A stretch of DNA of 64,000 nt from Nocardioides sp. InS609-2. Its GTDB lineage: Bacteria > Actinomycetota > Actinomycetes > Propionibacteriales > Nocardioidaceae. Numbering within the stretch: the first letter of the stretch is position 1; each line of letters opens with the position of its first letter. Of this stretch, positions 1-64,000 are shown piece after piece. The stretch is taken from contig NZ_CP060034.1 of assembly GCF_023208195.1 (NCBI RefSeq), forward strand, positions 2,046,001 to 2,110,000, in the 5' to 3' direction. The position numbers and the translations under genes are program-made. The notes beneath the pieces are model-generated. The model did not search any database. It saw nothing but the letters and a program-made list of their open reading frames with translations, and was not told where the DNA came from.

Positions 1-1883
1 TGCGCGTGGCCGGTCTCAAGCGCCGGATCGCCGCGGGCGTCGCCGTACGCGCGGCATCGGGGATGCTGCCACGCGAGGTGCTGGAGGGCATCTGGACGAA
101 TACGCGTGAGCTGATGGAGCGACAGTCACGGGTGTTCCGCGACGCGCTGCTCCCCGAGCTGCGCGAGCAGGGCATCGAGCTGTTGCGCTGGGACGAGCTG
201 GACCGCGAGGAGCAGAAGCACTGCAAGCGGTTGTTCAAGGAGCGCATCTTCCCGGTGCTCACGCCGCTCGCCGTCGACCCGGCCCACCCGTTCCCGTACA
301 TCTCCGGGCTCTCGCTCAACCTTGCCGTCCTCATCCGGCACCCCAAGCTCGGCACCGAGCACTTCGCACGGGTCAAGGTGCCGCCGATCTTCAAGCGCTT
401 CGTGCCGCTCGGCAACCAGCGCTTCGTGCCGCTCGAGGACGTCATCGGTGAGCACCTCAAGCGGCTGTTCCCGGGCATGGAGGTCGTCGCTGCCCACACG
501 TTCCGGGTCACGCGCAACGAGGACCTCGAGGTGGAGGAGGACGACGCCGAGAACCTTCTCAAGGCACTGGAGAAGGAGCTGCTGCGGCGCAAGTTCGGCC
601 CGCCGGTCCGGCTCGAGGTCGAGGAGTCGATCGACCCCAAGGTGCTCGACCTGCTCGTCTCCGAGCTCGGCGTCTCGGCCGACGAGGTCTTCAAGCTCTC
701 GGGCCCGCTCGACCTCCGCGGACTGCACGGCATCGCCGACCTGCCGCGCGAGGACCTTCAGTACCCCGCGTTCGTGCCGACGACGCACCCCTTCCTGGCG
801 GAGGTCGAGAGCTCGTCGCCGGTCGACGTGTTCGAGGCGACCCGCAAGCACAACGTCCTGCTCCACCATCCCTACGACTCGTTCGCCACGTCGGTGCAGC
901 GCTTCCTCGAGCAGGCGGCGGCCGACCCGCACGTGCTGGCGATCAAGCAGACGCTCTACCGCACGTCGGGTGACTCGCCGATCATCGATGCCCTCGTCGA
1001 CGCCGCCGAGGCCGGCAAGCAGGTGCTGGTCATCGTCGAGATCAAGGCTCGTTTCGACGAGACCAACAACATCCGGTGGGCCCGAAAGCTCGAGCACGCC
1101 GGCTGTCACGTCGTCTACGGCCTGGTCGGCCTGAAGACCCACTGCAAGCTGTCGATGGTGGTGCGTGACGAGCCCGAGGGCATCCGCCGCTACACCCACA
1201 TCGGCACCGGCAACTACAACCCGAAGACGGCCCGCCTCTACGAGGACATCGGCCTACTCACCGCCGACGAGGTCATCGGCGAAGACGTCGCCCACCTCTT
1301 CAACAACCTCTCGGGCATCAGCCGCAACGCCACCTACAACACGTTGCTCGTCGCGCCCGACAACGTGCGCACCGGGCTGGTCGACCAGATCCGGCAGGAG
1401 ATCGCCCACCACCAGGCCGGCCGCCCGGCGCGGATCCGACTCAAGGCCAACTCCGTCGTCGACGAAGCCACCATCGACGCGCTCTACCTCGCCTCACAGG
1501 CGGGCGTGCCCGTGCAGCTCCTGGTGCGCGGCATCTGCGCCATGCGCCCCGGCGTGCCCGGCCTGTCGGAGACGATCGAGGTCCGATCCGTGCTGGGCCG
1601 CTTCCTCGAGCACAGCCGGGTCTTCTGGTTCGAGAACGGCGGCGAACCGGCCGCCTGGATCGGCTCCGCCGACATGATGCACCGCAACCTCGACCGCCGC
1701 GTCGAAGTGCTCGTGCGGCTGCCCGAGGGGGACGACACCGGGCGGATCGGGTCGATGTTGGACCTCGCCTTCGACCCGACAACGGTGGCGTGGGAGCTCC
1801 ACGCCGACGGCGTGTGGCACCGTAATGAGGGCGACGTACACCTTCATCAGGCCATCATCGAGCGGCAGCGCCGGAGGCGATAG
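1..1883 (+). CDS. ppk1: polyphosphate kinase 1, 5' end missing
   Basis: This gene makes and breaks inorganic polyphosphate by moving the terminal phosphate of ATP onto a growing chain. The reading frame is already open at base 1, and the first visible GTG (base 6) lies inside the family's N-terminal domain, so the true start is upstream. About 625 residues are visible of roughly 700 expected. The C-terminal phospholipase-D-like halves are intact: THCKLSMV carries the histidine expected to be phosphorylated, THIGTGNYN follows, and [10 protein letters not shown] is the second active-site histidine motif. It heads a phosphate locus with the DUF47 and PiT genes downstream in the same direction. 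Identity is near certain; only the start is unseen. Confidence 0.95.
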
Positions 1884-1960
1884 GAGTCCTCGCTTGTGCT
1901 CCGGCGAGGATCAGGCCCTAGCATGTGACGCGTTCAGATCCTCCTCATCAGGAGTTCTCC

Positions 1961-2578
1961 GTGCGTTTGAAGTTTCGCCCTGTCGACGGTTCGTTCTACG
2001 AACTGTTCTCCGAATTCGGAAACCACCTCGTCACCGGTGCCGATCTGCTCGCGCAGATGCTCGCCGACGGCGACGAACGCGAGGAGATTGCCCGCAAGAT
2101 GCGGGCTGCCGAGCACGCCGCTGACGAGACCACCCACGCCATCGTCAAGCGGGTGAACAGCACCTTTGTAACGCCGTTCGACCGCGAGGACATCTACTCG
2201 TTGGCCTCCGGGCTGGACGACATCATGGACATGATGGACGAGGCGGTCGACCTGATCCTGCTGTACGAGGTGAAGCAACTGCCGGCCGAGCTGTCCAACC
2301 AGGTCGAGGTGCTCCAGCGCTGCGCCGAGCTGACCGCCGAGGCGATGCCGCGGCTGAAGTCGATGCATGACCTCGAGGAGTACTGGATCGAGATCAACCG
2401 CCTCGAAAACGCCGGCGACAAGAGCTACCGCCGCATCCTGGCCAATCTCTTCAGCGGCGACTTCAAGGCCATCGAGGTGTTGAAGCTCAAGGACATCGTG
2501 ACTTCACTCGAAGGCGCGATCGATGCGTTCGAGAAGGTCGCCAACACGGTGGAGCAGATCGCGGTCAAGGAGTCCTGA
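1961..2578 (+). CDS. DUF47 (PhoU-like) phosphate transport accessory protein
   Basis: This is a 205-residue all-helical protein of the DUF47/PhoU-like family, which is usually encoded just before a PiT phosphate transporter and is thought to regulate it. The GTG at 1961 is chosen over an upstream in-frame codon at 1925 because CAGGAG lies about 7 nt before it and the family begins near RLKFRP. The sequence is acidic and heptad-like (for example ADETTHAIVKRVN and DIMDMMDEAVDLI), with DRED as a probable metal-binding cluster. The pit gene starts 3 bp after its stop, so the two are translationally close and almost surely one transcript. Family is clear; the regulatory role is inferred from context. 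Confidence 0.9.
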   Translation: MRLKFRPVDGSFYELFSEFGNHLVTGADLLAQMLADGDEREEIARKMRAAEHAADETTHAIVKRVNSTFVTPFDREDIYSLASGLDDIMDMMDEAVDLILLYEVKQLPAELSNQVEVLQRCAELTAEAMPRLKSMHDLEEYWIEINRLENAGDKSYRRILANLFSGDFKAIEVLKLKDIVTSLEGAIDAFEKVANTVEQIAVKES

Positions 2579-2581
2579 GCG

Positions 2582-3583
2582 GTGGAACTCGCGATCATCA
2601 TCGCGGTTGTCGTCGTTGCCCTCGTCTTCGACTACACCAACGGCTTCCATGACGCGGCCAACGCGATCGCCACCTCGGTGTCGACGCGGGCGCTGACCCC
2701 TCGCGTGGCCCTGGCCATGGCTGCCGTCATGAACTTCGTCGGCGCCTTCCTCGGCCAGAAGATCGCCGGGACCGTCGCCGACACGATCGCGCCACCATCG
2801 GGCAGCCACGGGCTGACCATCGTGATGGCCGGTCTGCTGGGCGCGATCGCCTGGAACCTCATCACCTGGTACTTCGGCCTGCCGTCGTCGTCCTCGCACG
2901 CCCTGATCGGCGGGCTGGTGGGCGCCGCGCTCGCATCGGGCACCCTGGTCCACTGGACCACCGTGATCGACAAGGTCGTCATCCCGATGGTGCTCTCACC
3001 GCTCGTCGCGTTCACCCTCGGCTTCGCGCTGATGCTGGCGATCATGTGGATCTTCCGGCGAGTCAGCCCCAGCAAGGCCAACCGCGGCTTCCGCATCGCT
3101 CAGACCGTCTCTGCCGCCGCCATGGCGCTGGGCCACGGCCTCCAGGACGCCCAGAAGACGATGGGCGTCATCTTCCTGGCGCTGCTCACCGGCGGGTACG
3201 TCGGCGCTTCCGACGATCTCCCGATCTGGGTGATCATCGCGGCCGCCACGGCCATCTCGCTCGGCACCTGGTCGGGCGGCTGGCGCATCATGCGCACCCT
3301 GGGTCGCCGGATCATCCACCTCGACCCGCCTCGCGGGTTCGCAGCCGAGTCGATCGCGGCATCGGTGCTGTACACGACGGCGTACGTCTTCGAGGCCCCG
3401 ATCTCGACCACCCACACCATCACCTCCGCCGTGATGGGCGTCGGTGCCACCAAGCGCGTCTCCGCCGTCCGCTGGGGTGTCGCCCGCTCGATCCTCACCG
3501 CCTGGGTGCTGACCTTCCCGATGGCCGGCGCGATGGCCGCCATCTGCTACTTCGTGGCGCACTTCCTCTTCCAGCTCCCCTGA
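2582..3583 (+). CDS. pit: PiT-family inorganic phosphate transporter
   Basis: This is a low-affinity, cation-coupled phosphate permease in the cytoplasmic membrane. The 333-residue protein shows the duplicated PiT signature, NGFHDAANAIATS near residue 20 and GHGLQDAQKTMG near residue 185, and about ten hydrophobic segments. Length fits short actinobacterial Pit proteins. It starts at GTG 2582, 3 bp after the DUF47 gene, whose end supplies the ribosome binding site (AAGGAG). A hairpin repeat begins 11 bp after its stop codon and may end the transcript. With the Pst system on the other strand, the cell has both low- and high-affinity phosphate uptake in one locus. Confidence 0.94.
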   Translation: MELAIIIAVVVVALVFDYTNGFHDAANAIATSVSTRALTPRVALAMAAVMNFVGAFLGQKIAGTVADTIAPPSGSHGLTIVMAGLLGAIAWNLITWYFGLPSSSSHALIGGLVGAALASGTLVHWTTVIDKVVIPMVLSPLVAFTLGFALMLAIMWIFRRVSPSKANRGFRIAQTVSAAAMALGHGLQDAQKTMGVIFLALLTGGYVGASDDLPIWVIIAAATAISLGTWSGGWRIMRTLGRRIIHLDPPRGFAAESIAASVLYTTAYVFEAPISTTHTITSAVMGVGATKRVSAVRWGVARSILTAWVLTFPMAGAMAAICYFVAHFLFQLP

Positions 3584-3594
3584 CCGTTCCGCCG

Positions 3595-3658
3595 GGATAG
3601 TCCAGTCGGAACTTGTCGTTCGGGCGGCCCAACAGCGACAAGAAGTGACTGGACTACC
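3595..3658. repeat. 64-nt hairpin repeat, copy A
   Basis: This imperfect palindrome has TAGTCCAGTC (3598-3607) pairing with GACTGGACTA (3647-3656), and a nested stem CTTGTCG (3612-3618) with CGACAAG (3636-3642 region). The outer 15 nt on the left (GGATAGTCCAGTCGG) and 14 nt on the right (GTGACTGGACTACC) are identical in copy B at 4720-4783, and both copies are exactly 64 nt long. It sits just after the pit stop codon, so it could act as a terminator, but the conserved sequence suggests a repeat element. Confidence 0.85.
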
Positions 3659-3711
3659 GGGCCTGTGGATGACGGCCGACACCGTGGACGGATCTGGTTC
3701 AGGCTCCTCGG

Positions 3712-4725
3712 ATGGACCACACCGGCCTGACGCGCCCCGTGCACGTCGACCCGACGGGCGTAGCGGGTCCGACTCCGGGGCAGGCGCGTGGACCTCGATA
3801 TCGGTCCACGAGCCGGGGACTCTTCGTGCCCGCATCCGTCTCCGACGACACCCCGAAGCAGCGGATCCTCGAGGCTGCGACGGCTGTGCCCCACGGCGCC
3901 GTCACCGAATGGGCAGCATTGAGATGGCTCGGCGGTACGTGGTTCGGAGGCCTCGGTCGGGCGGGTGAGCGCCGGCCCGTTGCCATCTCCTGTCGACACA
4001 AGCACCTGGCCCAGCCCGGACTGCGCATCAGCCAGGAGGGCTGGTGCCCCGAGTCCGACGTACTCCAGGTCGACGGAGTCCGCGTGACGACGGCTGCACG
4101 CTCGGTCTACTACGAGATGCGTTTCGCGTCGTCGCTCGTCGAAGCGGTGATCGCGCTCGACATGGCCTGCTTCTCAGACCTGGTCAGCATCGACGAGCTG
4201 GACGAGTTCGTCCGCAACCACGGCCCTCGCACCGGTGTCGGACGGGCCCGTCTCGCGGTGGCCCTGGCCGATGAGAACAGCTGGTCCCCACAGGAGACCG
4301 CCACCCGTCTGTACTGGCTGCGGGCCGATCTGCCACCGCTCGCCTGCAACCGCCCCTTGTTCGATCTCGAAGGCCAGTTGCTCGGCACACCTGACCTGAT
4401 GGAGCCCGTGGCGGGAGTTGTCGTGGAGTACGACGGCGCCGTACACCTGCGGACCAGCCAGCGGCGACACGACCGCAACCGGGAGGAAGCGTTTCGCCAC
4501 GTGGGACTGGAGTACGTCGTCGTCATGGCCGGCGACCTGGCCGCCGAGTCGACGACCCGCCGCTTCCGGGCCGCGCATGCGCGCGCGAGCGCCTCGTCCG
4601 GCAGACCTCGAGGGTGGACCCTCGAGCCGCCACCGTGGTGGATCCCCACCGAATCCGTGGCCGCTCGGCGGGCACTCGACAAGTCCGCCCGTGAGCGGCT
4701 CCTGCGCTATCGTCACGCCGGATAG
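3712..4725 (+). CDS. putative PD-(D/E)xK/DUF559-like nuclease-fold protein with AbiEi-like N-terminus
   Basis: This 337-residue protein is not assigned a function. The N-terminal part (after RGLFVPA near residue 37) resembles the winged-helix and linker region of actinobacterial AbiEi-antitoxin-like proteins. The C-terminal part has the outline of a DUF559/Vsr-like endonuclease fold: GTPDLMEP near residue 227, then VVVEYDGAVH near 240, then a conserved basic helix (RRHDRNREE) and VVVMAGDL. The usual ExK is ExD here, as in Vsr-like enzymes, so activity is uncertain. ATG 3712 is taken as start; GTG 3736 is possible. Its stop codon TAG lies inside hairpin repeat B and repeat A lies before it. 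It interrupts an otherwise uniform phosphate locus, suggesting insertion. Confidence 0.65.
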   Translation: MDHTGLTRPVHVDPTGVAGPTPGQARGPRYRSTSRGLFVPASVSDDTPKQRILEAATAVPHGAVTEWAALRWLGGTWFGGLGRAGERRPVAISCRHKHLAQPGLRISQEGWCPESDVLQVDGVRVTTAARSVYYEMRFASSLVEAVIALDMACFSDLVSIDELDEFVRNHGPRTGVGRARLAVALADENSWSPQETATRLYWLRADLPPLACNRPLFDLEGQLLGTPDLMEPVAGVVVEYDGAVHLRTSQRRHDRNREEAFRHVGLEYVVVMAGDLAAESTTRRFRAAHARASASSGRPRGWTLEPPPWWIPTESVAARRALDKSARERLLRYRHAG

Positions 4726-4783
4726 TCCAGTCGGCTTCGGTCGTCAAACCCCCGTCTGGACGACAAATTGTGACTGGACTACC
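4720..4783. repeat. 64-nt hairpin repeat, copy B
   Basis: This is the second copy of the element at 3595-3658, in the same orientation and of identical length. TAGTCCAGTC (4723-4732) pairs with GACTGGACTA (4772-4781), and GTCG/CGAC inside it is conserved at the same offsets as in copy A, while the loop differs. The left arm supplies the TAG stop codon of the nuclease-like gene, and the right arm ends 9 bp before the end of pstB on the other strand. The conserved arms with a diverged loop suggest selection on structure. Confidence 0.85.
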
Positions 4784-4791
4784 CCGGAACG

Positions 4792-5571
4792 TCAGCCGAA
4801 CCGACCCGAGATGTACGCCTCGGTCGACGAGTTGTCGGGGTTGGCGAACATCTTCTGGGTGGAGTTGAACTCCACGAGGTGGCCGGGCTCGCCGGCGGCC
4901 TTGAGGTTGAAGAAGCCGGTGTCGTCGGACACCCGGGCGGCCTGCTGCATGTTGTGGGTCACGATGACGATCGTGTAGTCCTCCTTGAGCTCGTGGATCA
5001 GGTCCTCGATCGCCGACGTCGAGATCGGGTCGAGGGCCGAGCACGGCTCGTCCATCAGCAGCACCTGCGGCTCCACGGCGATGGCGCGGGCGATGCACAG
5101 CCGCTGCTGCTGACCGCCCGAGAGGCCCATGCCGGGCTTGCCGAGCCGGTCCTTCACCTCGGTCCACAGGTTCGCCCGGCGCAGCGATTTCTCGACCACG
5201 GCGTCCTGGTCCGACTTCGGCATCCGCTTCGAGTTGAGCTTGTTGCCGGCCAGCACGTTGTCGTAGATCGACATCGTCGGGAACGGGTTGGGTCGCTGGA
5301 AGACCATCCCGATCTGCCGGCGTACGGCGACCGGGTCGATCTGGGAGTCGTAGAGCGACTGCCCCTCCACCATCACCTTCCCCTCGACGCGCGCGCCCGG
5401 GATCACCTCGTGCATCCGGTTCAGTGAGCGCAGGAAGGTCGACTTCCCGCAGCCGGAGGGTCCGATGAAGGCGGTCACGGACTTCGCCTTGATGGTCATG
5501 TTGACCCCCTCCACCGCGAGGAAGTCCCCGTAGTAGATGTTCAGGTCACTGATGTCGATGCTCTTGGCCAT
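4792..5571 (-). CDS. pstB: phosphate ABC transporter ATP-binding protein
   Basis: PstB hydrolyses ATP to drive high-affinity phosphate import through PstC and PstA. The 259-residue protein has the Walker A motif GPSGCGKST near residue 38, the ABC signature LSGGQQQR near 150 and the Walker B motif [13 protein letters not shown] near 170, all intact, and full family length. It is the last gene of the minus-strand pstS-pstC-pstA-pstB operon, 24 bp after pstA. The start ATG at 5571 is preceded by a purine-rich stretch (AAGAGGAAG). Its end faces hairpin repeat B. Confidence 0.97.
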
Positions 5572-5595
5572 TGCGTTGCTTCCTCTTAGCCGGAC

Positions 5596-6687
5596 TCAGC
5601 GCCCGCTGGGCGGCGCGAAGATCTTTCCAATGATGCGGGCGATGAGATTGAGGGCCATGACGATCACGATCAGCACCAGGGCGGCGCCCCACGCGATCGC
5701 GATGCCCGGCGCCGGGCCGCCACCCGGCGGCGGGATGCCGGGGTTGGACACCTGGGTGTAGATCAGCACGGGCAGCGTCGTCATCCGCTCGCTGAACACG
5801 TTCCAGTTCGTGCGGGTCGTGAGACCGGCGATCAGCAGCAGTGGCGCGGTCTCACCGACCACCCGCGCGGTCGCCAGCGTCACTCCGGTGACGATGCCGC
5901 CGAGGGCGGTGGGCAGCACGACCTTCGCGATGGTGCGCCACTTCGGCACTCCCAGCGCGTACGACGCCTCGCGGAGCTCGTCGGGCACCAACCGCAGCAT
6001 CTCCTCGGTGGACCGGACGACCACGGGGATCATCAGCAGCGCCAGCGCCACGGAGCCGCCGAAGCCCAGCCGCACGGCCGGCCCGAAGATCAGCGTGAAC
6101 AGCGCGAAGGCGAACAGGCCGGCCACGATCGACGGGATGCCCGTCATGACGTCGACCAGGAACGTGATAGCGCTCGCCAGCCGCGAGCCCTTGCCGTACT
6201 CGATCAGGTAGATCGCGGTGAAGACTCCCACCGGGATCGAGATGAGAGCCGCGAACAGGGTGATCAGCAGCGTCCCGATCAGCGCGTGGTAGATGCCGAT
6301 CGGCTGCGACAGGTCGGTGCGGAAGAACGAGAAGGTCAAAAAGGTCCCGTCGATGCGCGGGGCACCGCGGGCGATCACGGTCCAGATCAGCGACACCAGG
6401 GGTACGACGGCGATCGCGAACGCGCCCCAGATCACCGAGGTCATCAGCCGGTCGACCGCGGCGCGACGGTTCTCGATGACCAACGACCACAGCGGCATCG
6501 CAACGACGTAGACCAGGCCGGCGACGATCGCCCAGGCAACCGGGCCCCAGCCGAGCAGCACGGTGGCGAGACCGGAGACAGCGGCCGCCAGCACGCCGAC
6601 GATCGCGGGCGCGTAGCGCGGCAGCCGAGGGTGCACCATCGGCACGGAGTCGTGGGCGGTGGCCTCGACGAGGTCGATGGCATTCAT
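5596..6687 (-). CDS. pstA: phosphate ABC transporter permease PstA
   Basis: PstA is one of the two membrane permeases of the high-affinity phosphate importer. The protein has 363 residues, longer than the roughly 290 of enterobacterial PstA because of an N-terminal extension with two or three extra hydrophobic segments before residue 110, as in other actinobacteria. The binding-protein-dependent permease loop (EASYALGVPKWRTIAKVVLP) lies near residue 265. The start ATG at 6687 overlaps the pstC stop as ATGA; a longer open frame up to 7179 lies entirely inside pstC and is rejected. It is part of the pstSCAB operon. Confidence 0.95.
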   Translation of the reverse strand: MNAIDLVEATAHDSVPMVHPRLPRYAPAIVGVLAAAVSGLATVLLGWGPVAWAIVAGLVYVVAMPLWSLVIENRRAAVDRLMTSVIWGAFAIAVVPLVSLIWTVIARGAPRIDGTFLTFSFFRTDLSQPIGIYHALIGTLLITLFAALISIPVGVFTAIYLIEYGKGSRLASAITFLVDVMTGIPSIVAGLFAFALFTLIFGPAVRLGFGGSVALALLMIPVVVRSTEEMLRLVPDELREASYALGVPKWRTIAKVVLPTALGGIVTGVTLATARVVGETAPLLLIAGLTTRTNWNVFSERMTTLPVLIYTQVSNPGIPPPGGGPAPGIAIAWGAALVLIVIVMALNLIARIIGKIFAPPSGR

Positions 6688-7634
6688 CGCGACATCCTTC
6701 GCTCGTTGCGGCTCACGACCCAGCGAGCGGCGAAGTTGACCAAGAAGGTGAGCAGGAACAGCGCGAGACCGGTGGCGATCAGCACGGAGAGCTTGGCCGG
6801 GGTGTTCTCCTTGTAGCTGGTGGCGATGTTCGAGGCGATCGACGCCGGGTTGCTCGACGAGATCAGGTTGAGCGACACCCCGCCGCCGGCGGACAGCACC
6901 ATCGCGACAGCCATCGTCTCGCCGAGGGCCCGGCCCAGGCCGAGCATGACCGCCGAGACCATGCCCGAGCGTGCGTAGGGGAACACCGCCATCCGGATCA
7001 TCTCCCAGCGCGTGGCGCCCAGCGCGAGAGCAGCCTCCTCGTGCAGACGCGGGGTCTGCGCGAAGACCTCGCGCGAGATGGCCGAGATGATCGGCAGGAT
7101 CATGATCGCCAGCACGATGCCGGCAGTCAGGATGGTGCGGCCGGTGGCCGATGCAGGGCCTTCGAAGAACGGCAGCCACGAGGCATGGGTGGCGAGCCAG
7201 TCGTAGACCGGCACCAGCCTGGGCGCCAGCACGGTGATGCCCCAGAGGCCGAAGACCACCGAGGGTACGGCGGCGAGCAGGTCGACGACGTACGCGACCG
7301 GGGTCGCGACCGACCGCGGCGCGTAGTGGCTGATGACCAGAGCGATGCCCCAGGCGAGCGGTACGGCGATGATCAGCGCGATGACCGAGGCCAGCACCGT
7401 GCCGAACAGCAGCGGGCCGACGTAATTGAAGAAGTTCGTGGCTCGTGGACCGTAGACCGAGGCCTGCTGGCTGAGGCCGGGCCAGCCCTCGATGAGGAGG
7501 AACACGAACACCGCGGCCAGCGCGACAAGGATGGTGATGCCCGCGGACCGGGAGATGCCTTCGAAGACGCGGTCCCCGATGCGCGGCTTCGCCGTCCCGA
7601 CGTCGGGTTCTGTGGGAAGGAGCGTGGTGGTCAC
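6684..7634 (-). CDS. pstC: phosphate ABC transporter permease PstC
   Basis: PstC pairs with PstA to form the phosphate translocation pathway. The 316-residue protein has about six membrane segments and the permease EAA-type loop (EAALALGATRWEMIRMAVFP) near residue 205. It begins about 107 bp after pstS; the gap contains a strong hairpin at 7679-7707 that may reduce expression of pstCAB relative to pstS. It overlaps pstA by 4 bp. Length and order match actinobacterial pst operons. Confidence 0.96.
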   Translation of the reverse strand: MTTTLLPTEPDVGTAKPRIGDRVFEGISRSAGITILVALAAVFVFLLIEGWPGLSQQASVYGPRATNFFNYVGPLLFGTVLASVIALIIAVPLAWGIALVISHYAPRSVATPVAYVVDLLAAVPSVVFGLWGITVLAPRLVPVYDWLATHASWLPFFEGPASATGRTILTAGIVLAIMILPIISAISREVFAQTPRLHEEAALALGATRWEMIRMAVFPYARSGMVSAVMLGLGRALGETMAVAMVLSAGGGVSLNLISSSNPASIASNIATSYKENTPAKLSVLIATGLALFLLTFLVNFAARWVVSRNERRMSR

Positions 7635-7678
7635 CGGTAGGTCCTCAGGTCCTGTGCGGTCGGGGGAAGGATGCTGAA

Positions 7679-7707
7679 TGCGGCGGACCGGAGACCGGCC
7701 CGCCGCA
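7679..7707 (-). terminator. hairpin between pstS and pstC
   Basis: A 13-bp stem (7679-7691 with 7695-7707) has one mismatch and a 3-nt loop, so it is a very tight GC-rich hairpin in the pstS-pstC intercistronic gap. There is no clear T run after it on the minus strand. Such hairpins often protect the upstream mRNA or cause partial termination, which would give more binding protein than permease; that role is inferred. Confidence 0.6.
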
Positions 7708-7741
7708 CTCGATGCTCTGCCGGGTCAGTTGTCGACCTCGG

Positions 7742-8860
7742 TCACTTGGCGGAGATCGCGTCGACGATGCCCTGGGCACGCTCGGCGACGGCCGGGTCGA
7801 GCGCCGCTGAGCCGGCGTTCTCCGAGGCGGCAGACTGGCCCTCGTCGGACACGGCGTAGGCCAGGTAGCCCTTGACCAGTGCCGCTTCGTCGGCCGAGTC
7901 GTAGGTCTGGCAGGCGATCAGGTAGGACAGCAGCACGACCGGGTAGGCGCCGGCCTCGGTGGTCTCGCGGTCGAGGTCGACCGCCATGTCCACCTCGGGA
8001 CGTCCCTCGGTCGCGGGCGAGACGGCGACGACCTTGGCAGCACCCTCGGCCGACGGAGCGACGTACTCCTCACCCACCTTGACGCTGACCACGGAGAGGC
8101 CACCGGCCTGGCTCTCGTCGGCGTAGCCGATGGTGCCCTTGCCCTGGGTCACCGCGGTGATGACGCCCGACGTGCCGTCGGCCGCCTCGCCGCCCTCCAC
8201 CGGGAATGCGTCCTCGGCCTCGTAGGTCCAGGCGCCCTCGCCGGCCTTGCCGAGGTAGTCGGTGAAGTTCTTCGTGGTGCCGGAGTCGTCGGCCCGGTGG
8301 ACCGGAGTGATGGCCAGGTCGGGCAGGGACGCGCCGTCGTTCTCGGCCTTGATGGCCGGGTCGTCCCAGTTCGTGATCTTGCCGTCGAAGATCTGGGCGA
8401 TCGTCTTGGCCGAGAGGTTGAGCGAGTCGACGCCCTCGAGGTTGAAGACGACCGCGATGGGCGAGACGTACGCCGGCACCTCGATCGGGTCCTCGCCACC
8501 GCAGCGCTCCTTGGCGCCGGTGAGCTCGCCCTCGTCGTCGCTGAGGTAGGAGTCGGAGCCGGCGAAGCTGACGCCGCCACTGATGAAGTTGGTGCGGCCG
8601 TCGCCGGACCCGACGGGGTCGTAGGTGATGGTGACGCCGTCATTGAGACCCTGGAAGCCGGTCGCCCAGGCCTCCTGCGCCTTCTCCTGGGCGGAGGAGC
8701 CCGCACCGGCGAGCGTGCCCGTCAGCGAGCCGCTGCCGGTGTCGCCCGAGCCCGTGCCGTCGCTGGCGGCGGTCTCATTTCCCGCGCCGCAGGCGGACAG
8801 GGCCAGAGCCAGGGCAGCGATGCCGGGGACGATCGCCCGGCGGATGGAAGTGGTGGTCAC
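7742..8860 (-). CDS. pstS: phosphate-binding lipoprotein PstS
   Basis: PstS captures phosphate outside the membrane and hands it to PstCA. GTG 8860 is chosen as the start because CAGGAG lies about 8 nt upstream and it gives a normal lipoprotein signal peptide: RR, a hydrophobic stretch, then the lipobox LSAC near residue 22. The mature protein (about 350 residues) shows phosphate-site motifs such as GAGSSAQ and HRADDSGTTKNFTDYL. An in-frame codon at 9004 would add 48 residues and destroy the signal peptide. A tandem PHO box sits about 80 bp upstream, so the operon should be induced by phosphate starvation through PhoP. Confidence 0.96.
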   Translation of the reverse strand: MTTTSIRRAIVPGIAALALALSACGAGNETAASDGTGSGDTGSGSLTGTLAGAGSSAQEKAQEAWATGFQGLNDGVTITYDPVGSGDGRTNFISGGVSFAGSDSYLSDDEGELTGAKERCGGEDPIEVPAYVSPIAVVFNLEGVDSLNLSAKTIAQIFDGKITNWDDPAIKAENDGASLPDLAITPVHRADDSGTTKNFTDYLGKAGEGAWTYEAEDAFPVEGGEAADGTSGVITAVTQGKGTIGYADESQAGGLSVVSVKVGEEYVAPSAEGAAKVVAVSPATEGRPEVDMAVDLDRETTEAGAYPVVLLSYLIACQTYDSADEAALVKGYLAYAVSDEGQSAASENAGSAALDPAVAERAQGIVDAISAK

Positions 8861-8937
8861 TTCGGAATCTCCTGAAGTCGAGTGGAGGCTGACATCACGA
8901 AGTGTGCGGAGCGCAGGTGTCCGGCCGCGCGGGCACC

Positions 8938-8955
8938 GGTGAACGAGCGGTGAAC
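8938..8955 (-). promoter_or_regulatory. PHO box (PhoP-type direct repeat) upstream of pstS
   Basis: On the minus strand GTTCACC occurs twice, separated by 4 nt, which gives the 11-nt period of the Streptomyces-type PhoP box (GTTCACCnnnn units). It lies about 80 bp upstream of the pstS start codon. Only here in the window do two such units occur in tandem; other single GTTCACC matches fall inside genes. The position and period make a PhoR-PhoP-controlled promoter likely. Confidence 0.8.
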
Positions 8956-9028
8956 TCGAATCGCCCATCAGGCGACGCCCACCCGGTGACGAGACGACCA
9001 TCACATGAACGGGACCGGCCCGCCCGCC

Positions 9029-9883
9029 TCAGAGAAGCGTGTGCTGCTCCGTCGCGACGACCTTGCCCTTGCGGTGGTGCACCACCAGCATCGCCGCCGG
9101 TTCGAGCTTCGCCTCGTCGACGCCGAGGGCGTCGTACACGGTCGGCAGGACGGGCCGGTGCGTGCACACGAGCGCACCTTCCTTGGCGTACACCAGTTGG
9201 TCGACGAGCTCGAGCACCCCCTGGGCTGTCGCGTCCTCCTCCGTCAGCGCGTCGTGGGTCGCCAGCGGCCAGCCCGTCGTCTCGGAGTACGGCGCCACGG
9301 TCTTCACGCAGCGCTGGCTGCTGCTCGACGCGATCACCGAGAGGTCGTACGCCGCGAGCAAGGGCACGAGGCGCTCGGCCTGCATCGTCCCGGTCCGGAG
9401 CAGCGGGCGAAGCCGGTCGTCGCGCCGCCAAGCATCGCGAGAGCGGGCCAGGCCGTGCCGCAGCACGACCAGGGCCCGGGAGTTGCGGCGCAGCGGTCGC
9501 GCCTGCGCCAGGGTGTCGCGGTCGTGCGGGTAGGTCAACCTGGCGGAGGCCTCCTCCCACGGCAGCCACATCAGCTCGTCGATCTCGTCGTTGACGAGGT
9601 AGCTGCCGATGTCGTCGGGTCCGACCGCTCGGCCCATCCAGTAATGCACGGTCTTCATCCGCTTGCCGCTCGGGTAGCGCTGGCTGTCCAGCCGCGGTCC
9701 CAGCCGGACGTGCAGCCCGGTCTCCTCGGCCACCTCGCGCACCGCGGTGGCCAGGATGTGCTCGCCGCGGTCACGCTTGCCCTTGGGGAACGACCAGTCG
9801 TCGTACCTCGGCCGGTGGACCAGCAGCACCTCTCCCCCACGGCGGGTCACGACAGCACCGGCGGCGACGACGTCGTAGGGCAT
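9029..9883 (-). CDS. Nudix hydrolase fused to histidine phosphatase (MutT1-like)
   Basis: The 284-residue protein has two domains. Residues 1-135 carry a Nudix box (GxxxxxAxREVAEETGL) next to PKGK, and residues 140-284 form a histidine phosphatase domain with LRHGLAR near residue 140 and a late CTHRP histidine. This fusion matches mycobacterial MutT1, which removes oxidised guanine nucleotides and acts on dinucleoside polyphosphates. In mycobacteria mutT1 also lies beside ppk1, which fits its position at the edge of this phosphate locus. The RHG motif lacks the second arginine of classical RHGE/RHGQ forms, as is common in this subfamily. Confidence 0.88.
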   Translation of the reverse strand: MPYDVVAAGAVVTRRGGEVLLVHRPRYDDWSFPKGKRDRGEHILATAVREVAEETGLHVRLGPRLDSQRYPSGKRMKTVHYWMGRAVGPDDIGSYLVNDEIDELMWLPWEEASARLTYPHDRDTLAQARPLRRNSRALVVLRHGLARSRDAWRRDDRLRPLLRTGTMQAERLVPLLAAYDLSVIASSSSQRCVKTVAPYSETTGWPLATHDALTEEDATAQGVLELVDQLVYAKEGALVCTHRPVLPTVYDALGVDEAKLEPAAMLVVHHRKGKVVATEQHTLL

Positions 9884-9928
9884 GGAAGTAGTCTCACACC
9901 ACTTCCCGCTCGTCCAGGAGACCTGCCC

Positions 9929-10963
9929 ATGCGTCGTTCGCTCGCGCTGCTCCTAGCCGGAGTCGTGCTCGTGGTCGCAGTGGGCGCTCTCGTGTGGTGG
10001 CGCACCGAGCGCGGCACGACGTTCGAGAAGGCGGTGGCACTGGCCCCCGTCGGCACCGAGCGCATCTCGTGGACCGACTGGCGGGGCGTACGCCGCGAGC
10101 TCGGTTCTGAGGTGTCGTCGACGTCGTCGTCAGCCGAGCTGACCGCCTTCCTGGACGACGCGTTCGAGCGCGACCTCAGCTCGACCTCGGCCCTCGGCCA
10201 GTCGGCGGTGGCCCTGCAGGCACGCTTCGGGATCTCGCCGGCCTCGGTGGAGTGGGAGATGTTCGCGCAGTCCCCCGACGGCGCCGTGGAGGTGCTCAAG
10301 GTGCCGGAGTCATTCGACTTCGACGCGTTCGCAGGCCGCCTCGCTGCTCTCGGCTTCACGAAGCCGAAGTCCGACGACGGCATCTGGGAGGGCGGCGGAG
10401 ACCTGCTGGCCCGCATCGACCCGACGCTGACGCCCGAGCTCCAGCACTTCGCCCTCGACGAGGGCAACGGTCAGATCCGCACCTCCGACACGGTCTCCTA
10501 CCTGAGGACAGCGCTGGCTGCCGACGGCATCGAGGACGTCGACGACGTGGTCTCGGAGACGGGGTCCCCGCTGGCGGCGTCGGTCTACTCGGGTGACTAC
10601 GCCTGCTCGAAGCTGGCGATGTCACAGGCAGACGAGACCGATCAGGCGCAGGCCGACGCACTCGTCGACGCCGCCGGGAAGGTGTCGCCGCTGACCGGCT
10701 TCGCGATGTCGGCCCAGCTCGACGGTGACATCCGCGTCGCGCTCTCCTTCGAGACCGACGATCAGGCCAAGACCAACGCCGACAGCCGCTCAAGGCTCGC
10801 GTCCGGGCCGGCACCGGGTCAGGGCGGCGACTTCACCGACCGCTTCGACATGGTCGAGGTGCGGGCCAGCGGCCGGGTCGTCGTACTCGCCCTCGCGCCC
10901 ACAGAAGGCAGCTACGTGCTCTCGGACCTCTCGTCTGGTCCGGTGCTCTTCGCCACCTGCTGA
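9929..10963 (+). CDS. hypothetical membrane-anchored protein
   Basis: I do not recognise this 344-residue protein. It starts with a short basic end (MRRS) and one strong hydrophobic segment (about residues 5-24), then a long soluble, acidic part with no cysteine pair beyond residues in CSKLAM and a final TC, so it is probably anchored in the membrane and faces outside. ATG 9929 is preceded by CCAGGAG at good spacing; an open frame back to 9005 is antisense to the mutT1-like gene and is rejected. It diverges from that gene and is followed by a tiny gene on the other strand. Confidence 0.75.
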   Translation: MRRSLALLLAGVVLVVAVGALVWWRTERGTTFEKAVALAPVGTERISWTDWRGVRRELGSEVSSTSSSAELTAFLDDAFERDLSSTSALGQSAVALQARFGISPASVEWEMFAQSPDGAVEVLKVPESFDFDAFAGRLAALGFTKPKSDDGIWEGGGDLLARIDPTLTPELQHFALDEGNGQIRTSDTVSYLRTALAADGIEDVDDVVSETGSPLAASVYSGDYACSKLAMSQADETDQAQADALVDAAGKVSPLTGFAMSAQLDGDIRVALSFETDDQAKTNADSRSRLASGPAPGQGGDFTDRFDMVEVRASGRVVVLALAPTEGSYVLSDLSSGPVLFATC

Positions 10964-10978
10964 AGTGGTGGGAGGGCG

Positions 10979-11143
10979 TCAGCCGCGCTGTTTGGGCACG
11001 GGTACGACACCGAGGAGTCGATCGATCTCCTCAGTGCTCAAGCGCCCTTCGCACTCGCTCGCCGCGATGATCAACGTCGTGGTGAGCTCGACCTCGCCGA
11101 GGAGGTCGCCGTCTTCAAGCGTCACGTCGAACTGATCGTGCAC
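10979..11143 (-). CDS. small conserved acidic protein, 54 aa
   Basis: This 54-residue reading frame starts at GTG 11143 behind GGGAGG. The sequence is acidic with a predicted helix pair: FDVTLEDGDLLGEVELTTTL in the first half, then LSTEEIDRLLGV near the end. I recall similar very small proteins as common, uncharacterised members of actinobacterial genomes. It has a good ribosome binding site and a GC-rich third codon position, so it is probably real. It stands alone between a membrane protein and the cold-shock gene. No function can be assigned. Confidence 0.7.
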   Translation of the reverse strand: MHDQFDVTLEDGDLLGEVELTTTLIIAASECEGRLSTEEIDRLLGVVPVPKQRG

Positions 11144-11277
11144 GCAACCCTCCCTTCAGACATGTGTACGGATCCACCATGCCCTGTTCATTCGAGGTTA
11201 AACATCCCCGCCAAAGAAATTGGCCCAATCGTGCCGTGCCGCACCACCCAGGTGGGCTCTGGACAACGTCAGGGACG

Positions 11278-11313
11278 CAACGAGGCCCCACCCGAGAGGG
11301 TGGGGCCTCGTTG
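11278..11313. terminator. bidirectional hairpin terminator
   Basis: A perfect 16-bp stem (11278-11293 with 11298-11313) closes a GAGA loop. It lies 47 bp after the cold-shock gene on the minus strand. On the plus strand it is followed by a short T-containing run (TTGTCTTG). The stem is the strongest simple terminator shape in this region. Confidence 0.8.
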
Positions 11314-11359
11314 TCTTGAGAAAGTCACGGACAGGTGCTGTCCGAGTCAATCCGCTCGA

Positions 11360-11563
11360 TCAGATCGCGCGGACGTTCTCCGCCTGGGGGCCCTTGGGAC
11401 CCTGGGTGACGTCGAACTCAACCTTCTGGTTCTCGTCGAGGGACTTGTAGCCCTGCGACTGAATGGCCGAGTAGTGCACGAAAACGTCGTCGCCGCCGTC
11501 CTCCTGCGCAATGAAGCCGAAACCCTTCTCGGCGTTGAACCACTTCACGGTACCTTGAGCCAT
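11360..11563 (-). CDS. cspA: cold-shock domain protein
   Basis: This 67-residue protein is a single cold-shock domain that binds single-stranded RNA and DNA and melts RNA structure. RNP1 (KGFGFI, residues 15-20) and RNP2 (VFVHY, near residue 29) are both intact, and the length is typical of CspA. The start codon at 11563 has GGAGTA about 8 nt upstream. The roughly 250 bp upstream have no gene and are likely to hold the promoter and the long 5' leader usual for cold-shock mRNAs. A 16-bp hairpin terminator lies downstream. Confidence 0.97.
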
Positions 11564-11815
11564 TGCTGGTTACTCCTGTTATCGGGCGAAAGATCGTCAC
11601 TTCGACGACCCCGCATCAGATGCGGTGACACGTCGCTCCGACCCAAGAGTCGTACCCATGAGAAGAAACGCCGTTGGATCACAAACTCCGCGGGCGTCAG
11701 ACCACTTGGAACTTGCACCTGTTGCGTCAACAACAGTACCAACCATTCCCGGAATCGCTACGTCCTGGCCGATGAGATCTCAGCGTCGAGCGTGAACAGT
11801 GCCCAAACTTGTCCC

Positions 11816-12469
11816 TCAGAAGGCCGAAATCGGCCCGCCGCCACGTTCGGATCGCGCAAGAGTCCGTACGACGGCGTCCTGGCCGTGGCGTCGTACGGAC
11901 AGGGCGGCGAGCAGGGCGATGACCGGATCGCGGACCTCGTCGGCGAAACTTGGCGTCGGCCGGCCGATGCTCGTGGCGAGGTCGTCGGCGTGCACCACGA
12001 TCTCCACGAGCCGGCAGACCAGGAAGTCGTCGAGCGGCAGGGCGCAGTCCTGCCACGGGACGTACGTCGTCGGGCCGGCCGCCGCGATCGCAGCCGGCAG
12101 CTCGCCCCGCGACTGCTCCAGGATGGCGTTCGAGTGCGGCTGCCCACCGGCCGCCATGGCGTTGAACTCGTCCCTGATGGAGGTGTTCTCCGGGCTGTCG
12201 ACCGGCGCGTGGAGCCAGTCCACCCGGGCGAAGTAGTCCATCAACGACACGGTCTCGGCGCCCGGCCGCGACTCGGCGCGTAGGAACTCGACCGCGCACT
12301 CGGGCTGGCTGACGAGATGCCTGACCAGACCGCCGATCGTCATGGCCGGCAGGGCCGACTCGCTGTCCCAGGCCGCTGCGACCTCCGGCGCCGACACGAG
12401 GTCGACGAGCAGGTCGACGGCATGCGTGACGGCGGCGTGGTCGAGGGTTCCGGCGAAGGTGAGCGTCAT
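11816..12469 (-). CDS. maleylpyruvate isomerase-like (MDMPI/DinB-fold) protein
   Basis: The 217-residue protein belongs to the mycothiol-dependent maleylpyruvate isomerase N-terminal family, a DinB-like four-helix bundle with a metal site. The likely metal histidines are in LVRHLVSQ near residue 50 and IVVHADDL near residue 163, and WQDCALPLDDFL lies between. Such proteins use mycothiol or act as uncharacterised metal-dependent enzymes; the substrate cannot be told. It starts at ATG 12469, and there is no operon partner: the cold-shock leader follows it and tRNA-Lys lies upstream on the other strand. Confidence 0.8.
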   Translation of the reverse strand: MTLTFAGTLDHAAVTHAVDLLVDLVSAPEVAAAWDSESALPAMTIGGLVRHLVSQPECAVEFLRAESRPGAETVSLMDYFARVDWLHAPVDSPENTSIRDEFNAMAAGGQPHSNAILEQSRGELPAAIAAAGPTTYVPWQDCALPLDDFLVCRLVEIVVHADDLATSIGRPTPSFADEVRDPVIALLAALSVRRHGQDAVVRTLARSERGGGPISAF

Positions 12470-12604
12470 GCAGGGAGGCTAGGCCAGGATCCGGACGAGG
12501 TGCGTCCGGGAAACGAGCCGGTCATCCCGACTCGGCACTTTGGCGGGTCCCTGACAAGATGCGTGCAGTGGAACTGGGACGCGCCTGTGCCGATCCCAGG
12601 TCCC

Positions 12605-12677
12605 GGGCCTCTAGCTCAATGGGTAGAGCAGCGGACTTTTAATCCGTTGGTTCAGGGTTCGAGCCCCTGGAGGCCTA
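12605..12677 (+). tRNA. tRNA-Lys (TTT)
   Basis: A complete cloverleaf is visible: acceptor GGGCCTC pairs with GAGGCCT (first pair G-T), the D arm is GCTC..GAGC, the anticodon loop CTTTTAA gives anticodon TTT, and the T arm is CAGGG-TTCGAGC-CCCTG. The discriminator is A and CCA is not encoded. It lies alone on the plus strand, facing the CtlX-like gene. Confidence 0.97.
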
Positions 12678-12694
12678 CCGAAGCAGACCAGGAG

Positions 12695-13723
12695 TCAGAT
12701 GTCCGCGGTCGCCGCTTCGCGACCGTCGGCGGTGACCGGGTTATCGTCGATCGCCTCGACGGCGGCGGTGGGCTCGGGTTCGACGGCCGGGCGCCGGTCG
12801 AGGTGGACGCCGGCGATCATGCAACGCACGGAGCCACCGGCCAGCTCGATCGTCGGGATGTCGATCGCGACGATCTCGCAGGACTCCTCGATCGCCTCGA
12901 CCTGGTCGGGTCGCAGGCTGCGGCGCGCCCGCGCCGACATGGCCATGACGTAGCGGCGTCGGCCGTCCGGTGTGCGGCCGCAGAGCTCGACGGCGTTGCC
13001 GGCGAACTCGCGGACCTGGTCCTCGGTGATCTCGACGACCGTCCGCCCGTTGACCGAGAGTCGCTCACGGACCTGGGCGCGGCGATCCGCGTCAGGGATC
13101 ATCTCCAGCGCGATCATCGCGACGTCCGTGCCGATACAGGCGATGACGTTCGTGTGGTAGACGGGCACGCCGTCGGCGTCGACCGCGTTGAACGCCATCG
13201 GCTCGTAGCCGAAGTCGGTGCAGAACCGCTCGAGGACGTGGGTGTCCGCCCGGTGGCTGCGTGCCGTGTAGGCGACCCGCGACACGTGGTCGAGCACCAT
13301 CGCGCCCGTGCCCTCGAGGAAGATGCCGTCAGGTTCGAGACCGGAGTAGTCCACGATCGTCTGCACCCGGTACGACGACTTGAGCATCTCCAGCACGTCG
13401 GCCCGACGCTCGTGGCGACGGTTGGACGCATACATCGGGTAGACCGCGATGTTGCCCCCCGCGTGCGTGGACAGCCAGTTGTTGGGGAAGACGCTGTCCG
13501 GCCGGCTGTGGTCCTCGTCGGCGAAGACGTGGACCCTCACCCCTGCCTCACGCAGGGCCTGGGCGACCGCATCCATCTCGGCCAGCGCCCGGGCAGCCGT
13601 CGCGTCGTCGGACTGGCCGTCCGGGGCGTCCGCCTGGAACGCGTTGTCGGCTGCCGTCGCGGGGTTCGGGGTGAACCGTTCGGCTCGGATCAAGATGACA
13701 GCGGAAGGGGCCTGGGCACTCAC
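12695..13723 (-). CDS. CtlX/DDAH-family amidinohydrolase (arginine-deiminase-related)
   Basis: The 342-residue protein belongs to the guanidino-group-modifying superfamily, closest to citrulline-using CtlX and dimethylarginine hydrolases. Family landmarks are VFPNNWLSTH near residue 78, FLEGTGAMV near residue 134, the catalytic histidine in VYHTNV near 195 and the nucleophilic cysteine in GGSVRCM near 307. All are present, so it should be active. The exact substrate (citrulline, an N-methylarginine or similar) cannot be fixed from sequence. It starts at GTG 13723 and is followed by no partner; tRNA-Lys converges on its end. Confidence 0.85.
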   Translation of the reverse strand: MSAQAPSAVILIRAERFTPNPATAADNAFQADAPDGQSDDATAARALAEMDAVAQALREAGVRVHVFADEDHSRPDSVFPNNWLSTHAGGNIAVYPMYASNRRHERRADVLEMLKSSYRVQTIVDYSGLEPDGIFLEGTGAMVLDHVSRVAYTARSHRADTHVLERFCTDFGYEPMAFNAVDADGVPVYHTNVIACIGTDVAMIALEMIPDADRRAQVRERLSVNGRTVVEITEDQVREFAGNAVELCGRTPDGRRRYVMAMSARARRSLRPDQVEAIEESCEIVAIDIPTIELAGGSVRCMIAGVHLDRRPAVEPEPTAAVEAIDDNPVTADGREAATADI

Positions 13724-13756
13724 GGGACGGAATGTAGACCATGCCTCGACGACTCC

Positions 13757-14278
13757 TCAGGCCAGGGAGATCCAGTAACGACGCGTGCCGTTGCGGATGT
13801 CCTCCAGGACCCCGCCGTTGCGCTCGATGGTGCGGAGCGAGGGGGTGTTGTCCTCGTCGCACGTGAGCAGCACGCGGTCGAGGCCGATCTCACGGGCGCG
13901 CACGAGGGCCAGCTCGAGAGCGCGGGTGGCGTGGCCTTCGCGACGACGCGAGGGGCGTACGCCGTAGCCGATGTGGCCACCTTCGTTGAGAAGGAACTCG
14001 GTGAGGTCGTGGCGAATCGCGAGATAGCCCACGAACGCAGTCCCGTCGACCATCCACCAGTAGTCGCTGTGGACCCGCCCCTCTGGCAGCTCGGTCGCGT
14101 GGTCGGACTGGGCGAGGAGACCGGGGATGCGGTCCGCGAGGGTCTCCACCGTCGCGTCGTCGACGGCGAGGTCCCACAGGCCGCTGCCGTGCATCGTCGT
14201 GGCGGCGAACTCGCGCACCGCGGCGATCCACGAGTTGGCGTACCGGAGGTCCGGCAGGACCAGCTCGATCACGGGCAC
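13757..14278 (-). CDS. GNAT-family N-acetyltransferase
   Basis: This is a 173-residue acetyltransferase of the GNAT fold, transferring an acetyl group from acetyl-CoA to an unknown amine. The acetyl-CoA loop is seen as VRPSRRREGHATRAL near residue 112, followed by VLLTCDEDNTPSLRTIERNGG, which is typical of the family's last third. GTG 14278 is taken as the start because it lies 5 bp after the ndh stop codon, so the gene is probably co-transcribed with and translationally coupled to ndh. A longer frame up to 14773 lies inside ndh and is rejected. Confidence 0.85.
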   Translation of the reverse strand: MPVIELVLPDLRYANSWIAAVREFAATTMHGSGLWDLAVDDATVETLADRIPGLLAQSDHATELPEGRVHSDYWWMVDGTAFVGYLAIRHDLTEFLLNEGGHIGYGVRPSRRREGHATRALELALVRAREIGLDRVLLTCDEDNTPSLRTIERNGGVLEDIRNGTRRYWISLA

Positions 14279-14282
14279 GAGC

Positions 14283-15752
14283 TCAGCGGACCGCTGCGCC
14301 GCGCTCGCCGGCGTCGGTGAGTCGCGCTTCCTCGATCGCCTGAGCCTCGAGCTCCGCACGCCGCGAGGTCTCGAGCAGGTCGCGCGCTGCGTCGTACGCT
14401 CCGGGCTCGGAGACGAGATCGGTCGCCCCGCGCTTGAGCCGGTTGAGTGCAGCCCGGCCGAAGATCTGCTGCTCGGTGGAGGTGCGCTCGGAGCGACCCC
14501 GGCCGAGGAACGAGATGAACCAGTGCAGGATCGCCGTGATGCGGTTCTTGAACCCGGTGATGTAGACGAGGTGCACGAGCAGCCACATGAACCACGCGAC
14601 GATGCCGGTGAGGCGCAGCTTGCCGACCATCGCGACCGCGTTGAAGCGGCTGATGATCGCCATCGAGCCCTTGTCGAAGTACTTGAACGGCTCCTGCGGA
14701 GCCTTGCCCTTGAGGCGGCCGTCGATCGTCTTCGCGGCGTACTTCGCGCCCTGGATCGCGACCTGCGCGACACCGGGGAGGTTGTCGAGGGCGATCATGT
14801 CGCCGACCACGAACACCTCGGGGTGGCCGGGCAGTGTCAGGTCGGGATTCACGCCGATGCGGCCGGCGCGGTCGAGATGGGCACCGGACTGCTCGGCGAG
14901 GGTCTTGCCGAGCGGCGACGCCTGCACACCGGCGGCCCAGATCTTGGTGACCGTCCTGATGCTCTCGGTGGTGCCGTTCTTGTACTTGATCTCGATGCCG
15001 CGCTCGTCGACGTCGGTGACCATCGCGCCGAGGATGACCTCGACACCGAGCTTCTCGAGCTCCCGCTTGGTCACCTCTCCCAGCCGCGCGCCGAACGGCG
15101 GCAGCACCTGGCCCGCGGCGTCGACGAGGATGACGCGGGCCTGGCGGGAGTTGATGAGGCGGAAGTCCTTGCGGAGCGTGCGGTGCGCGAGCTCGGCGAT
15201 CTGGCCGGCCATCTCGACACCGGTCGGACCGGCACCCACGACCACGAAGGTCAACAGGTGGTCGACGTTGTCGCCGCGGTTGGCACCGAGCTCAGCCATC
15301 TCGAAGGCGCCGAAGATCCGGCCGCGCAGCTCGAGAGCGTCGTCGATGCTCTTCATGCCCGGCGCGTGCTCGGCGAAGTGGTCGTTGCCGAAGTAGGACT
15401 GGGCGGCGCCAGCGGCCACGATCAGCGAGTCGTACGACGTCTCCGTCTCGCGGCCGAGCACGTGCGAGGTGATCGTGCGTGATGAGAGGTCGATACCGGT
15501 GACCGTGCCGAGGAGCACCCGGGCGTTGTCCTGCCCGCTGAGCACCTCACGCGTCGGCGGCGCGATCTCGCCCTCGGACAGGATGCCGGTCGCCACCTGG
15601 TAGAGCAGTGGCTGGAAGAGGTGGTGGGTGGTCTTCGCGAGCATCGTGACGTCGACGTCGGCGCGGCGCAGCGCCTTCGCCCCGAACAGGCCACCGAAAC
15701 CGGAGCCGATCACTACTACACGGTGACGGTCGGGAGTCTTCTTGTCGGACAT
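14283..15752 (-). CDS. ndh: type II NADH dehydrogenase
   Basis: This 489-residue flavoprotein oxidises NADH and reduces menaquinone at the inner face of the membrane without pumping protons. It has the FAD-binding motif GSGFGGLFGA near residue 16, a second Rossmann motif VVGAGPTGVEMAGQ near 170 for NADH, and the late FAD motif VFVVGDM near 310. The C-terminal part contains a hydrophobic stretch (AWFMWLLVHLVYI) and an amphipathic region for membrane attachment. Length is longer than bacterial Ndh of about 430 because of a charged C-terminal tail. A GNAT gene follows 5 bp later. Confidence 0.94.
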   Translation of the reverse strand: MSDKKTPDRHRVVVIGSGFGGLFGAKALRRADVDVTMLAKTTHHLFQPLLYQVATGILSEGEIAPPTREVLSGQDNARVLLGTVTGIDLSSRTITSHVLGRETETSYDSLIVAAGAAQSYFGNDHFAEHAPGMKSIDDALELRGRIFGAFEMAELGANRGDNVDHLLTFVVVGAGPTGVEMAGQIAELAHRTLRKDFRLINSRQARVILVDAAGQVLPPFGARLGEVTKRELEKLGVEVILGAMVTDVDERGIEIKYKNGTTESIRTVTKIWAAGVQASPLGKTLAEQSGAHLDRAGRIGVNPDLTLPGHPEVFVVGDMIALDNLPGVAQVAIQGAKYAAKTIDGRLKGKAPQEPFKYFDKGSMAIISRFNAVAMVGKLRLTGIVAWFMWLLVHLVYITGFKNRITAILHWFISFLGRGRSERTSTEQQIFGRAALNRLKRGATDLVSEPGAYDAARDLLETSRRAELEAQAIEEARLTDAGERGAAVR

Positions 15753-15954
15753 CTGATGCCCTCCTGTGTGCGTCTCTCGGAGCCTTCATTGTCCCGCCTG
15801 GAGCCGGCCAGATCCCAACCGGCGTCGTGGTTCTGTTGGTCACACGAGCGAGCCGCGTGCCATTTCCGCGTCCCAGACGTTTACGTGTCGCGTCCCATGG
15901 GTACACGAGCCGTGATTGGCTTGGTCCCTCCGCCCCCCGGAATGAGGAAGGTTC

Positions 15955-16890
15955 GTGCCGCTCGACAAGCAAGCGCTGCCGCTCGACGCGGAGCCCAGCG
16001 CCGTCGCCGACGCGCGACGTTGGGTGGTCGAGGTGTGCCACGAGCTCGAGCGCGAAGACCTGATCGAGTGTGCCGAGCTCGGCGTCTCCGAGCTGGTCAC
16101 CAACGCCGTGCTGCACGGCCAGCCCCCACTCTGGGTGCGGGTGCGCGGCACCCAGGAGCATCCCCGCATCGAGGTCGCCGACGCGTCCCCGACGCAGCCC
16201 GAGGCGCCGCAGCCCGCCTTCTACGACGAGGACTCCGAGGAAGGCTTCCTGGCGACGTTCGGGCGCGGCCTGTCGATCGTGGCCATGTCATCGGTGACCT
16301 GGGGCGCCTCGATGGAGGCCGACGGCAAGGTCGTGTGGTTCGAGCCCGCTGCCGAGATGCACGAGGACGCCTATCGCGAGGGCGTCATCGACGTACGCAC
16401 CGACGAGCCTCAGTGGAGCTCACCCGCCGACGCCGTCGAGGTCCAGCTGCTCGGCGTCGACGTGAAGCTCTTCATCGGCACCCGCAACCAGTACAGCGAC
16501 CTGCGCCGCGAGCTGCGGCTGCTCTCGCTCGCCCACGAGGCCGACTACCCGCTGGCGCGCGACCTGTCGACGATGTTCATCACCTTCGAACGACAGATCC
16601 CGCCCGGCGCCGACAAGCAGATCGCCGCCCAGCAACGCCGCGGGGCCACGCGCGTCGACCTCACTGTCGAGACCACGCAGTCGGCAGCGACCATCTTCAC
16701 GACGATGCTCGAGATGTTCGACCTGGCCGATGCGTTCTGCCGCGCCGAGCGACTGCTCTCCACCGCTCGAACGGCCAGCCAGCGCGAGTTCCAGATGTGG
16801 TTCCTCGGCGAGTTCATCCGCCAGGCCGCCGGCGAGGCGCCGACGCCGTGGTCGGCGCGGCCGAGCTCCGCCGGGCACCGGGTGTCGTGA
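15955..16890 (+). CDS. RsbW-like GHKL ATPase with unknown C-terminal domain
   Basis: The first 140 residues form a GHKL (HATPase_c_2) domain like anti-sigma-factor kinases: N box ELVTNAVLHG near residue 45, the D-box residue in IEVADASP near 73 and the G box FGRGLSIVA near 102. The remaining 160 residues, from about VQLLGVDVKL, are a helical domain I do not recognise, containing DLSTMFITFERQIP. A GTG start at 15955 follows GAGGAAGG. No sigma factor or anti-anti-sigma gene is adjacent, so the partner is unknown. It overlaps crcB by 4 bp (GTGA), so it is co-transcribed with the fluoride channel genes. Confidence 0.82.
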   Translation: MPLDKQALPLDAEPSAVADARRWVVEVCHELEREDLIECAELGVSELVTNAVLHGQPPLWVRVRGTQEHPRIEVADASPTQPEAPQPAFYDEDSEEGFLATFGRGLSIVAMSSVTWGASMEADGKVVWFEPAAEMHEDAYREGVIDVRTDEPQWSSPADAVEVQLLGVDVKLFIGTRNQYSDLRRELRLLSLAHEADYPLARDLSTMFITFERQIPPGADKQIAAQQRRGATRVDLTVETTQSAATIFTTMLEMFDLADAFCRAERLLSTARTASQREFQMWFLGEFIRQAAGEAPTPWSARPSSAGHRVS

Positions 16891-17294
16891 CCCGATCTCC
16901 CCTGCGCGCCGCGGCGTTGGCCGCGGTGGCAGCAGGTGGCGCACTGGGTGCGGTGCTCCGCTGGGCCGCGACGTACGCCGTGCCCGACGGCTCCGGCTTT
17001 CCCTGGACCACGTTCGCGATCAACGTGGCCGGCTCGCTGGCGCTGGCGCTGCTGCCCGCCGCCGCCGTGATCCGTCGACGGCACCTGCTGACGCTGGCCC
17101 TCGGCCCAGGTCTGCTCGGCGGGTTCACGACGTTCTCCGCGTACGCCGGGCAGGGGCGCGGTCTGCTCGGTGACGGTCGCCCCGGGCCGGCCCTCGCCTA
17201 CCTGCTCGGCACCGTCGCGGCCTGCCTGGTCGCCGTACACGTGGGTCGGCGGCTCACGACCGGGCCCGTTGCCGATGACGAGGTCGACCCATGA
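16887..17294 (+). CDS. crcB: fluoride channel subunit CrcB (first copy)
   Basis: CrcB/Fluc proteins are dual-topology channels that let toxic fluoride leave the cell. This 135-residue protein has four membrane segments and the family motifs GGALGAVLRW, TFAINVAGS and GGFTTFSAYA. It starts at GTG 16887 overlapping the ATPase gene as GTGA, and overlaps the second crcB as ATGA. A charged C-terminal tail (DDEVDP) extends past the last helix. Two adjacent crcB genes usually encode the two halves of a heterodimeric channel in actinobacteria. Confidence 0.92.
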   Translation: MTRSPLRAAALAAVAAGGALGAVLRWAATYAVPDGSGFPWTTFAINVAGSLALALLPAAAVIRRRHLLTLALGPGLLGGFTTFSAYAGQGRGLLGDGRPGPALAYLLGTVAACLVAVHVGRRLTTGPVADDEVDP

Positions 17295-17623
17295 TCGTGC
17301 TGCTCGTGGCGCTCGGGGCGGCGGTCGGGGCGCCCGCGCGCTACGCGATCTCGCACCTGCTCGACGACGAGCTGCCGGTCGGCACGCTGCTCGTCAACGT
17401 GCTCGGCTCGACACTGCTCGGCTTCCTGTCGGCAGTCGCGCCCGGCGAGCACGCCCTGGCCCTGTTGGGCGTCGGCCTCTGCGGGGGCTTCACGACGTGG
17501 TCTTCGCTGGCCGTGCAGACGCATGACAGGGGGTGGTCGGCGGGGAGCCGCTACCTCGTGCTCACGCTCGCACTGGCGATGGCCGGCTGCACCATCGGCT
17601 TCGTGGTGGGCACTCAGGCGTAG
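17291..17623 (+). CDS. crcB: fluoride channel subunit CrcB (second copy)
   Basis: This 110-residue CrcB has GAPARYAISH, GTLLVNVLGS and GGFTTWSSLA, matching the channel's conserved asparagine and the phenylalanine/threonine track, and four hydrophobic segments. It overlaps the first crcB by 4 bp (ATGA). The two proteins differ enough that they probably form a heterodimer with opposite orientations in the membrane. Its last 10 bp overlap the end of the metallopeptidase gene on the other strand. Confidence 0.93.
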   Translation: MIVLLVALGAAVGAPARYAISHLLDDELPVGTLLVNVLGSTLLGFLSAVAPGEHALALLGVGLCGGFTTWSSLAVQTHDRGWSAGSRYLVLTLALAMAGCTIGFVVGTQA

Positions 17624-17967
17624 CCGAGGTCGTGGAGACGGTCGTCGTCGATGCCGAAGTGGTGAGCGATCTCGTGCACCACGGTGATCCGCACCTCGTC
17701 GACGAGCTCGTCCGCGGACTCGCACATCCGCGAGAGTGGACCACGGAAGATCAGGATCCGGTCGGGCAGCTCGAACGCGTGGTTGCTTGCCCGCTCGGTG
17801 AGCGCGACACCGTCGTAGCAGCCCAGCAGCCCGGGGTCGGCGGCTGGCGGCTCGTCCTCGACGAGCACCACGACGTTGTGGATCAGCACGGCCAGCTCGT
17901 CGGGGATCTCGTCGAGCGCACGGTCGACGATCGTCTCGAACTCTTCAGGAGGTACGTCGACCGGCAT
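17614..17967 (-). CDS. minimal zincin metallopeptidase-family protein
   Basis: The 117-residue protein belongs to the small zincin-like family (PF06262-type) with the motif HEIAHHFGIDD at its C-terminal end, containing the HExxH zinc site. The rest is short and acidic, with ILIFRGPL as a family landmark. No signal peptide is present, so it acts in the cytoplasm; its substrate is unknown. It starts at ATG 17967 and its end overlaps the second crcB gene by 10 bp, tail to tail. Confidence 0.86.
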   Translation of the reverse strand: MPVDVPPEEFETIVDRALDEIPDELAVLIHNVVVLVEDEPPAADPGLLGCYDGVALTERASNHAFELPDRILIFRGPLSRMCESADELVDEVRITVVHEIAHHFGIDDDRLHDLGYA

Positions 17968-18000
17968 GGGCCGAGCCTAGAAGACCCGGGGAAACCGATG

Positions 18001-18030
18001 GACGCTCCGGATCTGGTGATCCGGAGCGTC
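18001..18030 (-). terminator. hairpin terminator after tRNA-Asp
   Basis: A perfect 13-bp stem (18001-18013 with 18018-18030) closes a TGGT loop. It lies 7 bp beyond the 3' end of tRNA-Asp on the minus strand, so it most likely ends the Glu-Asp tRNA transcript. No long T run follows. Confidence 0.75.
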
Positions 18031-18037
18031 CTGCTTG

Positions 18038-18111
18038 CGACCCCGACGGGACTCGAACCCGCGGCCTCCGCCGTGACAGGGCGGCGCGCTAACCAACTGC
18101 GCTACGGGGCC
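18038..18111 (-). tRNA. tRNA-Asp (GTC)
   Basis: The minus strand folds as a standard cloverleaf: acceptor GGCCCCG with CGGGGTC, D arm GCGC..GCGC, anticodon loop CTGTCAC giving anticodon GTC, and T arm GCGGG-TTCGAGT-CCCGT. The discriminator is G. It follows tRNA-Glu by 87 bp and is ended by the 18001-18030 hairpin. Confidence 0.97.
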
Positions 18112-18198
18112 TTGTGGTGCTGGTGATTCGTGGAGCGGTGGAACTCTAACCCATCGTTGGCGGCGTTTCCCAATCGGGATGACCGGCCAGAACTGGTG

Positions 18199-18271
18199 TA
18201 CCCCCAACGGGATTCGAACCCGTGCTACCGCCGTGAAAGGGCGACGTCCTAGGCCGCTAGACGATGGGGGC
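18199..18271 (-). tRNA. tRNA-Glu (TTC)
   Basis: The minus strand folds as a cloverleaf with acceptor GCCCCCA pairing with TGGGGGT, anticodon loop CTTTCAC giving anticodon TTC, and T arm ACGGG-TTCGAAT-CCCGT. The discriminator is A. It is transcribed towards tRNA-Asp; a short GC-rich inverted repeat (GCGCTCTCGCGAGCGC) at about 18276-18291 lies just upstream. Confidence 0.97.
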
Positions 18272-18328
18272 CTGCGCTCTCGCGAGCGCCCGGACAGCAT
18301 AGGGGCGGGTCCGGTGAGCCAACAAATG

Positions 18329-19771
18329 TCAGGCTCCCCGAGGCCCTGCCGCCGTGGTCATCTCGTGCAGTCGGACGGCGCACTCGGCCGCCACGGCGAG
18401 GGCCAGCTGCTCGGCCGACTCGCCCTCCACCTCGGGCACCACGTGGTGCACCGTGCCGGAGCGGTAGAGGTCGACCGCACGCACCTCCTGCTGCTCCGAC
18501 ATCTCAGCCGCATGGCTGGTGTCGCCCCGGTGCACGATCGCGCTCGCACCCTCGGGCGGCAGCGGCGAGAGCCAGGCGTTCTCGGCGGCGATGACGGTCT
18601 GGCCGGGAAGTAGCGCCAAGGCTCCTCCCCCACAGCCCTGCCCGAGTACGACGGCCAGCGTCGGCACGGTCATAGTGACCAGTTCGGCGATACAGCGGGC
18701 GATCTCGCCGGCGATGGCGCGCTCCTCTGCGTGTTGCGACAGCGCGGCCCCCGGCGTGTCGATGACCGTGACCAGCGGGAGCCGGAGCTCCTCGGCCAGC
18801 CGCATCCCGCGCCGCGCCTCACGCAGGGCACCGGGGCCCATCGGCGTCTCCGGAGTCTGGCGAGTGCGGTCCTGCCCGACGATGACACAGGGCTGGCCGT
18901 CGAGCCTCGTCAGCGCCACGATCAACGTCTCGTCGCGCTCGCCCTCGTCAGTGCCGGCGAGCCTCAGGGTGCGCGAGCCAGCGCGGCGCAACAGGTCGCG
19001 CACGCTCACACGACCCTCGGCCCGCGTGCGCTGGATCGCTTCCCACGCGGAGCCCTCGTCACCGACCTCGCCCGTACGACGCGGCAGCGTCGGCTCATCG
19101 GGGGCGTCGACCAGCACCGCAAGCGCCCGGTCTACGAGCTCTGGCAGGTCCTCGGCGGCCACGACGGCATCGATGACCCCACGCGCAGCAAGGTTCTCGG
19201 CGGTCTGCACGTCGCTCGGGAACGGCTCGCCGTTGAGCGCCTCGTAGACCTTCGGACCGAGGAAGCCCACCAGCGCCCCGGGCTCGGCGACGGTGACGTG
19301 CGCGAGCGAGCCCCAGGAGGCGAAGACGCCACCCATCGTGGGGTTGCGGAGGTAGACGAGGTACGGCAGGCCGGCCGACCGGTGGGCCATCAGGGCCCGG
19401 GATATCTCGATCATCTGTACGAAGGCCGGCGTGCCCTCCTGCATGCGGGTGCCACCCGAGGCCGTGGTGGCCAGCACCGGCAGACCTTCGGCCGTGGCGC
19501 GTCGTACAGCGGCGGTGATGCGGTCGGCGGCGGCGCGACCGATCGAGCCGGCGAGGAAGCCGAACTCGTTGGCCACCACGGCAACCGGACGGCCGTGCAT
19601 CAGCCCGCGCCCGGTGATCACCGACTCGTCGGTGCCGGCCTTCTCGGCGGCGCGCTCGAGCGTCGCGCGGTAGGTCTCCGGGTGCCCGCTGATGTCGATC
19701 AGCTCGTCCCATGACTCGAAGGAGCCGTCGTCGAGCACCAGCCCGAGCAGCTCACGAGCGGTCGCCGTCAC
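18329..19771 (-). CDS. carboxyltransferase (fused AccD/AccA-type, crotonase fold)
   Basis: This 480-residue protein has two crotonase-fold halves like the beta and alpha parts of acetyl-CoA carboxylase carboxyltransferase in one chain. The first half has the oxyanion-type TASGGTRMQEG near residue 113 and NPTMGGVFASWG near 150; the second has VIDTPGAALSQHAEERA near 350 and GQGCGGGALAL near 390. The cysteine zinc finger of AccD is absent. No biotin carboxylase or biotin carrier gene is nearby. It starts at GTG 19771, overlapping the CoA-transferase stop (GTGA). It could be a decarboxylase-type member acting on malonyl-CoA or a similar ester; that is inference from context. Confidence 0.8.
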   Translation of the reverse strand: MTATARELLGLVLDDGSFESWDELIDISGHPETYRATLERAAEKAGTDESVITGRGLMHGRPVAVVANEFGFLAGSIGRAAADRITAAVRRATAEGLPVLATTASGGTRMQEGTPAFVQMIEISRALMAHRSAGLPYLVYLRNPTMGGVFASWGSLAHVTVAEPGALVGFLGPKVYEALNGEPFPSDVQTAENLAARGVIDAVVAAEDLPELVDRALAVLVDAPDEPTLPRRTGEVGDEGSAWEAIQRTRAEGRVSVRDLLRRAGSRTLRLAGTDEGERDETLIVALTRLDGQPCVIVGQDRTRQTPETPMGPGALREARRGMRLAEELRLPLVTVIDTPGAALSQHAEERAIAGEIARCIAELVTMTVPTLAVVLGQGCGGGALALLPGQTVIAAENAWLSPLPPEGASAIVHRGDTSHAAEMSEQQEVRAVDLYRSGTVHHVVPEVEGESAEQLALAVAAECAVRLHEMTTAAGPRGA

Positions 19772-20937
19772 GACTCCTCCAGCCAGGCGCGGACGGAGCC
19801 GCCGTGCTGGTCGAGCACCGGCGGAGCCAGGTGGTCTCGCCGGGTGACCTCGTCGCCGTCGGCGGCGAAGAACCGCAGCGGGGGGCCGGGCAGGGTGATC
19901 GGGCCGAGCGTGCTGTGCTCGACGTCGACCAGCAGGCCCTGGCTCACCGTCTGGTCCCACGCGTAGACCTCGTCGAGGTTGCGCACCTTGCCGGCGGGTA
20001 CGCCGACCTCCGCCAGCCGGGCCAGCAACGCCTCGCTGTCCCACTCGGCGAAGGCGCCCTCGATGATCTCGATGACGCGGGCGCGGGCGCCGACCCGCTC
20101 GGCGTTGGTGGCCAGGCCCTCGGCCTCGGGGTCGAGCTCGAAGCCTGCGCAGAAGCGGCGCCACAGGCTCTCGCTGCCGAGCGCGATCTGCACCGAGCCG
20201 TCGCGGCAGCGGAAGAGGCCGTACGGCGCGATCGACGGGTGGTGGTTGCCCGCCGCCCGGCCGACCTCGCCGGCCACGGTCCACCGGGTGCCCTGGAAGG
20301 CGTGCACGCCCACGACCGAGGCCAGCAGCGACGTACGCACGACCGTGCCCCTGCCGGTGCGATGCCGTTCGTTCAGCGCCGCGACGACGCCGTACGCGCC
20401 GTACATGCCGGAGAGCAGGTCGGCGATGGGTACGCCGACGCGCTGGGGGTCGTCGGGACCCGAGCCGGTCAGCGACATCAGCCCTGCCTCGCCCTGGGCG
20501 ATCTGGTCGTAGCCGGCGCGGCCACCCTCGGGGCCGTCGTGGCCGAAGCCGGTGATCGACAGCACGACCAGGCGCGGGTTGCGCTCCTGCAGGCTCTCGA
20601 TGCCGAGGCCGAGCCGCTCGAGCACGCCGGTGCGGAAGTTCTCGACCAGCACGTCGGCGCGGTCGACGAGCCGCAGCAGCAGCGCTCGGTCGTCGTCGTT
20701 CTTGAGGTCGAGCGCGATCGACTCCTTGTTGCGGTTGGTCGAGAGGAAGTACGTCGACTGGCGCGCGTCGGGCTCGCCCACGAACGGCGGTCCCCAGCCA
20801 CGGGTGTCGTCGCCGCCGCTGGGCGTCTCGACCTTGATCACGCGCGCTCCGAGGTCGCCCAGCATCATCGTGGCGTGCGGGCCGGCCAGCGCGCGGGAGA
20901 GGTCGACGACGAGGACGTCGGAGAGCGGACCGGTCAT
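19768..20937 (-). CDS. CaiB/BaiF family (class III) CoA-transferase
   Basis: The 389-residue protein transfers CoA between carboxylic acids through an aspartyl intermediate. Family landmarks are VVDLSRALAGPHATMMLGDLGA at the N-terminus, GARVIKVE, the KDD-like NRNKESIALDLK near residue 68, and GQxGL-like AQGEAGLMSLTG near 165. Length fits the family. It overlaps the carboxyltransferase by 4 bp and begins 4 bp after a truncated transporter gene, so these formed one operon divergent from the GntR gene. The acid it activates is unknown; a dicarboxylic acid such as malonate fits the neighbours. Confidence 0.9.
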   Translation of the reverse strand: MTGPLSDVLVVDLSRALAGPHATMMLGDLGARVIKVETPSGGDDTRGWGPPFVGEPDARQSTYFLSTNRNKESIALDLKNDDDRALLLRLVDRADVLVENFRTGVLERLGLGIESLQERNPRLVVLSITGFGHDGPEGGRAGYDQIAQGEAGLMSLTGSGPDDPQRVGVPIADLLSGMYGAYGVVAALNERHRTGRGTVVRTSLLASVVGVHAFQGTRWTVAGEVGRAAGNHHPSIAPYGLFRCRDGSVQIALGSESLWRRFCAGFELDPEAEGLATNAERVGARARVIEIIEGAFAEWDSEALLARLAEVGVPAGKVRNLDEVYAWDQTVSQGLLVDVEHSTLGPITLPGPPLRFFAADGDEVTRRDHLAPPVLDQHGGSVRAWLEES

Positions 20938-20941
20938 TGAG

Positions 20942-21337
20942 TCACCATTCCGGCAGCACGAGGGCCGCCCACACGAGGAGGGGACCGGCGAGCGTGACGA
21001 TCACGCCGTCGGTCAGGATCTGCTTGTCGTAGACCGGCTCGCTGATGGAGTCGGGCTTGTTGGCCAGCATCAGCGCGCCGTTGGTCGAGAAGGGACTGAC
21101 GTCGACGATGGTCAACGACACGGCGAGCGCCGCGACGAACAGCCCCGCACTGATGCCGCCGTCCGCGATCAGGGGGTAGCAGAGGATCAGTGCGCCGATG
21201 GCGATCGCGCCCAGGCCGGCCGCCCACTTGCCCACGAACTCAGGGGAGCCCGCAGCGGTGAGGATCGTCGCGTAGGTGCTGACACCGGCGACCAGGAGCA
21301 CGACGAGCGCGAGGATCGCTACCCACTCCGGTCCCAT
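20942..21337 (-). pseudogene. C-terminal remnant of an SLC13/MatC-like dicarboxylate transporter
   Basis: Only 131 residues remain, from ATG 21337. They match the end of MatC/SLC13-type dicarboxylate carriers, with the landmark VDVSPFSTNGALMLANKP near residue 80 and a final hydrophobic segment. Family members have about 430-460 residues, so the first two-thirds are gone, and from memory of the family a further stretch before PLIADGG also seems missing. The frame stays open to 21457, but the extra residues fall in the GntR promoter and do not look like a transporter. The gene opens the operon with the CoA-transferase. It could still be translated as a small membrane protein. Confidence 0.7.
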
Positions 21338-21403
21338 CGGTGTGCCTCTCATTCCGGAGCCGCAGATCGGTGACTGCCATCGCAGTTGGCGCAGTGGCCT
21401 AGC

Positions 21404-21435
21404 CAATAGGACAATTGCCCACTGGTCAATAGGCT
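21404..21435. promoter_or_regulatory. probable GntR operator/promoter
   Basis: Just before the GntR gene, CAATAGG occurs twice (21404-21410 and 21427-21433), and ATTG (21414-21417) pairs with CAAT (21427-21430) in a 17-bp inverted repeat of the size seen for FadR/GntR sites. TAGGCT at 21430-21435 lies 6 bp before the ATG, which would fit a -10 box of a leaderless transcript. The site also lies in the divergent operon's promoter region. Confidence 0.45.
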
Positions 21436-21441
21436 GGCCGA

Positions 21442-22176
21442 ATGTCGGATGCACCACGCCCCCCGGAGACCGGCTCCTCGCGAGAGTTCCCGGTCCGCCT
21501 GATGCGCACGCGCCTTTACGAGCAGGTGGCCGAGCAGATCACCACGTGGATCTCCCAGAACGGGCTGACCACGGGCGACCGGCTGCCCCCCGAGCGCGAG
21601 CTCGCCTCCCGGCTCGGGGTGAGCCGCGCGACGCTCAGCCAGGCCCTGGTCGCCCTCGAGGTGATCGGCGTCGTGGCCGTCCGCCACGGCGACGGCACCG
21701 TGGTGACTGGCTCCCCCGGCGCGTCCCGCATCGCCGACGCGATCCGCGCGCATGCCGACCGGCTGCCCGAGATCATCGAGACCCGCGACGCGCTCGAGAC
21801 CAAGATCGCCGCGCTGGCCGCCGTACGCCGTACCGACGAGGACCTGGCCCGCATCAATGACGCACTCCAGGTGATGGAGGAAGACGTCGGGGCCGGAGGG
21901 CGCGGCGTCGAGGGTGACGAGCGCTTCCACGGGGCCGTCACCGCCGCGGCCCACTCCCGCCTGCTCGCGAGGCTGATGGACGAGATCGGCGACCTGATCA
22001 AGGAGTCGCGCATCGAGTCGCTCTCGCAACCCGGGCGGCCACGCGACTCCCTCGCCGGCCACCGTGCCGTTGCCGACGCGATCGCCGCCGGCGACGCGGC
22101 GGGCGCCGCGACGGCCATGCACGAGCACGTCGAGATGGTCAGCGACGTGGCCGTCCTGCGCGACGACCAGCGGTGA
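21442..22176 (+). CDS. GntR/FadR-family transcriptional regulator
   Basis: This 244-residue regulator has an N-terminal winged helix (LYEQVAEQITTWI, then LPPERELASRLGVSRATLSQAL near residue 50) and a C-terminal FCD-type helical ligand domain from about residue 95, with metal-ligand type residues in ERFHGAV, GHRAVADAI and MHEHVEM. FadR-type regulators respond to small organic acids or acyl-CoAs. It has no clear ribosome binding site, so a leaderless transcript is likely. It diverges from the CoA-transferase operon, which it probably controls, and its stop overlaps the next gene (GTGA). Confidence 0.9.
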   Translation: MSDAPRPPETGSSREFPVRLMRTRLYEQVAEQITTWISQNGLTTGDRLPPERELASRLGVSRATLSQALVALEVIGVVAVRHGDGTVVTGSPGASRIADAIRAHADRLPEIIETRDALETKIAALAAVRRTDEDLARINDALQVMEEDVGAGGRGVEGDERFHGAVTAAAHSRLLARLMDEIGDLIKESRIESLSQPGRPRDSLAGHRAVADAIAAGDAAGAATAMHEHVEMVSDVAVLRDDQR

Positions 22177-22936
22177 CCGGCCTGGAGCAGCTGGTCGTCC
22201 TCGCTGCGGGGCTGGGCGCCGGGGTGCTCACCTCCACTGTCGGCGTCGCCTCGCTGCTGAGCTTCCCGATCCTGGTCGCCGTCGGCCTGCCTCCCGTCGT
22301 CGCCAACGCCTCCAACACGATGGGCCTCACCCCGGGCGCACTCAGCGGCTCCTTCGGCTACCGCGAGGAGCTGGGCGAGCACCCACGCGTCACTCTTGCG
22401 GTCCTGGTGACGTGCGGCTCGGGTGCGGTTGCGGGCGCGTTCCTGCTGCTGGCCCTGCCGCCCGGGGTCTTCGAGGCCGTCGTGCCCTGGCTGATCCTCT
22501 TCACCTGCCTGCTCGTCGGCACGCAGCCGAGCATCTCCGGCTGGGTACGGTCCCGCCACGGGGGCGAGGCGCCCGAGCCTCGCACCCGGATGTCGCCGGT
22601 CACCACGTTCTTCGCCACCCTGACCGGCGTGTACGGCGGCTACTTCGGCGCCGGCTCGGGAGTGATGGCGATGGCCGTGCTGGGGCTCGGACTCGACATC
22701 GAGATGCGCATCCTCAACGCCCTCAAGACGCTCGCCGTGATGGCGGCCAACGTGGTGGCCAGCGTGATCTTCGTGTTCCTCGCCGACGTCGACTGGCGGG
22801 CGGTCGTGCTGCTCGCGATGGGCTCCGCATCGGCGGCTACGTGGGATCGCACCTCGGTCGGAAGATCCCCGCGACGGTGTTGCGCGTGCTCACCGTGCTG
22901 GCCGGTGTCACGGCCGCCGTCATCATGCTCGTCTGA
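22173..22936 (+). pseudogene. TSUP (TauE/SafE) family anion permease, frameshifted near the C-terminus
   Basis: The gene starts at GTG 22173, overlapping the GntR stop. It encodes a TSUP family exporter/importer of organic or sulfur anions: two repeats with GVLTSTVGVASLLSFP near residue 17 and LTGVYGGYFGAGSGVM near 150. At about 22827 the frame changes: the reading frame runs on as a non-membrane, arginine-rich tail into the tRNA-Phe gene, while the expected ending (IGGYVGSHLGRK, then a hydrophobic helix ending IMLV) is in the next frame and stops at 22936. Loss of one base between TCCGC and ATCGG explains this. It may be a real mutation or a sequencing error. Confidence 0.8.
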
Positions 22937-22990
22937 GCCGTTCGGCGTTTTTCTTCGGCCGGTCCGCCCCGTGTATGGTTTCCCCCGCTT

Positions 22991-23064
22991 GGCCAGGTAG
23001 CTCAGTCGGTACGAGCGTCCGCCTGAAAAGTGGAAGGTCGGCGGTTCGACCCCGCCCCTGGCCA
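22991..23064 (+). tRNA. tRNA-Phe (GAA)
   Basis: A complete cloverleaf is seen: acceptor GGCCAGG with CCTGGCC, D arm GCTC..GAGC, anticodon stem TCCGC/GTGGA with loop CTGAAAA giving GAA, and T arm GGCGG-TTCGACC-CCGCC. The discriminator is A. A strong terminator hairpin follows at 23076-23104. Confidence 0.96.
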
Positions 23065-23075
23065 CAAGCACACGA

Positions 23076-23104
23076 AGCGCCCGGTCACGTCCCGACCGGG
23101 CGCT
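23076..23104 (+). terminator. terminator after tRNA-Phe
   Basis: An 11-bp perfect stem (23076-23086 with 23094-23104) closes a 7-nt loop and is followed by TTCGTC. It lies 11 bp after tRNA-Phe and most likely ends that transcript. Confidence 0.8.
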
Positions 23105-23163
23105 TTCGTCTGGTCCGGGGGCCCGACTCGACGCGGACCGAAGCGGACCGAGAGGATGCGCGA

Positions 23164-24480
23164 GTGCTCCCCCCGTTCGAGATCGTGGCGCGGCTGCGCC
23201 CGATCGACCTGATCGCTCCGGGTTCGCGCACCCCCGACGCGGGCGCCGGTCCGCACCCGCTCGACGCCGTCGCGCCGTACGTCGCGGCGACGCTGGTGCT
23301 CGAGGCGGAGTCCGCCGGGATCACGATGGTGGCGAGCGACGGCGTGCGGCTGGCCGGCAGCTACGCCGACGGCGCGATCGGCCTTTCGGTCCGCACGGCC
23401 GCGGGCGTCGAGAGCACGCATCGCAGCCGGCGGATGGGCACGCTGCCCACGCGGCCCGACGCCATCGCACTCACCCTCACCGGCATCCACCTCACCGTCT
23501 GGTCACGAGACGGCGCTGAGTGGGTCGTGCGCGGCCGGGTCGGCCTGCTCGAGCTGGTCGACACCCGCGACGAGGCGTGGCTGGCCTCCCTGACCGTGGA
23601 GTACGACGGCGGCTCGGGCGAGCACGGCGACTTCGGTCAGCTCGGGCTGCGCGACACCCGCGTGGTCACCTGCGCCGACGGCACGCCGTACTCACCGGAC
23701 GGCTGGGTGTGGCTGACCGCAACCCATGCCGGCCCCGGCTTCTTCGACACAGCCCACACCGGCGTCTGGCGTCTCGAGCCGAAGACCCTGACGCTCGAGC
23801 ACCGCGCGCACCTGTTCTTCCGTCGCCCCACCGTCCGCGGCGTGTACGGCGACCACGCGACGCACCTGGTGCGTGACGGTGACGGGTGGCTGGTGGCCAC
23901 CAGCACCTGGGGCGACTTCGACCGTCGCAGACCCGCGGTCGGCATCACCCTCGCCCGCACCGAAGCCGACCTGACGGCCGGCCGGCACGTGCTCGACACG
24001 ACGACGCTGGACCTGCCGCTCGAGGGGTTGCGCTCCCGCGGCCAGTGGGACCCGCACCTGGTGCGGATCGACGAGACGTGGCACGTCGGGTTCGCGTCGG
24101 CCCGCAAGTTCTTCCGCTTCCACCCGGCGCTGGCGACCGGCCCGTCGCTCGACGACCTGGCCCTGAAGTCGGCGACCATGGATCGGCGGGCCACCGAGGG
24201 CGTGACCCTGCTGCGCCTGGAGGACGGGCACTGGCGGGTCTTCGCCAGCGACGGGCGAGACGGGAAGCGCGGGCAGCGCGAGCAGTTCCCGGTCTTCGAC
24301 CTCGACCTCACCGAGATCGGCGCGCTGACCGCGCCGTACCCCACCAACATCCCGTGGCCAACCCTCGTGCACCTAGACGATGGCTGGCTGATGGCGACGT
24401 TCAACGCGACCCGTAGCGGTGGGCGCCTGCCTGGCTACGGCACGCACGGCGACCTCGTGGTGATGCGCGAGCGACGGTGA
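23164..24480 (+). CDS. putative GH43-like five-bladed beta-propeller protein
   Basis: This 438-residue protein is unassigned. Residues 1-150 look like a beta-sandwich (LamG/concanavalin-like, with alternating short strands), and the rest resembles five-bladed propellers of the GH43/GH32/GH62 group: [20 protein letters not shown] near residue 238, [18 protein letters not shown] near 295 and [18 protein letters not shown] near 400. Aspartates in WDPH and the LEDGHWRVF region could be catalytic, but this is not certain. No signal peptide is seen, so it would be cytoplasmic. GTG 23164 is the chosen start; upstream frame lies in tRNA-Phe. It stands alone. Confidence 0.6.
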
Positions 24481-24577
24481 GGGGTGGATACGCTGGCGAG
24501 GAGCGCCACATCACCCCGTGGCACCCCTGAAAGCCACACCACCCCCCGTGGCTGACACCCAGAGAGAGGCACCGCGC

Positions 24578-25666
24578 ATGTCCGTCACCGCGTCCGGAGA
24601 CGTCTTCGAGCAAGGCAGTGAGCACGAGCAGGTCGTCTTCGCCAACGACCCCGCCAGCGGCCTGAAGGCGATCGTGGCCATCCACTCGACGGCCCTGGGT
24701 CCCGCCCTCGGCGGCACCCGGTTCTACCCCTACTCCTCCACGGCCGAGGCGGTCACCGACGTCCTCAACCTCTCGCGCGGGATGTCCTACAAGAACGCGC
24801 TCGCCGGACTCGACCTCGGCGGCGGCAAGGCTGTCATCATCGGCGACCCCCGCACCCTCAAGTCCGAGGCGCTGCTGCGTGCCTACGGCCGCTTCGTGCA
24901 GTCGCTCAACGGTCGCTACTACACCGCCTGCGACGTCGGCACCTTCAGTGAGGACATGGACCACATCGCCCGCGAGTGCTCCTTCGTCACGGGCCGCACC
25001 GTCGCCCACGGCGGCGCGGGCGACAGCTCCGTGCTCACGGCTTATGGCACCTACCAGGGCATGCGCGCCGCCGCAGAGGTCGTCTGGGGCGAGCCCACGC
25101 TGGGTGGCCGCACTGTCGGCGTGGCCGGCGTCGGCAAGGTCGGCCGCCACCTGGTGCGGCACCTCATCGAGGACGGCGCCACCGTGATCGTCACCGACGT
25201 GCACGCGCCGTCGCTGGACCGGATCCGTGACGAGTACCCGCAGGTGCAGGTCGTCGGCTCCACCGAGGAGCTGGTCGCGAGCCCGCTCGATGTCTATGCG
25301 CCCTGCGCACTCGGTGGCGCGCTCACCGACGAGGTCGTCGACGTGCTCAGCGCGAAGATCGTCTGCGGCGCCGCCAACAACCAGCTCGCGCACCCCGGCG
25401 TCGAGAAGTCACTCGAGGACCGTGGCATCCTCTACGCCCCCGACTACTGCGTGAACTCCGGCGGCGTGATCCAGGTCGCCGACGAGCTCGAAGGCTTCTC
25501 GTTCGAGCGCGCCGAACACCGCGCCACGGGCATCTTCGACACCACGCGGGCCGTGTTCGAGCTGGCTCGCACCGACAGTGTGCCGCCGGCAATCGCGGCC
25601 GACCGCCTCGCCGAGCGCCGCATGCGCGACGTCGGTCGCCTGCGCGGGATCTGGCTCAACGGCTGA
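24578..25666 (+). CDS. Glu/Leu/Phe/Val dehydrogenase (valine/leucine dehydrogenase type)
   Basis: The 362-residue enzyme removes the amino group of a branched-chain or aromatic amino acid using NAD. The catalytic lysine sits in [20 protein letters not shown] near residues 72-85, and the NAD motif [12 protein letters not shown] lies near 180. ATG 24578 is preceded by AGAGAGAGG at about 9 nt; the frame back to 24518 has no such site. Length matches Streptomyces valine dehydrogenase. The same order (dehydrogenase, DUF3073, purM, purF) is familiar from Streptomyces. A shared terminator separates it from the convergent DUF3073 gene. Confidence 0.92.
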
Positions 25667-25686
25667 CTGCTCGGCCGACAAGTCGA

Positions 25687-25719
25687 GACGGCTTCACCGG
25701 GCGAACCGGTGGAGCCGTC
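25687..25719. terminator. bidirectional terminator between convergent genes
   Basis: A 14-bp stem (25687-25700 with 25706-25719, one G-T type mismatch) closes a GCGAA loop between the ends of the amino acid dehydrogenase and DUF3073 genes. It can serve both transcripts. Confidence 0.75.
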
Positions 25720-25737
25720 GGACTTGCGGGTGCGAGG

Positions 25738-25923
25738 TCAGTCGCGGCGCGAGGGCTCGATGACGTCGGACCACTTCTCGAGCACCTCGGGATCGACCTG
25801 CTCTTCTTTGCCGCTGTCGCCATGTAGCTCACTGGCAAGTGCCCCGAAGTCCGTCTCGTGCGTGCGGTACTTCAGGTCGCGTGCGACCTTCGTCTGCTTG
25901 GCTTTAGCTCGGCCGCGCCCCAT
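25738..25923 (-). CDS. DUF3073 small protein
   Basis: This 61-residue protein starts MGRGRAKAKQTKVARDLKYR, the conserved basic head of actinobacterial DUF3073 proteins, and ends in an acidic tail (SDVIEPSRRD). Family members are universally small and usually encoded right after purM. Function is unknown; the basic start could bind nucleic acid. It starts at ATG 25923, and 167 bp separate it from purM; that gap holds no gene I can support. Confidence 0.9.
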   Translation of the reverse strand: MGRGRAKAKQTKVARDLKYRTHETDFGALASELHGDSGKEEQVDPEVLEKWSDVIEPSRRD

Positions 25924-26090
25924 AGGGTCAGCCCCCTCGCAAGTCGGCCGGGGCAACCATGGCTCCCGGGCTGTTCCAAAGTTTTCTCGTGGGCACAACG
26001 CTACCTGCTGCCTGGGTGTTCCCGCACACCGAGGCAGTCGTTTCGTCCTCCGGATTGCCAGATTTCTCCAGCAGCGAACATCCCGGCGAC

Positions 26091-27158
26091 TCAGGCCGGG
26101 TGATCGCCCGTGAGTACGACGCGGCCGGCGGTGTCGTCGGAGGCGCCGGCAACCTCTCCAGCAGCCCATGCCCGGATGCCGTGGCCGGCCAGCACCTCGA
26201 CCGCCTTGTCGACGTCATCGGGCGTGATCAGGGCGATCATGCCGACGCCGCAGTTGAGCGTTGCCTCCAGGTCGGCCCGCGAGACGGACCCCACCTCGCG
26301 CACCACGTCGAAGATCGGCTGCGGCGTCCAGGTGCCGCGGTCGACGGTCGCGGTCAGCTCGAGGGGCAGCACCCGCTCCAGGTTGGCCGCCAGCCCGCCA
26401 CCGGTGACGTGGGACATCGCGTGCACGGCGGTGTGGTCGGCCAGGTCGAGGCACGCCTTGGCGTAGATGCGAGTCGGCACGAGCAGCTCGTCGCCCAGCG
26501 CGCGGCCCAACTCGGGCACGTCGCGGTCGAGGGCCCAGCCGGCCTTCTCGAGCAGCACGTGCCGCACGAGGGAGTAGCCGTTGGAGTGCAGGCCGCTCGA
26601 CTCCATCGCGAGTACGACGTCTCCCGGGCGGACCCGCGCCGGACCGAGGAGCCGGTCGGCCTCCACGACGCCCGTGGCGGCGCCGGCGACGTCGTACTCG
26701 TCGGGCTCGAGGAGTCCGGGGTGCTCGGCGGTCTCTCCACCGATCAGCGCGCAGCCGGCCACGACACAGGCCTCGGCGATGCCCTTGACGATGGCGGCGA
26801 TGCGCTCGGGCACGACCCGGCCGGTGGCGATGTAGTCGGTCATGAAGAGCGGCTCGGCGCCGCACACGACGAGGTCGTCCACGACCATGCCGACCAGGTC
26901 GAACCCGATCGTGTCGTGCTGGTCCATGGCCTGCGCGATGGCGACCTTGGTGCCGACGCCGTCGGTGGAGGTGGCGAGCAGCGGGTGCTTGTAGCGGGTG
27001 AGGGCAGCGGCGTCGAAGAGCCCGGCGAAGCCGCCCAGGCCGCCGATCATCTCGGGGCGACGGGCCTTTTCGATCCAGCCCTTCATCAGCTCGATGGCGG
27101 TGTCGGCCGCCTCGATGGAGACGCCTGCCTCGGCGTACGCGTTACCTGAAGAGCTCAC
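26091..27158 (-). CDS. purM: phosphoribosylformylglycinamidine cyclo-ligase
   Basis: PurM closes the imidazole ring, converting FGAM to AIR with ATP in step five of purine synthesis. The 355-residue protein has the family motifs GGFAGLFD near residue 40, STDGVGTK near 60, LIGGETAEHPG near 140 and HVTGGGLAANLERVLP near 235. GTG 27158 follows AGGAG by about 7 nt and lies 12 bp after the purF stop, so purF and purM form one transcript. A longer frame to 27449 lies inside purF and is rejected. Confidence 0.97.
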   Translation of the reverse strand: MSSSGNAYAEAGVSIEAADTAIELMKGWIEKARRPEMIGGLGGFAGLFDAAALTRYKHPLLATSTDGVGTKVAIAQAMDQHDTIGFDLVGMVVDDLVVCGAEPLFMTDYIATGRVVPERIAAIVKGIAEACVVAGCALIGGETAEHPGLLEPDEYDVAGAATGVVEADRLLGPARVRPGDVVLAMESSGLHSNGYSLVRHVLLEKAGWALDRDVPELGRALGDELLVPTRIYAKACLDLADHTAVHAMSHVTGGGLAANLERVLPLELTATVDRGTWTPQPIFDVVREVGSVSRADLEATLNCGVGMIALITPDDVDKAVEVLAGHGIRAWAAGEVAGASDDTAGRVVLTGDHPA

Positions 27159-27169
27159 AGGTGCTCCTG

Positions 27170-28696
27170 TCACGGGTTGTTGAGGACGGGCAGCTGCGCG
27201 GACGTCATCGACGACTCGAGCAGGTGCTTGCCCAGCTTCGACTCGTCGGGCAGCGGGATCGGGTAGTCGCCGGTGAAGCAGGCCTTGCACAGCCGCTCGG
27301 TGGCCTGCCCGGTCGCCTCGACCATGCCCTCGAGCGAGATGTAGCCCAGGGAGTCGGCGCCGATGCTCTCCCGGATCTCCTCGATGGCCAGACCGTTGGC
27401 GATCAGCTCGGCGCGGGTCGCGAAGTCGATGCCGTAGAAGCACGGCCACTTGACCGGCGGCGAGGAGATCCGCACGTGCACCTCGGCCGCGCCGGCCTCC
27501 CGCAGCATCCGGACCTGGGCGCGCTGGGTGTTGCCGCGCACGATCGAGTCGTCGACGACCACGACGCGACGGCCTCGGATCATGTGGTCGAGGGCGTTCA
27601 GCTTCAGCCGGATGCCGAGCTGACGCAAGGTCTGGCTGGGCTGGATGAAGGTGCGGCCGACGTAGGAGTTCTTGACGAACCCGAGGCCGAACGGGATGCC
27701 GCTCTCCTCTGCGTACCCGGTGGCGGCGGGCGTGCCCGACTCGGGCACCGGCATGACGAGGTCGGCGTCGACCGGGAACTCGCGGGCGAGCTGGCGGCCC
27801 ATCTCGACGCGCGCCTCGTGCACGCTGCGACCGCTGATCTTGGCGTCGGGGCGGGCCAAGTAGACGAACTCGAAGACACAGCCCTTGGGGTCGGCCTCGG
27901 CGAAGCGCCGGGAGACCAGGCCGTTCTCGTTGATGACGAGCATCTCGCCGGGCTCGACCTCGCGGACGCGGCTGGCGCCGATCGTGGCCAGGGCGGCGTC
28001 CTCGCTGGCGACCACCCAGCCGCGCTCGAGGCGGCCGAGCACGAGTGGGCGAACACCCTGCGGGTCACGCGCGGCGAAGAGGGTGTCCTCGTTCATCCAG
28101 ACGAACGAGAACGCACCGGTCACCTTGGCCAGCACCTCGACCGCACGCTCCTCGAGCGAGGTGTCGGGGTGGCGGGCCAGCAGCGCGGTGACGATCGCGG
28201 TGTCGTTGGTGGGCGCGGCGTCCATCCGGACGTGGAGGTCGAGCTCGTCGTCGTACGACTCGACGGCGGCCAGCTCGGCCAGCTCGGCGGTGTTGATCAG
28301 GTTGCCGTTGTGGGCAAGCGCGATCGAGCCGTCCTGGGTCGGGTGGAACGTCGGCTGGGCGTTCTGCCAGGTCGAGGCGCCGGTCGTGGAGTAGCGGGTG
28401 TGCCCGATCGCCACGTGGCCCTTGAGCGACGCCAGCGTCGACTCGTCGAAAACCTGCGAGACCAGACCCATGTCCTTGTAGACCAGGATCTGGCGACCGT
28501 TGCTCACGGCGATCCCGGCCGACTCCTGGCCACGGTGCTGGAGCGCGTAGAGGCCGAAGAAGGTGAGGTTGGCGGCATCCTCACCCGGGGCCCAGACTCC
28601 GAACACCCCGCAGGCGTCCTGGGGTCCCTGGTCGTGAGGATCGACGGCATCGGTGAGGCGGCCGTCGCCGCCCTTGCGTCTGCTGGACTGCGGCAC
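27170..28696 (-). CDS. purF: amidophosphoribosyltransferase
   Basis: PurF commits PRPP to purine synthesis by replacing pyrophosphate with glutamine-derived ammonia. The 508-residue protein has a class II glutaminase domain whose catalytic cysteine in DACGVFGVW (about residue 28) follows a propeptide of about 27 residues, and LYALQHRGQESAGIA downstream. The phosphoribosyltransferase loop VVVVDDSIVRGNT lies near residue 375. Cysteines later in the chain could hold an iron-sulfur cluster as in Bacillus PurF. It leads the purF-purM operon and diverges from a histidine kinase gene. Confidence 0.97.
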   Translation of the reverse strand: MPQSSRRKGGDGRLTDAVDPHDQGPQDACGVFGVWAPGEDAANLTFFGLYALQHRGQESAGIAVSNGRQILVYKDMGLVSQVFDESTLASLKGHVAIGHTRYSTTGASTWQNAQPTFHPTQDGSIALAHNGNLINTAELAELAAVESYDDELDLHVRMDAAPTNDTAIVTALLARHPDTSLEERAVEVLAKVTGAFSFVWMNEDTLFAARDPQGVRPLVLGRLERGWVVASEDAALATIGASRVREVEPGEMLVINENGLVSRRFAEADPKGCVFEFVYLARPDAKISGRSVHEARVEMGRQLAREFPVDADLVMPVPESGTPAATGYAEESGIPFGLGFVKNSYVGRTFIQPSQTLRQLGIRLKLNALDHMIRGRRVVVVDDSIVRGNTQRAQVRMLREAGAAEVHVRISSPPVKWPCFYGIDFATRAELIANGLAIEEIRESIGADSLGYISLEGMVEATGQATERLCKACFTGDYPIPLPDESKLGKHLLESSMTSAQLPVLNNP

Positions 28697-28916
28697 GCCC
28701 CGAGTCTAGGGGGCGCGGGCGCCAAGGCCTCATCGAGGCGGCGTACGACCGGAGGCTGGACGCGGCAGGATGTTCTGTACCAGTCCGGGTCGGCTGAGCG
28801 ACTTCTGTGGATAACGCGTCGTTCATCTCTCAACCCGCCTAGACTGGCCGAAGTTCGGGGTGGGTCGGACTTGCGCAGGGGGCGCATCCGAGCCTACGGG
28901 GACACTTGGGGGACAC

Positions 28917-30677
28917 ATGAGCGACGGCCGCACCGCGCCGGTGGTTCACGACGCCCTTCAGCTGATCGCCGAGGGGGTCGTCGACCTGGTCGGCTTCGGC
29001 GTGGCCGTCATCAACGTCCTGCGCGAGGAGGACGACAAGCTCGAGACCGTGGCCGTCGCAGGCAACGACGAGGCCCGCGAGCAGCTGCTCGGCCTCCGGC
29101 AGAGCGTCAGGTCGATCCAGATGGAGATCGAGCGCGCCGACACCTGGGGGATGCTGCGTTTCGTCCCGGCCGATCGCGTCGCCGACGAGGAGGACGTCAC
29201 TTCCTGGATCCCCGACATCGAGGTCGGCGAGGGTCCCGACGCCTGGGACCCGATGGACCTGCTGATCGCGCCCCTGTACGACGAGAGCGGTCGGATGCTG
29301 GGCACGCTCTCCATGGACGTGCCCGAGGACGGTCGCCGCCCCGACGAGGCCAAGCGCGCGGTGCTCAACAAGTACGCCGCCCAGGCCGGCCGCGCCGTAC
29401 TCACCGAGGTGGCGCGCCGCCGGCTCGAGGAGCAGGTCAGACTCGCGACCGCGGCCCGCAACATCGTGCGCGACGTCAGCTCGGAGATGACGGTCGACCG
29501 GATCATGGAGGTCTCCCAGTCGGCGATCACCTCTGGCCTCGGCGTGATCGGCCTGTGGATCCAGACCTTCGACGAGGACGGCGAGGGCCGCGGCGCCCTC
29601 TACTCCAACGCCGGCACCGACGCCCAGATGCCCGCCGAGCTGGTGCGCATCGGCCGGGCCGCGGCCGGGCTGCTGTGGAAGGCGCAGGAAGTCACCATCA
29701 TCGCCCGCGACCGGCCCGCTCCCGCGATCGTCACCGCCGGGCAGCGTGAGCTGATCTTCGAGTTCCTAGACACCCTCGGCGTGACCTCGATGCTGTTCGT
29801 GCCGCTCGGCGCCGGCCCGGAGTGCCTCGGCAACCTGGTGCTCACCCGGCGCGGCACCGACGTCGAGTGGACGCCCGTTGAGACCTCGACGGCGCTCGAC
29901 ATCGCCCACGACCTGGGCCGCGCCCTGCTCAATGCCCGCAACTTCGAGCGCGAGCAGCAGCTCGTCTCCGAGCTGCGGGAGCTCGACACCTACAAGAGCC
30001 AGCTGATCGCGACGGTCGCCCACGAGCTCAAGAACCCCCTCACCTCGATCCTCGGCCACGTCGAGATGCTCGAGGCCGCCACCGACGTGCCCCCGATGGC
30101 GCAGCGATCGGTCGGCTCGATCGAGCGCGGCGCGATGCGCATGGAGCGGGTCATCGAGGACATGCTCACGCTCGCCAAGGTCGGCGACCCCAACAACGCC
30201 CTCATCGCGGCGCCGGTCGAGATGGGCCGGCTCGTCGACGAAGCCCTCGACCTGATCTCGCTCACCGCCAGCCGCAAGGGCCTGGCGATCAGCTACGACC
30301 CGCCCACCAGGCCGGTCGTCGCCCTCGGCGACACCAGCGACCTCGACCAGGTGTGCAGCAACCTGATCAGCAACGCCGTCAAGTACACCCCCGACGGCCG
30401 GGCCATCACCATCACCGTCGATCGTCGGGGTCGCGACGTCATCTTCACGGTGTCCGACGAGGGCATGGGCATCTCCACCCACGACCAGGAGCACCTCTTC
30501 GAGGAGTTCTTCCGGTCCACCAACCCCGAGGCGGTCGCCCTTCCGGGCACCGGCCTCGGTCTGACAATCGTGCAGCGCATCGTCACCCGGCACTCCGGTC
30601 GGATCGAGGTCGAGTCCGACCTCGGCAAGGGCACGACGTTCCGGGTGATCCTCCCGGCTGCGAGCGTCCCGGTCTGA
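28917..30677 (+). CDS. GAF-domain sensor histidine kinase, orphan
   Basis: The 586-residue protein has two GAF-type sensor domains (about residues 15-165 and 190-340), then a histidine kinase core. The phosphorylated His369 is in VAHELKNPLTS, the N box is CSNLISNAVKYTPDG, and the G boxes are SDEGMGI and GTGLGLTIV. No membrane segment is present, so it senses a cytoplasmic signal. ATG 28917 has GGGGGA upstream. No response regulator is adjacent, so its partner lies elsewhere. It is convergent with the peptidase gene and diverges from purF. Confidence 0.92.
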   Translation: MSDGRTAPVVHDALQLIAEGVVDLVGFGVAVINVLREEDDKLETVAVAGNDEAREQLLGLRQSVRSIQMEIERADTWGMLRFVPADRVADEEDVTSWIPDIEVGEGPDAWDPMDLLIAPLYDESGRMLGTLSMDVPEDGRRPDEAKRAVLNKYAAQAGRAVLTEVARRRLEEQVRLATAARNIVRDVSSEMTVDRIMEVSQSAITSGLGVIGLWIQTFDEDGEGRGALYSNAGTDAQMPAELVRIGRAAAGLLWKAQEVTIIARDRPAPAIVTAGQRELIFEFLDTLGVTSMLFVPLGAGPECLGNLVLTRRGTDVEWTPVETSTALDIAHDLGRALLNARNFEREQQLVSELRELDTYKSQLIATVAHELKNPLTSILGHVEMLEAATDVPPMAQRSVGSIERGAMRMERVIEDMLTLAKVGDPNNALIAAPVEMGRLVDEALDLISLTASRKGLAISYDPPTRPVVALGDTSDLDQVCSNLISNAVKYTPDGRAITITVDRRGRDVIFTVSDEGMGISTHDQEHLFEEFFRSTNPEAVALPGTGLGLTIVQRIVTRHSGRIEVESDLGKGTTFRVILPAASVPV

Positions 30678-30680
30678 GTC

Positions 30681-32030
30681 TCAGGCGCCGGCGGCGAGGT
30701 TCTGCAGGAGCAGGGCCTCGGCCAGGATCACGCGCTCGAACTCCGCGAGGTGGAGTCCTTCGTTGGCACCGTGCGCCCGGGTGTCGGGGTCCTCGACGCC
30801 CGTGACGAGCACACTCGCCTGCGGGAACGCCTCGAGGAACTCCGCGATGAACGGGATCGAGCCACCGACGCCCATGTCGATCGGCTCGGTGCCGTCCCAG
30901 GCGGTGGCGAACGCGGCGCGCGCCGCGTCGTACGCCGGTCCCTGGGCGTTGATGCTGGTCGCCTCGCCGGTGTCGACGACCGTAAAGGTGAGCTCGGCGC
31001 CCCACGGGAGGTGGCTCTCGACGTGCTTGCGGAGGCAGTCGAGGGCGTTGGCGGTGGTGTCGCCGGGGGCGACGCGCAGGCTGATCTTGGCCCGGGCAGC
31101 GGGCACGAGGGTGTTGCTGGCGCCCTCGACCTTGGGGGCGTCGAGGCCGGTGATGGAGAGCGAGGGCTTGGTCCAGAGACGCTCGACGGCGCTGCCGTCG
31201 CCGATCCACTCGATGCCGGGCACGGCGCCGGACTCGGCGCGCAGGCGCTCCTCCGGATAGACCACGTCGGCGGCCGGGCTGGACTTCAGACCGGCGACCG
31301 CGACGTTGCCGCGGTCGTCGTGCAGGCTGGCGATCACCCGTGAGAGGGCGATGATCGCGTCGGGCACGAGGCCGCCCCACATGCCGGAGTGCACGGCGTG
31401 GGCCAGGGTGCGGACCTCGATGTCGACACGGACCAGCCCGCGCAGGCTGGTGGTCAGTGCCGGGACGCCGATGTCCCAGTTGCCGGAGTCGGCGATGACG
31501 ATGACGTCGGCGGCGAGCTCGTCGTGGTGCTGGCGCAGCAGCGGCACGAGGGTGTCGGAGCCGACCTCCTCCTCGCCCTCGATGAACATGACGACGTTGA
31601 CCGGCAGGTCGTCGCCGAAGATGCGGGCCGCGGCAAGGTGGGCGGCGATGCCGGCCTTGTCGTCGGCGGCACCACGCGCGAAGAGCCGGCCGTCGCGCTC
31701 GGTGGGCTCCCACGGCGGCGAGTCCCAGTCGGCGTGGTCGTTCTCGGGCTGCACGTCGTGGTGGGCGTAGAGGAGCACGGTCGGTGCACCCTCGGGCCCG
31801 GCCTTGTGCGCGATGACGGCCGGGGCGCCGCCGTCGGCGGTGGTGATCGTGGCCGTGAATCCTTCGGCCTCGAAGAGTGCCTTGACGGCCTCGGCACTGC
31901 GCTGGACCTCGCCCGCTCGGGCGGGGTCGGCACTCACCGACTGGATGCGGACCAGGTCTTCCAGATCACTGCGGATGCCCGGCAGCACGGACTGGACACG
32001 GTCGCGGATCTCGCTGTCACTCAATGCCAT
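30681..32030 (-). CDS. M20-family metallopeptidase (dipeptidase)
   Basis: The 449-residue enzyme is an M20 zinc peptidase that cleaves dipeptides or similar amides. Zinc ligands are visible in LLYAHHDVQPEND near residue 87, GAADDKAG near 120 with its catalytic glutamate in EGEEEVGSD near 152, and late histidine in HGANEG near 425. The lid or dimer domain lies between about 190 and 310. Length fits the family. It starts at ATG 32030, convergent with the histidine kinase 3 bp away and independent of its neighbours. Confidence 0.92.
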   Translation of the reverse strand: MALSDSEIRDRVQSVLPGIRSDLEDLVRIQSVSADPARAGEVQRSAEAVKALFEAEGFTATITTADGGAPAVIAHKAGPEGAPTVLLYAHHDVQPENDHADWDSPPWEPTERDGRLFARGAADDKAGIAAHLAAARIFGDDLPVNVVMFIEGEEEVGSDTLVPLLRQHHDELAADVIVIADSGNWDIGVPALTTSLRGLVRVDIEVRTLAHAVHSGMWGGLVPDAIIALSRVIASLHDDRGNVAVAGLKSSPAADVVYPEERLRAESGAVPGIEWIGDGSAVERLWTKPSLSITGLDAPKVEGASNTLVPAARAKISLRVAPGDTTANALDCLRKHVESHLPWGAELTFTVVDTGEATSINAQGPAYDAARAAFATAWDGTEPIDMGVGGSIPFIAEFLEAFPQASVLVTGVEDPDTRAHGANEGLHLAEFERVILAEALLLQNLAAGA

Positions 32031-32078
32031 GGCGTCACCCTAGGACCTGGGTCCCAAGCCCCCCACCTGCTGGGGTGG

Positions 32079-32861
32079 TCAGCGGGTCTGCGACAGCTCG
32101 GTGACGTGTTCGGTGACCTCGAACCCGAGCGCCCGGTAGATGCGGATGGCATCGTCCTCGGGGTCCGCGACCATGACGAGCGTCGATGCTCCGAGGTCGG
32201 AGAGCCCGTGCGTGGCCAGCCGGTGCACGAGAGTGCCGGCATACCCGCGACGACGCGCGTCGGGGTGCGTCTCGACGGACTGGAACCGGGCGGTCGTGTC
32301 GTCGGTGCGGAAGAGGCCTGCCGTGGACACGAGGGTGTCCTGCTCGAAGGCGCCCCAGCGGGCGCCGTATCCCTGCTCTGTCAGGGACTTCTCCTGCTCG
32401 ACCTTGCCGCGCGCGAACGCGGCGAGCCGATCAGGGTGGTCGCCGGGGTTGGTCGCGACGGTCAGGGCGATGCGCTGCTCCCAGTCCTCGTCGGTCGCCA
32501 GCGGTCGGTACGTCGCACTCCCGGCCGGGCGGGCGGGCTCGAGGACCGACGAGGCCGTCATGGCCACGCCGATGTCAGCGGTCATTCCGGCGGCGACGAA
32601 CTCCGCCACGTCGTGCGGCTCCGTGCCGTCGATGCCGACCGCGCGGTGGTGAGCCTTGGGGAACTCCGCGTCGAAGGCGGCCAGCACCTCACGGGCGCCA
32701 CCCGGGAACGGCGGCCGGGCCAGGAACAGGAAGTTGCCCCAGAAGTACGTCGGGTTCGCGGGCGTACGGACCACCAGGTGGGTGCCCCGGTCGTCGATCT
32801 CGCTGCCCGCGAGCTCGAGGAGGCGGAGGTCGGTCCGGAAGGCCAGGGAGCGCAGCTGCAT
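32079..32861 (-). CDS. GNAT-family N-acetyltransferase (double-domain type)
   Basis: This protein of about 260 residues has a C-terminal GNAT domain with the acetyl-CoA loop VETHPDARRRGYAGTLVHRL near residue 198 and the ending DAIRIYRALGFEVTEH. The N-terminal half is a diverged second domain with HLVVRTPANPTYFWGNFL. ATG 32861 is taken as the start; an in-frame TTG at 32879, overlapping the SCP2-like gene, is the alternative. The substrate is unknown. It follows the sterol-carrier-like gene almost without gap and is probably in its operon. Confidence 0.82.
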   Translation of the reverse strand: MQLRSLAFRTDLRLLELAGSEIDDRGTHLVVRTPANPTYFWGNFLFLARPPFPGGAREVLAAFDAEFPKAHHRAVGIDGTEPHDVAEFVAAGMTADIGVAMTASSVLEPARPAGSATYRPLATDEDWEQRIALTVATNPGDHPDRLAAFARGKVEQEKSLTEQGYGARWGAFEQDTLVSTAGLFRTDDTTARFQSVETHPDARRRGYAGTLVHRLATHGLSDLGASTLVMVADPEDDAIRIYRALGFEVTEHVTELSQTR

Positions 32862-32871
32862 GTGTCCATCT

Positions 32872-33207
32872 TCATGCAAGGGGGAGGTACGGCGTGAGGT
32901 CGGCCCGCTCGCCGCTGGCCCGGACCCGGCCGGACTCTTCGGCCGCCGCCCACGTCAGCTCACCGACCGCCAGCGCCAGCCAGGTCTCGGCGTCCATCTC
33001 GACGACGGCGGGCGGTGTGCCCCGGGTGTGCCGGATGCCCTCGACAACCTGCACCGCGGCGTACGGCGGCACCCGGACCTCGACCGAGCGCCCCGGCGCG
33101 CGCTCGGAAAGCACCGCCATGAAGTGCTTGGTCAACGCGCGTACGTCGTGGTCTGCCAGGGCCGCCGCCAGGTCGGTCTCGTCGAGCCTGCGCAAGCGGG
33201 GCGGCAT
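32872..33207 (-). CDS. sterol-carrier (SCP2-like) family small protein
   Basis: The 111-residue protein has the actinobacterial sterol-carrier-family pattern: RSVEVRVPPYAAVQ near residue 40 and MDAETWLALAVGELTWAAA near 70, the latter resembling the SCP2 lipid-binding fold. Such genes lie near purL and purF in many actinobacteria, which fits here. It has no signal peptide. Its role is unknown; lipid binding is inferred from family only. It starts at ATG 33207 and its end abuts the GNAT gene. Confidence 0.75.
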   Translation of the reverse strand: MPPRLRRLDETDLAAALADHDVRALTKHFMAVLSERAPGRSVEVRVPPYAAVQVVEGIRHTRGTPPAVVEMDAETWLALAVGELTWAAAEESGRVRASGERADLTPYLPLA

Positions 33208-33319
33208 CAGGAGTCGCCTCGTGCATCTGACAATCCACAGGGCAGCGCACCGGGCTTGCCCAGCGAGGTGGTTGGTGTTTCACTCACCACTCCAGTATCG
33301 GGTGTCTCGGGAGGGCCTC

Positions 33320-33394
33320 ATGACCGAGTCTGGTCACTTGTGGCTGCCGCCGGGGCGCCGGCGCCAGCCCACGCCGCAGCATGCGGGGCGGTAG
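33320..33394 (+). CDS. 24-codon upstream ORF before MFS gene (possible leader peptide)
   Basis: A short ORF starts at ATG 33320 with GGGAGG 5 nt upstream, the best ribosome binding site in the area. It encodes 24 residues rich in proline and arginine (LPPGRRRQPTP) and stops at TAG 33392-33394. The MFS gene starts 3 bp later in the same frame. A leader peptide that controls MFS translation is plausible; alternatively it is the N-terminus of a longer form lost through the stop codon. Confidence 0.45.
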   Translation: MTESGHLWLPPGRRRQPTPQHAGR

Positions 33395-33397
33395 GTC

Positions 33398-34636
33398 GTG
33401 CCCGGGTTCCGCAGTCTCGCCAGCAACCGGGACTTCACCGTCTTGTGGATCGGCGAGACGATCAGCCAGCTCGGCAGTCGCGTCTCCATCTTCGTCTTCC
33501 CGCTGATTGCCTACGCGCTGTCGGGATCGGTTCTCGTCGCGGCCTGGGTCGAGGCCGCCCACCTGTTCGGCACAGCAGTCGTGCTGTTGCCCGCCGGCGC
33601 GCTGGCCGACCGGCTCAACCGGCGCATCCTGATGCTGGTCGCGAGCGGTTCGGGTGCGGTTCTCTACACCTCCCTGGTCGTCGCCGGCGTGCTCGGCCAC
33701 CTCACGATCCCCCACCTGGCGGTGGTCGGTCTGCTGACCGGGGCATCCGCCGGTGTGTTCGGGCCGGCTCAGATGTCCGCGATCCGCTCGGTCGTCACCA
33801 CCGACGACCTGCCCACCGCGCTCAGCCAGAACCAGGCCAGACGACACGTGGCCTCGCTGCTCGGCGGGCCGCTCGGCGGCGCGCTCTTCTCGCTGACCCG
33901 GTGGCTGCCGTTCGCGTTCGACGCGATCACCTTCGCGATCTCCTGCCTGACGCTGAGCCGCATCCGCACCGACCTGTCGGCTCCCCCGCGAACTGCCCGC
34001 ACCAGGGTCCTCTCCGACATCGGCGAGGGCATCGGCTTCGTCCTGGCCCGGCCGTTCTTCCGGGTGCTGATGTCGTGGGCATCGCTGGTCAACCTGGTCA
34101 CCAACGCGCTGATGTTCGTGGTGCTCCTGCGGATGATCCAGGCGGGTTTCCACCCCGCCCACATCGGCCTGGTCGAGACCGCGGCCGGCATCGGCGGCAT
34201 CCTCGGCGCCCTCGCTGCGCCGTACGTCATCGACCGGATGCCCACCGGCCGGCTGACGGTGCTCGTGGCCTGGGGTCTCGCGCTGCCGCTCGTGCCGATG
34301 ATCTGGTGGGCGACGCCGCTGGCCGTCGGCGCCTGCTCGTTCTTCTTCCTGTTCCTCAACCCGATCGGCAATGCCGGCATCGGCGCCTACCGGCTCTCCC
34401 AGACGCCGGACCAGCTGCAGGGCCGGGTTGCCGCCAGCGCGCAGTTCCTCGCGGTCGCGATCATGCCGCTGGCGCCGATCCTGGGCGCCGGGTTGCTGAA
34501 CCGCTTCGGCGGCGAGTGGGCGGTCGCGATCCTGCTGGTCGCCACGCTGCTGCTGGCGGCCTACCTCACGGCCAGCAGGTCGGTCCGCTCCGTCCCGCGC
34601 CCGGGCGAGTGGCGCGACCGCTCGCTGGCGACCTGA
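33398..34636 (+). CDS. MFS transporter (enterobactin/macrolide exporter-like, DHA3 type)
   Basis: The 412-residue protein has about twelve membrane segments and the DHA3-type head NRDFTVLWIGETISQLGSRVS (first twenty residues after the start region), then PAGALADRLNRR near residue 65 as motif A. These proteins export drugs or siderophores. GTG 33398 lies 3 bp after a short upstream ORF and has no strong binding site of its own, so it may depend on that ORF for translation. The substrate is unknown. It is convergent with the lipoprotein hydrolase gene. Confidence 0.88.
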   Translation: MPGFRSLASNRDFTVLWIGETISQLGSRVSIFVFPLIAYALSGSVLVAAWVEAAHLFGTAVVLLPAGALADRLNRRILMLVASGSGAVLYTSLVVAGVLGHLTIPHLAVVGLLTGASAGVFGPAQMSAIRSVVTTDDLPTALSQNQARRHVASLLGGPLGGALFSLTRWLPFAFDAITFAISCLTLSRIRTDLSAPPRTARTRVLSDIGEGIGFVLARPFFRVLMSWASLVNLVTNALMFVVLLRMIQAGFHPAHIGLVETAAGIGGILGALAAPYVIDRMPTGRLTVLVAWGLALPLVPMIWWATPLAVGACSFFFLFLNPIGNAGIGAYRLSQTPDQLQGRVAASAQFLAVAIMPLAPILGAGLLNRFGGEWAVAILLVATLLLAAYLTASRSVRSVPRPGEWRDRSLAT

Positions 34637-34657
34637 GACTGGGACGTCCGACTTCGC

Positions 34658-35461
34658 TCACCCGATCTGGTCGAGGATCTCCACGGTCCGCGACCAGGCG
34701 GGCGAATTCGGGTTGATGACGACGAAGTGGTCGCCGTCGACCGACACGTCTTCGGCGGTCGCCCCGGCCGCGCGGGCCTGCTCGACGTACTTCACCGACT
34801 GGTCGGGCGGCACGACGGTGTCGGAGCGGCCGTGCACGCACCAGACGGGTACGTCGAGGGGGATCTGCCGGGTGGGGTCGCCCAGGTCGTAGTCGGGTCC
34901 GGGCGGGCCGTCCATGAGCGCACCGACCGCGCCGTCGCCGAGGTTCTGGACGAAGGCGCTCGTGAGGTCGAGGACACCGGCCTGCGAGATGACCTCGGTG
35001 ACCGGGACCGTCGTCTGCCACTCGTCGAACCGGCCGCGCGCCGCGGCCCAGGTGGCCAGGTGGCCGCCGGCCGAGTGCCCGAGGGTGACGACCCGGCCGG
35101 TGTCGACGTCGACGTCGGCCAGCTTCTCGATCGCTGTGTGCACGTCGTCGAAGGTGGCCGGGAACCCGCCGCCGCTGCCGACCCTGCGGTACTCGATGTT
35201 CCAGGTGGTCCAGCCGCGCTGGACCAGGTCGGCCGCCAGCGGCCGGCCCAGGTCGAGGTCGTACGCCGCCTTCCAGAACCCGCCGTGGATGACGACCACG
35301 ACACCGCGCGAGGTGCCCGAGGGACGGGTCAGCTCACCGAACTGCGACGCGTCGTCGCCGTACGTGATCTTCTCGACGCCCGTCACGTCATCGCCGCCGC
35401 AACCCGAGACGAGCGCGGTGACGCCCACCGAGGCGAGCAAGGTCCGGCGGGACAGGCGCAC
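34658..35461 (-). CDS. exported lipoprotein alpha/beta hydrolase
   Basis: The 267-residue protein begins with a twin-arginine signal (SRRTLLASVG) that ends in the lipobox VSGC near residue 22, so it is probably exported by Tat and lipid-anchored. The hydrolase core has VVIHGGFWK (oxyanion hole), the nucleophile in GHSAGGHLA near residue 130 and the catalytic histidine in DGDHFVV near 246. It resembles BD-FAE/esterase-type hydrolases. GTG 35461 lies 4 bp after the purL stop, so it is likely transcribed with purL. The substrate is unknown. Confidence 0.88.
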   Translation of the reverse strand: MRLSRRTLLASVGVTALVSGCGGDDVTGVEKITYGDDASQFGELTRPSGTSRGVVVVIHGGFWKAAYDLDLGRPLAADLVQRGWTTWNIEYRRVGSGGGFPATFDDVHTAIEKLADVDVDTGRVVTLGHSAGGHLATWAAARGRFDEWQTTVPVTEVISQAGVLDLTSAFVQNLGDGAVGALMDGPPGPDYDLGDPTRQIPLDVPVWCVHGRSDTVVPPDQSVKYVEQARAAGATAEDVSVDGDHFVVINPNSPAWSRTVEILDQIG

Positions 35462-35465
35462 CCCA

Positions 35466-37736
35466 TCAGCCGAGCGCGGCGGGCAGCGTGGCGGTCCAGG
35501 CCTCGCGCACGTCGGCCAGCGGGACGGTGAACTGGTCCTCGATGGACAGGTCGGTGCCACCGGTGCGGCCGAGGGGGGTGAGGGGTACGCCGTGGCGCTT
35601 GGCCAGGTCGACGAGCGCGTCGGCGTCGGCGTCGGACACCGTGACGACCACTCGGGCCGTGGACTCGCCGAACATGTCGACGAACGCGTCTCCGGGCAGT
35701 GCCACCGACGCGCCGATGTCGTGACGCAGCGCGGCCTCGACCAGCGTCTGCGCCAAGCCGCCGTCGGAGATGTCGTGGGCGCTGGTGAGCAGACCGACTC
35801 CCTCGGCCAGCAGCTCGGCCAGCGACCGTTCGGCGGACAGGTCGACGGCCGGCGGGAGACCGCCGAGGTGGCGGTGCACCACGTGCGCCCACTCGGAGCC
35901 CGACAGCTCTTCGCGGCTCTGACCCAGCAGGAAGATGCGCTCGCCCTCGGCAGCCCAGGCCGACGGCGTACGCCGCGTGACGTCGTCGATCACGCCGAGG
36001 ACGGCCACCACCGGGGTGGGGAGGATCGGCGTCTCGCCGGTCTGGTTGTAGAGGCTGACGTTGCCGCCGGTGACCGGGATGCCGAGCTCGAGGCAGGCGT
36101 CCTTGAGACCGCGGCAGGCCTCGGCGAACTGCCACATGACGTCGGGGTCCTCGGGCGAGCCGAAGTTGAGGCAGTCGGAGATCGCGAGCGGCCGCGCTCC
36201 CCCGGTGGCGACGTTGCGGTAGGACTCGGCGAGCGCCAGCTGCGCGCCGGCGTACGGGTCGAGCTTCGCGAAGCGGCCGTTGCAGTCCGTCGAGACCGCG
36301 ACCCCGAGGTTGGTGTCCTCGTCGACGCGGATCATGCCGCTGTCGGACGGCTGGGCGAGCACGGTGTTGCCTCGGACATAGCGGTCGAACTGGTCGGTGA
36401 TCCAGGACTTGTCGCACAGGTTGGGGCTGGCGACGAGGCGGAGCAGGGTCTCGCGCAGTTCGTCCCCGGTCGAGGGTCGGGCCAGCATCTCGGCACCGTC
36501 GGCCTGGAGCGCGTCCTGCCACGACGGGCGGGCGAACGGACGGTTGTAGACAGGGCCCTCATGCGCGACGGTCTTGGGGTCGACGTCGACGATCGTCTCG
36601 CCGTGCCAGTCGATCACGAGCCTGCCGTCGCCGGTGACCACGCCGATGGTCGCTGCCTCGACGTCCCACTTGGCGCAGATAGCCATGAACCTCGGCTCGT
36701 CCTCCGGAGCGATGACGGCCATCATCCGCTCCTGGGACTCGCTCATCAGGATCTCTTCGGGCGCCAGGGTGGAGTCGCGCAGCGGCACCAGATCGAGCTC
36801 GACGTGCATGCCGCCGTCCCCGGCACTTGCCAGCTCGGAGGTGGCACAGGAGATGCCGGCGGCGCCGAAGTCCTGGATGCCGCGGACGATGCCGGAGGCG
36901 AAGAGCTCGAGGGTGCACTCGATGAGCAGCTTCTCCATGAACGGGTCGCCGACCTGGACGCTGGGCCGCTTGGCCGGGCCATCTTCCTCGAATTCGATGG
37001 ACGCGAGGATCGAAGCGCCTCCGATGCCGTCGCCGCCGGTGCGAGAGCCGTACATGATCACAAGGTTTCCCGCACCCGAGGCTTTCGCGAGGTGGAGGTC
37101 CTCGTGGCGGAGCACCCCAACGCACAGGGCGTTGACGAGTGGGTTGCCGAGGTAGGACTCGTCGAAGACGGCCTCCCCGCCGATGTTGGGCAGGCCGAGC
37201 ATGTTGCCGTAGCCACCCACGCCCGCGACGATCCCGGGCAGCACCCGGTGGGTGTCGTCGGCGTCGAGCGGGCCGAAGCGGAGCGGGTCCATCACGGCGA
37301 CGGGACGGGCGCCCATGGCGAGGATGTCGCGGACGATGCCGCCGACGCCGGTCGCCGCGCCCTGGTAGGGCTCGACGTACGACGGGTGGTTGTGGCTCTC
37401 GACCTTGAACGTGACGGCGTAGCCCTGGCCGATGTCGATGACCCCGGCGTTCTCGCCGATGCCCGCGAGCATCTTGCCGACAGGCGTCTCCTGCGGGATC
37501 TCGCTGAACTGCTTGAGGTGCACCTTGCTCGACTTGTAGGAGCAGTGCTCGCTCCACATCACCGAGTACATCGCCAGCTCGCTGCTGGTCGGGCGCCGCC
37601 CGAGGATCGCGCGGATCGTGGAGTACTCGTCGGCCTTCAGCCCCAGGTCGGCCCAGGGCTGCTCGCGATCGGGGTCGGCTGCTGCGGCGGTGACGGTGTC
37701 GAGGCTGGACTGGTGCGGCACGGACGTCTCAGGCAC
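35466..37736 (-). CDS. purL: phosphoribosylformylglycinamidine synthase, large subunit
   Basis: PurL converts FGAR to FGAM with ATP, using ammonia channelled from PurQ with PurS. The 756-residue length is that of the small-type PurL that needs PurQ and PurS, both encoded at 45264-46183. Motifs include [11 protein letters not shown] near residue 60, [21 protein letters not shown] near 110 and the late LGQSREEL region near 600. It starts at ATG 37736 and has a small lipoprotein hydrolase gene directly downstream. The TetR gene lies upstream in the same direction. Confidence 0.97.
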
Positions 37737-37778
37737 GCGGTCAATCTACCGGCGCGACGGGCCGCACCGACCACCGCG

Positions 37779-38327
37779 TCAGCGGAGGAGACCGTCGGCG
37801 ACGACCTCGAGCATCGGGCGTACGGCGGAGCGGTCGAGCTCGGCCTGGTCGGCGACCGCGGCGATGCCGCCCACGAGCCGCGCCACCTTCAGGGAGTCGA
37901 CTCCCTCGCGCAGCGCGCCCTCGTCCTGCAGGCGGCTGATCACGCGCTCACCGGCGCCGCGCAGCACCTCGCACTTGGTGCGGATCGGGGAGTCCGGGTC
38001 GCCCATCGCCGAGGTGATCTTGGCCGGCCCACCCTTGTGCAGGCTGATCAGTACGACGTACTCGTCGAACCACGTCAGCAGTACGTCGCGCGGCGACCCC
38101 TCGTGGGCGACGGCCTTCTCGGCCGCCACCTCCACCCGGTCGACCCAACTCTGCATGATCGCATCGAGCAGGGCATCGCGGGTCGGGAAGTGGCGGTAGA
38201 GGGTGCCGGCGCCGACTCCCGCGCGCTTGGCGACGAGGTCGAGCGAGGCGTCGTACCCCTGCTCGCGGAAGACCTGACGAGCAACGTCGACGATGCGGTC
38301 GTAGTTGCGCTTCGCGTCGGAACGCAC
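37779..38327 (-). CDS. TetR-family repressor of the adjacent efflux pump
   Basis: The 182-residue protein has the TetR DNA-binding head (IVDVARQVFREQGYDASLDLVAKRAGVGAGTLYRHFPTRDALLD, residues about 12-55) and a ligand domain. It starts at GTG 38327 and diverges from the DHA2 efflux gene at 38448. The intergenic space has a TetR-type palindrome (38355-38371), so it very likely represses both itself and the pump until an inducer binds. Confidence 0.93.
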   Translation of the reverse strand: MRSDAKRNYDRIVDVARQVFREQGYDASLDLVAKRAGVGAGTLYRHFPTRDALLDAIMQSWVDRVEVAAEKAVAHEGSPRDVLLTWFDEYVVLISLHKGGPAKITSAMGDPDSPIRTKCEVLRGAGERVISRLQDEGALREGVDSLKVARLVGGIAAVADQAELDRSAVRPMLEVVADGLLR

Positions 38328-38354
38328 GAGATCTCCACGCCTTTCACTTGCTAA

Positions 38355-38371
38355 ACGGAGAGCGTCTCCGT
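38355..38371. promoter_or_regulatory. TetR operator palindrome
   Basis: ACGGAGA and TCTCCGT are separated by GCG, giving 7-bp perfect arms. It lies 28 bp before the TetR start and 77 bp before the efflux gene, in their shared promoter region. A second looser repeat (GAGGA..TCCTC) lies about 20 bp further on. Confidence 0.75.
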
Positions 38372-38447
38372 ATTATTCTGGAGGAAGCGGAGTCATCCTC
38401 CGGATACACAGTACCTCGGCCTCTCCGGCCAGAACAGGACTTCCTCG

Positions 38448-39905
38448 ATGTCCACCGACACAGTCACCACCTCCGACCGCGCCACCCGTGCGGCCACCCT
38501 CCACTCCTCCACCGAGCTCCCCACCGAGCTCCCCGACAACGCCGGCCGGGCTGCCGCCGGCATCGCCATCGTGCTGGTCGCCCAGCTGATGCTGATCCTC
38601 GACGCCACGGTCGTGAATGTCGCACTGCCGCACATCGCGGCCGACCTGTCCTTCGGGCCGGCGTCGTTGTCCTGGGTGCTCAACGCCTACACGCTGGCCT
38701 TCGGCGGCCTGCTGCTCCTCGGCGGCCGGCTCGGCGACGTCTTCGGCCGGCGCCGGATGTTCGAGGCCGGCATCGCCATCTTCACCGCCGCCTCGTTCAT
38801 GGGCGGCCTCGCCCAGTCCGCCGACATGCTCGTCATGAGCCGGGCGGCCCAGGGGGTCGGCGCCGCACTGGCCGCGCCCGGTGTGCTCGCCCTGCTCACC
38901 ACCAGCGCGCCCGACGAGGCGGCCCGCAACCGCGCACTGGCTCTCTTCGGCGCCGTCTCCTCCGGAGGCATGTCCCTCGGCCTCCTCCTCGGCGGGTTCC
39001 TCACCGACGTCGGCTCGTGGCGCTGGACCCTCATCATCAACGTGCCGATCGGGCTGGCCGTGCTGCTCCTGACGCGACGGTTCCTCGACGAGACCGCCCG
39101 TCGTCCGGGTCGCTTCGACCTGGTGGGCGCCGGTACGGCGACGCTCGGCGCGGTCGCGATCGTCTGGTCGCTCATCGGCGCGCCGGAGCAGGGCTGGACC
39201 TCCGCGCGCACGATCCTCGGGCTGGCGGTCGGCGCGGCCGCACTCGCCGTACTGGCCGTGACCGAACGACGGGTTCCGCACCCGATGCTGCGCCCCGAGC
39301 TGCTCCGCAGCCGGCCGCGGGTCGGCGCACTCGCCGTCATGGCCCTGGTCGTCGGCGGCCAGCTGTCGATGTTCTTCCTCGCGGTACAGCTCATCGAGGG
39401 TGAGCTGGGCTTCGGTCCGATGGCGACCGGCCTGGCCTTCCTGCCGCTGACCCTGGGCATCTTCGGGATGTCACGGGTGACCCCCAGGCTGCTGGGGCGC
39501 CTCGGAGCCACGCCGATGATCGTCACGGGGACGCTCGGACTGGCCGCCAGCTTTGCCTGGCTCAGCACCGTCGCCGCGGGCGACGGCTACATCGACGGTG
39601 TCTTCGGGCCGATGCTGCTCAACGGGCTCTCGGCCGGCCTGGTCTTCATGCCGCTCACCGCCACGGCGCTCGGTGGCGTCGAGCCGGAGCACGCCGGGTC
39701 GGCCTCCGGCCTGCTGCAGACGTTCCAGCAGCTCGGTGGCGCGATCGGCCTCGCCGTGGTGGTCTCCGTGTACGCCGCGGGGTCGGTGCCCGGTCAGTTC
39801 CTGCCGGGCGCCCAGGGGGCGTTCCTCACCTCCGCGACCTTCGCCGTCCTGGCCCTGGTGGCGACGCTCACGCTCATCCGCGGCCGTCGCGCCGGGTCCG
39901 CGTGA
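38448..39905 (+). CDS. DHA2-family MFS multidrug efflux pump
   Basis: The 485-residue protein has about fourteen membrane segments, as DHA2 (EmrB/QacA-like) proton-drug antiporters do. It shows motif D1 (LDATVVNVALPHI), motif A (GGRLGDVFGRRRMF) and motif C (FGAVSSGGMSLGLLLGG). ATG 38448 has AGGA at 38436. It is controlled by the divergent TetR gene. A perfect 42-bp palindrome begins 1 bp after its stop codon and probably ends transcription. Confidence 0.94.
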   Translation: MSTDTVTTSDRATRAATLHSSTELPTELPDNAGRAAAGIAIVLVAQLMLILDATVVNVALPHIAADLSFGPASLSWVLNAYTLAFGGLLLLGGRLGDVFGRRRMFEAGIAIFTAASFMGGLAQSADMLVMSRAAQGVGAALAAPGVLALLTTSAPDEAARNRALALFGAVSSGGMSLGLLLGGFLTDVGSWRWTLIINVPIGLAVLLLTRRFLDETARRPGRFDLVGAGTATLGAVAIVWSLIGAPEQGWTSARTILGLAVGAAALAVLAVTERRVPHPMLRPELLRSRPRVGALAVMALVVGGQLSMFFLAVQLIEGELGFGPMATGLAFLPLTLGIFGMSRVTPRLLGRLGATPMIVTGTLGLAASFAWLSTVAAGDGYIDGVFGPMLLNGLSAGLVFMPLTATALGGVEPEHAGSASGLLQTFQQLGGAIGLAVVVSVYAAGSVPGQFLPGAQGAFLTSATFAVLALVATLTLIRGRRAGSA

Positions 39906-39906
39906 G

Positions 39907-39948
39907 CTCGCGCATGGTCGGCCGCCGCGGCGGCCGACCATGCGCGAG
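39907..39948. terminator. perfect 42-bp palindrome (hairpin terminator)
   Basis: Bases 39907-39927 are the exact reverse complement of 39928-39948, so arms of 21 bp meet with no spacer. It starts 2 bp after the stop codon of the efflux gene. In RNA it gives a very stable hairpin, in DNA a possible cruciform. No T run follows, as is common for actinobacterial terminators. Confidence 0.85.
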
Positions 39949-40045
39949 TTGCCACGAAGTCTGTGACGGAAGTGATGCGTGAGGTTATGGTGAGCCTGAC
40001 CTCTTGACCCCCAGGCGGACCTTCCCCCGTCGTTGGAGCATCCCG

Positions 40046-41413
40046 ATGCGCTTTCACGCCCGCCTGTTCTCCGTCGTTGCGCCCCTCGCCGGGCTGGTCC
40101 TGACCGCCGGCCTGCTGGCCGTCACCTCGACGCCGGCCCAGTCCGAGAACATCAAGTCCCAGGCCGCTCGCCGGGCCAACGTCGTCACCCCGGGTGACTT
40201 CACCGGCTACGGCTTCGACCAGTGTCTGGCGCCGGACCAGGCCAAGATGGACATCTGGCTGCAGCACTCGCCCTTCCTCGCGGCCGGGATCTACATCTCC
40301 GGTGACTCACGGGCCTGCCGGGACCAGCCGAACCTCAGCCCCACCTGGATCTCCACCCAGCTGGCCAACGGCTGGCGGCTGCTCCCGATCGCACTCGGTC
40401 CGCAGGCGTCGTGCCAGCCCCGGTTCCCGCGCTACAAGGACGACTTCAAGATCAACCCGAGCCCGGGCGCGAGCGGCACCTACTCCATCGCGCAGGGGCA
40501 GGGCTCGACCGAGGCCGACAAGAACATCGACGACGCCCTCGTGCTCGGCATCGCCCCGGGCAGCACGATCTGGTACGACCTCGAGGGCTTCGACCTCACC
40601 GACACGCAGTGCCGCGAGTCCGCGCTGCGCTTCATCCACGGCTGGACCACGCGCGTGACAGCGCGCGGCTTCGTGGCCGGCATGTATTCCAGCGCCGGCT
40701 CCGGCATCAAGATGATCGACGACGCCCGCGCGGAGCGACCCGGCCAGTTCACTCTGCCGTCGCGCATCTGGATCGCGCGCTGGGACGGCATCGCCAACAC
40801 GTCCACGTCGTACATCCGCGAGGACGGCTGGCGGCCCGGCGGCCGGATGAAGCAGTACCTCGGCGGCCACAACGAGACGTGGGGCGGCGCCACGATCAAC
40901 ATCGACAGCAACTTCCTCGATCTCGGTCGCGGCTCCGTCGCCGACCCGGAGAGCTGGTGCGGTGGCCTCAAGACCAGCTTCTGGAGCTATCCGCGCCTGA
41001 CTACCAAGAAGGCCAAGGTCAATCGCGTCAAGGTGCTCCAGTGCATGCTCGCCGCACGCAGCCTGTACGACGGCAAGGTCAACGGCCGCTACAACAAGCG
41101 CACCCGCAACGGCATCGCGCAGTGGCAGGCCGCTCGCGGCCGGAAGGCCGCCAAGGCGTTCACTCGCAGCCACTGGGTGTCACTGCTCGCGGAGGGCTCG
41201 GCGCCCGTGCTCAAGGTGGGCTCGGCCGGCGCCGACGTCTTCCGTCTCCAGCGCGCGCTCAACGCCACCGGGCGCGGCAAGCTCGCCGGCACCGGCGTCT
41301 ACGACCAGAAGACGGAGTCGGCGGTGCGGGCGTACCAGAAGGCACGCCGCCTGTCGGTGACGGGTACGACGACCCCCGAGGTGTGGGCGGCCCTGGCTGC
41401 CGGTCGGAGGTAG
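40046..41413 (+). CDS. secreted DUF1906 (glycoside-hydrolase-like) protein with two peptidoglycan-binding repeats
   Basis: The 455-residue protein has a Sec signal peptide (basic start, hydrophobic core, AQS cleavage region near residue 33), then a DUF1906 domain (about 45-290), a TIM-barrel fold related to GH25-like lysozymes and mycobacterial Rv2525c: GYGFDQCLAPD, WYDLEGFD near residue 180, AGMYSSAGSG and WIARWDG. Two C-terminal peptidoglycan-binding type 1 repeats follow (VLQCMLAARSLYDG and VFRLQRALNATGRG). It probably acts at or on the cell wall. ATG 40046 gives the signal peptide; the frame back to 40004 does not. Confidence 0.88.
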   Translation: MRFHARLFSVVAPLAGLVLTAGLLAVTSTPAQSENIKSQAARRANVVTPGDFTGYGFDQCLAPDQAKMDIWLQHSPFLAAGIYISGDSRACRDQPNLSPTWISTQLANGWRLLPIALGPQASCQPRFPRYKDDFKINPSPGASGTYSIAQGQGSTEADKNIDDALVLGIAPGSTIWYDLEGFDLTDTQCRESALRFIHGWTTRVTARGFVAGMYSSAGSGIKMIDDARAERPGQFTLPSRIWIARWDGIANTSTSYIREDGWRPGGRMKQYLGGHNETWGGATINIDSNFLDLGRGSVADPESWCGGLKTSFWSYPRLTTKKAKVNRVKVLQCMLAARSLYDGKVNGRYNKRTRNGIAQWQAARGRKAAKAFTRSHWVSLLAEGSAPVLKVGSAGADVFRLQRALNATGRGKLAGTGVYDQKTESAVRAYQKARRLSVTGTTTPEVWAALAAGRR

Positions 41414-41421
41414 CGCCAGGG

Positions 41422-41994
41422 TCAGCGGACGGCCACGCTGGCGAGTCGTCGGGAGATCCGATCGATCTCGGCGCGATCGACCACAGCGCCGGCATTGGCT
41501 CCGGCGATGCGGTCGAACAGGATCCCGTCGATGCACGCGACCAGCCAGTACGCCTGCTCGACAGGATCGCTGGCCCCGAGACCAGCTAGCACGCCCGCGA
41601 TCCGTTCGCGGATGGCGACGCCGCCATGGTGCAGCACACGGGCGAGATCGGGTCGGCGTACCGCCTCCATCGACAGCTCGTAGCGGGCCAGGTGGCGCTG
41701 TCGATCCGTGCTCAGCCACCTGTACAGGACGTCGCCGAGCGCCTTCGCGAGCATCGCCTCGTCGCGCGAGGTCGCGAGCGGATGCATGACATCGAGGTCG
41801 GCGTGGTCCTGGTCGACGAGCTCGGTGACACACGCCTTCAGCAGCGCCAGGCGCGATCGGAAGTAGTACGACGTCGACCCCGTCGGCAGGCCCACTGCCG
41901 CATCAACCGCACGGTGGGTGAGCCCGCGTGCGCCTGCGGTCGCGAGCACGTGCAGCGCCGCACGGGCGATCACCTGTCTACGGTCCGGCCTCAT
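41422..41994 (-). CDS. TetR-family repressor
   Basis: The 190-residue protein has a TetR head (QVIARAALHVLATAGARGLTHRAVDAAVGLPTGSTSYYF, residues 7-45) of the type typical for TetR_C_6/YcaC-like repressors. ATG 41994 diverges from the FAD monooxygenase at 42054. The gap contains an 8-bp-armed palindrome and a second half-matching site, so it most likely represses the monooxygenase operon. A long open frame upstream of 41994 overlaps the monooxygenase gene on the other strand and is rejected. Confidence 0.9.
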   Translation of the reverse strand: MRPDRRQVIARAALHVLATAGARGLTHRAVDAAVGLPTGSTSYYFRSRLALLKACVTELVDQDHADLDVMHPLATSRDEAMLAKALGDVLYRWLSTDRQRHLARYELSMEAVRRPDLARVLHHGGVAIRERIAGVLAGLGASDPVEQAYWLVACIDGILFDRIAGANAGAVVDRAEIDRISRRLASVAVR

Positions 41995-42001
41995 GCGTTG
42001 G

Positions 42002-42045
42002 AACTCTACCGCCGTAGAGTTGCCGGCCGATCCTCTACACCCGTA
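42002..42045. promoter_or_regulatory. two TetR operator sites
   Basis: AACTCTAC and GTAGAGTT flank CGCC at 42002-42021, a perfect palindrome with 8-bp arms. A second site at 42034-42045 repeats the core as CTAC-ACCC-GTAG. They are 32 bp apart centre to centre, about three helical turns, and fill nearly all of the promoter region between the divergent genes. Confidence 0.75.
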
Positions 42046-42053
42046 GTGTCCAC

Positions 42054-43214
42054 GTGGTGACCGCACAGGACCGTAGGACCGCCACCGTCGTGGGAGCAGG
42101 GATAGGCGGGCTCGCCAGCGCCCTGGCCCTGAAACGGCTCGGATGGGAGGTCGCCGTCCATGAGCGAGCACCACGCCTGGACCACGGTGGCGCCGGGCTG
42201 GTGCTCGCGCCCAACGCTGTCTGGGCACTGCGGTCCCTCGACCTCGCGGACGCCGTCGGTGCCCGGGCGACGGCACTCGAGGGGTCCGGCCTCCGGCGCC
42301 CCGACGGGACGTGGATCTCCCGGGTCGACGCAGAAGCAGTGGCGCACCGCACCGGCGCTCCCGCGCTCGGCGTCCTGCGTTCCGACCTGGTCGACGGGCT
42401 GGCCGGGGCACTGGGCCGCGAGCTGATCGAGCTCGGCTCGGAGATCACGGACGTGTCCGAGCTGGCCACCAACCTGGTCGTCGGCGCCGACGGCATCGGC
42501 TCCCACGTGCGCCGGTCGATGTGGCCGGACCACCCACCTCCCCGGTACGCCGGGTACGCCGCCTGGCGTGCGCTCGTCCCTCATCCCGATCCTGCGTCGT
42601 ACGTCGCGAGCGAGACCTGGGGACGAGGCCAGCGCTTCGGGGTGGTGCCGGTCGGGCGCGACCAGGCCTACCTCTATGCCACCGCGAGCTGCGCCGAGGA
42701 CGCCGACCACGGCAACTCCGTAGACGAGCTCAGGAGACGCTTCGGACGGTGGCACGCGCCGATCCCCACGCTGCTCGATGCCCTGGACGGCGCAACGGTT
42801 CTTCATCACGACGTGTACGACCTCCACCCATCGCTGACCGACCTGCACCACTCACCCGAGCAGGGGTCCACGGAGGTGGTCCTGGTCGGCGATGCCGCGC
42901 ACGCCATGGAACCCAACCTCGGCCAGGGCGCCGGCACCGCCCTGGAGGACGCGGTCGTGCTGGCGCACTGCCTCGGCGAGAACGCCGACATCGCCACCGC
43001 CGTGATCCGCTACAGCCGGGCGAGAGTGCCACGGGTCGCAGCACTATCGCGACTCGCGCGCCGGATGGGCCGCGTGGCCCAGCTGGAACAGCCCATCCTC
43101 GTCTCCGCCCGCGACGCGCTGATCGCCCTCACCCCTGACCGCCTGGCCCGCAACGCAGCAGCCGGCGCCGCCGGCTGGCGCCCACCGAGACCCACCTCCC
43201 AGGAGCACCGATGA
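42054..43214 (+). CDS. FAD-dependent monooxygenase (aromatic hydroxylase type)
   Basis: The 386-residue flavoprotein has the FAD motif VVGAGIGGLASALALKRLG near residue 13, the second FAD/NADPH motif VVGADGIGSHVR near 145 and the GD motif VVLVGDAAHAMEPNLGQG near 285, as in p-hydroxybenzoate hydroxylase-type enzymes. It would hydroxylate an aromatic or polyketide-like substrate with NAD(P)H and oxygen. The start is GTG 42054 or 42057. It is under the divergent TetR gene and overlaps a membrane protein gene by 4 bp. Confidence 0.9.
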   Translation: MVTAQDRRTATVVGAGIGGLASALALKRLGWEVAVHERAPRLDHGGAGLVLAPNAVWALRSLDLADAVGARATALEGSGLRRPDGTWISRVDAEAVAHRTGAPALGVLRSDLVDGLAGALGRELIELGSEITDVSELATNLVVGADGIGSHVRRSMWPDHPPPRYAGYAAWRALVPHPDPASYVASETWGRGQRFGVVPVGRDQAYLYATASCAEDADHGNSVDELRRRFGRWHAPIPTLLDALDGATVLHHDVYDLHPSLTDLHHSPEQGSTEVVLVGDAAHAMEPNLGQGAGTALEDAVVLAHCLGENADIATAVIRYSRARVPRVAALSRLARRMGRVAQLEQPILVSARDALIALTPDRLARNAAAGAAGWRPPRPTSQEHR

Positions 43215-43693
43215 ACCAAGAGCACACCACCAGCAGGACCACGCGGCTGACCTGCACAGCCGTCGCCGCCTGGGCGTTGCTCGTCACCGGAGTCGGTCAC
43301 ACCGTGCTCGTGGTGGTCTCAGCTGTCTCGGAGACTCCCCGGGACCAGCTCGACGTGCGCCAGGCCATGGTCGAGACGACGACCCGGGTGGCCGGGCTCG
43401 ACCGCAGCCTCTGGCAGCTGTTCTCCGGGTTCAGCCTGGTGATGGCGTTGCTCCTCGTGGGCTTCGGAGCGCTGAACCTGCTGCTCGTGCGGCGTCATCC
43501 CGGCGTCCTCCTGGAGAGCCGGGTGGTGCTCTGGCTCGACCTGGCGGTGGTGCTCACAGCCCTGGGGATCGCGGTGCGACTGCTTCCCGCGCCTCCGATC
43601 GTGCTGCTCGGCCTGGCTGTCGTCGCCGTCGTCGTCGCGCTTTCGCGCCCTGACGCGTCCTTCGACGGCGCGCCGGCGGCTGTCCGGGACTGA
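43211..43693 (+). CDS. four-helix membrane protein of unknown function
   Basis: This 160-residue protein has four hydrophobic segments (about residues 15-37, 75-95, 107-125 and 127-145) and no motif I recognise. It resembles small LIC_13387-like membrane proteins that often accompany flavoenzymes. It overlaps the monooxygenase as ATGA, so it is translated with it and shares TetR control. A role in substrate export or membrane response is only a guess from context. Confidence 0.75.
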   Translation: MNQEHTTSRTTRLTCTAVAAWALLVTGVGHTVLVVVSAVSETPRDQLDVRQAMVETTTRVAGLDRSLWQLFSGFSLVMALLLVGFGALNLLLVRRHPGVLLESRVVLWLDLAVVLTALGIAVRLLPAPPIVLLGLAVVAVVVALSRPDASFDGAPAAVRD

Positions 43694-43697
43694 GGCC

Positions 43698-44819
43698 TCA
43701 GTCGTCGACGATGTTGGCGGTCGGCCTCTCGTCTCCGTCACCCTCGCCCTCGCGGTCAGCCTTTCGGGCTTCGCGGGCCGCCTTGCGGGCCTCGCGGGCT
43801 GCCTTCCGCTCGGCGAGCGCCTTCTGCTTCGCCTCCCGCGCTTCGCGGACCTCGGCAGAGTCGGGGTCGCTCGGAGTGGCCTTGGCCGACTGCGCCCCGC
43901 GGAGGCCCGTACGGGAGCCGCCTGCGCCGGCCTTGCCCGCCAGCATCGCGCCACCTCCACGCCCTGCCGCGGCGCCGGCCATCGGCGCACCACCACCCAT
44001 GGCTCCGGTGCCCGCCGTCGACTGCACGGGACCCTTGCGGGAGCTACGACCGGCGGCAATGAGCGCAGCGCCGGCCAGGCCAGCGCCACCCAGCGTCGGG
44101 GCGGTGAAGCTGACGTTGACCGGGGCGAGGGAACCGGCGCTGACGCCGCCCGCTGCCCCGGCCGCGCCGGCGGTGACGGAGCCTGAGCCGGAGCCGGAGC
44201 CGGAGCCGGACTGGGTCTCGCCCGCCACTGTGGTGGTCGCGGACGGGACGTAGTTCTCGGTGGCCACCCAGCCCACGACGTTGATGGCCTCGGGGCCCCG
44301 GGAGACCACCTCGGCCCATTGACGGGAGGTGCACTCGAACTCGGTCTTGGCCCGTCGCAACGTGTCGGCGTCGCCGTACAAGGTGTGGTCGAGGTCGCTG
44401 CGAATGGTCGCGGCGTTGGCCTCGGCCATCTTGATCTGGGTGTTCTGCTCGTCGGAGCCGGGGTTGAAGACGATCATCTGGTCGGGCCCGACTACCGCAT
44501 GCGGGATCAGTGCGACGAACGACCACTCACGGTCGAGCCGGCGCTGCGCGGCGGTCAGGCTGCCGGACACCTTGACCAGTGCGTCGGAGATGTTCTCGGC
44601 CACCGCCGAGAGGCTGTCGAGGCTGCCGACCACCTGCTTGCGGTGGGCGTCGTAGCCCTCCGCGGAGACGGAGTCCCAGCCGCCGTTGAACGCCTTCTGG
44701 GCCGTGACCACCAGCTGGTCCGCCGCCGACGTCAACGCGGCGCTCATCTCGGCCCAGGTCTGGGCGGCCACGTCGAGCGCCGTGACGTCGGCGCGGAGCT
44801 GCCACAGGTTGGCGACCAT
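43698..44819 (-). CDS. type VII secretion-like WXG protein with Gly/Ala linker and charged tail
   Basis: The 373-residue protein has an N-terminal helical hairpin of WXG/LXG type (residues 1-100) with WDSVSAEGYDAHR in its turn, a second helical part to about residue 200, a linker (SGSGSGSGSGS) and a long Gly/Ala-rich segment, and a C-terminal tail of Arg/Ala/Lys repeats (KAAREARKAAREARKADRE). No toxin domain is recognised. It starts at ATG 44819, sharing one base with the stop of the 123-residue partner gene (TGATG). No secretion genes are nearby. It is likely a substrate or surface protein of a type VII system encoded elsewhere. Confidence 0.65.
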   Translation of the reverse strand: MVANLWQLRADVTALDVAAQTWAEMSAALTSAADQLVVTAQKAFNGGWDSVSAEGYDAHRKQVVGSLDSLSAVAENISDALVKVSGSLTAAQRRLDREWSFVALIPHAVVGPDQMIVFNPGSDEQNTQIKMAEANAATIRSDLDHTLYGDADTLRRAKTEFECTSRQWAEVVSRGPEAINVVGWVATENYVPSATTTVAGETQSGSGSGSGSGSVTAGAAGAAGGVSAGSLAPVNVSFTAPTLGGAGLAGAALIAAGRSSRKGPVQSTAGTGAMGGGAPMAGAAAGRGGGAMLAGKAGAGGSRTGLRGAQSAKATPSDPDSAEVREAREAKQKALAERKAAREARKAAREARKADREGEGDGDERPTANIVDD

Positions 44820-45190
44820 CAGTGGCCGCCCTTCCCGTGACCGTTGCCGTGGCCCTTGCCGCTGCTCTTGCCGTCATCGGCGCCGCTGTCACGCACCGAC
44901 AGGAACGCCTCGGTGGCTTTGTCATCGGCCTCGCGCGCGTCGTACGCCGCCTGCTCGAGCGCCTGTACGCCGTTCATCAGGACCTGCGAGAGCGACTTCA
45001 CGACCTGGTCAGCGGCGGCGGTGGCGGTGTCGTAGGTGTCGGCGAGGGCGCCGGCCGCCGGGGAGTCACCGAGGGAGTCGTGCGCCACGGCGAGCGAGAG
45101 CTGGGCCTCGGCCCACTGGCTGGACAGCACCTGGGCAGCGGACTGCGACTGAGCGGCGAGCTTGACCAGCTCGTCGGGGTTGACCTCCAT
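44819..45190 (-). CDS. EspC/WXG100-like small protein, probable partner
   Basis: The 123-residue protein begins MEVNPDELVKLAAQSQSAAQVLSSQW, typical of ESX-associated EspC/DUF2580-type helical hairpins, with a GDSPAAGALADTYD turn near residue 40. Its last 15 residues are a Gly/His/Lys tail (GKGHGNGHGKGGH). It is directly upstream of and one base overlapping the larger WXG-like gene, a common arrangement of small type VII partners with their larger substrates. It follows the pattern of a heterodimer partner; this is inference. Confidence 0.7.
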   Translation of the reverse strand: MEVNPDELVKLAAQSQSAAQVLSSQWAEAQLSLAVAHDSLGDSPAAGALADTYDTATAAADQVVKSLSQVLMNGVQALEQAAYDAREADDKATEAFLSVRDSGADDGKSSGKGHGNGHGKGGH

Positions 45191-45263
45191 GCCACTCTCC
45201 CAAGCCGACGACAGGAAACCTTCGGTGCCTACCCAGGTCGGCAGGGGCCGAAACCTTCCGGTT

Positions 45264-45932
45264 TCAGGCGAAGGTGGCGACGGCGAGCCCCGTGAAGAAC
45301 GCGAGCCCGTCGGTGCCGGGCCCGGTGAGGTCCTCGACCGCGTGCTCGGGGTGGGGCATCAGGCCGACGACGTTGCCGCGGTCGTTGGTGATGCCGGCGA
45401 TGGCGCGCATCGACCCATTGGGGTTGTCGTCGAGGTAGCGCGCGACGACGAGGCCCTCGCCTTCGAGCCGGTCGAGGGTGGCGTCGTCGGCGACGTAGCC
45501 GCCCTCGCCGTTCTTGAGCACGATGGTCACCTCGGCGCCCTCGGCGTAGCCGCCGGTCCACGCGGTGCGGTTGTTCTCGATGCGCAGGCGCTGGTCACGG
45601 CAGGCGAACTTGCGGTGGTCGTTGCGGATCAGCGCGCCGGGCAGCAGGTGCGACTCGCACAGGATCTGGAAGCCGTTGCAGATGCCGAGCACCGGCAGGC
45701 CGCGGCCGGCCGCCTCGATGACCTCGGTCATCACCGGCGCGAACCGCGAGATGGCGCCACAGCGCAGGTAGTCGCCGTACGAGAAGCCACCGGGCAGCAC
45801 CACGGCGTCGACGCCCTGCAGGTGGTGGTCTCCGTGCCAGAGGGCGATCGCCTCATGCCCACCGAGGCGTACGGCGCGCTGCGCGTCGGCATCGTCGAGT
45901 GACCCCGGGAAGGTGACGACACCGACCTTCAC
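45264..45932 (-). CDS. purQ: phosphoribosylformylglycinamidine synthase, glutaminase subunit
   Basis: PurQ releases ammonia from glutamine for PurL. The 222-residue protein is a class I glutaminase with the nucleophile in GICNGFQ near residue 86 and the HxE pair in PHPEHAVE near 195. It overlaps purS by 4 bp. Together with PurS and the small-type PurL at 35466 it forms the three-part FGAM synthase. Confidence 0.97.
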
Positions 45933-46183
45933 GCGACGGTCTCCTCGACGCGTACGGCGAAGTCCTCGATGACCGGGTTGGACAGCAGCGTCTCGGCCAT
46001 CTTCTCGACCTCGGCGCGACGCTCGTCGGTGGCGTCACCGTCGATCTCGATCTCGAAACGCTTGCCCTGGCGCACATCGGCGACGCCGTCGAAGCCGAGC
46101 CGCGGCAGCGCGCCGAGGACGGCCTTGCCCTGCGGGTCGAGGATCTCGGGTTTGGGCATGACATCGACCACGTAGCGGGCCAC
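45929..46183 (-). CDS. purS: phosphoribosylformylglycinamidine synthase subunit PurS
   Basis: PurS is the 84-residue bridging subunit that holds PurQ on PurL. The sequence shows [15 protein letters not shown] near the start and [12 protein letters not shown] near residue 38, as in the family. It overlaps purQ by 4 bp. The gap upstream (46184-46225) is short and follows a small membrane gene that is split by a stop codon. Confidence 0.95.
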
Positions 46184-46225
46184 TGGGACACTCCAAAGAG
46201 TTCGGGGGCTGATGCGTGAGCGAGT

Positions 46226-46426
46226 CTATCGACGGTCGGATCGGCTCCGCCGCTGCGCCCCCACGATCATCAGCGCCAGCCCGAGCCCGGCCACGATCGG
46301 GCCGACGACGGCTCACATCTCCTCGCCGGTCATCGGGCTGCCCTCGAGGTAGCCGAGTCCCTGGGCGGTCCACACCCCACCCATCAGCAGCAGCGCACCG
46401 CCGATCAGGACTAGCAGGATCGGCAC
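46226..46426 (-). pseudogene. small two-helix membrane protein interrupted by an in-frame TGA
   Basis: From GTG 46426, 1 bp after the acyl-CoA synthetase stop, codons 1-37 encode a hydrophobic helix and the loop GLGYLEGSPMTGEEM. Codon 38 is TGA (46313-46315). The same frame then continues with AVVGPIVAGLGLALMIVGAQ and a basic end to TAG 46226. I recall intact actinobacterial relatives of this two-helix protein with a tryptophan at this place, so TGG to TGA is the simplest explanation. A GC-rich stem (GAGCC with GGCTC) starts in the TGA codon; recoding cannot be excluded. The alternative is two short peptides or a sequencing error. Confidence 0.6.
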
Positions 46427-46427
46427 G

Positions 46428-47987
46428 TCAGCTCAGCTCACGCTTGAGGATCTTGCCCGTCGCCGTCATCGGAAGGGCGTCGATGAACACGACCTCGCGG
46501 GGGTACTTGTACGCCGCCATCTGCTCCTTGCCCCACGCGACCAGCTCGTCCTCGGTCACCGAGGCGTTGGCGTTGAGCACGACGAACGCCTTGATCTCCT
46601 CGCCGTGGCTGTCATGGGGTACGCCGATCACGGCGGCCAGGCTGACGTCGTCGTGCGTCATCAGGACCTCCTCGATCTCACGCGGGTACACGTTGAAGCC
46701 GCCGCGGATGATCATGTCCTTGGACCGGTCGACGATGTAGTACCAGCCGTCGGCGTCGCGCCTGCCGAGGTCACCCGAGCGGAACCAGCCGTCCTGGATC
46801 GCGTCGTCGGTTGCCTCCGGGCGGTTGTAGTAGCCCTTCATGATGTTCGGGCCCTTGATCGCGATCTCGCCGAGCGCGTCGGGACCGTCCTCGACCTCGT
46901 CCCAGGTCTCCGGTGCCAGCAGCTTCATCTCGACGCCGGGGATCGGGACGCCGATGGAGCCGACCCGGACGTCCTCGCCGTACGGCGAGAAGCTCGCGAC
47001 CGGCGAGGTCTCCGAGAGGCCGTAACCCTCGAGGATGGTGACGCCGAACCGCTTCTGGAAGTCCTTGTGCACCTCGACCGGGAGTGCCGACCCGCCGGCG
47101 GCGGCGATCCGGAGGTTGGCGGCCAGCGCCTGCACGTCCACGCCGGAGTCGTCGAGCGCACCGAGCAGACCCCAGTACATCGTGGGTACGCCGGCGAAGA
47201 AGGTCACCTTCTCCTTCGCCATCGTCTTGAGGGCGGCATCGGCCTCGAAGCGCGGCAGCATCACGACAGTGCCGCCGTAGGCGAAGCCGGCGTTCTGGAT
47301 CACCGTCTGGCCGAAGGAGTGGAAGAGCGGCAGCACACACAAGAAGGTGTCGGGCTTCTCCGCGTCGGCGCCGAAGAGGTCCTTGGCCGCCAGCGCGTTG
47401 GACAGCATGTTCCGGTGCCGCAGCTCGGCGCCCTTGGGCTGACCGGTCGTCCCGGAGGTGTAGAGGATGACCGCCGTGTCGTCGTCGCCCACGGCGACCG
47501 TGTCGAACGTGGGCGGCTGGCCGTTCATGCCCTGCCCCAGGGTCTCGGTGCCGTCGATCGGCGACGCGGCGGCCGGGTCGACGGTGATCATGAAGAAGTG
47601 CTCGCAGCCGTCGGTCTGGGAGAAGCCCTCGTGCCCCGCCTCTCCGATCAGCAGCTCCTTGGTGCCTTCGAAGCAGAAGTAGGCCTTCGCCTCGGAGTCG
47701 GCCAGGTGATAGGCGACCTCGCGGCCCTTCAGCAGCACGTTGAGCGGCACCACTACCGCACCGGCCTTGAGGATGGCGAAGTAGACGATCGGGAAGTACG
47801 GCAGGTTCGCGCAGCTCAGAGCCACCTTGTCGCCCGGCTCGATGCCGCGCGAGACCAGCAGGTTGGCGACCTGGTTGGCGGCCCCGTTGACCTGGGCAAA
47901 GGTCAGCCGGGTGTCACCGAGGACCACCGCTTCGCGGTCGGCGTACTTGTCGGCTGAGTTCTCGAGCACTTTCGAGAGGTTGTCCAC
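46428..47987 (-). CDS. long-chain fatty-acid-CoA ligase-type AMP-dependent synthetase
   Basis: The 519-residue enzyme activates a carboxylic acid with ATP and CoA. The AMP-binding signature ILYTSGTTGQPKGAE lies near residue 165, then EGYGLSETSP near 305, GEIAIKGPNIMKGY near 370, SGDLGRRDADGWYYIVDRSKDMI near 400 and the catalytic lysine in TGKILKREL at the end. GTG 47987 is the chosen start; upstream in-frame codons fall in the SRPBCC gene. The substrate is probably a fatty acid. The next gene is the split small membrane gene, 1 bp on. Confidence 0.93.
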   Translation of the reverse strand: MDNLSKVLENSADKYADREAVVLGDTRLTFAQVNGAANQVANLLVSRGIEPGDKVALSCANLPYFPIVYFAILKAGAVVVPLNVLLKGREVAYHLADSEAKAYFCFEGTKELLIGEAGHEGFSQTDGCEHFFMITVDPAAASPIDGTETLGQGMNGQPPTFDTVAVGDDDTAVILYTSGTTGQPKGAELRHRNMLSNALAAKDLFGADAEKPDTFLCVLPLFHSFGQTVIQNAGFAYGGTVVMLPRFEADAALKTMAKEKVTFFAGVPTMYWGLLGALDDSGVDVQALAANLRIAAAGGSALPVEVHKDFQKRFGVTILEGYGLSETSPVASFSPYGEDVRVGSIGVPIPGVEMKLLAPETWDEVEDGPDALGEIAIKGPNIMKGYYNRPEATDDAIQDGWFRSGDLGRRDADGWYYIVDRSKDMIIRGGFNVYPREIEEVLMTHDDVSLAAVIGVPHDSHGEEIKAFVVLNANASVTEDELVAWGKEQMAAYKYPREVVFIDALPMTATGKILKRELS

Positions 47988-48022
47988 GGCTGTCTCCTCG
48001 GGTCGGCGTCGCTCTCGGAAAC

Positions 48023-48445
48023 CTAGCCGCCCTGCCCGCGCGTGGACAGCACTCGCCCAGCCCTCTTGAGATCGGAGATGGCCACGCGACTCGCGACCCT
48101 GGCCGCGGCAGCGGCGGCGTACCGCATCAGGCCACCCGCCGACATCACGCCCTCCACCTCGATCCGACAGCCTCCAGTGCGTGCCTTGAAGCGCAGGACG
48201 AGCGTGCCGTCGATGCCGCCCATCCGGGCACTCTCGCCCAGGACGCGGTACGGGACGAGCTCGGTGATCTCGAGGTGTGCCCGCATCCCGATGACCGTGG
48301 TCTCGCTCCAGGAGAGCCCGAGTCGCGGCTCGGCGTCGCCGTCCTCGAGCTGTACCGACAGCAGCGACGACTGCCACTCGGGGCGGTTGCGCGGGTCGGC
48401 GAGATAGCGGAACACGACCTCTGGCGGGTGTGGCACGTCGACCAC
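48023..48445 (-). CDS. SRPBCC (START-like) family protein
   Basis: This 140-residue protein is a single helix-grip domain that usually binds a hydrophobic ligand. Family landmarks are VVFRYLADPRNRPEWQ near residue 9 and the late helix ending. No catalytic residues can be named. It starts at GTG 48445, 20 bp after the purC stop, and lies between purC and the acyl-CoA synthetase in the same direction, so it may share a transcript with both. Confidence 0.8.
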   Translation of the reverse strand: MVDVPHPPEVVFRYLADPRNRPEWQSSLLSVQLEDGDAEPRLGLSWSETTVIGMRAHLEITELVPYRVLGESARMGGIDGTLVLRFKARTGGCRIEVEGVMSAGGLMRYAAAAAARVASRVAISDLKRAGRVLSTRGQGG

Positions 48446-48465
48446 ACCGGAGAAGCGCGACGCGC

Positions 48466-49362
48466 TCAGAACGACTCCCCGGTCAGCAGTTCGTACGCCG
48501 CGACGTAACGGGCACGGGTGAGCTCGACGACCTCATCGGGCAGAGGGGGCGGCACCAAGCCCGAAGCGCGGTCCCAGCCGGATGCCGGCGAGAGGAGCCA
48601 GTCACGCACGACCTGCTTGTCGTACGACGCCTGCGCGCGGCCAGGTTGCCAGTCAACGGCCGGCCAGAACCTGCTCGAGTCGGGCGTGAGCACCTCGTCG
48701 GCCAGCACAATGGTGTGGTCGGCCCGGCGGCCGAACTCGAACTTGGTGTCGGCCAGGATGATGCCGCGCTCCCGGGCGACGACCTCGGCGCGAGCGTAGA
48801 CAGCGAGGGTGAGCATCCGCAGCTCGGCGGCGAAGTCGTCACCGATCTCCTCGACGACGGCCTCGTAGTCGACGTTCTCGTCGTGGTCGCCGAGCGCTGC
48901 CTTGGTGGCCGGCGTGAAGATCGGCTCGGGCAGCCGGGAGCCGTCCTGCAACCCGGCCGGGAGCGCGATGCCGCACACCTCACCGGTCCGCCGGTAGTCG
49001 AGCAGACCGGAGCCGGTGAGGTAGCCCCGCGCCACGCACTCGACCGGGAACATCGTGAGGTTCTCGCAGACGACGGCGCGGCCCGCAACCTCGGCCGGCA
49101 CGTCGGTGGACAGCACGTGGTGGGGCACCAGGTGTGAGAGCTGGTCGAACCACCACAGGGACAGCGCCGTGAGGATCCGGCCCTTGTCCGGGATCTCCGT
49201 GTCGAGGATGTGGTCGAACGCGGAGATGCGGTCGGAGGCGACCATCAGCAGCGCGCCGGAGTGGCCGCCCTCGTCGACGACGTACAGGTCACGGACCTTG
49301 CCCGAGTGCAGGTGGGTGGCCCCTGCGATGGCCGGTGCTGGGGGCAGCGAGACGTCAGGCAT
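48466..49362 (-). CDS. purC: phosphoribosylaminoimidazole-succinocarboxamide synthase
   Basis: PurC joins aspartate to CAIR to make SAICAR with ATP. The 298-residue protein, of the longer type, has HSGKVRDLYVV near residue 19, DRISAFD near 44, FPVECVARGYLTGSG near 105 and DTKFEFGR near 208. ATG 49362 is the family start; a longer frame to 49482 adds unlikely residues. The type VII substrate gene at 49466 diverges from it. Confidence 0.96.
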   Translation of the reverse strand: MPDVSLPPAPAIAGATHLHSGKVRDLYVVDEGGHSGALLMVASDRISAFDHILDTEIPDKGRILTALSLWWFDQLSHLVPHHVLSTDVPAEVAGRAVVCENLTMFPVECVARGYLTGSGLLDYRRTGEVCGIALPAGLQDGSRLPEPIFTPATKAALGDHDENVDYEAVVEEIGDDFAAELRMLTLAVYARAEVVARERGIILADTKFEFGRRADHTIVLADEVLTPDSSRFWPAVDWQPGRAQASYDKQVVRDWLLSPASGWDRASGLVPPPLPDEVVELTRARYVAAYELLTGESF

Positions 49363-49465
49363 GCCGAAACCATATCGACGCCGCGGGAGAAAGGGTCTGC
49401 CCGGAGGTTTCGAGCCGGCACGACCGGGGCAGGAGGCGGTCACCAGTCCTGAGTCGGAGGCCTCC

Positions 49466-50515
49466 ATGAAGTACGACACCACCCTCGAGAACTACGTCGG
49501 AACCCAGCACGACGGGCGGCTCGACAGCAGCCTCCGCGGTGGCCGCGAGATGCAGGTCGACCTCTCCGAGCTCGACGGCTACGTCGCACTGGTGCAGCGA
49601 GCGAGCGACGACCTCAAGGCCGTGAAGTCGAGCGCCTCGTCGGGTGTCACCCAGTCGGACTTCGGGCCGATCCTCGAGCTGATGATGGGCTCCTACAACT
49701 CTCTCGTCCCGAAGGTGCACAACACCCTCGACGAGAACGGCACCCGGATGACCGACCACGCGGAGGCCCTCAAGGCGACCGCGCGCGACTTCACCCTGAC
49801 CGAGGCAGGTGTCTCGCAGACCTACGGCGCCAAGGCCCACGACGGTCGCGACGGGTCGACTGCCTTCGGTGATGCGGTCGAGACCACCATCGCCCGTCCC
49901 AAGGCCACGCAGGGCGAGCTGCCCAAGGTGAGCTTCGGCCAGCCCTACGACATCGTGTGCGACCTGATCGCCATGCTCACGGGCTTCGACATCCGCGCCG
50001 AGCTGGCCGAGAAGATCGGTGGTGACACCGTCGGCGCCTCGACCCAGGGCTCCTCGTGGGGCTCCCTCGGCAACTCCGTGAGCTCCGTCGCCACGAACCT
50101 CGACTCCGGCAGCCAGACCATCTCCGGCACGTGGAGCGGCACCGCCTCCACCTCCGCCCGCAACAACATGGGCCAGTGGGTCGGCGCGCTCAACTCGCAG
50201 GCCGGCAAGATGGTCGAGATGGGCCAGAACCTCGTCCAGATCTGCAAGGACGCCTGGCAGACCGCGATGAGCGTGGTCGAGACGATCAAGTCGGCTGTGC
50301 AGGCCGTGTCGTCGGCGCTGGCCACGATGAGCATCCCCGGCGTCGGGTGGGCCCGCGTCGTACAGGCTTGCTACCAGGCATTCCAGGCACTGATGAAGGC
50401 GCTCAACGTGCTGAAGAAGTTCCTCAGCATCCTCAAGACCATCAAGAGCTACATCGAGCTGGTCAAGGACTTCTTCAACCCCGAGGAACTGCCCTCGTCG
50501 ACCGCCACCGCCTGA
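49466..50515 (+). CDS. type VII secretion-like WXG substrate protein
   Basis: The 349-residue protein is entirely helical in appearance. It has an N-terminal helical segment (residues 25-130), then a WXG-type region with GTWSGTAS near residue 215 followed by a long helix (ARNNMGQWVGALNSQAGKMVEMG), and a C-terminal helical part rich in hydrophobic residues (residues 270-335). No signal peptide, no toxin motif and no secretion genes are seen nearby. It resembles LXG/WXG substrates of ESX systems. A small acidic gene follows 13 bp on. Start ATG 49466 has GTCGGAGG about 6 nt upstream. Confidence 0.65.
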   Translation: MKYDTTLENYVGTQHDGRLDSSLRGGREMQVDLSELDGYVALVQRASDDLKAVKSSASSGVTQSDFGPILELMMGSYNSLVPKVHNTLDENGTRMTDHAEALKATARDFTLTEAGVSQTYGAKAHDGRDGSTAFGDAVETTIARPKATQGELPKVSFGQPYDIVCDLIAMLTGFDIRAELAEKIGGDTVGASTQGSSWGSLGNSVSSVATNLDSGSQTISGTWSGTASTSARNNMGQWVGALNSQAGKMVEMGQNLVQICKDAWQTAMSVVETIKSAVQAVSSALATMSIPGVGWARVVQACYQAFQALMKALNVLKKFLSILKTIKSYIELVKDFFNPEELPSSTATA

Positions 50516-50528
50516 GTAGCCTTCGGGC

Positions 50529-50891
50529 ATGACCCGCGAGGAAGAGATCCTGGCCGAACTGGCCAAGGCACACGCCGAGTTCAACGTCGCCCAGGCCGAT
50601 CTGCAGTCCCACCTCGACAAGATGCGCGCACAGCCACTGCTCTCCGACGAGGAGCGCAAGGCACTCGAGGAGCTGGCCGAGAAGGGCGAGCTCGACGACG
50701 ACATGACGGCGCTGGTGACGAAGGTCAAGGACGGCGAGGACACCTGGGACGCCGTCTTCTCGGGTGAGTCACCCAACGGGGCCCTCCTCCAGAACAACCT
50801 CTCTAGGCTCGTCGCCGAGCACGAGCTCGAGATCGCCGAAGCATGGGAGGACCTCCTCGACGAGGAGGAGGAGAAGGGGAACTACCTCTGA
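50529..50891 (+). CDS. small acidic helical protein, probable partner of the WXG substrate
   Basis: The 120-residue protein is strongly acidic and helical (AELAKAHAEFNVAQADLQSHLDK near the start, EEEEKGNYL at the end), with no cysteines or recognised motif. It begins 13 bp after the stop of the WXG-like gene, so it is co-transcribed. Size, charge and position suggest a chaperone, immunity or regulatory partner, but nothing in the sequence proves this. A hairpin follows its stop codon. Confidence 0.65.
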   Translation: MTREEEILAELAKAHAEFNVAQADLQSHLDKMRAQPLLSDEERKALEELAEKGELDDDMTALVTKVKDGEDTWDAVFSGESPNGALLQNNLSRLVAEHELEIAEAWEDLLDEEEEKGNYL

Positions 50892-50931
50892 GCTTCGATT
50901 GAGGTGAGCGCTCTGGCGCTCGTCTCGAAGC
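50892..50931 (+). terminator. hairpin after the acidic partner gene
   Basis: GCTTCGA (50892-50898) pairs with TCGAAGC (50925-50931), and inside it GAGCGC (50906-50911) pairs with GCGCTC (50916-50921). It begins at the stop codon of the 120-residue gene and probably ends the transcript or stabilises its 3' end. No T run follows. Confidence 0.6.
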
Positions 50932-50973
50932 CAAGGTCGAGATGCCGGGGACAGACACGATCTGGGAGACGCC

Positions 50974-51099
50974 ATGCTTCGAATCGGTCCGGGCATGCTG
51001 CCAGCAGCAGGCGAGCAGGCAACTCTTGATGCTGCCCGCAAGATCGTCGCGCGGCAGGACGATGAGATCCGCAAGGCGATGCGAGGCGACAGCTCTTGA
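50974..51099 (+). CDS. very small ORF, 41 aa
   Basis: The ORF starts at ATG 50974 behind GGGAG and encodes a 41-residue basic/amphipathic helix (AGEQATLDAARKIVARQDDEIRKAMRG). It lies in the same direction as the WXG substrate pair, beyond their hairpin. The good ribosome binding site and helix-like composition make it possible, but it has no known relative to me. Confidence 0.4.
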   Translation: MLRIGPGMLPAAGEQATLDAARKIVARQDDEIRKAMRGDSS

Positions 51100-51190
51100 G
51101 CCGACGCGAGGGCGTCTACTGGCCGGCATAATCCTTGTCGGACTCGTGCTCGCCGCGAGTGTCGGCTTGGCCGCCCGGACCGCGGACTAG
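51062..51190 (+). CDS. very small ORF with one membrane segment, 42 aa
   Basis: This ORF overlaps the 41-residue ORF and, from ATG 51062, ends in a clear membrane helix (LLAGIILVGLVLAASVGLAARTAD). The start is doubtful because there is no strong binding site. It may be translated by coupling from the preceding ORF. It is listed because the hydrophobic run is unlikely by chance in this GC-rich sequence. Confidence 0.35.
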   Translation: MRSARRCEATALEPTRGRLLAGIILVGLVLAASVGLAARTAD

Positions 51191-51476
51191 CCACCATGGA
51201 CGAGCGGCTCGACCCCGACGACATCCCCGACGGCACCGGCGCGGTCGGGGCCGTCGGCTGGCCGGCCGTGGTGATCGTGACCGGCACCTTGGTCGGGACG
51301 CTCGTCGGGGTGGAGCCGTACACGAGACCGGCCAGGAGCAGGGGCAGCACGTCGGGCCACGCGGCTCCCCCGGTCAGGAACGACCAGCCGAACATCGTCC
51401 ACGCACTCAGCACGCCGACGGCTGCTCCCCAGCCGAGGCCGGGAAGGATGAGGCGGGGCTCCGGCGCCCAGCTCAT
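51187..51476 (-). CDS. small membrane protein after purB, C-terminus uncertain
   Basis: From ATG 51476, 7 bp after the purB stop, a reading frame encodes a hydrophobic protein with about two membrane segments (LGWGAAVGVLSAWTMFGWSF and DVLPLLLAGLVYGS). Past about residue 55 it becomes Pro/Thr-rich and stays open to 50769, antisense to the plus-strand genes. A stop in a neighbouring frame at 51187-51189 suggests the true end is near there, perhaps after a frameshift, so the end given is a guess. It is transcribed after purB. Confidence 0.45.
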
Positions 51477-51483
51477 GCGCGGC

Positions 51484-52917
51484 TCAGAGGATCGCGCCGG
51501 GTGAGTACGCCGCGGCGTCGGGGTGGCGCAGCGCGACCTCCTCGACGCGTCGTACGACGGTCTGCACCTGGTCGACGGCCGCACCGGTGAACGTGATCGG
51601 GTCGGCGACCAGCGCGGCGAGCTGCTCGGCGCTGAGCGCCAGCCGCTCGTCGGCCGCGAGCCGTTCGAAGACGTCGTTGACGGCCTGGCCCTGCCGCATG
51701 GCGAGCGCCACGCCGACCGCGGCCTCCTTGATCGCCTCGTGGGCGACCTCGCGGCCGACGCCGTTGCGCACCGCGGCCATCAGCACCTTGGTGGTGGCGA
51801 GGAACGGCAGGTAGCGGTCGAGCTCACGCTGGATGACCGCCGGGAAGGCGCCGAACTCGTCGAGCACGGTGAGGAAGGTCTGGAAGAGCCCGTCGGCGGC
51901 GAAGAACGCGTCGGGCAGTGCCACGCGTCGTACGACGGAGCAGGAGACGTCGCCCTCGTTCCACTGGTCACCGGCCAGCTCGCCGACCATGGAGAGGTGG
52001 CCTCGCAAGATCACGGCGAGGCCGTTGACGCGCTCGCAGGATCGGGTGTTCATCTTGTGGGGCATGGCGGACGAGCCGACCTGCCCGTCCTTGAAGCCTT
52101 CGGTGACGAGCTCTATGCCGGCCATCAGGCGGATCGTGGTGGCCAGGTTGGACGGGCCCGCGACGAGCTGCACGAGGGCCGAGACGACGTCGAAGTCGAG
52201 GGAGCGCGGGTAGACCTGCCCGACGCTGGTGAAGACCTGCTCGAAGCCGAGGTGTGCCGCGATCCGCGACTCGAGGTCGGCCAGCTTGGCGGCGTCGCCG
52301 TCGAGGAGGTCGAGCATGTCCTGCGAGGTGCCGACCGGGCCCTTGATGCCACGGAGCGGGTAGCGGGCGATCAGCTCCTCGACGCGCTGGAGTCCGACCA
52401 GCATCTCGTCGGCGATGGTGGCGAAGCGCTTGCCGAGGGTGGTGGCCTGGGCGGCGACGTTGTGGGAGCGACCGGCCATCACGGTCGACTCGTGCTCGGC
52501 GGCCAGCCGCGCGAGCCGGGCCAGCGCGGCGACGGCGCGGTCGCGCACCAGCCGCAAGGAGGAGAGGATCTGCAGCTGCTCGACGTTCTCGGTGAGGTCT
52601 CGCGAGGTCATGCCCTTGTGGATGTGCTCGTGGCCGGCGAGGGCGGAGAACTCCTCGATGCGGGACTTCACGTCGTGCCGGGTCACCCGCTCGCGCGCGG
52701 CGATCGAGTCGAGGTCGACCTTGTCGACGACCTGCTCGTAGGCCTCGACGACGCCGTCGGGCACGTCGATGCCGAGGTCGCGCTGGGCCTTGAGCACCGC
52801 GATCCAGAGCTGCCGCTCGAGCACGATCTTGTGCTCCGGCGACCAGATCGCGGCAAGGTCGGCGCCGGCGTAGCGGGCGGCCAAGACATTCGGCACAGCC
52901 GTTGGGGTCGTTGTCAT
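51484..52917 (-). CDS. purB: adenylosuccinate lyase
   Basis: PurB splits SAICAR and adenylosuccinate, releasing fumarate, and so acts twice in purine synthesis. The 477-residue protein has the fumarase/aspartase signature GSSAMPHKMNTRSCERV near residue 287, with SRDLTENVEQLQILS near 100 and GRSHNVAAQATTLGKRF near 150. ATG 52917 overlaps the purD stop (ATGA). It is followed by a small membrane protein gene. Confidence 0.96.
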   Translation of the reverse strand: MTTTPTAVPNVLAARYAGADLAAIWSPEHKIVLERQLWIAVLKAQRDLGIDVPDGVVEAYEQVVDKVDLDSIAARERVTRHDVKSRIEEFSALAGHEHIHKGMTSRDLTENVEQLQILSSLRLVRDRAVAALARLARLAAEHESTVMAGRSHNVAAQATTLGKRFATIADEMLVGLQRVEELIARYPLRGIKGPVGTSQDMLDLLDGDAAKLADLESRIAAHLGFEQVFTSVGQVYPRSLDFDVVSALVQLVAGPSNLATTIRLMAGIELVTEGFKDGQVGSSAMPHKMNTRSCERVNGLAVILRGHLSMVGELAGDQWNEGDVSCSVVRRVALPDAFFAADGLFQTFLTVLDEFGAFPAVIQRELDRYLPFLATTKVLMAAVRNGVGREVAHEAIKEAAVGVALAMRQGQAVNDVFERLAADERLALSAEQLAALVADPITFTGAAVDQVQTVVRRVEEVALRHPDAAAYSPGAIL

Positions 52918-54191
52918 GTGGACTCCTGGGTCAGGGAAGCGCCCTCGACGACACCCAACGGCTCGGCGGCGATGTCGCGGCGCCACTGGGCGCCGGGGAA
53001 CGAGATGGAGGCGATGCCCTCGTAGGCCTTCGCGCGGGCGTCGGCCACGTCGGTGCCGGTCGCGGTGACGGCGAGCACCCGGCCACCGGCGGTGACGAGC
53101 GCGTCGTCGGTGCGCGACGTACCGGCGTGGATCACCTGGACGTCGGGCTCCCCCGCCAGCGTCTCGGTGCCGACGACGACGTCGCCCGCCGAGGACGACT
53201 GAGGGTAGCCGGCGCTCGCCATCACGACGGTCACCGCCGCCCCGTCGGCAAACTTCGGGGCGGGTGCCACGCCAAGGTGGCCGTCAGCAGCGGCCTTGAG
53301 CAGCGCGCCGAGCGGGGAGGTGAGCAACGCCAGCACCGGCTGGATGTCGGGGTCACCGAAGCGACAGTTGAACTCGATCACCCGCGGGCCGGCTGCGGTC
53401 AGCGCCAGGCCGACGTACAACGTGCCGACGAAGGGGGTGTCGCGGCGCACCATCTCGTCGAGGGTCGGCTGGACGACGGTGGCGAGCACGCGCTCGGCGA
53501 GGTCAGGCGGCGCCCACGGGAGCGGCGAGTAGGCGCCCATGCCGCCGGTGTTGGCGCCGAGGCCGCCGTCGAAGATGCGCTTGAAGTCCTGGGCGGGCTG
53601 GAGCGCCCGCGCGGTCGTGCCGTCACACACCGCGAAGAGCGAGACCTCGGGCCCGTCGAGGAACTCCTCGATGACCACTCGGTCGCACGAGAGGGCGTGG
53701 GCCAGGGCCTCGTCGCGATCGGTGGTGACGACGACGCCCTTGCCTGCTGCAAGCGCGTCGTCCTTGACGACGTACGGCGGGCTGAAGGCGTCGAGCGCGG
53801 CCTCGATCTCGTCGGCGCTGCTGCAGGAGTATGACGCTGCAGTGGGCACGCCGGCGGCGGCCATGACCTCCTTGGAGAACGCCTTGGAACCCTCGAGTCG
53901 GGCTGCTGCTTGCGACGGACCGAAGCAGGCGATGCCACGGCCGGTGACCGCGTCAGCGACGCCGGCGACCAGCGGCGCCTCTGGGCCGACGACCACCAGG
54001 TCGACCCCGAGTGTCTCGGCCAGGTCGGCCACAGCAGCACCGTCCATCGGGTCGACCTCGTGGAGGGTGGCCACCTCGGCGATGCCCGGGTTGCCGGGGG
54101 CTGCGTGCACCTCCGTGGTGCCGGGATCACGGGACAACGCGAGGGCGAGCGCGTGCTCGCGGCCGCCCGTGCCGATGACGAGGATCTTCAC
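52914..54191 (-). CDS. purD: phosphoribosylamine-glycine ligase (GAR synthetase)
   Basis: PurD joins glycine to phosphoribosylamine with ATP. The 425-residue ATP-grasp protein starts with VIGTGGREHALA and has GPEAPLVAGVAD near residue 72, LAAGKGVVV near 145, IEEFLDGPEVSLFA near 180 and the metal-binding EFNCRFGDPD near 280. It overlaps purB by 4 bp and begins 13 bp after purA, so purA-purD-purB are one operon. Confidence 0.97.
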   Translation of the reverse strand: MKILVIGTGGREHALALALSRDPGTTEVHAAPGNPGIAEVATLHEVDPMDGAAVADLAETLGVDLVVVGPEAPLVAGVADAVTGRGIACFGPSQAAARLEGSKAFSKEVMAAAGVPTAASYSCSSADEIEAALDAFSPPYVVKDDALAAGKGVVVTTDRDEALAHALSCDRVVIEEFLDGPEVSLFAVCDGTTARALQPAQDFKRIFDGGLGANTGGMGAYSPLPWAPPDLAERVLATVVQPTLDEMVRRDTPFVGTLYVGLALTAAGPRVIEFNCRFGDPDIQPVLALLTSPLGALLKAAADGHLGVAPAPKFADGAAVTVVMASAGYPQSSSAGDVVVGTETLAGEPDVQVIHAGTSRTDDALVTAGGRVLAVTATGTDVADARAKAYEGIASISFPGAQWRRDIAAEPLGVVEGASLTQEST

Positions 54192-54204
54192 TGGCTGACT
54201 CCGA

Positions 54205-55512
<1,308 letters not shown>

Positions 55513-55550
55513 TCATCGGATGGCATCTGGAAAGCACTCTGCAAACACAA

Positions 55551-55590
55551 AGGGCCCCGCCACAAGTTCCAACTTGTCCGCGGGGGCTCT
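55551..55590 (-). promoter_or_regulatory. terminator-like hairpin in the purA leader
   Basis: ACAAGTT (55562-55568) pairs with AACTTGT (55571-55577), and outside it a GC-rich stem pairs 55551-55560 with 55580-55590 (one bulged G). On the minus strand the stem is followed by TTTGTGTTTG, so it looks like an intrinsic terminator pointing at purA. No gene upstream reads in this direction (the neighbour is divergent), which suggests control of the purA leader rather than ending an upstream transcript. Confidence 0.6.
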
Positions 55591-55643
55591 TGCATCGCAA
55601 CGCTACCAAAGGGCGGTCGGGACAGCCGGGTAGTGTCCCGCCG

Positions 55644-56591
55644 GTGGACCCCCTCCTCGTGATCACCAACAGCGGCGCTGGCACGGCCGACCAGGAAGCA
55701 CTGGACCTGGCTCTCGCCATCCTCCGGGACGGTGCGTCGATCGAGGTCGCGTCCACGGCCAACCCCGGAGAGCTCGACGGTGTCCTGCACCGGGCCGGAT
55801 CCCGCCGGATCGTGGTGGCCGGCGGCGACGGCAGCCTGCACGCCGTGGTCTCGGCCCTGCACCGGCGCAACGACCTCACCGACAGCGTGCTCGCCCTGCT
55901 GCCCCTCGGCACCGGCAACGACTTCGCCCGCATCGCGGGCATCCCGATCGACATCGAGGCGGCGGCCCGGCTGGTGCTCGAGGGCGAGGTGCGACCGGTC
56001 GACCTGATCGTCGACGAGACCGGCGAGGTCGTGGTCAACAACGTGCACGTCGGCACCGGGGCCCAGGCCAGCCGCAAGGGCCACCGCTGGAAGAGGCGAC
56101 TGCACGCCGTGGGGATCGGCAAGGTCAACCTCGGCAAGGTCGGCTACCCGATCGGCACCGCGCTCGCGGCGTTCCACCCGCCCCAGCTGCGGGTGCGTGT
56201 CGAGGTCGACGGCGAGGTCGTCAACGACCTGGCCCACCCGGTACTGATGGTGGCGGTCGGTAACGGCGCCTTCATCGGCGGCGGCACCGAGCTCACGCCC
56301 GACGCCGACCCCGAGACGGGCACGGCCGAGGTGATGATCTCCCGCGCCGTACGCCCGATGGCCAAGCTCGGCTACGTGCTGGCCCTGCGCCGCGGCGAGC
56401 ACCATGAGCGCGATGACGTGCAGACGTTGCGGGGGACGACGATCACGGTCGCCGGTGAGCCGTTCTACGTCTCGGCCGACGGCGAGATCTACGGGCCGGA
56501 ACGGTCGCGCTCGTGGCGCGTCGAGCGGGCGGCGTACTCCATGGTGCTGCCGGCAGCAGGGCACGGGGTCGCCCCGGAGGACCAGCCCTAG
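55644..56591 (+). CDS. diacylglycerol/sphingosine kinase-family lipid kinase
   Basis: The 315-residue protein belongs to the DAGK family, which phosphorylates a lipid or similar substrate with ATP. It has VVAGGDGSLHAVV near residue 56 and LPLGTGNDFARIAG near 88 in the ATP-binding domain, and GNGAFIGGGTELTPDAD in the C-terminal domain near 210. GTG 55644 gives the normal N-terminus (LLVITNSGAG). It diverges from purA and its stop codon directly abuts the stop of the LuxR-type gene. Confidence 0.9.
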   Translation: MDPLLVITNSGAGTADQEALDLALAILRDGASIEVASTANPGELDGVLHRAGSRRIVVAGGDGSLHAVVSALHRRNDLTDSVLALLPLGTGNDFARIAGIPIDIEAAARLVLEGEVRPVDLIVDETGEVVVNNVHVGTGAQASRKGHRWKRRLHAVGIGKVNLGKVGYPIGTALAAFHPPQLRVRVEVDGEVVNDLAHPVLMVAVGNGAFIGGGTELTPDADPETGTAEVMISRAVRPMAKLGYVLALRRGEHHERDDVQTLRGTTITVAGEPFYVSADGEIYGPERSRSWRVERAAYSMVLPAAGHGVAPEDQP

Positions 56592-57569
56592 TTAGATCCA
56601 GCCGCGGCGGACGGCCTCGACGCCGGCCGCGAAGCGCGTATCGACGCCCAGGTCGCTCATCAGCGCGTGGATGCGGCGCCGGATCGTGCGCAGGCTCATG
56701 CCCAGCGTGCGCGCGATCTGCTCGTCCTTCGACCCCGCGGCCAGCTGGGTGAGCAGCAGCCGCCTGAGGTCGGGGCGCGCGTCGCCCGTGTCGAGATGGG
56801 GTACGGCGGCGGCGGAGTCCCACAGCGCGTCGAAGTAGGCGACCAGCATCTCGACCAGCCCTTGTTGCCGGATGACCAGCCGGCGGTCGTTGGCCACGCC
56901 GGGCGGGTCGGGCAGCATCGCGCGGGCGGCGCCGACGATGGCGAGCCGGGTGTGCACCTCGGGTACGACGCGGATCTGCTCACCGGCGCGTGCGCGGCCG
57001 ACCAGCACGTCGGGGGCTTCCTCGAGCGCCCGGGCCGGGTAGATCGCGCGGACCACGCGGCCGGCGCGCACCGCGCTCATCGTGGCCTGGAACATCATCG
57101 ACTCGCTCGACATCCGCCACTGGTCGGGCCGGAGGAACAGCACTTCCCCCGACGTCTCCTCGATCCACCGCACCAGGGTCTGCGGCACGTTGCCGCCGGT
57201 GAAGACCTCGCCGTCGATGGCCAGCGAGTCGGCGGCCTCCTGGACCTGGGAGGCGCCCTCGCCGAGGAACGGCACCGCGCGCGACAGGGCTTCGAGGCGG
57301 CTCGCCGTCGCCTGGGCCGTGCGGCTCTCCTTGGCCACCATCAGCCCGAGCGACTCGGCCGGCGACGCGACGTACAGGACGTCGTTCTCGATGCGTACGA
57401 CGCCCGACGAGATCATGGCGGCGAGCTCGGCCAGCAGCTCCTCGCGGGTGCGCATCAGGCTCCGGGCGACGTCGTCGACGGGCGTGCCGCGGGCGGCGTA
57501 GACCTGCCGGTAGAGGCGGTCGACGGCGGGCGGGATCCCGAGGGCCGCCGCCACGGGGCGCATGGGCAT
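56592..57569 (-). CDS. LuxR-type HTH transcriptional regulator with TrmB-like N-terminus
   Basis: The 325-residue regulator has an N-terminal winged-helix-like part (residues 10-75), a middle domain with RPDQWRMSSESMMFQATMSAVRAGRVVRAIYP resembling a phospholipase-like sensor found in actinobacterial regulators, and a C-terminal LuxR HTH (LAAGSKDEQIARTLGMSLRTIRRRIHALM, residues about 275-303). ATG 57569 has no ribosome binding site and an inverted repeat 2 bp upstream. Ligand and target genes are unknown. Confidence 0.85.
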   Translation of the reverse strand: MPMRPVAAALGIPPAVDRLYRQVYAARGTPVDDVARSLMRTREELLAELAAMISSGVVRIENDVLYVASPAESLGLMVAKESRTAQATASRLEALSRAVPFLGEGASQVQEAADSLAIDGEVFTGGNVPQTLVRWIEETSGEVLFLRPDQWRMSSESMMFQATMSAVRAGRVVRAIYPARALEEAPDVLVGRARAGEQIRVVPEVHTRLAIVGAARAMLPDPPGVANDRRLVIRQQGLVEMLVAYFDALWDSAAAVPHLDTGDARPDLRRLLLTQLAAGSKDEQIARTLGMSLRTIRRRIHALMSDLGVDTRFAAGVEAVRRGWI

Positions 57570-57570
57570 G

Positions 57571-57588
57571 GTGGCAGGTTAATGCCAC
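57571..57588. promoter_or_regulatory. inverted repeat at the LuxR-type gene start
   Basis: GTGGCA (57571-57576) and TGCCAC (57583-57588) form a perfect 6-bp inverted repeat around GGTTAA, immediately before the ATG at 57569. On the minus strand TTAACC here could be a -10 element of a leaderless transcript. It may be an autoregulatory site. Confidence 0.4.
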
Positions 57589-57808
57589 TGGCCATTTGGA
57601 GCCACATGCCGCACGAACCCGCCTGACACACTCGGCAATGAATGTGCCGACGAGCGGATCGGGGGACTCGACTCGTCGACCACAATCGCGGGGCGTCGGG
57701 ATCGTCGCAGGGGATCGATTCCGACGCCCTACCCATATCCCGGCAACCATTCCCAGGTAGCGTGACCGCCCGATCATCTGCACACGATCCGGGAGGGGCC
57801 CACCACCG

Positions 57809-59518
57809 ATGGCACGAGGCAAGAGTCAGTCCGAGCCCGTCGACTGGGTGACCCGCGCCGCGGACGACGCGATCCGGCACGCCGGCGAGGGCAACCTCGT
57901 CACGGTCGCCTCCGGCGCCTCGCCGTCCGGCCCCATCCACCTGGGCAACCTGCGCGAGTTCCTGACCCCGCACTTCGTCGCCGAGGAACTGCGCCGGCGC
58001 GGTATCGCGGTGCGCCACCTGCACAGCTGGGACGACTACGACCGGTTCCGCAAGGTGCCGCAGGGCGTCGACGGCTCGTGGTCCGAGCACATCGGCCGGC
58101 CGCTCTCCGCTGTGCCGGACCCGTGGGGCTGCCACGAGTCGTGGGCCGAGCACTTCAAGGCTCCGCTGCGCGAGGCGCTGGTCGAGCTGGGCGTCGAGAT
58201 GGACGAGATCAGCCAGACGCAGATGTACTCCGCGGGCACCTACCGCGAGCAGATCCTGCTCGCCGTACGCCGCCGAGACGAGATCGAGGACGTGCTGGCC
58301 GGGCACCGCACGAAGGCCTCGGCCGCAGCGTCGGCCGAGTCCGACGAGGAGGCCTCGGCGCTGGCCGACTCGGTCGCCAACGAGGACGAGTCGACCGGCT
58401 CGGGCGACCTGGCCCGGTTCCCGTTCAAGCCGTGGTGCGCCGAGTGCGGGCGCGACACCACCACCGTGACGTCGTACGACGACGAGACGACCGATCTCGC
58501 CTACACCTGCGACGTGTGCGGCCACACTGGCAGCACCAACCTCACACACGAGGACGGCGGCAAGCTGGTCTGGAAGGTCGACTGGCCGATGCGGTGGGCC
58601 TTCGAGAAGGTCGACTTCGAGCCGGCCGGTCTCGACCACATGACCCCCGGATCGTCGTACACCGTCGGCCAGGAGCTGGTCGGCACGATCTTCGGCTGGC
58701 GGGCGCCGTCGCGGGTCACCTACGCGTTCGTCGGCTTCGCGGGCGTGCAGAAGATGTCGTCGTCCGCCGGGGGCGTGCCCACCGCCGCCGACGCACTGCG
58801 GGTGCTCGAGGCGCCGATCGTGCGCTGGCTCTACGTCCGCCGGCAGCCCAAGCAGGCGTTCACCATCGACTTCGGGCCCGAGGTCGTCAGGTTGTACGAC
58901 GAGTGGGACGCGCTCGGTCGCAAGGCCGGCGACCCGGCCAAGCGCGACCTCGCGGTGCTGGCATGGGAACGGGCCTCCATGACCGCGGCAGCCGGCGCGC
59001 TGCCGACCCCGCAGGTCGTGGTGCCGTTCCGCACTCTGTCGTCGGTCGCGGACGTGACCGCAGGCTCGGCCGACCTCATCAGCGCCGTCATCTCGCACGT
59101 CGGCCACGAGCACGACTCGGTCGACGACCTCGAGCCCCGGCTGGCGAAGGCGATGCAGTGGACCGCCGAGTTCGTGCCCGACGAGGATCGCACGATCGTG
59201 CGCGACGCGCCCGACGCCGAACGGCTCGCCGCGCTGTCGGAGGACGAGGAGCTGTGGCTGCGGATCTTCCTCGACCGGCTGCCGGCCTCGATGGGTCTCG
59301 ACGAGGTCACGTCGGTCGTCTACGGCACGCCCAAGGTCGCCCGCGGGCTCGGTTTCGACGACGCACCGACCGACCAGGTGAAGAGTGACCAGAAGGACTT
59401 CTTCCGGCTGCTCTACAACCTGTTCGTCGGCAAGGACCGCGGCCCCCGGCTGCCCACGCTGGTCGTCGCGCTCGGCATGGAACGCGTGCGTGAGCTGCTG
59501 GGGGCCGGCCAGCCCTAG
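57809..59518 (+). CDS. lysS: class I lysyl-tRNA synthetase
   Basis: This 569-residue enzyme charges tRNA-Lys and is of the archaeal-type class I form rather than class II. The HIGH-type motif is PSGPIHLGNLRE near residue 42, KMSKS appears as VQKMSSSAG near 312, and two CxxC pairs lie near 210-235 as a zinc site. ATG 57809 is preceded by GGGAGG. The 239-bp gap upstream holds no gene. The tRNA-Lys in this window would be its substrate. Confidence 0.94.
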   Translation: MARGKSQSEPVDWVTRAADDAIRHAGEGNLVTVASGASPSGPIHLGNLREFLTPHFVAEELRRRGIAVRHLHSWDDYDRFRKVPQGVDGSWSEHIGRPLSAVPDPWGCHESWAEHFKAPLREALVELGVEMDEISQTQMYSAGTYREQILLAVRRRDEIEDVLAGHRTKASAAASAESDEEASALADSVANEDESTGSGDLARFPFKPWCAECGRDTTTVTSYDDETTDLAYTCDVCGHTGSTNLTHEDGGKLVWKVDWPMRWAFEKVDFEPAGLDHMTPGSSYTVGQELVGTIFGWRAPSRVTYAFVGFAGVQKMSSSAGGVPTAADALRVLEAPIVRWLYVRRQPKQAFTIDFGPEVVRLYDEWDALGRKAGDPAKRDLAVLAWERASMTAAAGALPTPQVVVPFRTLSSVADVTAGSADLISAVISHVGHEHDSVDDLEPRLAKAMQWTAEFVPDEDRTIVRDAPDAERLAALSEDEELWLRIFLDRLPASMGLDEVTSVVYGTPKVARGLGFDDAPTDQVKSDQKDFFRLLYNLFVGKDRGPRLPTLVVALGMERVRELLGAGQP

Positions 59519-59528
59519 CTGGCCTGCC

Positions 59529-59942
59529 TCAGCCGAGCAGCGCGGCGTACGCCGTGGGGCTTGAGTCGCGCAGGAACTCGGAGCAGCGCTCCCACTCGTC
59601 GGCCTCGCCGATGGCGCGTGCAGACGAGGCCAGGAGGGCCAGCGCGCGCAGGAAACCGCGGTTGGGCTCGTGCTCCCACGGCACCGGGCCGTGGCCCTTC
59701 CAGCCGTTGCGGCGCAGCATGTCGAGCGAGCGGTGGTAGCCCACGCGGGCGTAGGCGTAGACGGTCACGTCGTCGGCGCCCTGCTCCTGCGCCTGCCCCG
59801 CGAGGGCGGCCCAGGCGACGGGCGACGCCGGGTGCCGGCGTACGACGTCGATCGGGGCGTCACCGCGGTCGACCTCGGCGGCGGCCGGGTCGACCGGCAG
59901 GTGGGTGGGGGGCGGGCCGGCCATCAGGTCCAGGTGGTTCAT
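59529..59942 (-). CDS. DUF3151 protein
   Basis: The 137-residue protein starts MNHLDLMAGPPPTHLP and shows the actinobacterial DUF3151 pattern: VRRHPASPVAWAALA near residue 34, AYARVGYHRSLDMLRRNGWKG near 65 and PNRGFLRALALLASSARAIGE near 93. It is a soluble helical (TPR-like) protein of unknown function, common next to fba in actinobacteria. Longer frames upstream are antisense to the MFS gene and are rejected. Confidence 0.88.
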   Translation of the reverse strand: MNHLDLMAGPPPTHLPVDPAAAEVDRGDAPIDVVRRHPASPVAWAALAGQAQEQGADDVTVYAYARVGYHRSLDMLRRNGWKGHGPVPWEHEPNRGFLRALALLASSARAIGEADEWERCSEFLRDSSPTAYAALLG

Positions 59943-59999
59943 GAAGGTCACACTAGTGCGCGGGGAATCGGTGTCGGCGGCGCGTGGTTGAGTGCCCAC

Positions 60000-61478
60000 A
60001 TGACCGAAGCCAGCACACAGTCCCCCGTCGAGACGAGCGAGAGCCCGTGGCCGGCGCTGTTCGCGCTCTGCCTGGGATTCTTCATGATCCTGGTCGACAC
60101 CACGATCGTCTCGGTCGCGACGCCGGCGATCATCGACGACCTCAACGCTCCGGTGAACTCCGTGGTGTGGGTGACCAGTGCCTATCTGCTGGCCTACGCC
60201 GTGCCGGTGCTCATCACGGGCCGGCTGGGCGACCGCTTCGGTCCGCGCCGGCTCTACCTCATCGGGCTGGTGGTGTTCACGGCCGCGTCGCTGTGGTGCG
60301 GCCTGACCAACTCGATCGAGGGCCTGATCGTGGCCCGGGTGTTCCAGGGCTTCGGCGCCTCGATGATGACGCCGCAGACGATGGCGATCATCACCCGCGT
60401 CTTCCCGCGCGACAACCGCGGCCGGGCCATGTCGCTGTGGGGTGCGACCGCCGGTGTGGCCACCCTGGTGGGCCCGATCCTCGGCGGCGTGCTCGTCGAC
60501 TCTCTCGGCTGGGAGTGGATCTTCTTCGTCAACGTGCCGGTCGGCCTGATCGCCTTCGGGCTGGCGCTGCGGCTGGTGCCGAGGCTCGAGACGCACGCCC
60601 ACAAGTTTGACTGGCTCGGTGTCGCGCTCAGCGGCGCCGGCATGTTCCTGCTGGTGTTCGGCATCCAGGACGCCCACCAGTACGACTGGTCAACCATCAC
60701 CGGGCCCATCACCGTCTGGCGGCTGATCGTCGTCGGCATGATCGTCCTGGTCGCCTTCGTGTGGTGGCAGGCCCGCAACCAGCGCGAGCCGCTGATGCCG
60801 CTCGGGCTGTTCACCGACCGCAACTTCTCGCTGGCCAACCTCGGCATCGCCACCGTCAGCTTCGCCTTCACCGCGATGGGCTTCCCGCTGATGCTGTGGG
60901 CCCAGGTGGTGCGCGGCTACTCCCCCACCGAGTCGGGTCTGCTGCTCGTGCCGATGGCCCTGGTGTCGATCGCGCTCGCGCCATGGGTGGGCAACCTCAG
61001 CGACCGGGTGCACCCGCGCATCCTCACCGTCGCGGGCTTCCTCCTCCTGATGGCCGCGATGATGCTGCTCTCGTGGTTCATGGCGCCCGACGCGGCCCTG
61101 TGGAAGATCCTGCTCGCGCTGGCCGTCCTCGGCGCCGGCAGCTCGTTCCTCTGGGCGCCGCTGAGCACCACCGCCAACCGCAACCTCCCGATCCAGCAGG
61201 CCGGTGCGGGCGCGGGGGTCTACAACGCCAACCGCCTGGTGGGTGCCGTCCTGGGGTCCGCCGCGATCGCCGTACTCATCGACGCCCGGCTGGCCGCCAA
61301 CGGCCTCGGCGCGACCGGCGGCGAACCCTCCGCCGCCGGCGAGCTGCCCGCCCGACTCGCCACGTCGTTCAGCGATGCGATGTCGCAGTCGCTGCTGCTC
61401 GTGCCGGTCGTGCTCGCCCTCGGGCTGCTGGCCGTGGTGTTCTTCGAGCGCCCGCGGCACTTCGCGCCGCAGGGCTGA
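60000..61478 (+). CDS. DHA2-family MFS efflux transporter
   Basis: The 492-residue protein has about fourteen membrane segments, the motif D1 LVDTTIVSVATPAI near residue 36, motif A GRLGDRFGPRRLYL near 75 and motif C ATAGVATLVGPILGG near 160. It exports drugs or metabolites with protons. ATG 60000 lies 57 bp from the divergent DUF3151 start. No regulator is adjacent. It converges on fba across a hairpin. Confidence 0.93.
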   Translation: MTEASTQSPVETSESPWPALFALCLGFFMILVDTTIVSVATPAIIDDLNAPVNSVVWVTSAYLLAYAVPVLITGRLGDRFGPRRLYLIGLVVFTAASLWCGLTNSIEGLIVARVFQGFGASMMTPQTMAIITRVFPRDNRGRAMSLWGATAGVATLVGPILGGVLVDSLGWEWIFFVNVPVGLIAFGLALRLVPRLETHAHKFDWLGVALSGAGMFLLVFGIQDAHQYDWSTITGPITVWRLIVVGMIVLVAFVWWQARNQREPLMPLGLFTDRNFSLANLGIATVSFAFTAMGFPLMLWAQVVRGYSPTESGLLLVPMALVSIALAPWVGNLSDRVHPRILTVAGFLLLMAAMMLLSWFMAPDAALWKILLALAVLGAGSSFLWAPLSTTANRNLPIQQAGAGAGVYNANRLVGAVLGSAAIAVLIDARLAANGLGATGGEPSAAGELPARLATSFSDAMSQSLLLVPVVLALGLLAVVFFERPRHFAPQG

Positions 61479-61540
61479 GGGCTCGGGCCACCGACCTCTC
61501 GCTGGGCGACCCCCGCGCGCCGGCCCCACCGCTTGTAGCC

Positions 61541-61563
61541 CACCGCGCGTTACATGCGCGGTG
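61541..61563. terminator. hairpin between convergent MFS and fba genes
   Basis: CACCGCGC (61541-61548) pairs with GCGCGGTG (61556-61563) around a 7-nt loop. It lies 13 bp after the end of fba and 62 bp after the MFS gene and can end both transcripts. Confidence 0.65.
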
Positions 61564-61575
61564 AGGCGGCAGCGG

Positions 61576-62610
61576 TCAGGCGCCGAGGGTGGTGCCGGCG
61601 GAGCGCAGGTTCTCGCAGGCCTCCACGATGCGGGCGGCCATGCCGGCCTCGCCGGCTTTGCCCCAGGCGCGAGGGTCGTAGACCTTCTTGTTGCCCACCT
61701 CGCCGTCGACCTTGAGCACGCCGTCGTAGTTGGCGAACATGTGGGCGGCGACCGGGCGGGTGAAGGCGTACTGGGTGTCGGTGTCGACGTTCATCTTGAT
61801 CACGCCGTAGTCGACGGCGGCGGAGATCTCCTCGGCGGTCGAGCCCGAACCACCGTGGAAGACCAGGTCGAAGGGCTTGGCGCCGGCGTCGAGGCCGAGC
61901 TTGCCGGCCACGGCCTCCTGGCAGTCCTTGAGGATCTCGGGGCGGAGCTTGACGTTGCCGGGCTTGTAGACACCGTGCACGTTGCCGAACGTCAGGGCCG
62001 CCATGTAGCGCCCGTTGTCACCGTTGCCGAGCGCCTCGACGGTGGCCAGCGCGTCCTCCGGGGTGGTGTACAGCTGGTCGTTGATCTCGTTGGCCACTCC
62101 GTCTTCCTCGCCACCCACGACACCGATCTCGACCTCGAGGATGATGTGCGCCGCCGCGCACTTGGCGAGCAGCTCCTGCGCGATCTGGAGGTTCTCGTCG
62201 AGCGGCACGGCCGAGCCGTCCCACATGTGCGACTGGAAGAGCGGCGCCTCGCCGCGCGCAACTCGCTCGACCGAGATGTCGATCAGCGGGCGCACGAAAC
62301 CGTCGAGCTTGTCCTTGGGACAGTGGTCGGTGTGCAGCGCGATGTTGACCGGGTAGTTCTTGGCCACCTCGGCGGCGTACGCCGCGAAGGCCACGGAGCC
62401 GGTGACCATGTGCTTCACGCCGGGGCCGGACAGGTACTCCGCGCCGCCGGTCGAGACCTGGATGATGCCGTCGGACCCGGCATCGGCGAAGCCCTGCAGC
62501 GCGGCGTTCAGCGTCTGCGAGGACGACACGTTGATGGCCGGGTAGGCGAACGAGCGGGCCTTGGCCGCATCGAGCATCTCGGCGTAGCGCTCGGGGGTGG
62601 CGATGGGCAT
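61576..62610 (-). CDS. fba: class II fructose-bisphosphate aldolase
   Basis: The 344-residue zinc aldolase splits fructose 1,6-bisphosphate in glycolysis and makes it in gluconeogenesis. The zinc histidines are in ALHTDHCPKDK near residue 95 and in VHGVYKPGN and FHGGSGS further on, and the family start MPIATPERYAEMLD is present. Length fits actinobacterial Fba. It starts at ATG 62610 and is transcribed alone. Confidence 0.97.
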   Translation of the reverse strand: MPIATPERYAEMLDAAKARSFAYPAINVSSSQTLNAALQGFADAGSDGIIQVSTGGAEYLSGPGVKHMVTGSVAFAAYAAEVAKNYPVNIALHTDHCPKDKLDGFVRPLIDISVERVARGEAPLFQSHMWDGSAVPLDENLQIAQELLAKCAAAHIILEVEIGVVGGEEDGVANEINDQLYTTPEDALATVEALGNGDNGRYMAALTFGNVHGVYKPGNVKLRPEILKDCQEAVAGKLGLDAGAKPFDLVFHGGSGSTAEEISAAVDYGVIKMNVDTDTQYAFTRPVAAHMFANYDGVLKVDGEVGNKKVYDPRAWGKAGEAGMAARIVEACENLRSAGTTLGA

Positions 62611-62744
62611 CGGGAGCTCCTCGAAGTCAGGCGAAAACGTCTGCTGGGCGTCGTTTCAACCCTAGTGGCTACCCGCGGGTCGGCTCCGGCTGGCTAAGGT
62701 CGAGCCAGCACGCGAGGCGCGCTCGCGTCCGATCGGGGGATCAC

Positions 62745-63119
62745 ATGAACGACGACCAGCCGGAGATCATCACCCAGGGCAGCGTCGACACGTACGGCGA
62801 CGTTGCCCAGCGCCAGCGGTTCAACGCCTTCCTCGCCCTGGCGCTCGGCGTCCTGGGTGCCCTCGGCGGCGGCGTCGTCGGTACGGCGGCGCAGTGGCTC
62901 GTATACGCCTCGGACAGCTCCAGCTACCCGAATGACCTCTTCACGATCGTGATGGGCGGCGTGCCCGTGCTGATCGGTGCCGCGGCGCTCGTGCTCGGCC
63001 TGCAGGCGGCCGCCCTGCGCGACCCGCTCAACGCCCCGATCGGCAAGGTCGGGGCCGTGCTCGGCGCGGTGGCCGTCGTCGGCGGAGTGCTGTACGCGAT
63101 CGCCCTACTGCACCAGTAG
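62745..63119 (+). CDS. small membrane protein, three helices
   Basis: The 124-residue protein has three hydrophobic segments (about residues 28-50, 62-85 and 98-120) after a short acidic start (NDDQPEIITQGSVDTYG). I recognise no motif. It has a GGGGGA ribosome binding site before ATG 62745 and lies 50 bp before the next gene in the same direction, with which it may be transcribed. Confidence 0.7.
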   Translation: MNDDQPEIITQGSVDTYGDVAQRQRFNAFLALALGVLGALGGGVVGTAAQWLVYASDSSSYPNDLFTIVMGGVPVLIGAAALVLGLQAAALRDPLNAPIGKVGAVLGAVAVVGGVLYAIALLHQ

Positions 63120-63169
63120 CGACCCTCCGGGCGTGACAACCGTTCCTCGTCCGGTTCCGTAGGAGAGGT

Positions 63170-64000
63170 ATGGACACCGACCGCTTCGACGCAGACCTGC
63201 GCGATCGTCTCGGCCGTTCCTTCGGGGACGGTCCCTCCCACCGGCCGCTCGACGACCGCCTCGTCGCCGGCCACCGGGCTCTGTTCCGACGGCGCATCGG
63301 CACGAGCCTCGCGGCCCTCGCCGTCGTGGTGGTCGTCGGGTCGTCGTACGCCCTGGCGGGCGGCAACGACCGGGCCATCGAGCCGCCCGGCCCAGCGACA
63401 GCCACCTCGCCCTCACCGGACCCTGCCCCGTCGAAGGGCACCGCCTCGGAACCCATCACCGCGATGGGGCCGTGGGCGGAGTTCGAGCCCGGCGGCATCG
63501 CGTTCCAACCCGGCACGACCATCCTGCAGAGGACGGAGAACCCGCTGGGTTACGCGGCGCCCTCGAGGTCGGTGGGTCTCAGAATGGTCAAGGACGGTGA
63601 GGAGCAGTGGTTCCTCATGGGCTCCGACGAACAGGGCCGGACGGCTTTCACCACCTCCGACGTTGCCGGCGAACGCTTCGCGACCTTCGACGACTGGCTT
63701 GCCGATCAGGTGCAGTTCCAGAAGGGTGCGCTCGAGAAGTCGCCCGTCTCGATCGCCATGGGGTCACTCGCGGTCACCGCCGGTGTCACGCTCCTCGAGA
63801 AGGTCAAGGCACCGGCCGAGGCCGCCGCCTACGGACCCGTCGAGGACGCGGTCGCGGCGAAGATCCGCCTCCCCGACGGGCGGATCCGCTTCGCGCTCGT
63901 GCTCGAGGACACCGGCCCCTCCGGCACCACCGTGGTGGATCCCGCGGTCCTGGACGCTCCGACAATGGCGGCATTCCTGCGTCACCTGGCTGCCCAGGGT
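63170..64000 (+). CDS. membrane-anchored protein of unknown function, 3' end missing
   Basis: The frame starts at ATG 63170 after AGGAGAGG and stays open to the window end (277 residues visible). It has a cytoplasmic start of about 45 residues (RFDADLRDRLGRSF), one membrane segment near residues 48-66, a Pro/Thr/Ser-rich linker and then an extracytoplasmic domain. The layout resembles anti-sigma-factor-type or lipoprotein-like membrane proteins, but no anti-sigma zinc motif is seen and no sigma gene is adjacent. The end is outside the window. Confidence 0.7.
   Translation, partial: MDTDRFDADLRDRLGRSFGDGPSHRPLDDRLVAGHRALFRRRIGTSLAALAVVVVVGSSYALAGGNDRAIEPPGPATATSPSPDPAPSKGTASEPITAMGPWAEFEPGGIAFQPGTTILQRTENPLGYAAPSRSVGLRMVKDGEEQWFLMGSDEQGRTAFTTSDVAGERFATFDDWLADQVQFQKGALEKSPVSIAMGSLAVTAGVTLLEKVKAPAEAAAYGPVEDAVAAKIRLPDGRIRFALVLEDTGPSGTTVVDPAVLDAPTMAAFLRHLAAQG

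What the first reader, a model, noticed from the sequence alone, without database searches (positions are those of the whole stretch)
3595..4783. Nuclease-like gene boxed by two identical-length hairpin repeats inside a phosphate locus
Two 64-nt elements in the same orientation share 15 nt at the left end and 14 nt at the right end exactly, with loop sequences that differ. They enclose one gene whose product looks like an AbiEi-linker plus DUF559/Vsr-like endonuclease fold. The left arm of copy B even supplies the gene's stop codon. The gene sits between pit and pstB, where I would expect none. Together this looks like an inserted unit whose ends are structured repeats, perhaps a nuclease that recognises or moves with these hairpins.
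Basis: partly seen in the sequence, partly recalled or inferred. Interest (0 to 1): 0.7.

Follow-up and report, generated by a model that had tools for sequence, protein, structure and literature searches.

The report
Nuclease gene boxed by own palindromes
In some actinobacteria a family of DNA-cutting proteins sits between two copies of its own private 59-letter palindrome, and further copies of that same palindrome are scattered over the chromosome, which looks like an undescribed kind of self-spreading (or tamed) genetic element.

Summary
The two elements share a 59-bp core: two inverted half-sites of about 23 bp around a variable spacer of about 13 bp. The boxed gene encodes an AbiEi-like region fused to a Vsr/EDxHD-type nuclease domain with invariant E-D-H-D residues. 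Relatives are boxed too, each by its own palindrome: 32 of 42 rows in the protein's clade, 47 of 84 loci overall, 16 of 28 named loci reaching other actinobacterial groups; shifted controls gave 0 of 240 and 0 of 99. Palindrome type follows the protein tree, not the chromosomal site. The own genome holds 38 TAGTCC...GGACTA elements: 14 match this gene's box, 24 its paralogue's. The arms of an element are no more complementary than randomly paired half-sites of its family, so duplex half-sites, not hairpins, seem conserved. Most likely two protomers bind the half-sites and place two nuclease domains over the spacer (inferred; related systems have 59-60-bp sites), and break repair spreads or homogenises copies (inferred). 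It resembles REP-RAYT systems in architecture but shares no part with them. Ten searches of the held library found no prior description.

The parts
3595..3658 (.). Palindromic element A; 59-bp core 3598-3656
   Evidence: family profile
3598..3620 (+). Left half-site of element A, about 23 bp
   Evidence: information content high to position 22-23 of each half, 0.0-0.4 bit at 24-28 in four families
3621..3633 (.). Variable spacer of A, about 13 bp (presumed nuclease position)
   Evidence: role inferred
3634..3656 (-). Right half-site of element A, about 23 bp
3712..4725 (+). Boxed gene: 337-aa AbiEi-like plus EDxHD/Vsr-type nuclease protein (start codon by ORF only)
3721..4272 (+). AbiEi-like region, residues 4-187
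4285..4593 (+). Vsr/EDxHD-type nuclease domain, residues 192-294
4294..4473 (+). Stretch with invariant residues E195, D228, H245, D254
   Evidence: 74 of 74 rows of the wide alignment, the window protein being in it twice
4720..4783 (.). Palindromic element B; 59-bp core 4723-4781; its TAG (4723-4725) is the gene's stop codon
4746..4758 (.). Variable spacer of B, about 13 bp
   Evidence: role inferred
2582..3583 (+). pit phosphate transporter (context)
4792..5571 (-). pstB ABC transporter ATPase (context)

Best explanation
A selfish or partly tamed nuclease-plus-site element. SHOWN: the gene encodes a protein with an AbiEi-like region and an EDxHD/Vsr-type nuclease domain; it is boxed by two copies of a 59-bp site made of two inverted half-sites of about 23 bp around a variable spacer of about 13 bp; further copies of the same site are dispersed in the genome; homologues have their own site sequences, and site and protein diverge together. 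INFERRED: two protomers bind the two half-sites as duplex DNA through the AbiEi-like region, which sets the 58-59 bp length and puts the two nuclease domains over the spacer, where no sequence is required. INFERRED: cleavage there, repaired from other copies, homogenises and spreads the sites (so copies change specificity together) and lets the boxed unit invert, be lost to a lone site, or relocate. Binding to the upstream copy may also repress the gene, as AbiEi antitoxins do.
For: Boxing: 47 of 84 loci share a >=9-nt arm word in both flanks, 52 of 84 at >=8 nt; 0 of 240 shifted controls, 108 of 6806 cross-locus pairs; 16 of 28 named loci tested, control 0 of 99. Of 742 called genes scanned, 5 are boxed and 4 of these are this family. 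Upstream-to-downstream site similarity 0.90 within a locus against 0.49 between loci; protein identity against site similarity Spearman 0.345, 0 of 2000 permutations as high (44 loci). Own genome: 38 of 38 TAGTCC elements belong to the types boxing its two paralogues; G012: 36 of 38. Copy number follows presence of a TAGTCC-boxed gene: 18 genomes with 4-38 copies; of 19 without, 17 have 0-5; p 1.2e-6. Length: 38 of 38 exactly 59 nt in G012 with 52-68 allowed; own genome 10 of 14 are 59 and 4 are 58 in this family, 24 of 24 are 58 in the paralogue's. Half-sites vary independently. Fold and residues. Literature passages: EDxHD enzyme I-Bth0305I dimerises on nearly 60 bp (PMC3943268); Rv2827c has 23-bp inverted repeats 13 bp apart within a pair, which adds up to 59 bp (PMC7319586).
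Confidence: 0.6

Rival explanations
1. Domesticated regulator: the protein is a site-specific DNA-binding factor (autorepressor, insulator or nucleoid factor) and the dispersed sites serve the host; the nuclease acts rarely or on invaders only.
For: AbiEi proteins autorepress through inverted repeats (PMC7319586 passages). The upstream copy starts within about 200-270 nt of the start codon in nearly all boxed loci. Sites are enriched between convergent genes (19 of 61, p 0.003) and depleted between divergent ones (9 of 61, p 0.008). Arms are clearly conserved.
Against: Sites avoid divergent promoters rather than seek them; 10 of 16 resolvable G012 sites are absent in the related genome G022; putative catalytic residues invariant in 74 of 74 rows; a second copy downstream of the gene is not needed for autoregulation.
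Confidence: 0.22
2. REP-RAYT-like mobile hairpins: the protein recognises the extruded or single-stranded hairpin and transposes it.
For: Same architecture: gene flanked by its own dispersed palindromes, repeat-specific genes (PMC3733652, section 16 read). Strong predicted folding.
Against: Arms of one element are 78.5% complementary at positions 7-23, random half-site pairs of the same family 79.3% (410 of 500 shuffles as high, 59 elements); protein has a Vsr-type domain.
Confidence: 0.07
3. Self/non-self nuclease: a defence enzyme whose dispersed chromosomal sites titrate or license it.
For: PADLOC AbiEi models match weakly.
Against: No AbiEii partner between pit and pstB; boxing by its own site is unexplained. 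A defence neighbourhood was not searched for in the relatives.
Confidence: 0.06
4. Ordinary bidirectional terminators that happen to resemble each other.
For: Copies lie mostly shortly after stop codons.
Against: No T tract at the two window copies; no compensatory covariation; family sequence tied to the resident protein.
Confidence: 0.03

Closest known systems
REP elements with RAYT transposases (REPtrons/REPINs)
   Same: Palindromic repeats, intergenic and mostly after gene ends, dispersed; dedicated gene flanked by its repeats; species with several repeat families have repeat-specific genes (PMC3733652 abstract and section 16)
   Different: Protein is AbiEi-like plus Vsr/EDxHD-type, not an HUH tyrosine transposase; 59-bp site of duplex half-sites rather than a 20-40 bp palindrome; at most 38 exact copies in the genomes counted; actinobacteria (the word occurs 0 times in that paper)
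EDxHD homing endonucleases (I-Bth0305I)
   Different: No intron seen (no intron family among the Rfam matches of the window); gene does not split its target but lies between two whole targets; many whole targets remain in the genome
AbiEi antitoxins (S. agalactiae AbiEi, M. tuberculosis Rv2827c)
   Same: N-terminal region fold and weak profile match; inverted 23-bp repeats; Rv2827c pair spacing gives 59 bp
   Different: No AbiEii toxin gene beside it here; nuclease domain added; sites dispersed over the genome
Vsr and DUF559/MTES_1575 endonucleases
   Same: Nuclease fold, and Pfam matches through relatives
   Different: Fused to an AbiEi-like region and tied to a repeat family

Membership tests
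REP-RAYT (REPtron) | HUH tyrosine transposase | tested here: not met
   Positive assignment elsewhere: the 337-residue model is covered by an AbiEi-like region (4-187) and a Vsr-like domain (192-294) with invariant E, D, H, D; no Pfam transposase match at E<=1
REP-RAYT (REPtron) | gene flanked by its own dispersed palindromes, family-specific | tested here: met
REP-RAYT (REPtron) | conserved as a hairpin with unpaired GTAG or CGTC tag | tested here: not met
   no compensatory covariation between arms in 59 elements; TAG lies inside the paired arm and several families lack it
EDxHD homing endonuclease | Vsr-like fold with E-D-x-H-D active site | tested here: met
   motif name from the abstract of PMC6083498 in a listing; no residue-by-residue superposition was made
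EDxHD homing endonuclease | dimeric cleavage of a target near 60 bp | not testable with these tools
   only the matching 58-59 bp site length was seen
EDxHD homing endonuclease | gene interrupts its target, making carriers immune (recalled definition) | tested here: not met
   two whole sites flank the gene and 12 further exact-arm copies of this family remain
AbiE type IV toxin-antitoxin | AbiEi wHTH and C-terminal domains | tested here: inconclusive
AbiE type IV toxin-antitoxin | adjacent AbiEii nucleotidyltransferase gene | tested here: not met
   only this gene lies between pit and pstB; relatives not checked for it
Intrinsic terminator | GC hairpin followed by T tract | tested here: not met
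   0 found in window 3400-5000
MITE or insertion sequence | target-site duplication | tested here: inconclusive
   by eye no clean duplication at sites absent in G022, but the intergenic DNA around them has also diverged

The most novel reading that the evidence does not exclude
A new class of mobile or coevolving element in actinobacteria: a dimeric AbiEi-EDxHD nuclease that cuts the spacer of its own 59-bp site, with break repair amplifying and homogenising the site genome-wide, so that protein and dozens of sites switch specificity together. It would be an independent invention of the REP-RAYT way of life from homing-endonuclease parts, and a natural library of matched nuclease-site pairs.
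Probability: 0.4. Interest if true: 0.9.

Novelty: categorically new. Interest (0 to 1): 0.82.

Why it matters
If true, short palindromic repeats with a dedicated enzyme have arisen twice from unrelated proteins, and this second case works on duplex sites. It gives dozens of natural pairs of nuclease and half-site from which a recognition code could be read, explains otherwise unexplained repeats in actinobacterial genomes, and makes testable how a genome lives with many intact targets of its own nuclease.

Tried and rejected
Terminator reading: no T tract, no covariation. RNA family: the 4 gathering-level Rfam matches in the window are tRNAs and do not touch the locus; at E<=0.1 two matches below their gathering scores overlap the upstream element of L066 and were taken as chance. 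Exact-arm pattern in genome contigs: 0 (records near the own genome may be left out), as expected if arm sequence is private to each lineage. Plasmid or phage origin: 2 plasmid records at 29-31% identity, no phage record. Sequence search of the PDB with the family profile: nothing at E<=1. Literature: searches in the held PMC library gave, by their listings, no description of such a pairing; subscription journals and preprints are mostly not held, so this is weak evidence of novelty. Split homologue in G017: no TAGTCC elements in the 6 kb around it. Dropped before counts: L060 (short locus); the 47 loci with >=9-nt arms less L117 and L132 (protein under 300 aa) and L136 (under 300 aa and an 84-nt match); two unresolved places of 18.

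Full report
OBSERVATION. The two 64-nt elements, their identical ends, the enclosed gene and its place between pit and pstB are as described. Element B supplies the TAG stop codon. The pattern with exact 10-nt arms occurs 14 times in the 4.52-Mb own genome and never in reversed control form; a covariance model built on these 14 finds 16 distinct places scoring above 45 bits and a few weaker ones.

BOXING IS A FAMILY TRAIT. Homologues of the protein occur in 50 of 58 genomes searched, the own included. In the 18 search loci L058, L059 and L061-L076 with both flanks (48-53% identity) hairpins were seen on both sides and the two sides share arm words, L070 only weakly. A uniform test (the same >=9-nt arm word in hairpins of both flanks) gave 46 of 83 loci, against 0 of 240 shifted windows and 108 of 6806 cross-locus combinations; the 40 combinations printed all join TAGTCC-type loci. 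With gene ends redefined it was 47 of 84, and 52 of 84 with 8-nt words. In the 42-row clade holding the window protein 32 rows are boxed (counted by hand from the tree, L096 at 8 nt). Of 30 named GenBank loci 28 were tested and 16 boxed, including MAG loci of Propionibacteriaceae, Nanopelagicales and Actinomycetales at 31-35% protein identity; control 0 of 99. At least one named locus (L248) is the same place as L085, so the two sets overlap. A blind scan of 742 called genes in the window and 0.8 Mb of genome G022 found 5 boxed genes, 4 of them this family; the fifth lies between copies of an unrelated repeat, and the scan missed G022's pit-site gene, which one search finds boxed. Many rows without boxes are partial or distant hits whose ends I could not place well, but 10 of the 42 close rows also fail.

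GENES HAVE THEIR OWN PALINDROMES. Upstream and downstream sites of one locus are 0.90 similar, sites of different loci 0.49; site similarity rises with protein identity (Spearman 0.345 over 44 loci, 0 of 2000 permutations as high). Four genomes (G012, G019, G022, G030) each hold a pit-site gene with ATCTGAGG/ATCTAGGG-type sites and a second gene with TAGTCCAGTG-type sites; the protein tree groups these eight by site type, not by genome.

DISPERSED COPIES BELONG TO RESIDENT GENES. The own genome has 38 TAGTCC..GGACTA elements (reversed control 3): 14 of the type boxing this gene and 24 of the type boxing its 42%-identical paralogue at 2195026-2195973. Genome G012 has 38 (control 0), all 59 nt; 36 belong to the types boxing two of its genes and 2 (TAGTCCGTATC) have no gene known to me. 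In 37 same-genus genomes, the own included, the 18 with a TAGTCC-boxed gene have 4-38 elements; of the other 19, 17 have 0-5, while G009 and G017 have 19 each (counts). G009 has a weakly boxed gene with TAGTCCCCAAC arms; G017 is unexplained.

FORM OF THE SITE. In four families (10, 9, 17 and 19 copies) information is high to position 22-23 of each half and 0.0-0.4 bit at 24-28; a fifth, smaller and mixed set from G022 is noisier. I read this as 23 + 13 + 23 = 59 bp (58 in the GGGGC family); the inner border is good to about one base. Arms of one element match each other no better than randomly paired half-sites of the family (0.785 against 0.793, 410 of 500 shuffles as high, 59 elements). A hairpin kept for its pairing should show compensatory changes; two separate duplex binding sites should not. 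Known systems fit the length: Rv2827c, an AbiEi protein, has 23-bp inverted repeats 13 bp apart within a pair (PMC7319586, passages), and the EDxHD enzyme I-Bth0305I dimerises on nearly 60 bp (PMC3943268, passages).

SIGNS OF CHANGE AT SITES. Of 15 pit/pstB-linked loci in the set, the 14 others all read from pstB towards pit and the own gene alone is flipped; in two of the 14 (L059, L070) only a pstB-like gene of 56-58% identity is seen. Among the 29 loci examined, 7 have a short pit-pstB gap: G032 keeps one lone element of its own family while its gene lies about 6 kb away; the other six have no such element, and five of them have unrelated hairpins. Of 38 G012 elements 18 had both flanks in the fetched part (0.8 of about 4.5 Mb) of the related genome G022; 2 were unresolved; of 16 read by eye, 5 have a same-family element (one a relic), 1 another family's element, 10 none. 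At three shared sites (2093393, 2449868, 2870284) the inner arm letters differ as the two genomes' own families do. These fit turnover and concerted change but do not prove transposition; loss, conversion and gain cannot be told apart here.

PLACEMENT. By my own gene elements (23 of 38 own, 38 of 38 G012) lie outside genes: 33 tandem, 19 convergent, 9 divergent; convergent gaps are over- and divergent ones under-represented relative to gap length (p 0.003 and 0.008). REPs too lie mostly after coding regions (PMC3733652 abstract).

VERDICT. A real, widespread coupling of an AbiEi-EDxHD nuclease gene with its own dispersed 59-bp site. Duplex recognition by two protomers is the best-supported reading; cutting and spreading are inferred. 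REP-RAYT is what it works like in outline; it is not a member.

Noticed in passing
G022:C4 about 1166464-1166856; also at the G022 sites opposite G012:2510206 and 2540853: A second, unrelated palindromic repeat (GTCACGAGACC...GGTCTCGTGAC) recurs in G022 and once boxes an unrelated ORF.
   Followed up: no
pit-pstB gap of G001, G011, G015 (L158, L163, L157): A near-identical 73-nt hairpin GCCGAGTCGGCGCATC... fills the gap where the boxed gene is absent.
   Followed up: no
G012:C1:1698872 and 2399528: Two elements of a third type, TAGTCCGTATC, without a boxed gene found.
   Followed up: no
L062, L064, L069, L072 flanks; G012:C1:2093393: Extra single half-sites lie about 30 bp beside whole elements, as if half-sites were separate units.
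   Followed up: no
G012:C1:1531556-3049337: 31 of 38 elements lie in this third of the chromosome.
   Followed up: no
G017 genome: 19 TAGTCC elements but no strictly boxed TAGTCC gene found; a split homologue at C1:473985-474773 has none nearby.
   Followed up: partly
G012:C1:2354933: The orthologous G022 site holds a degenerate element of a different family, as if the place were reused.
   Followed up: no
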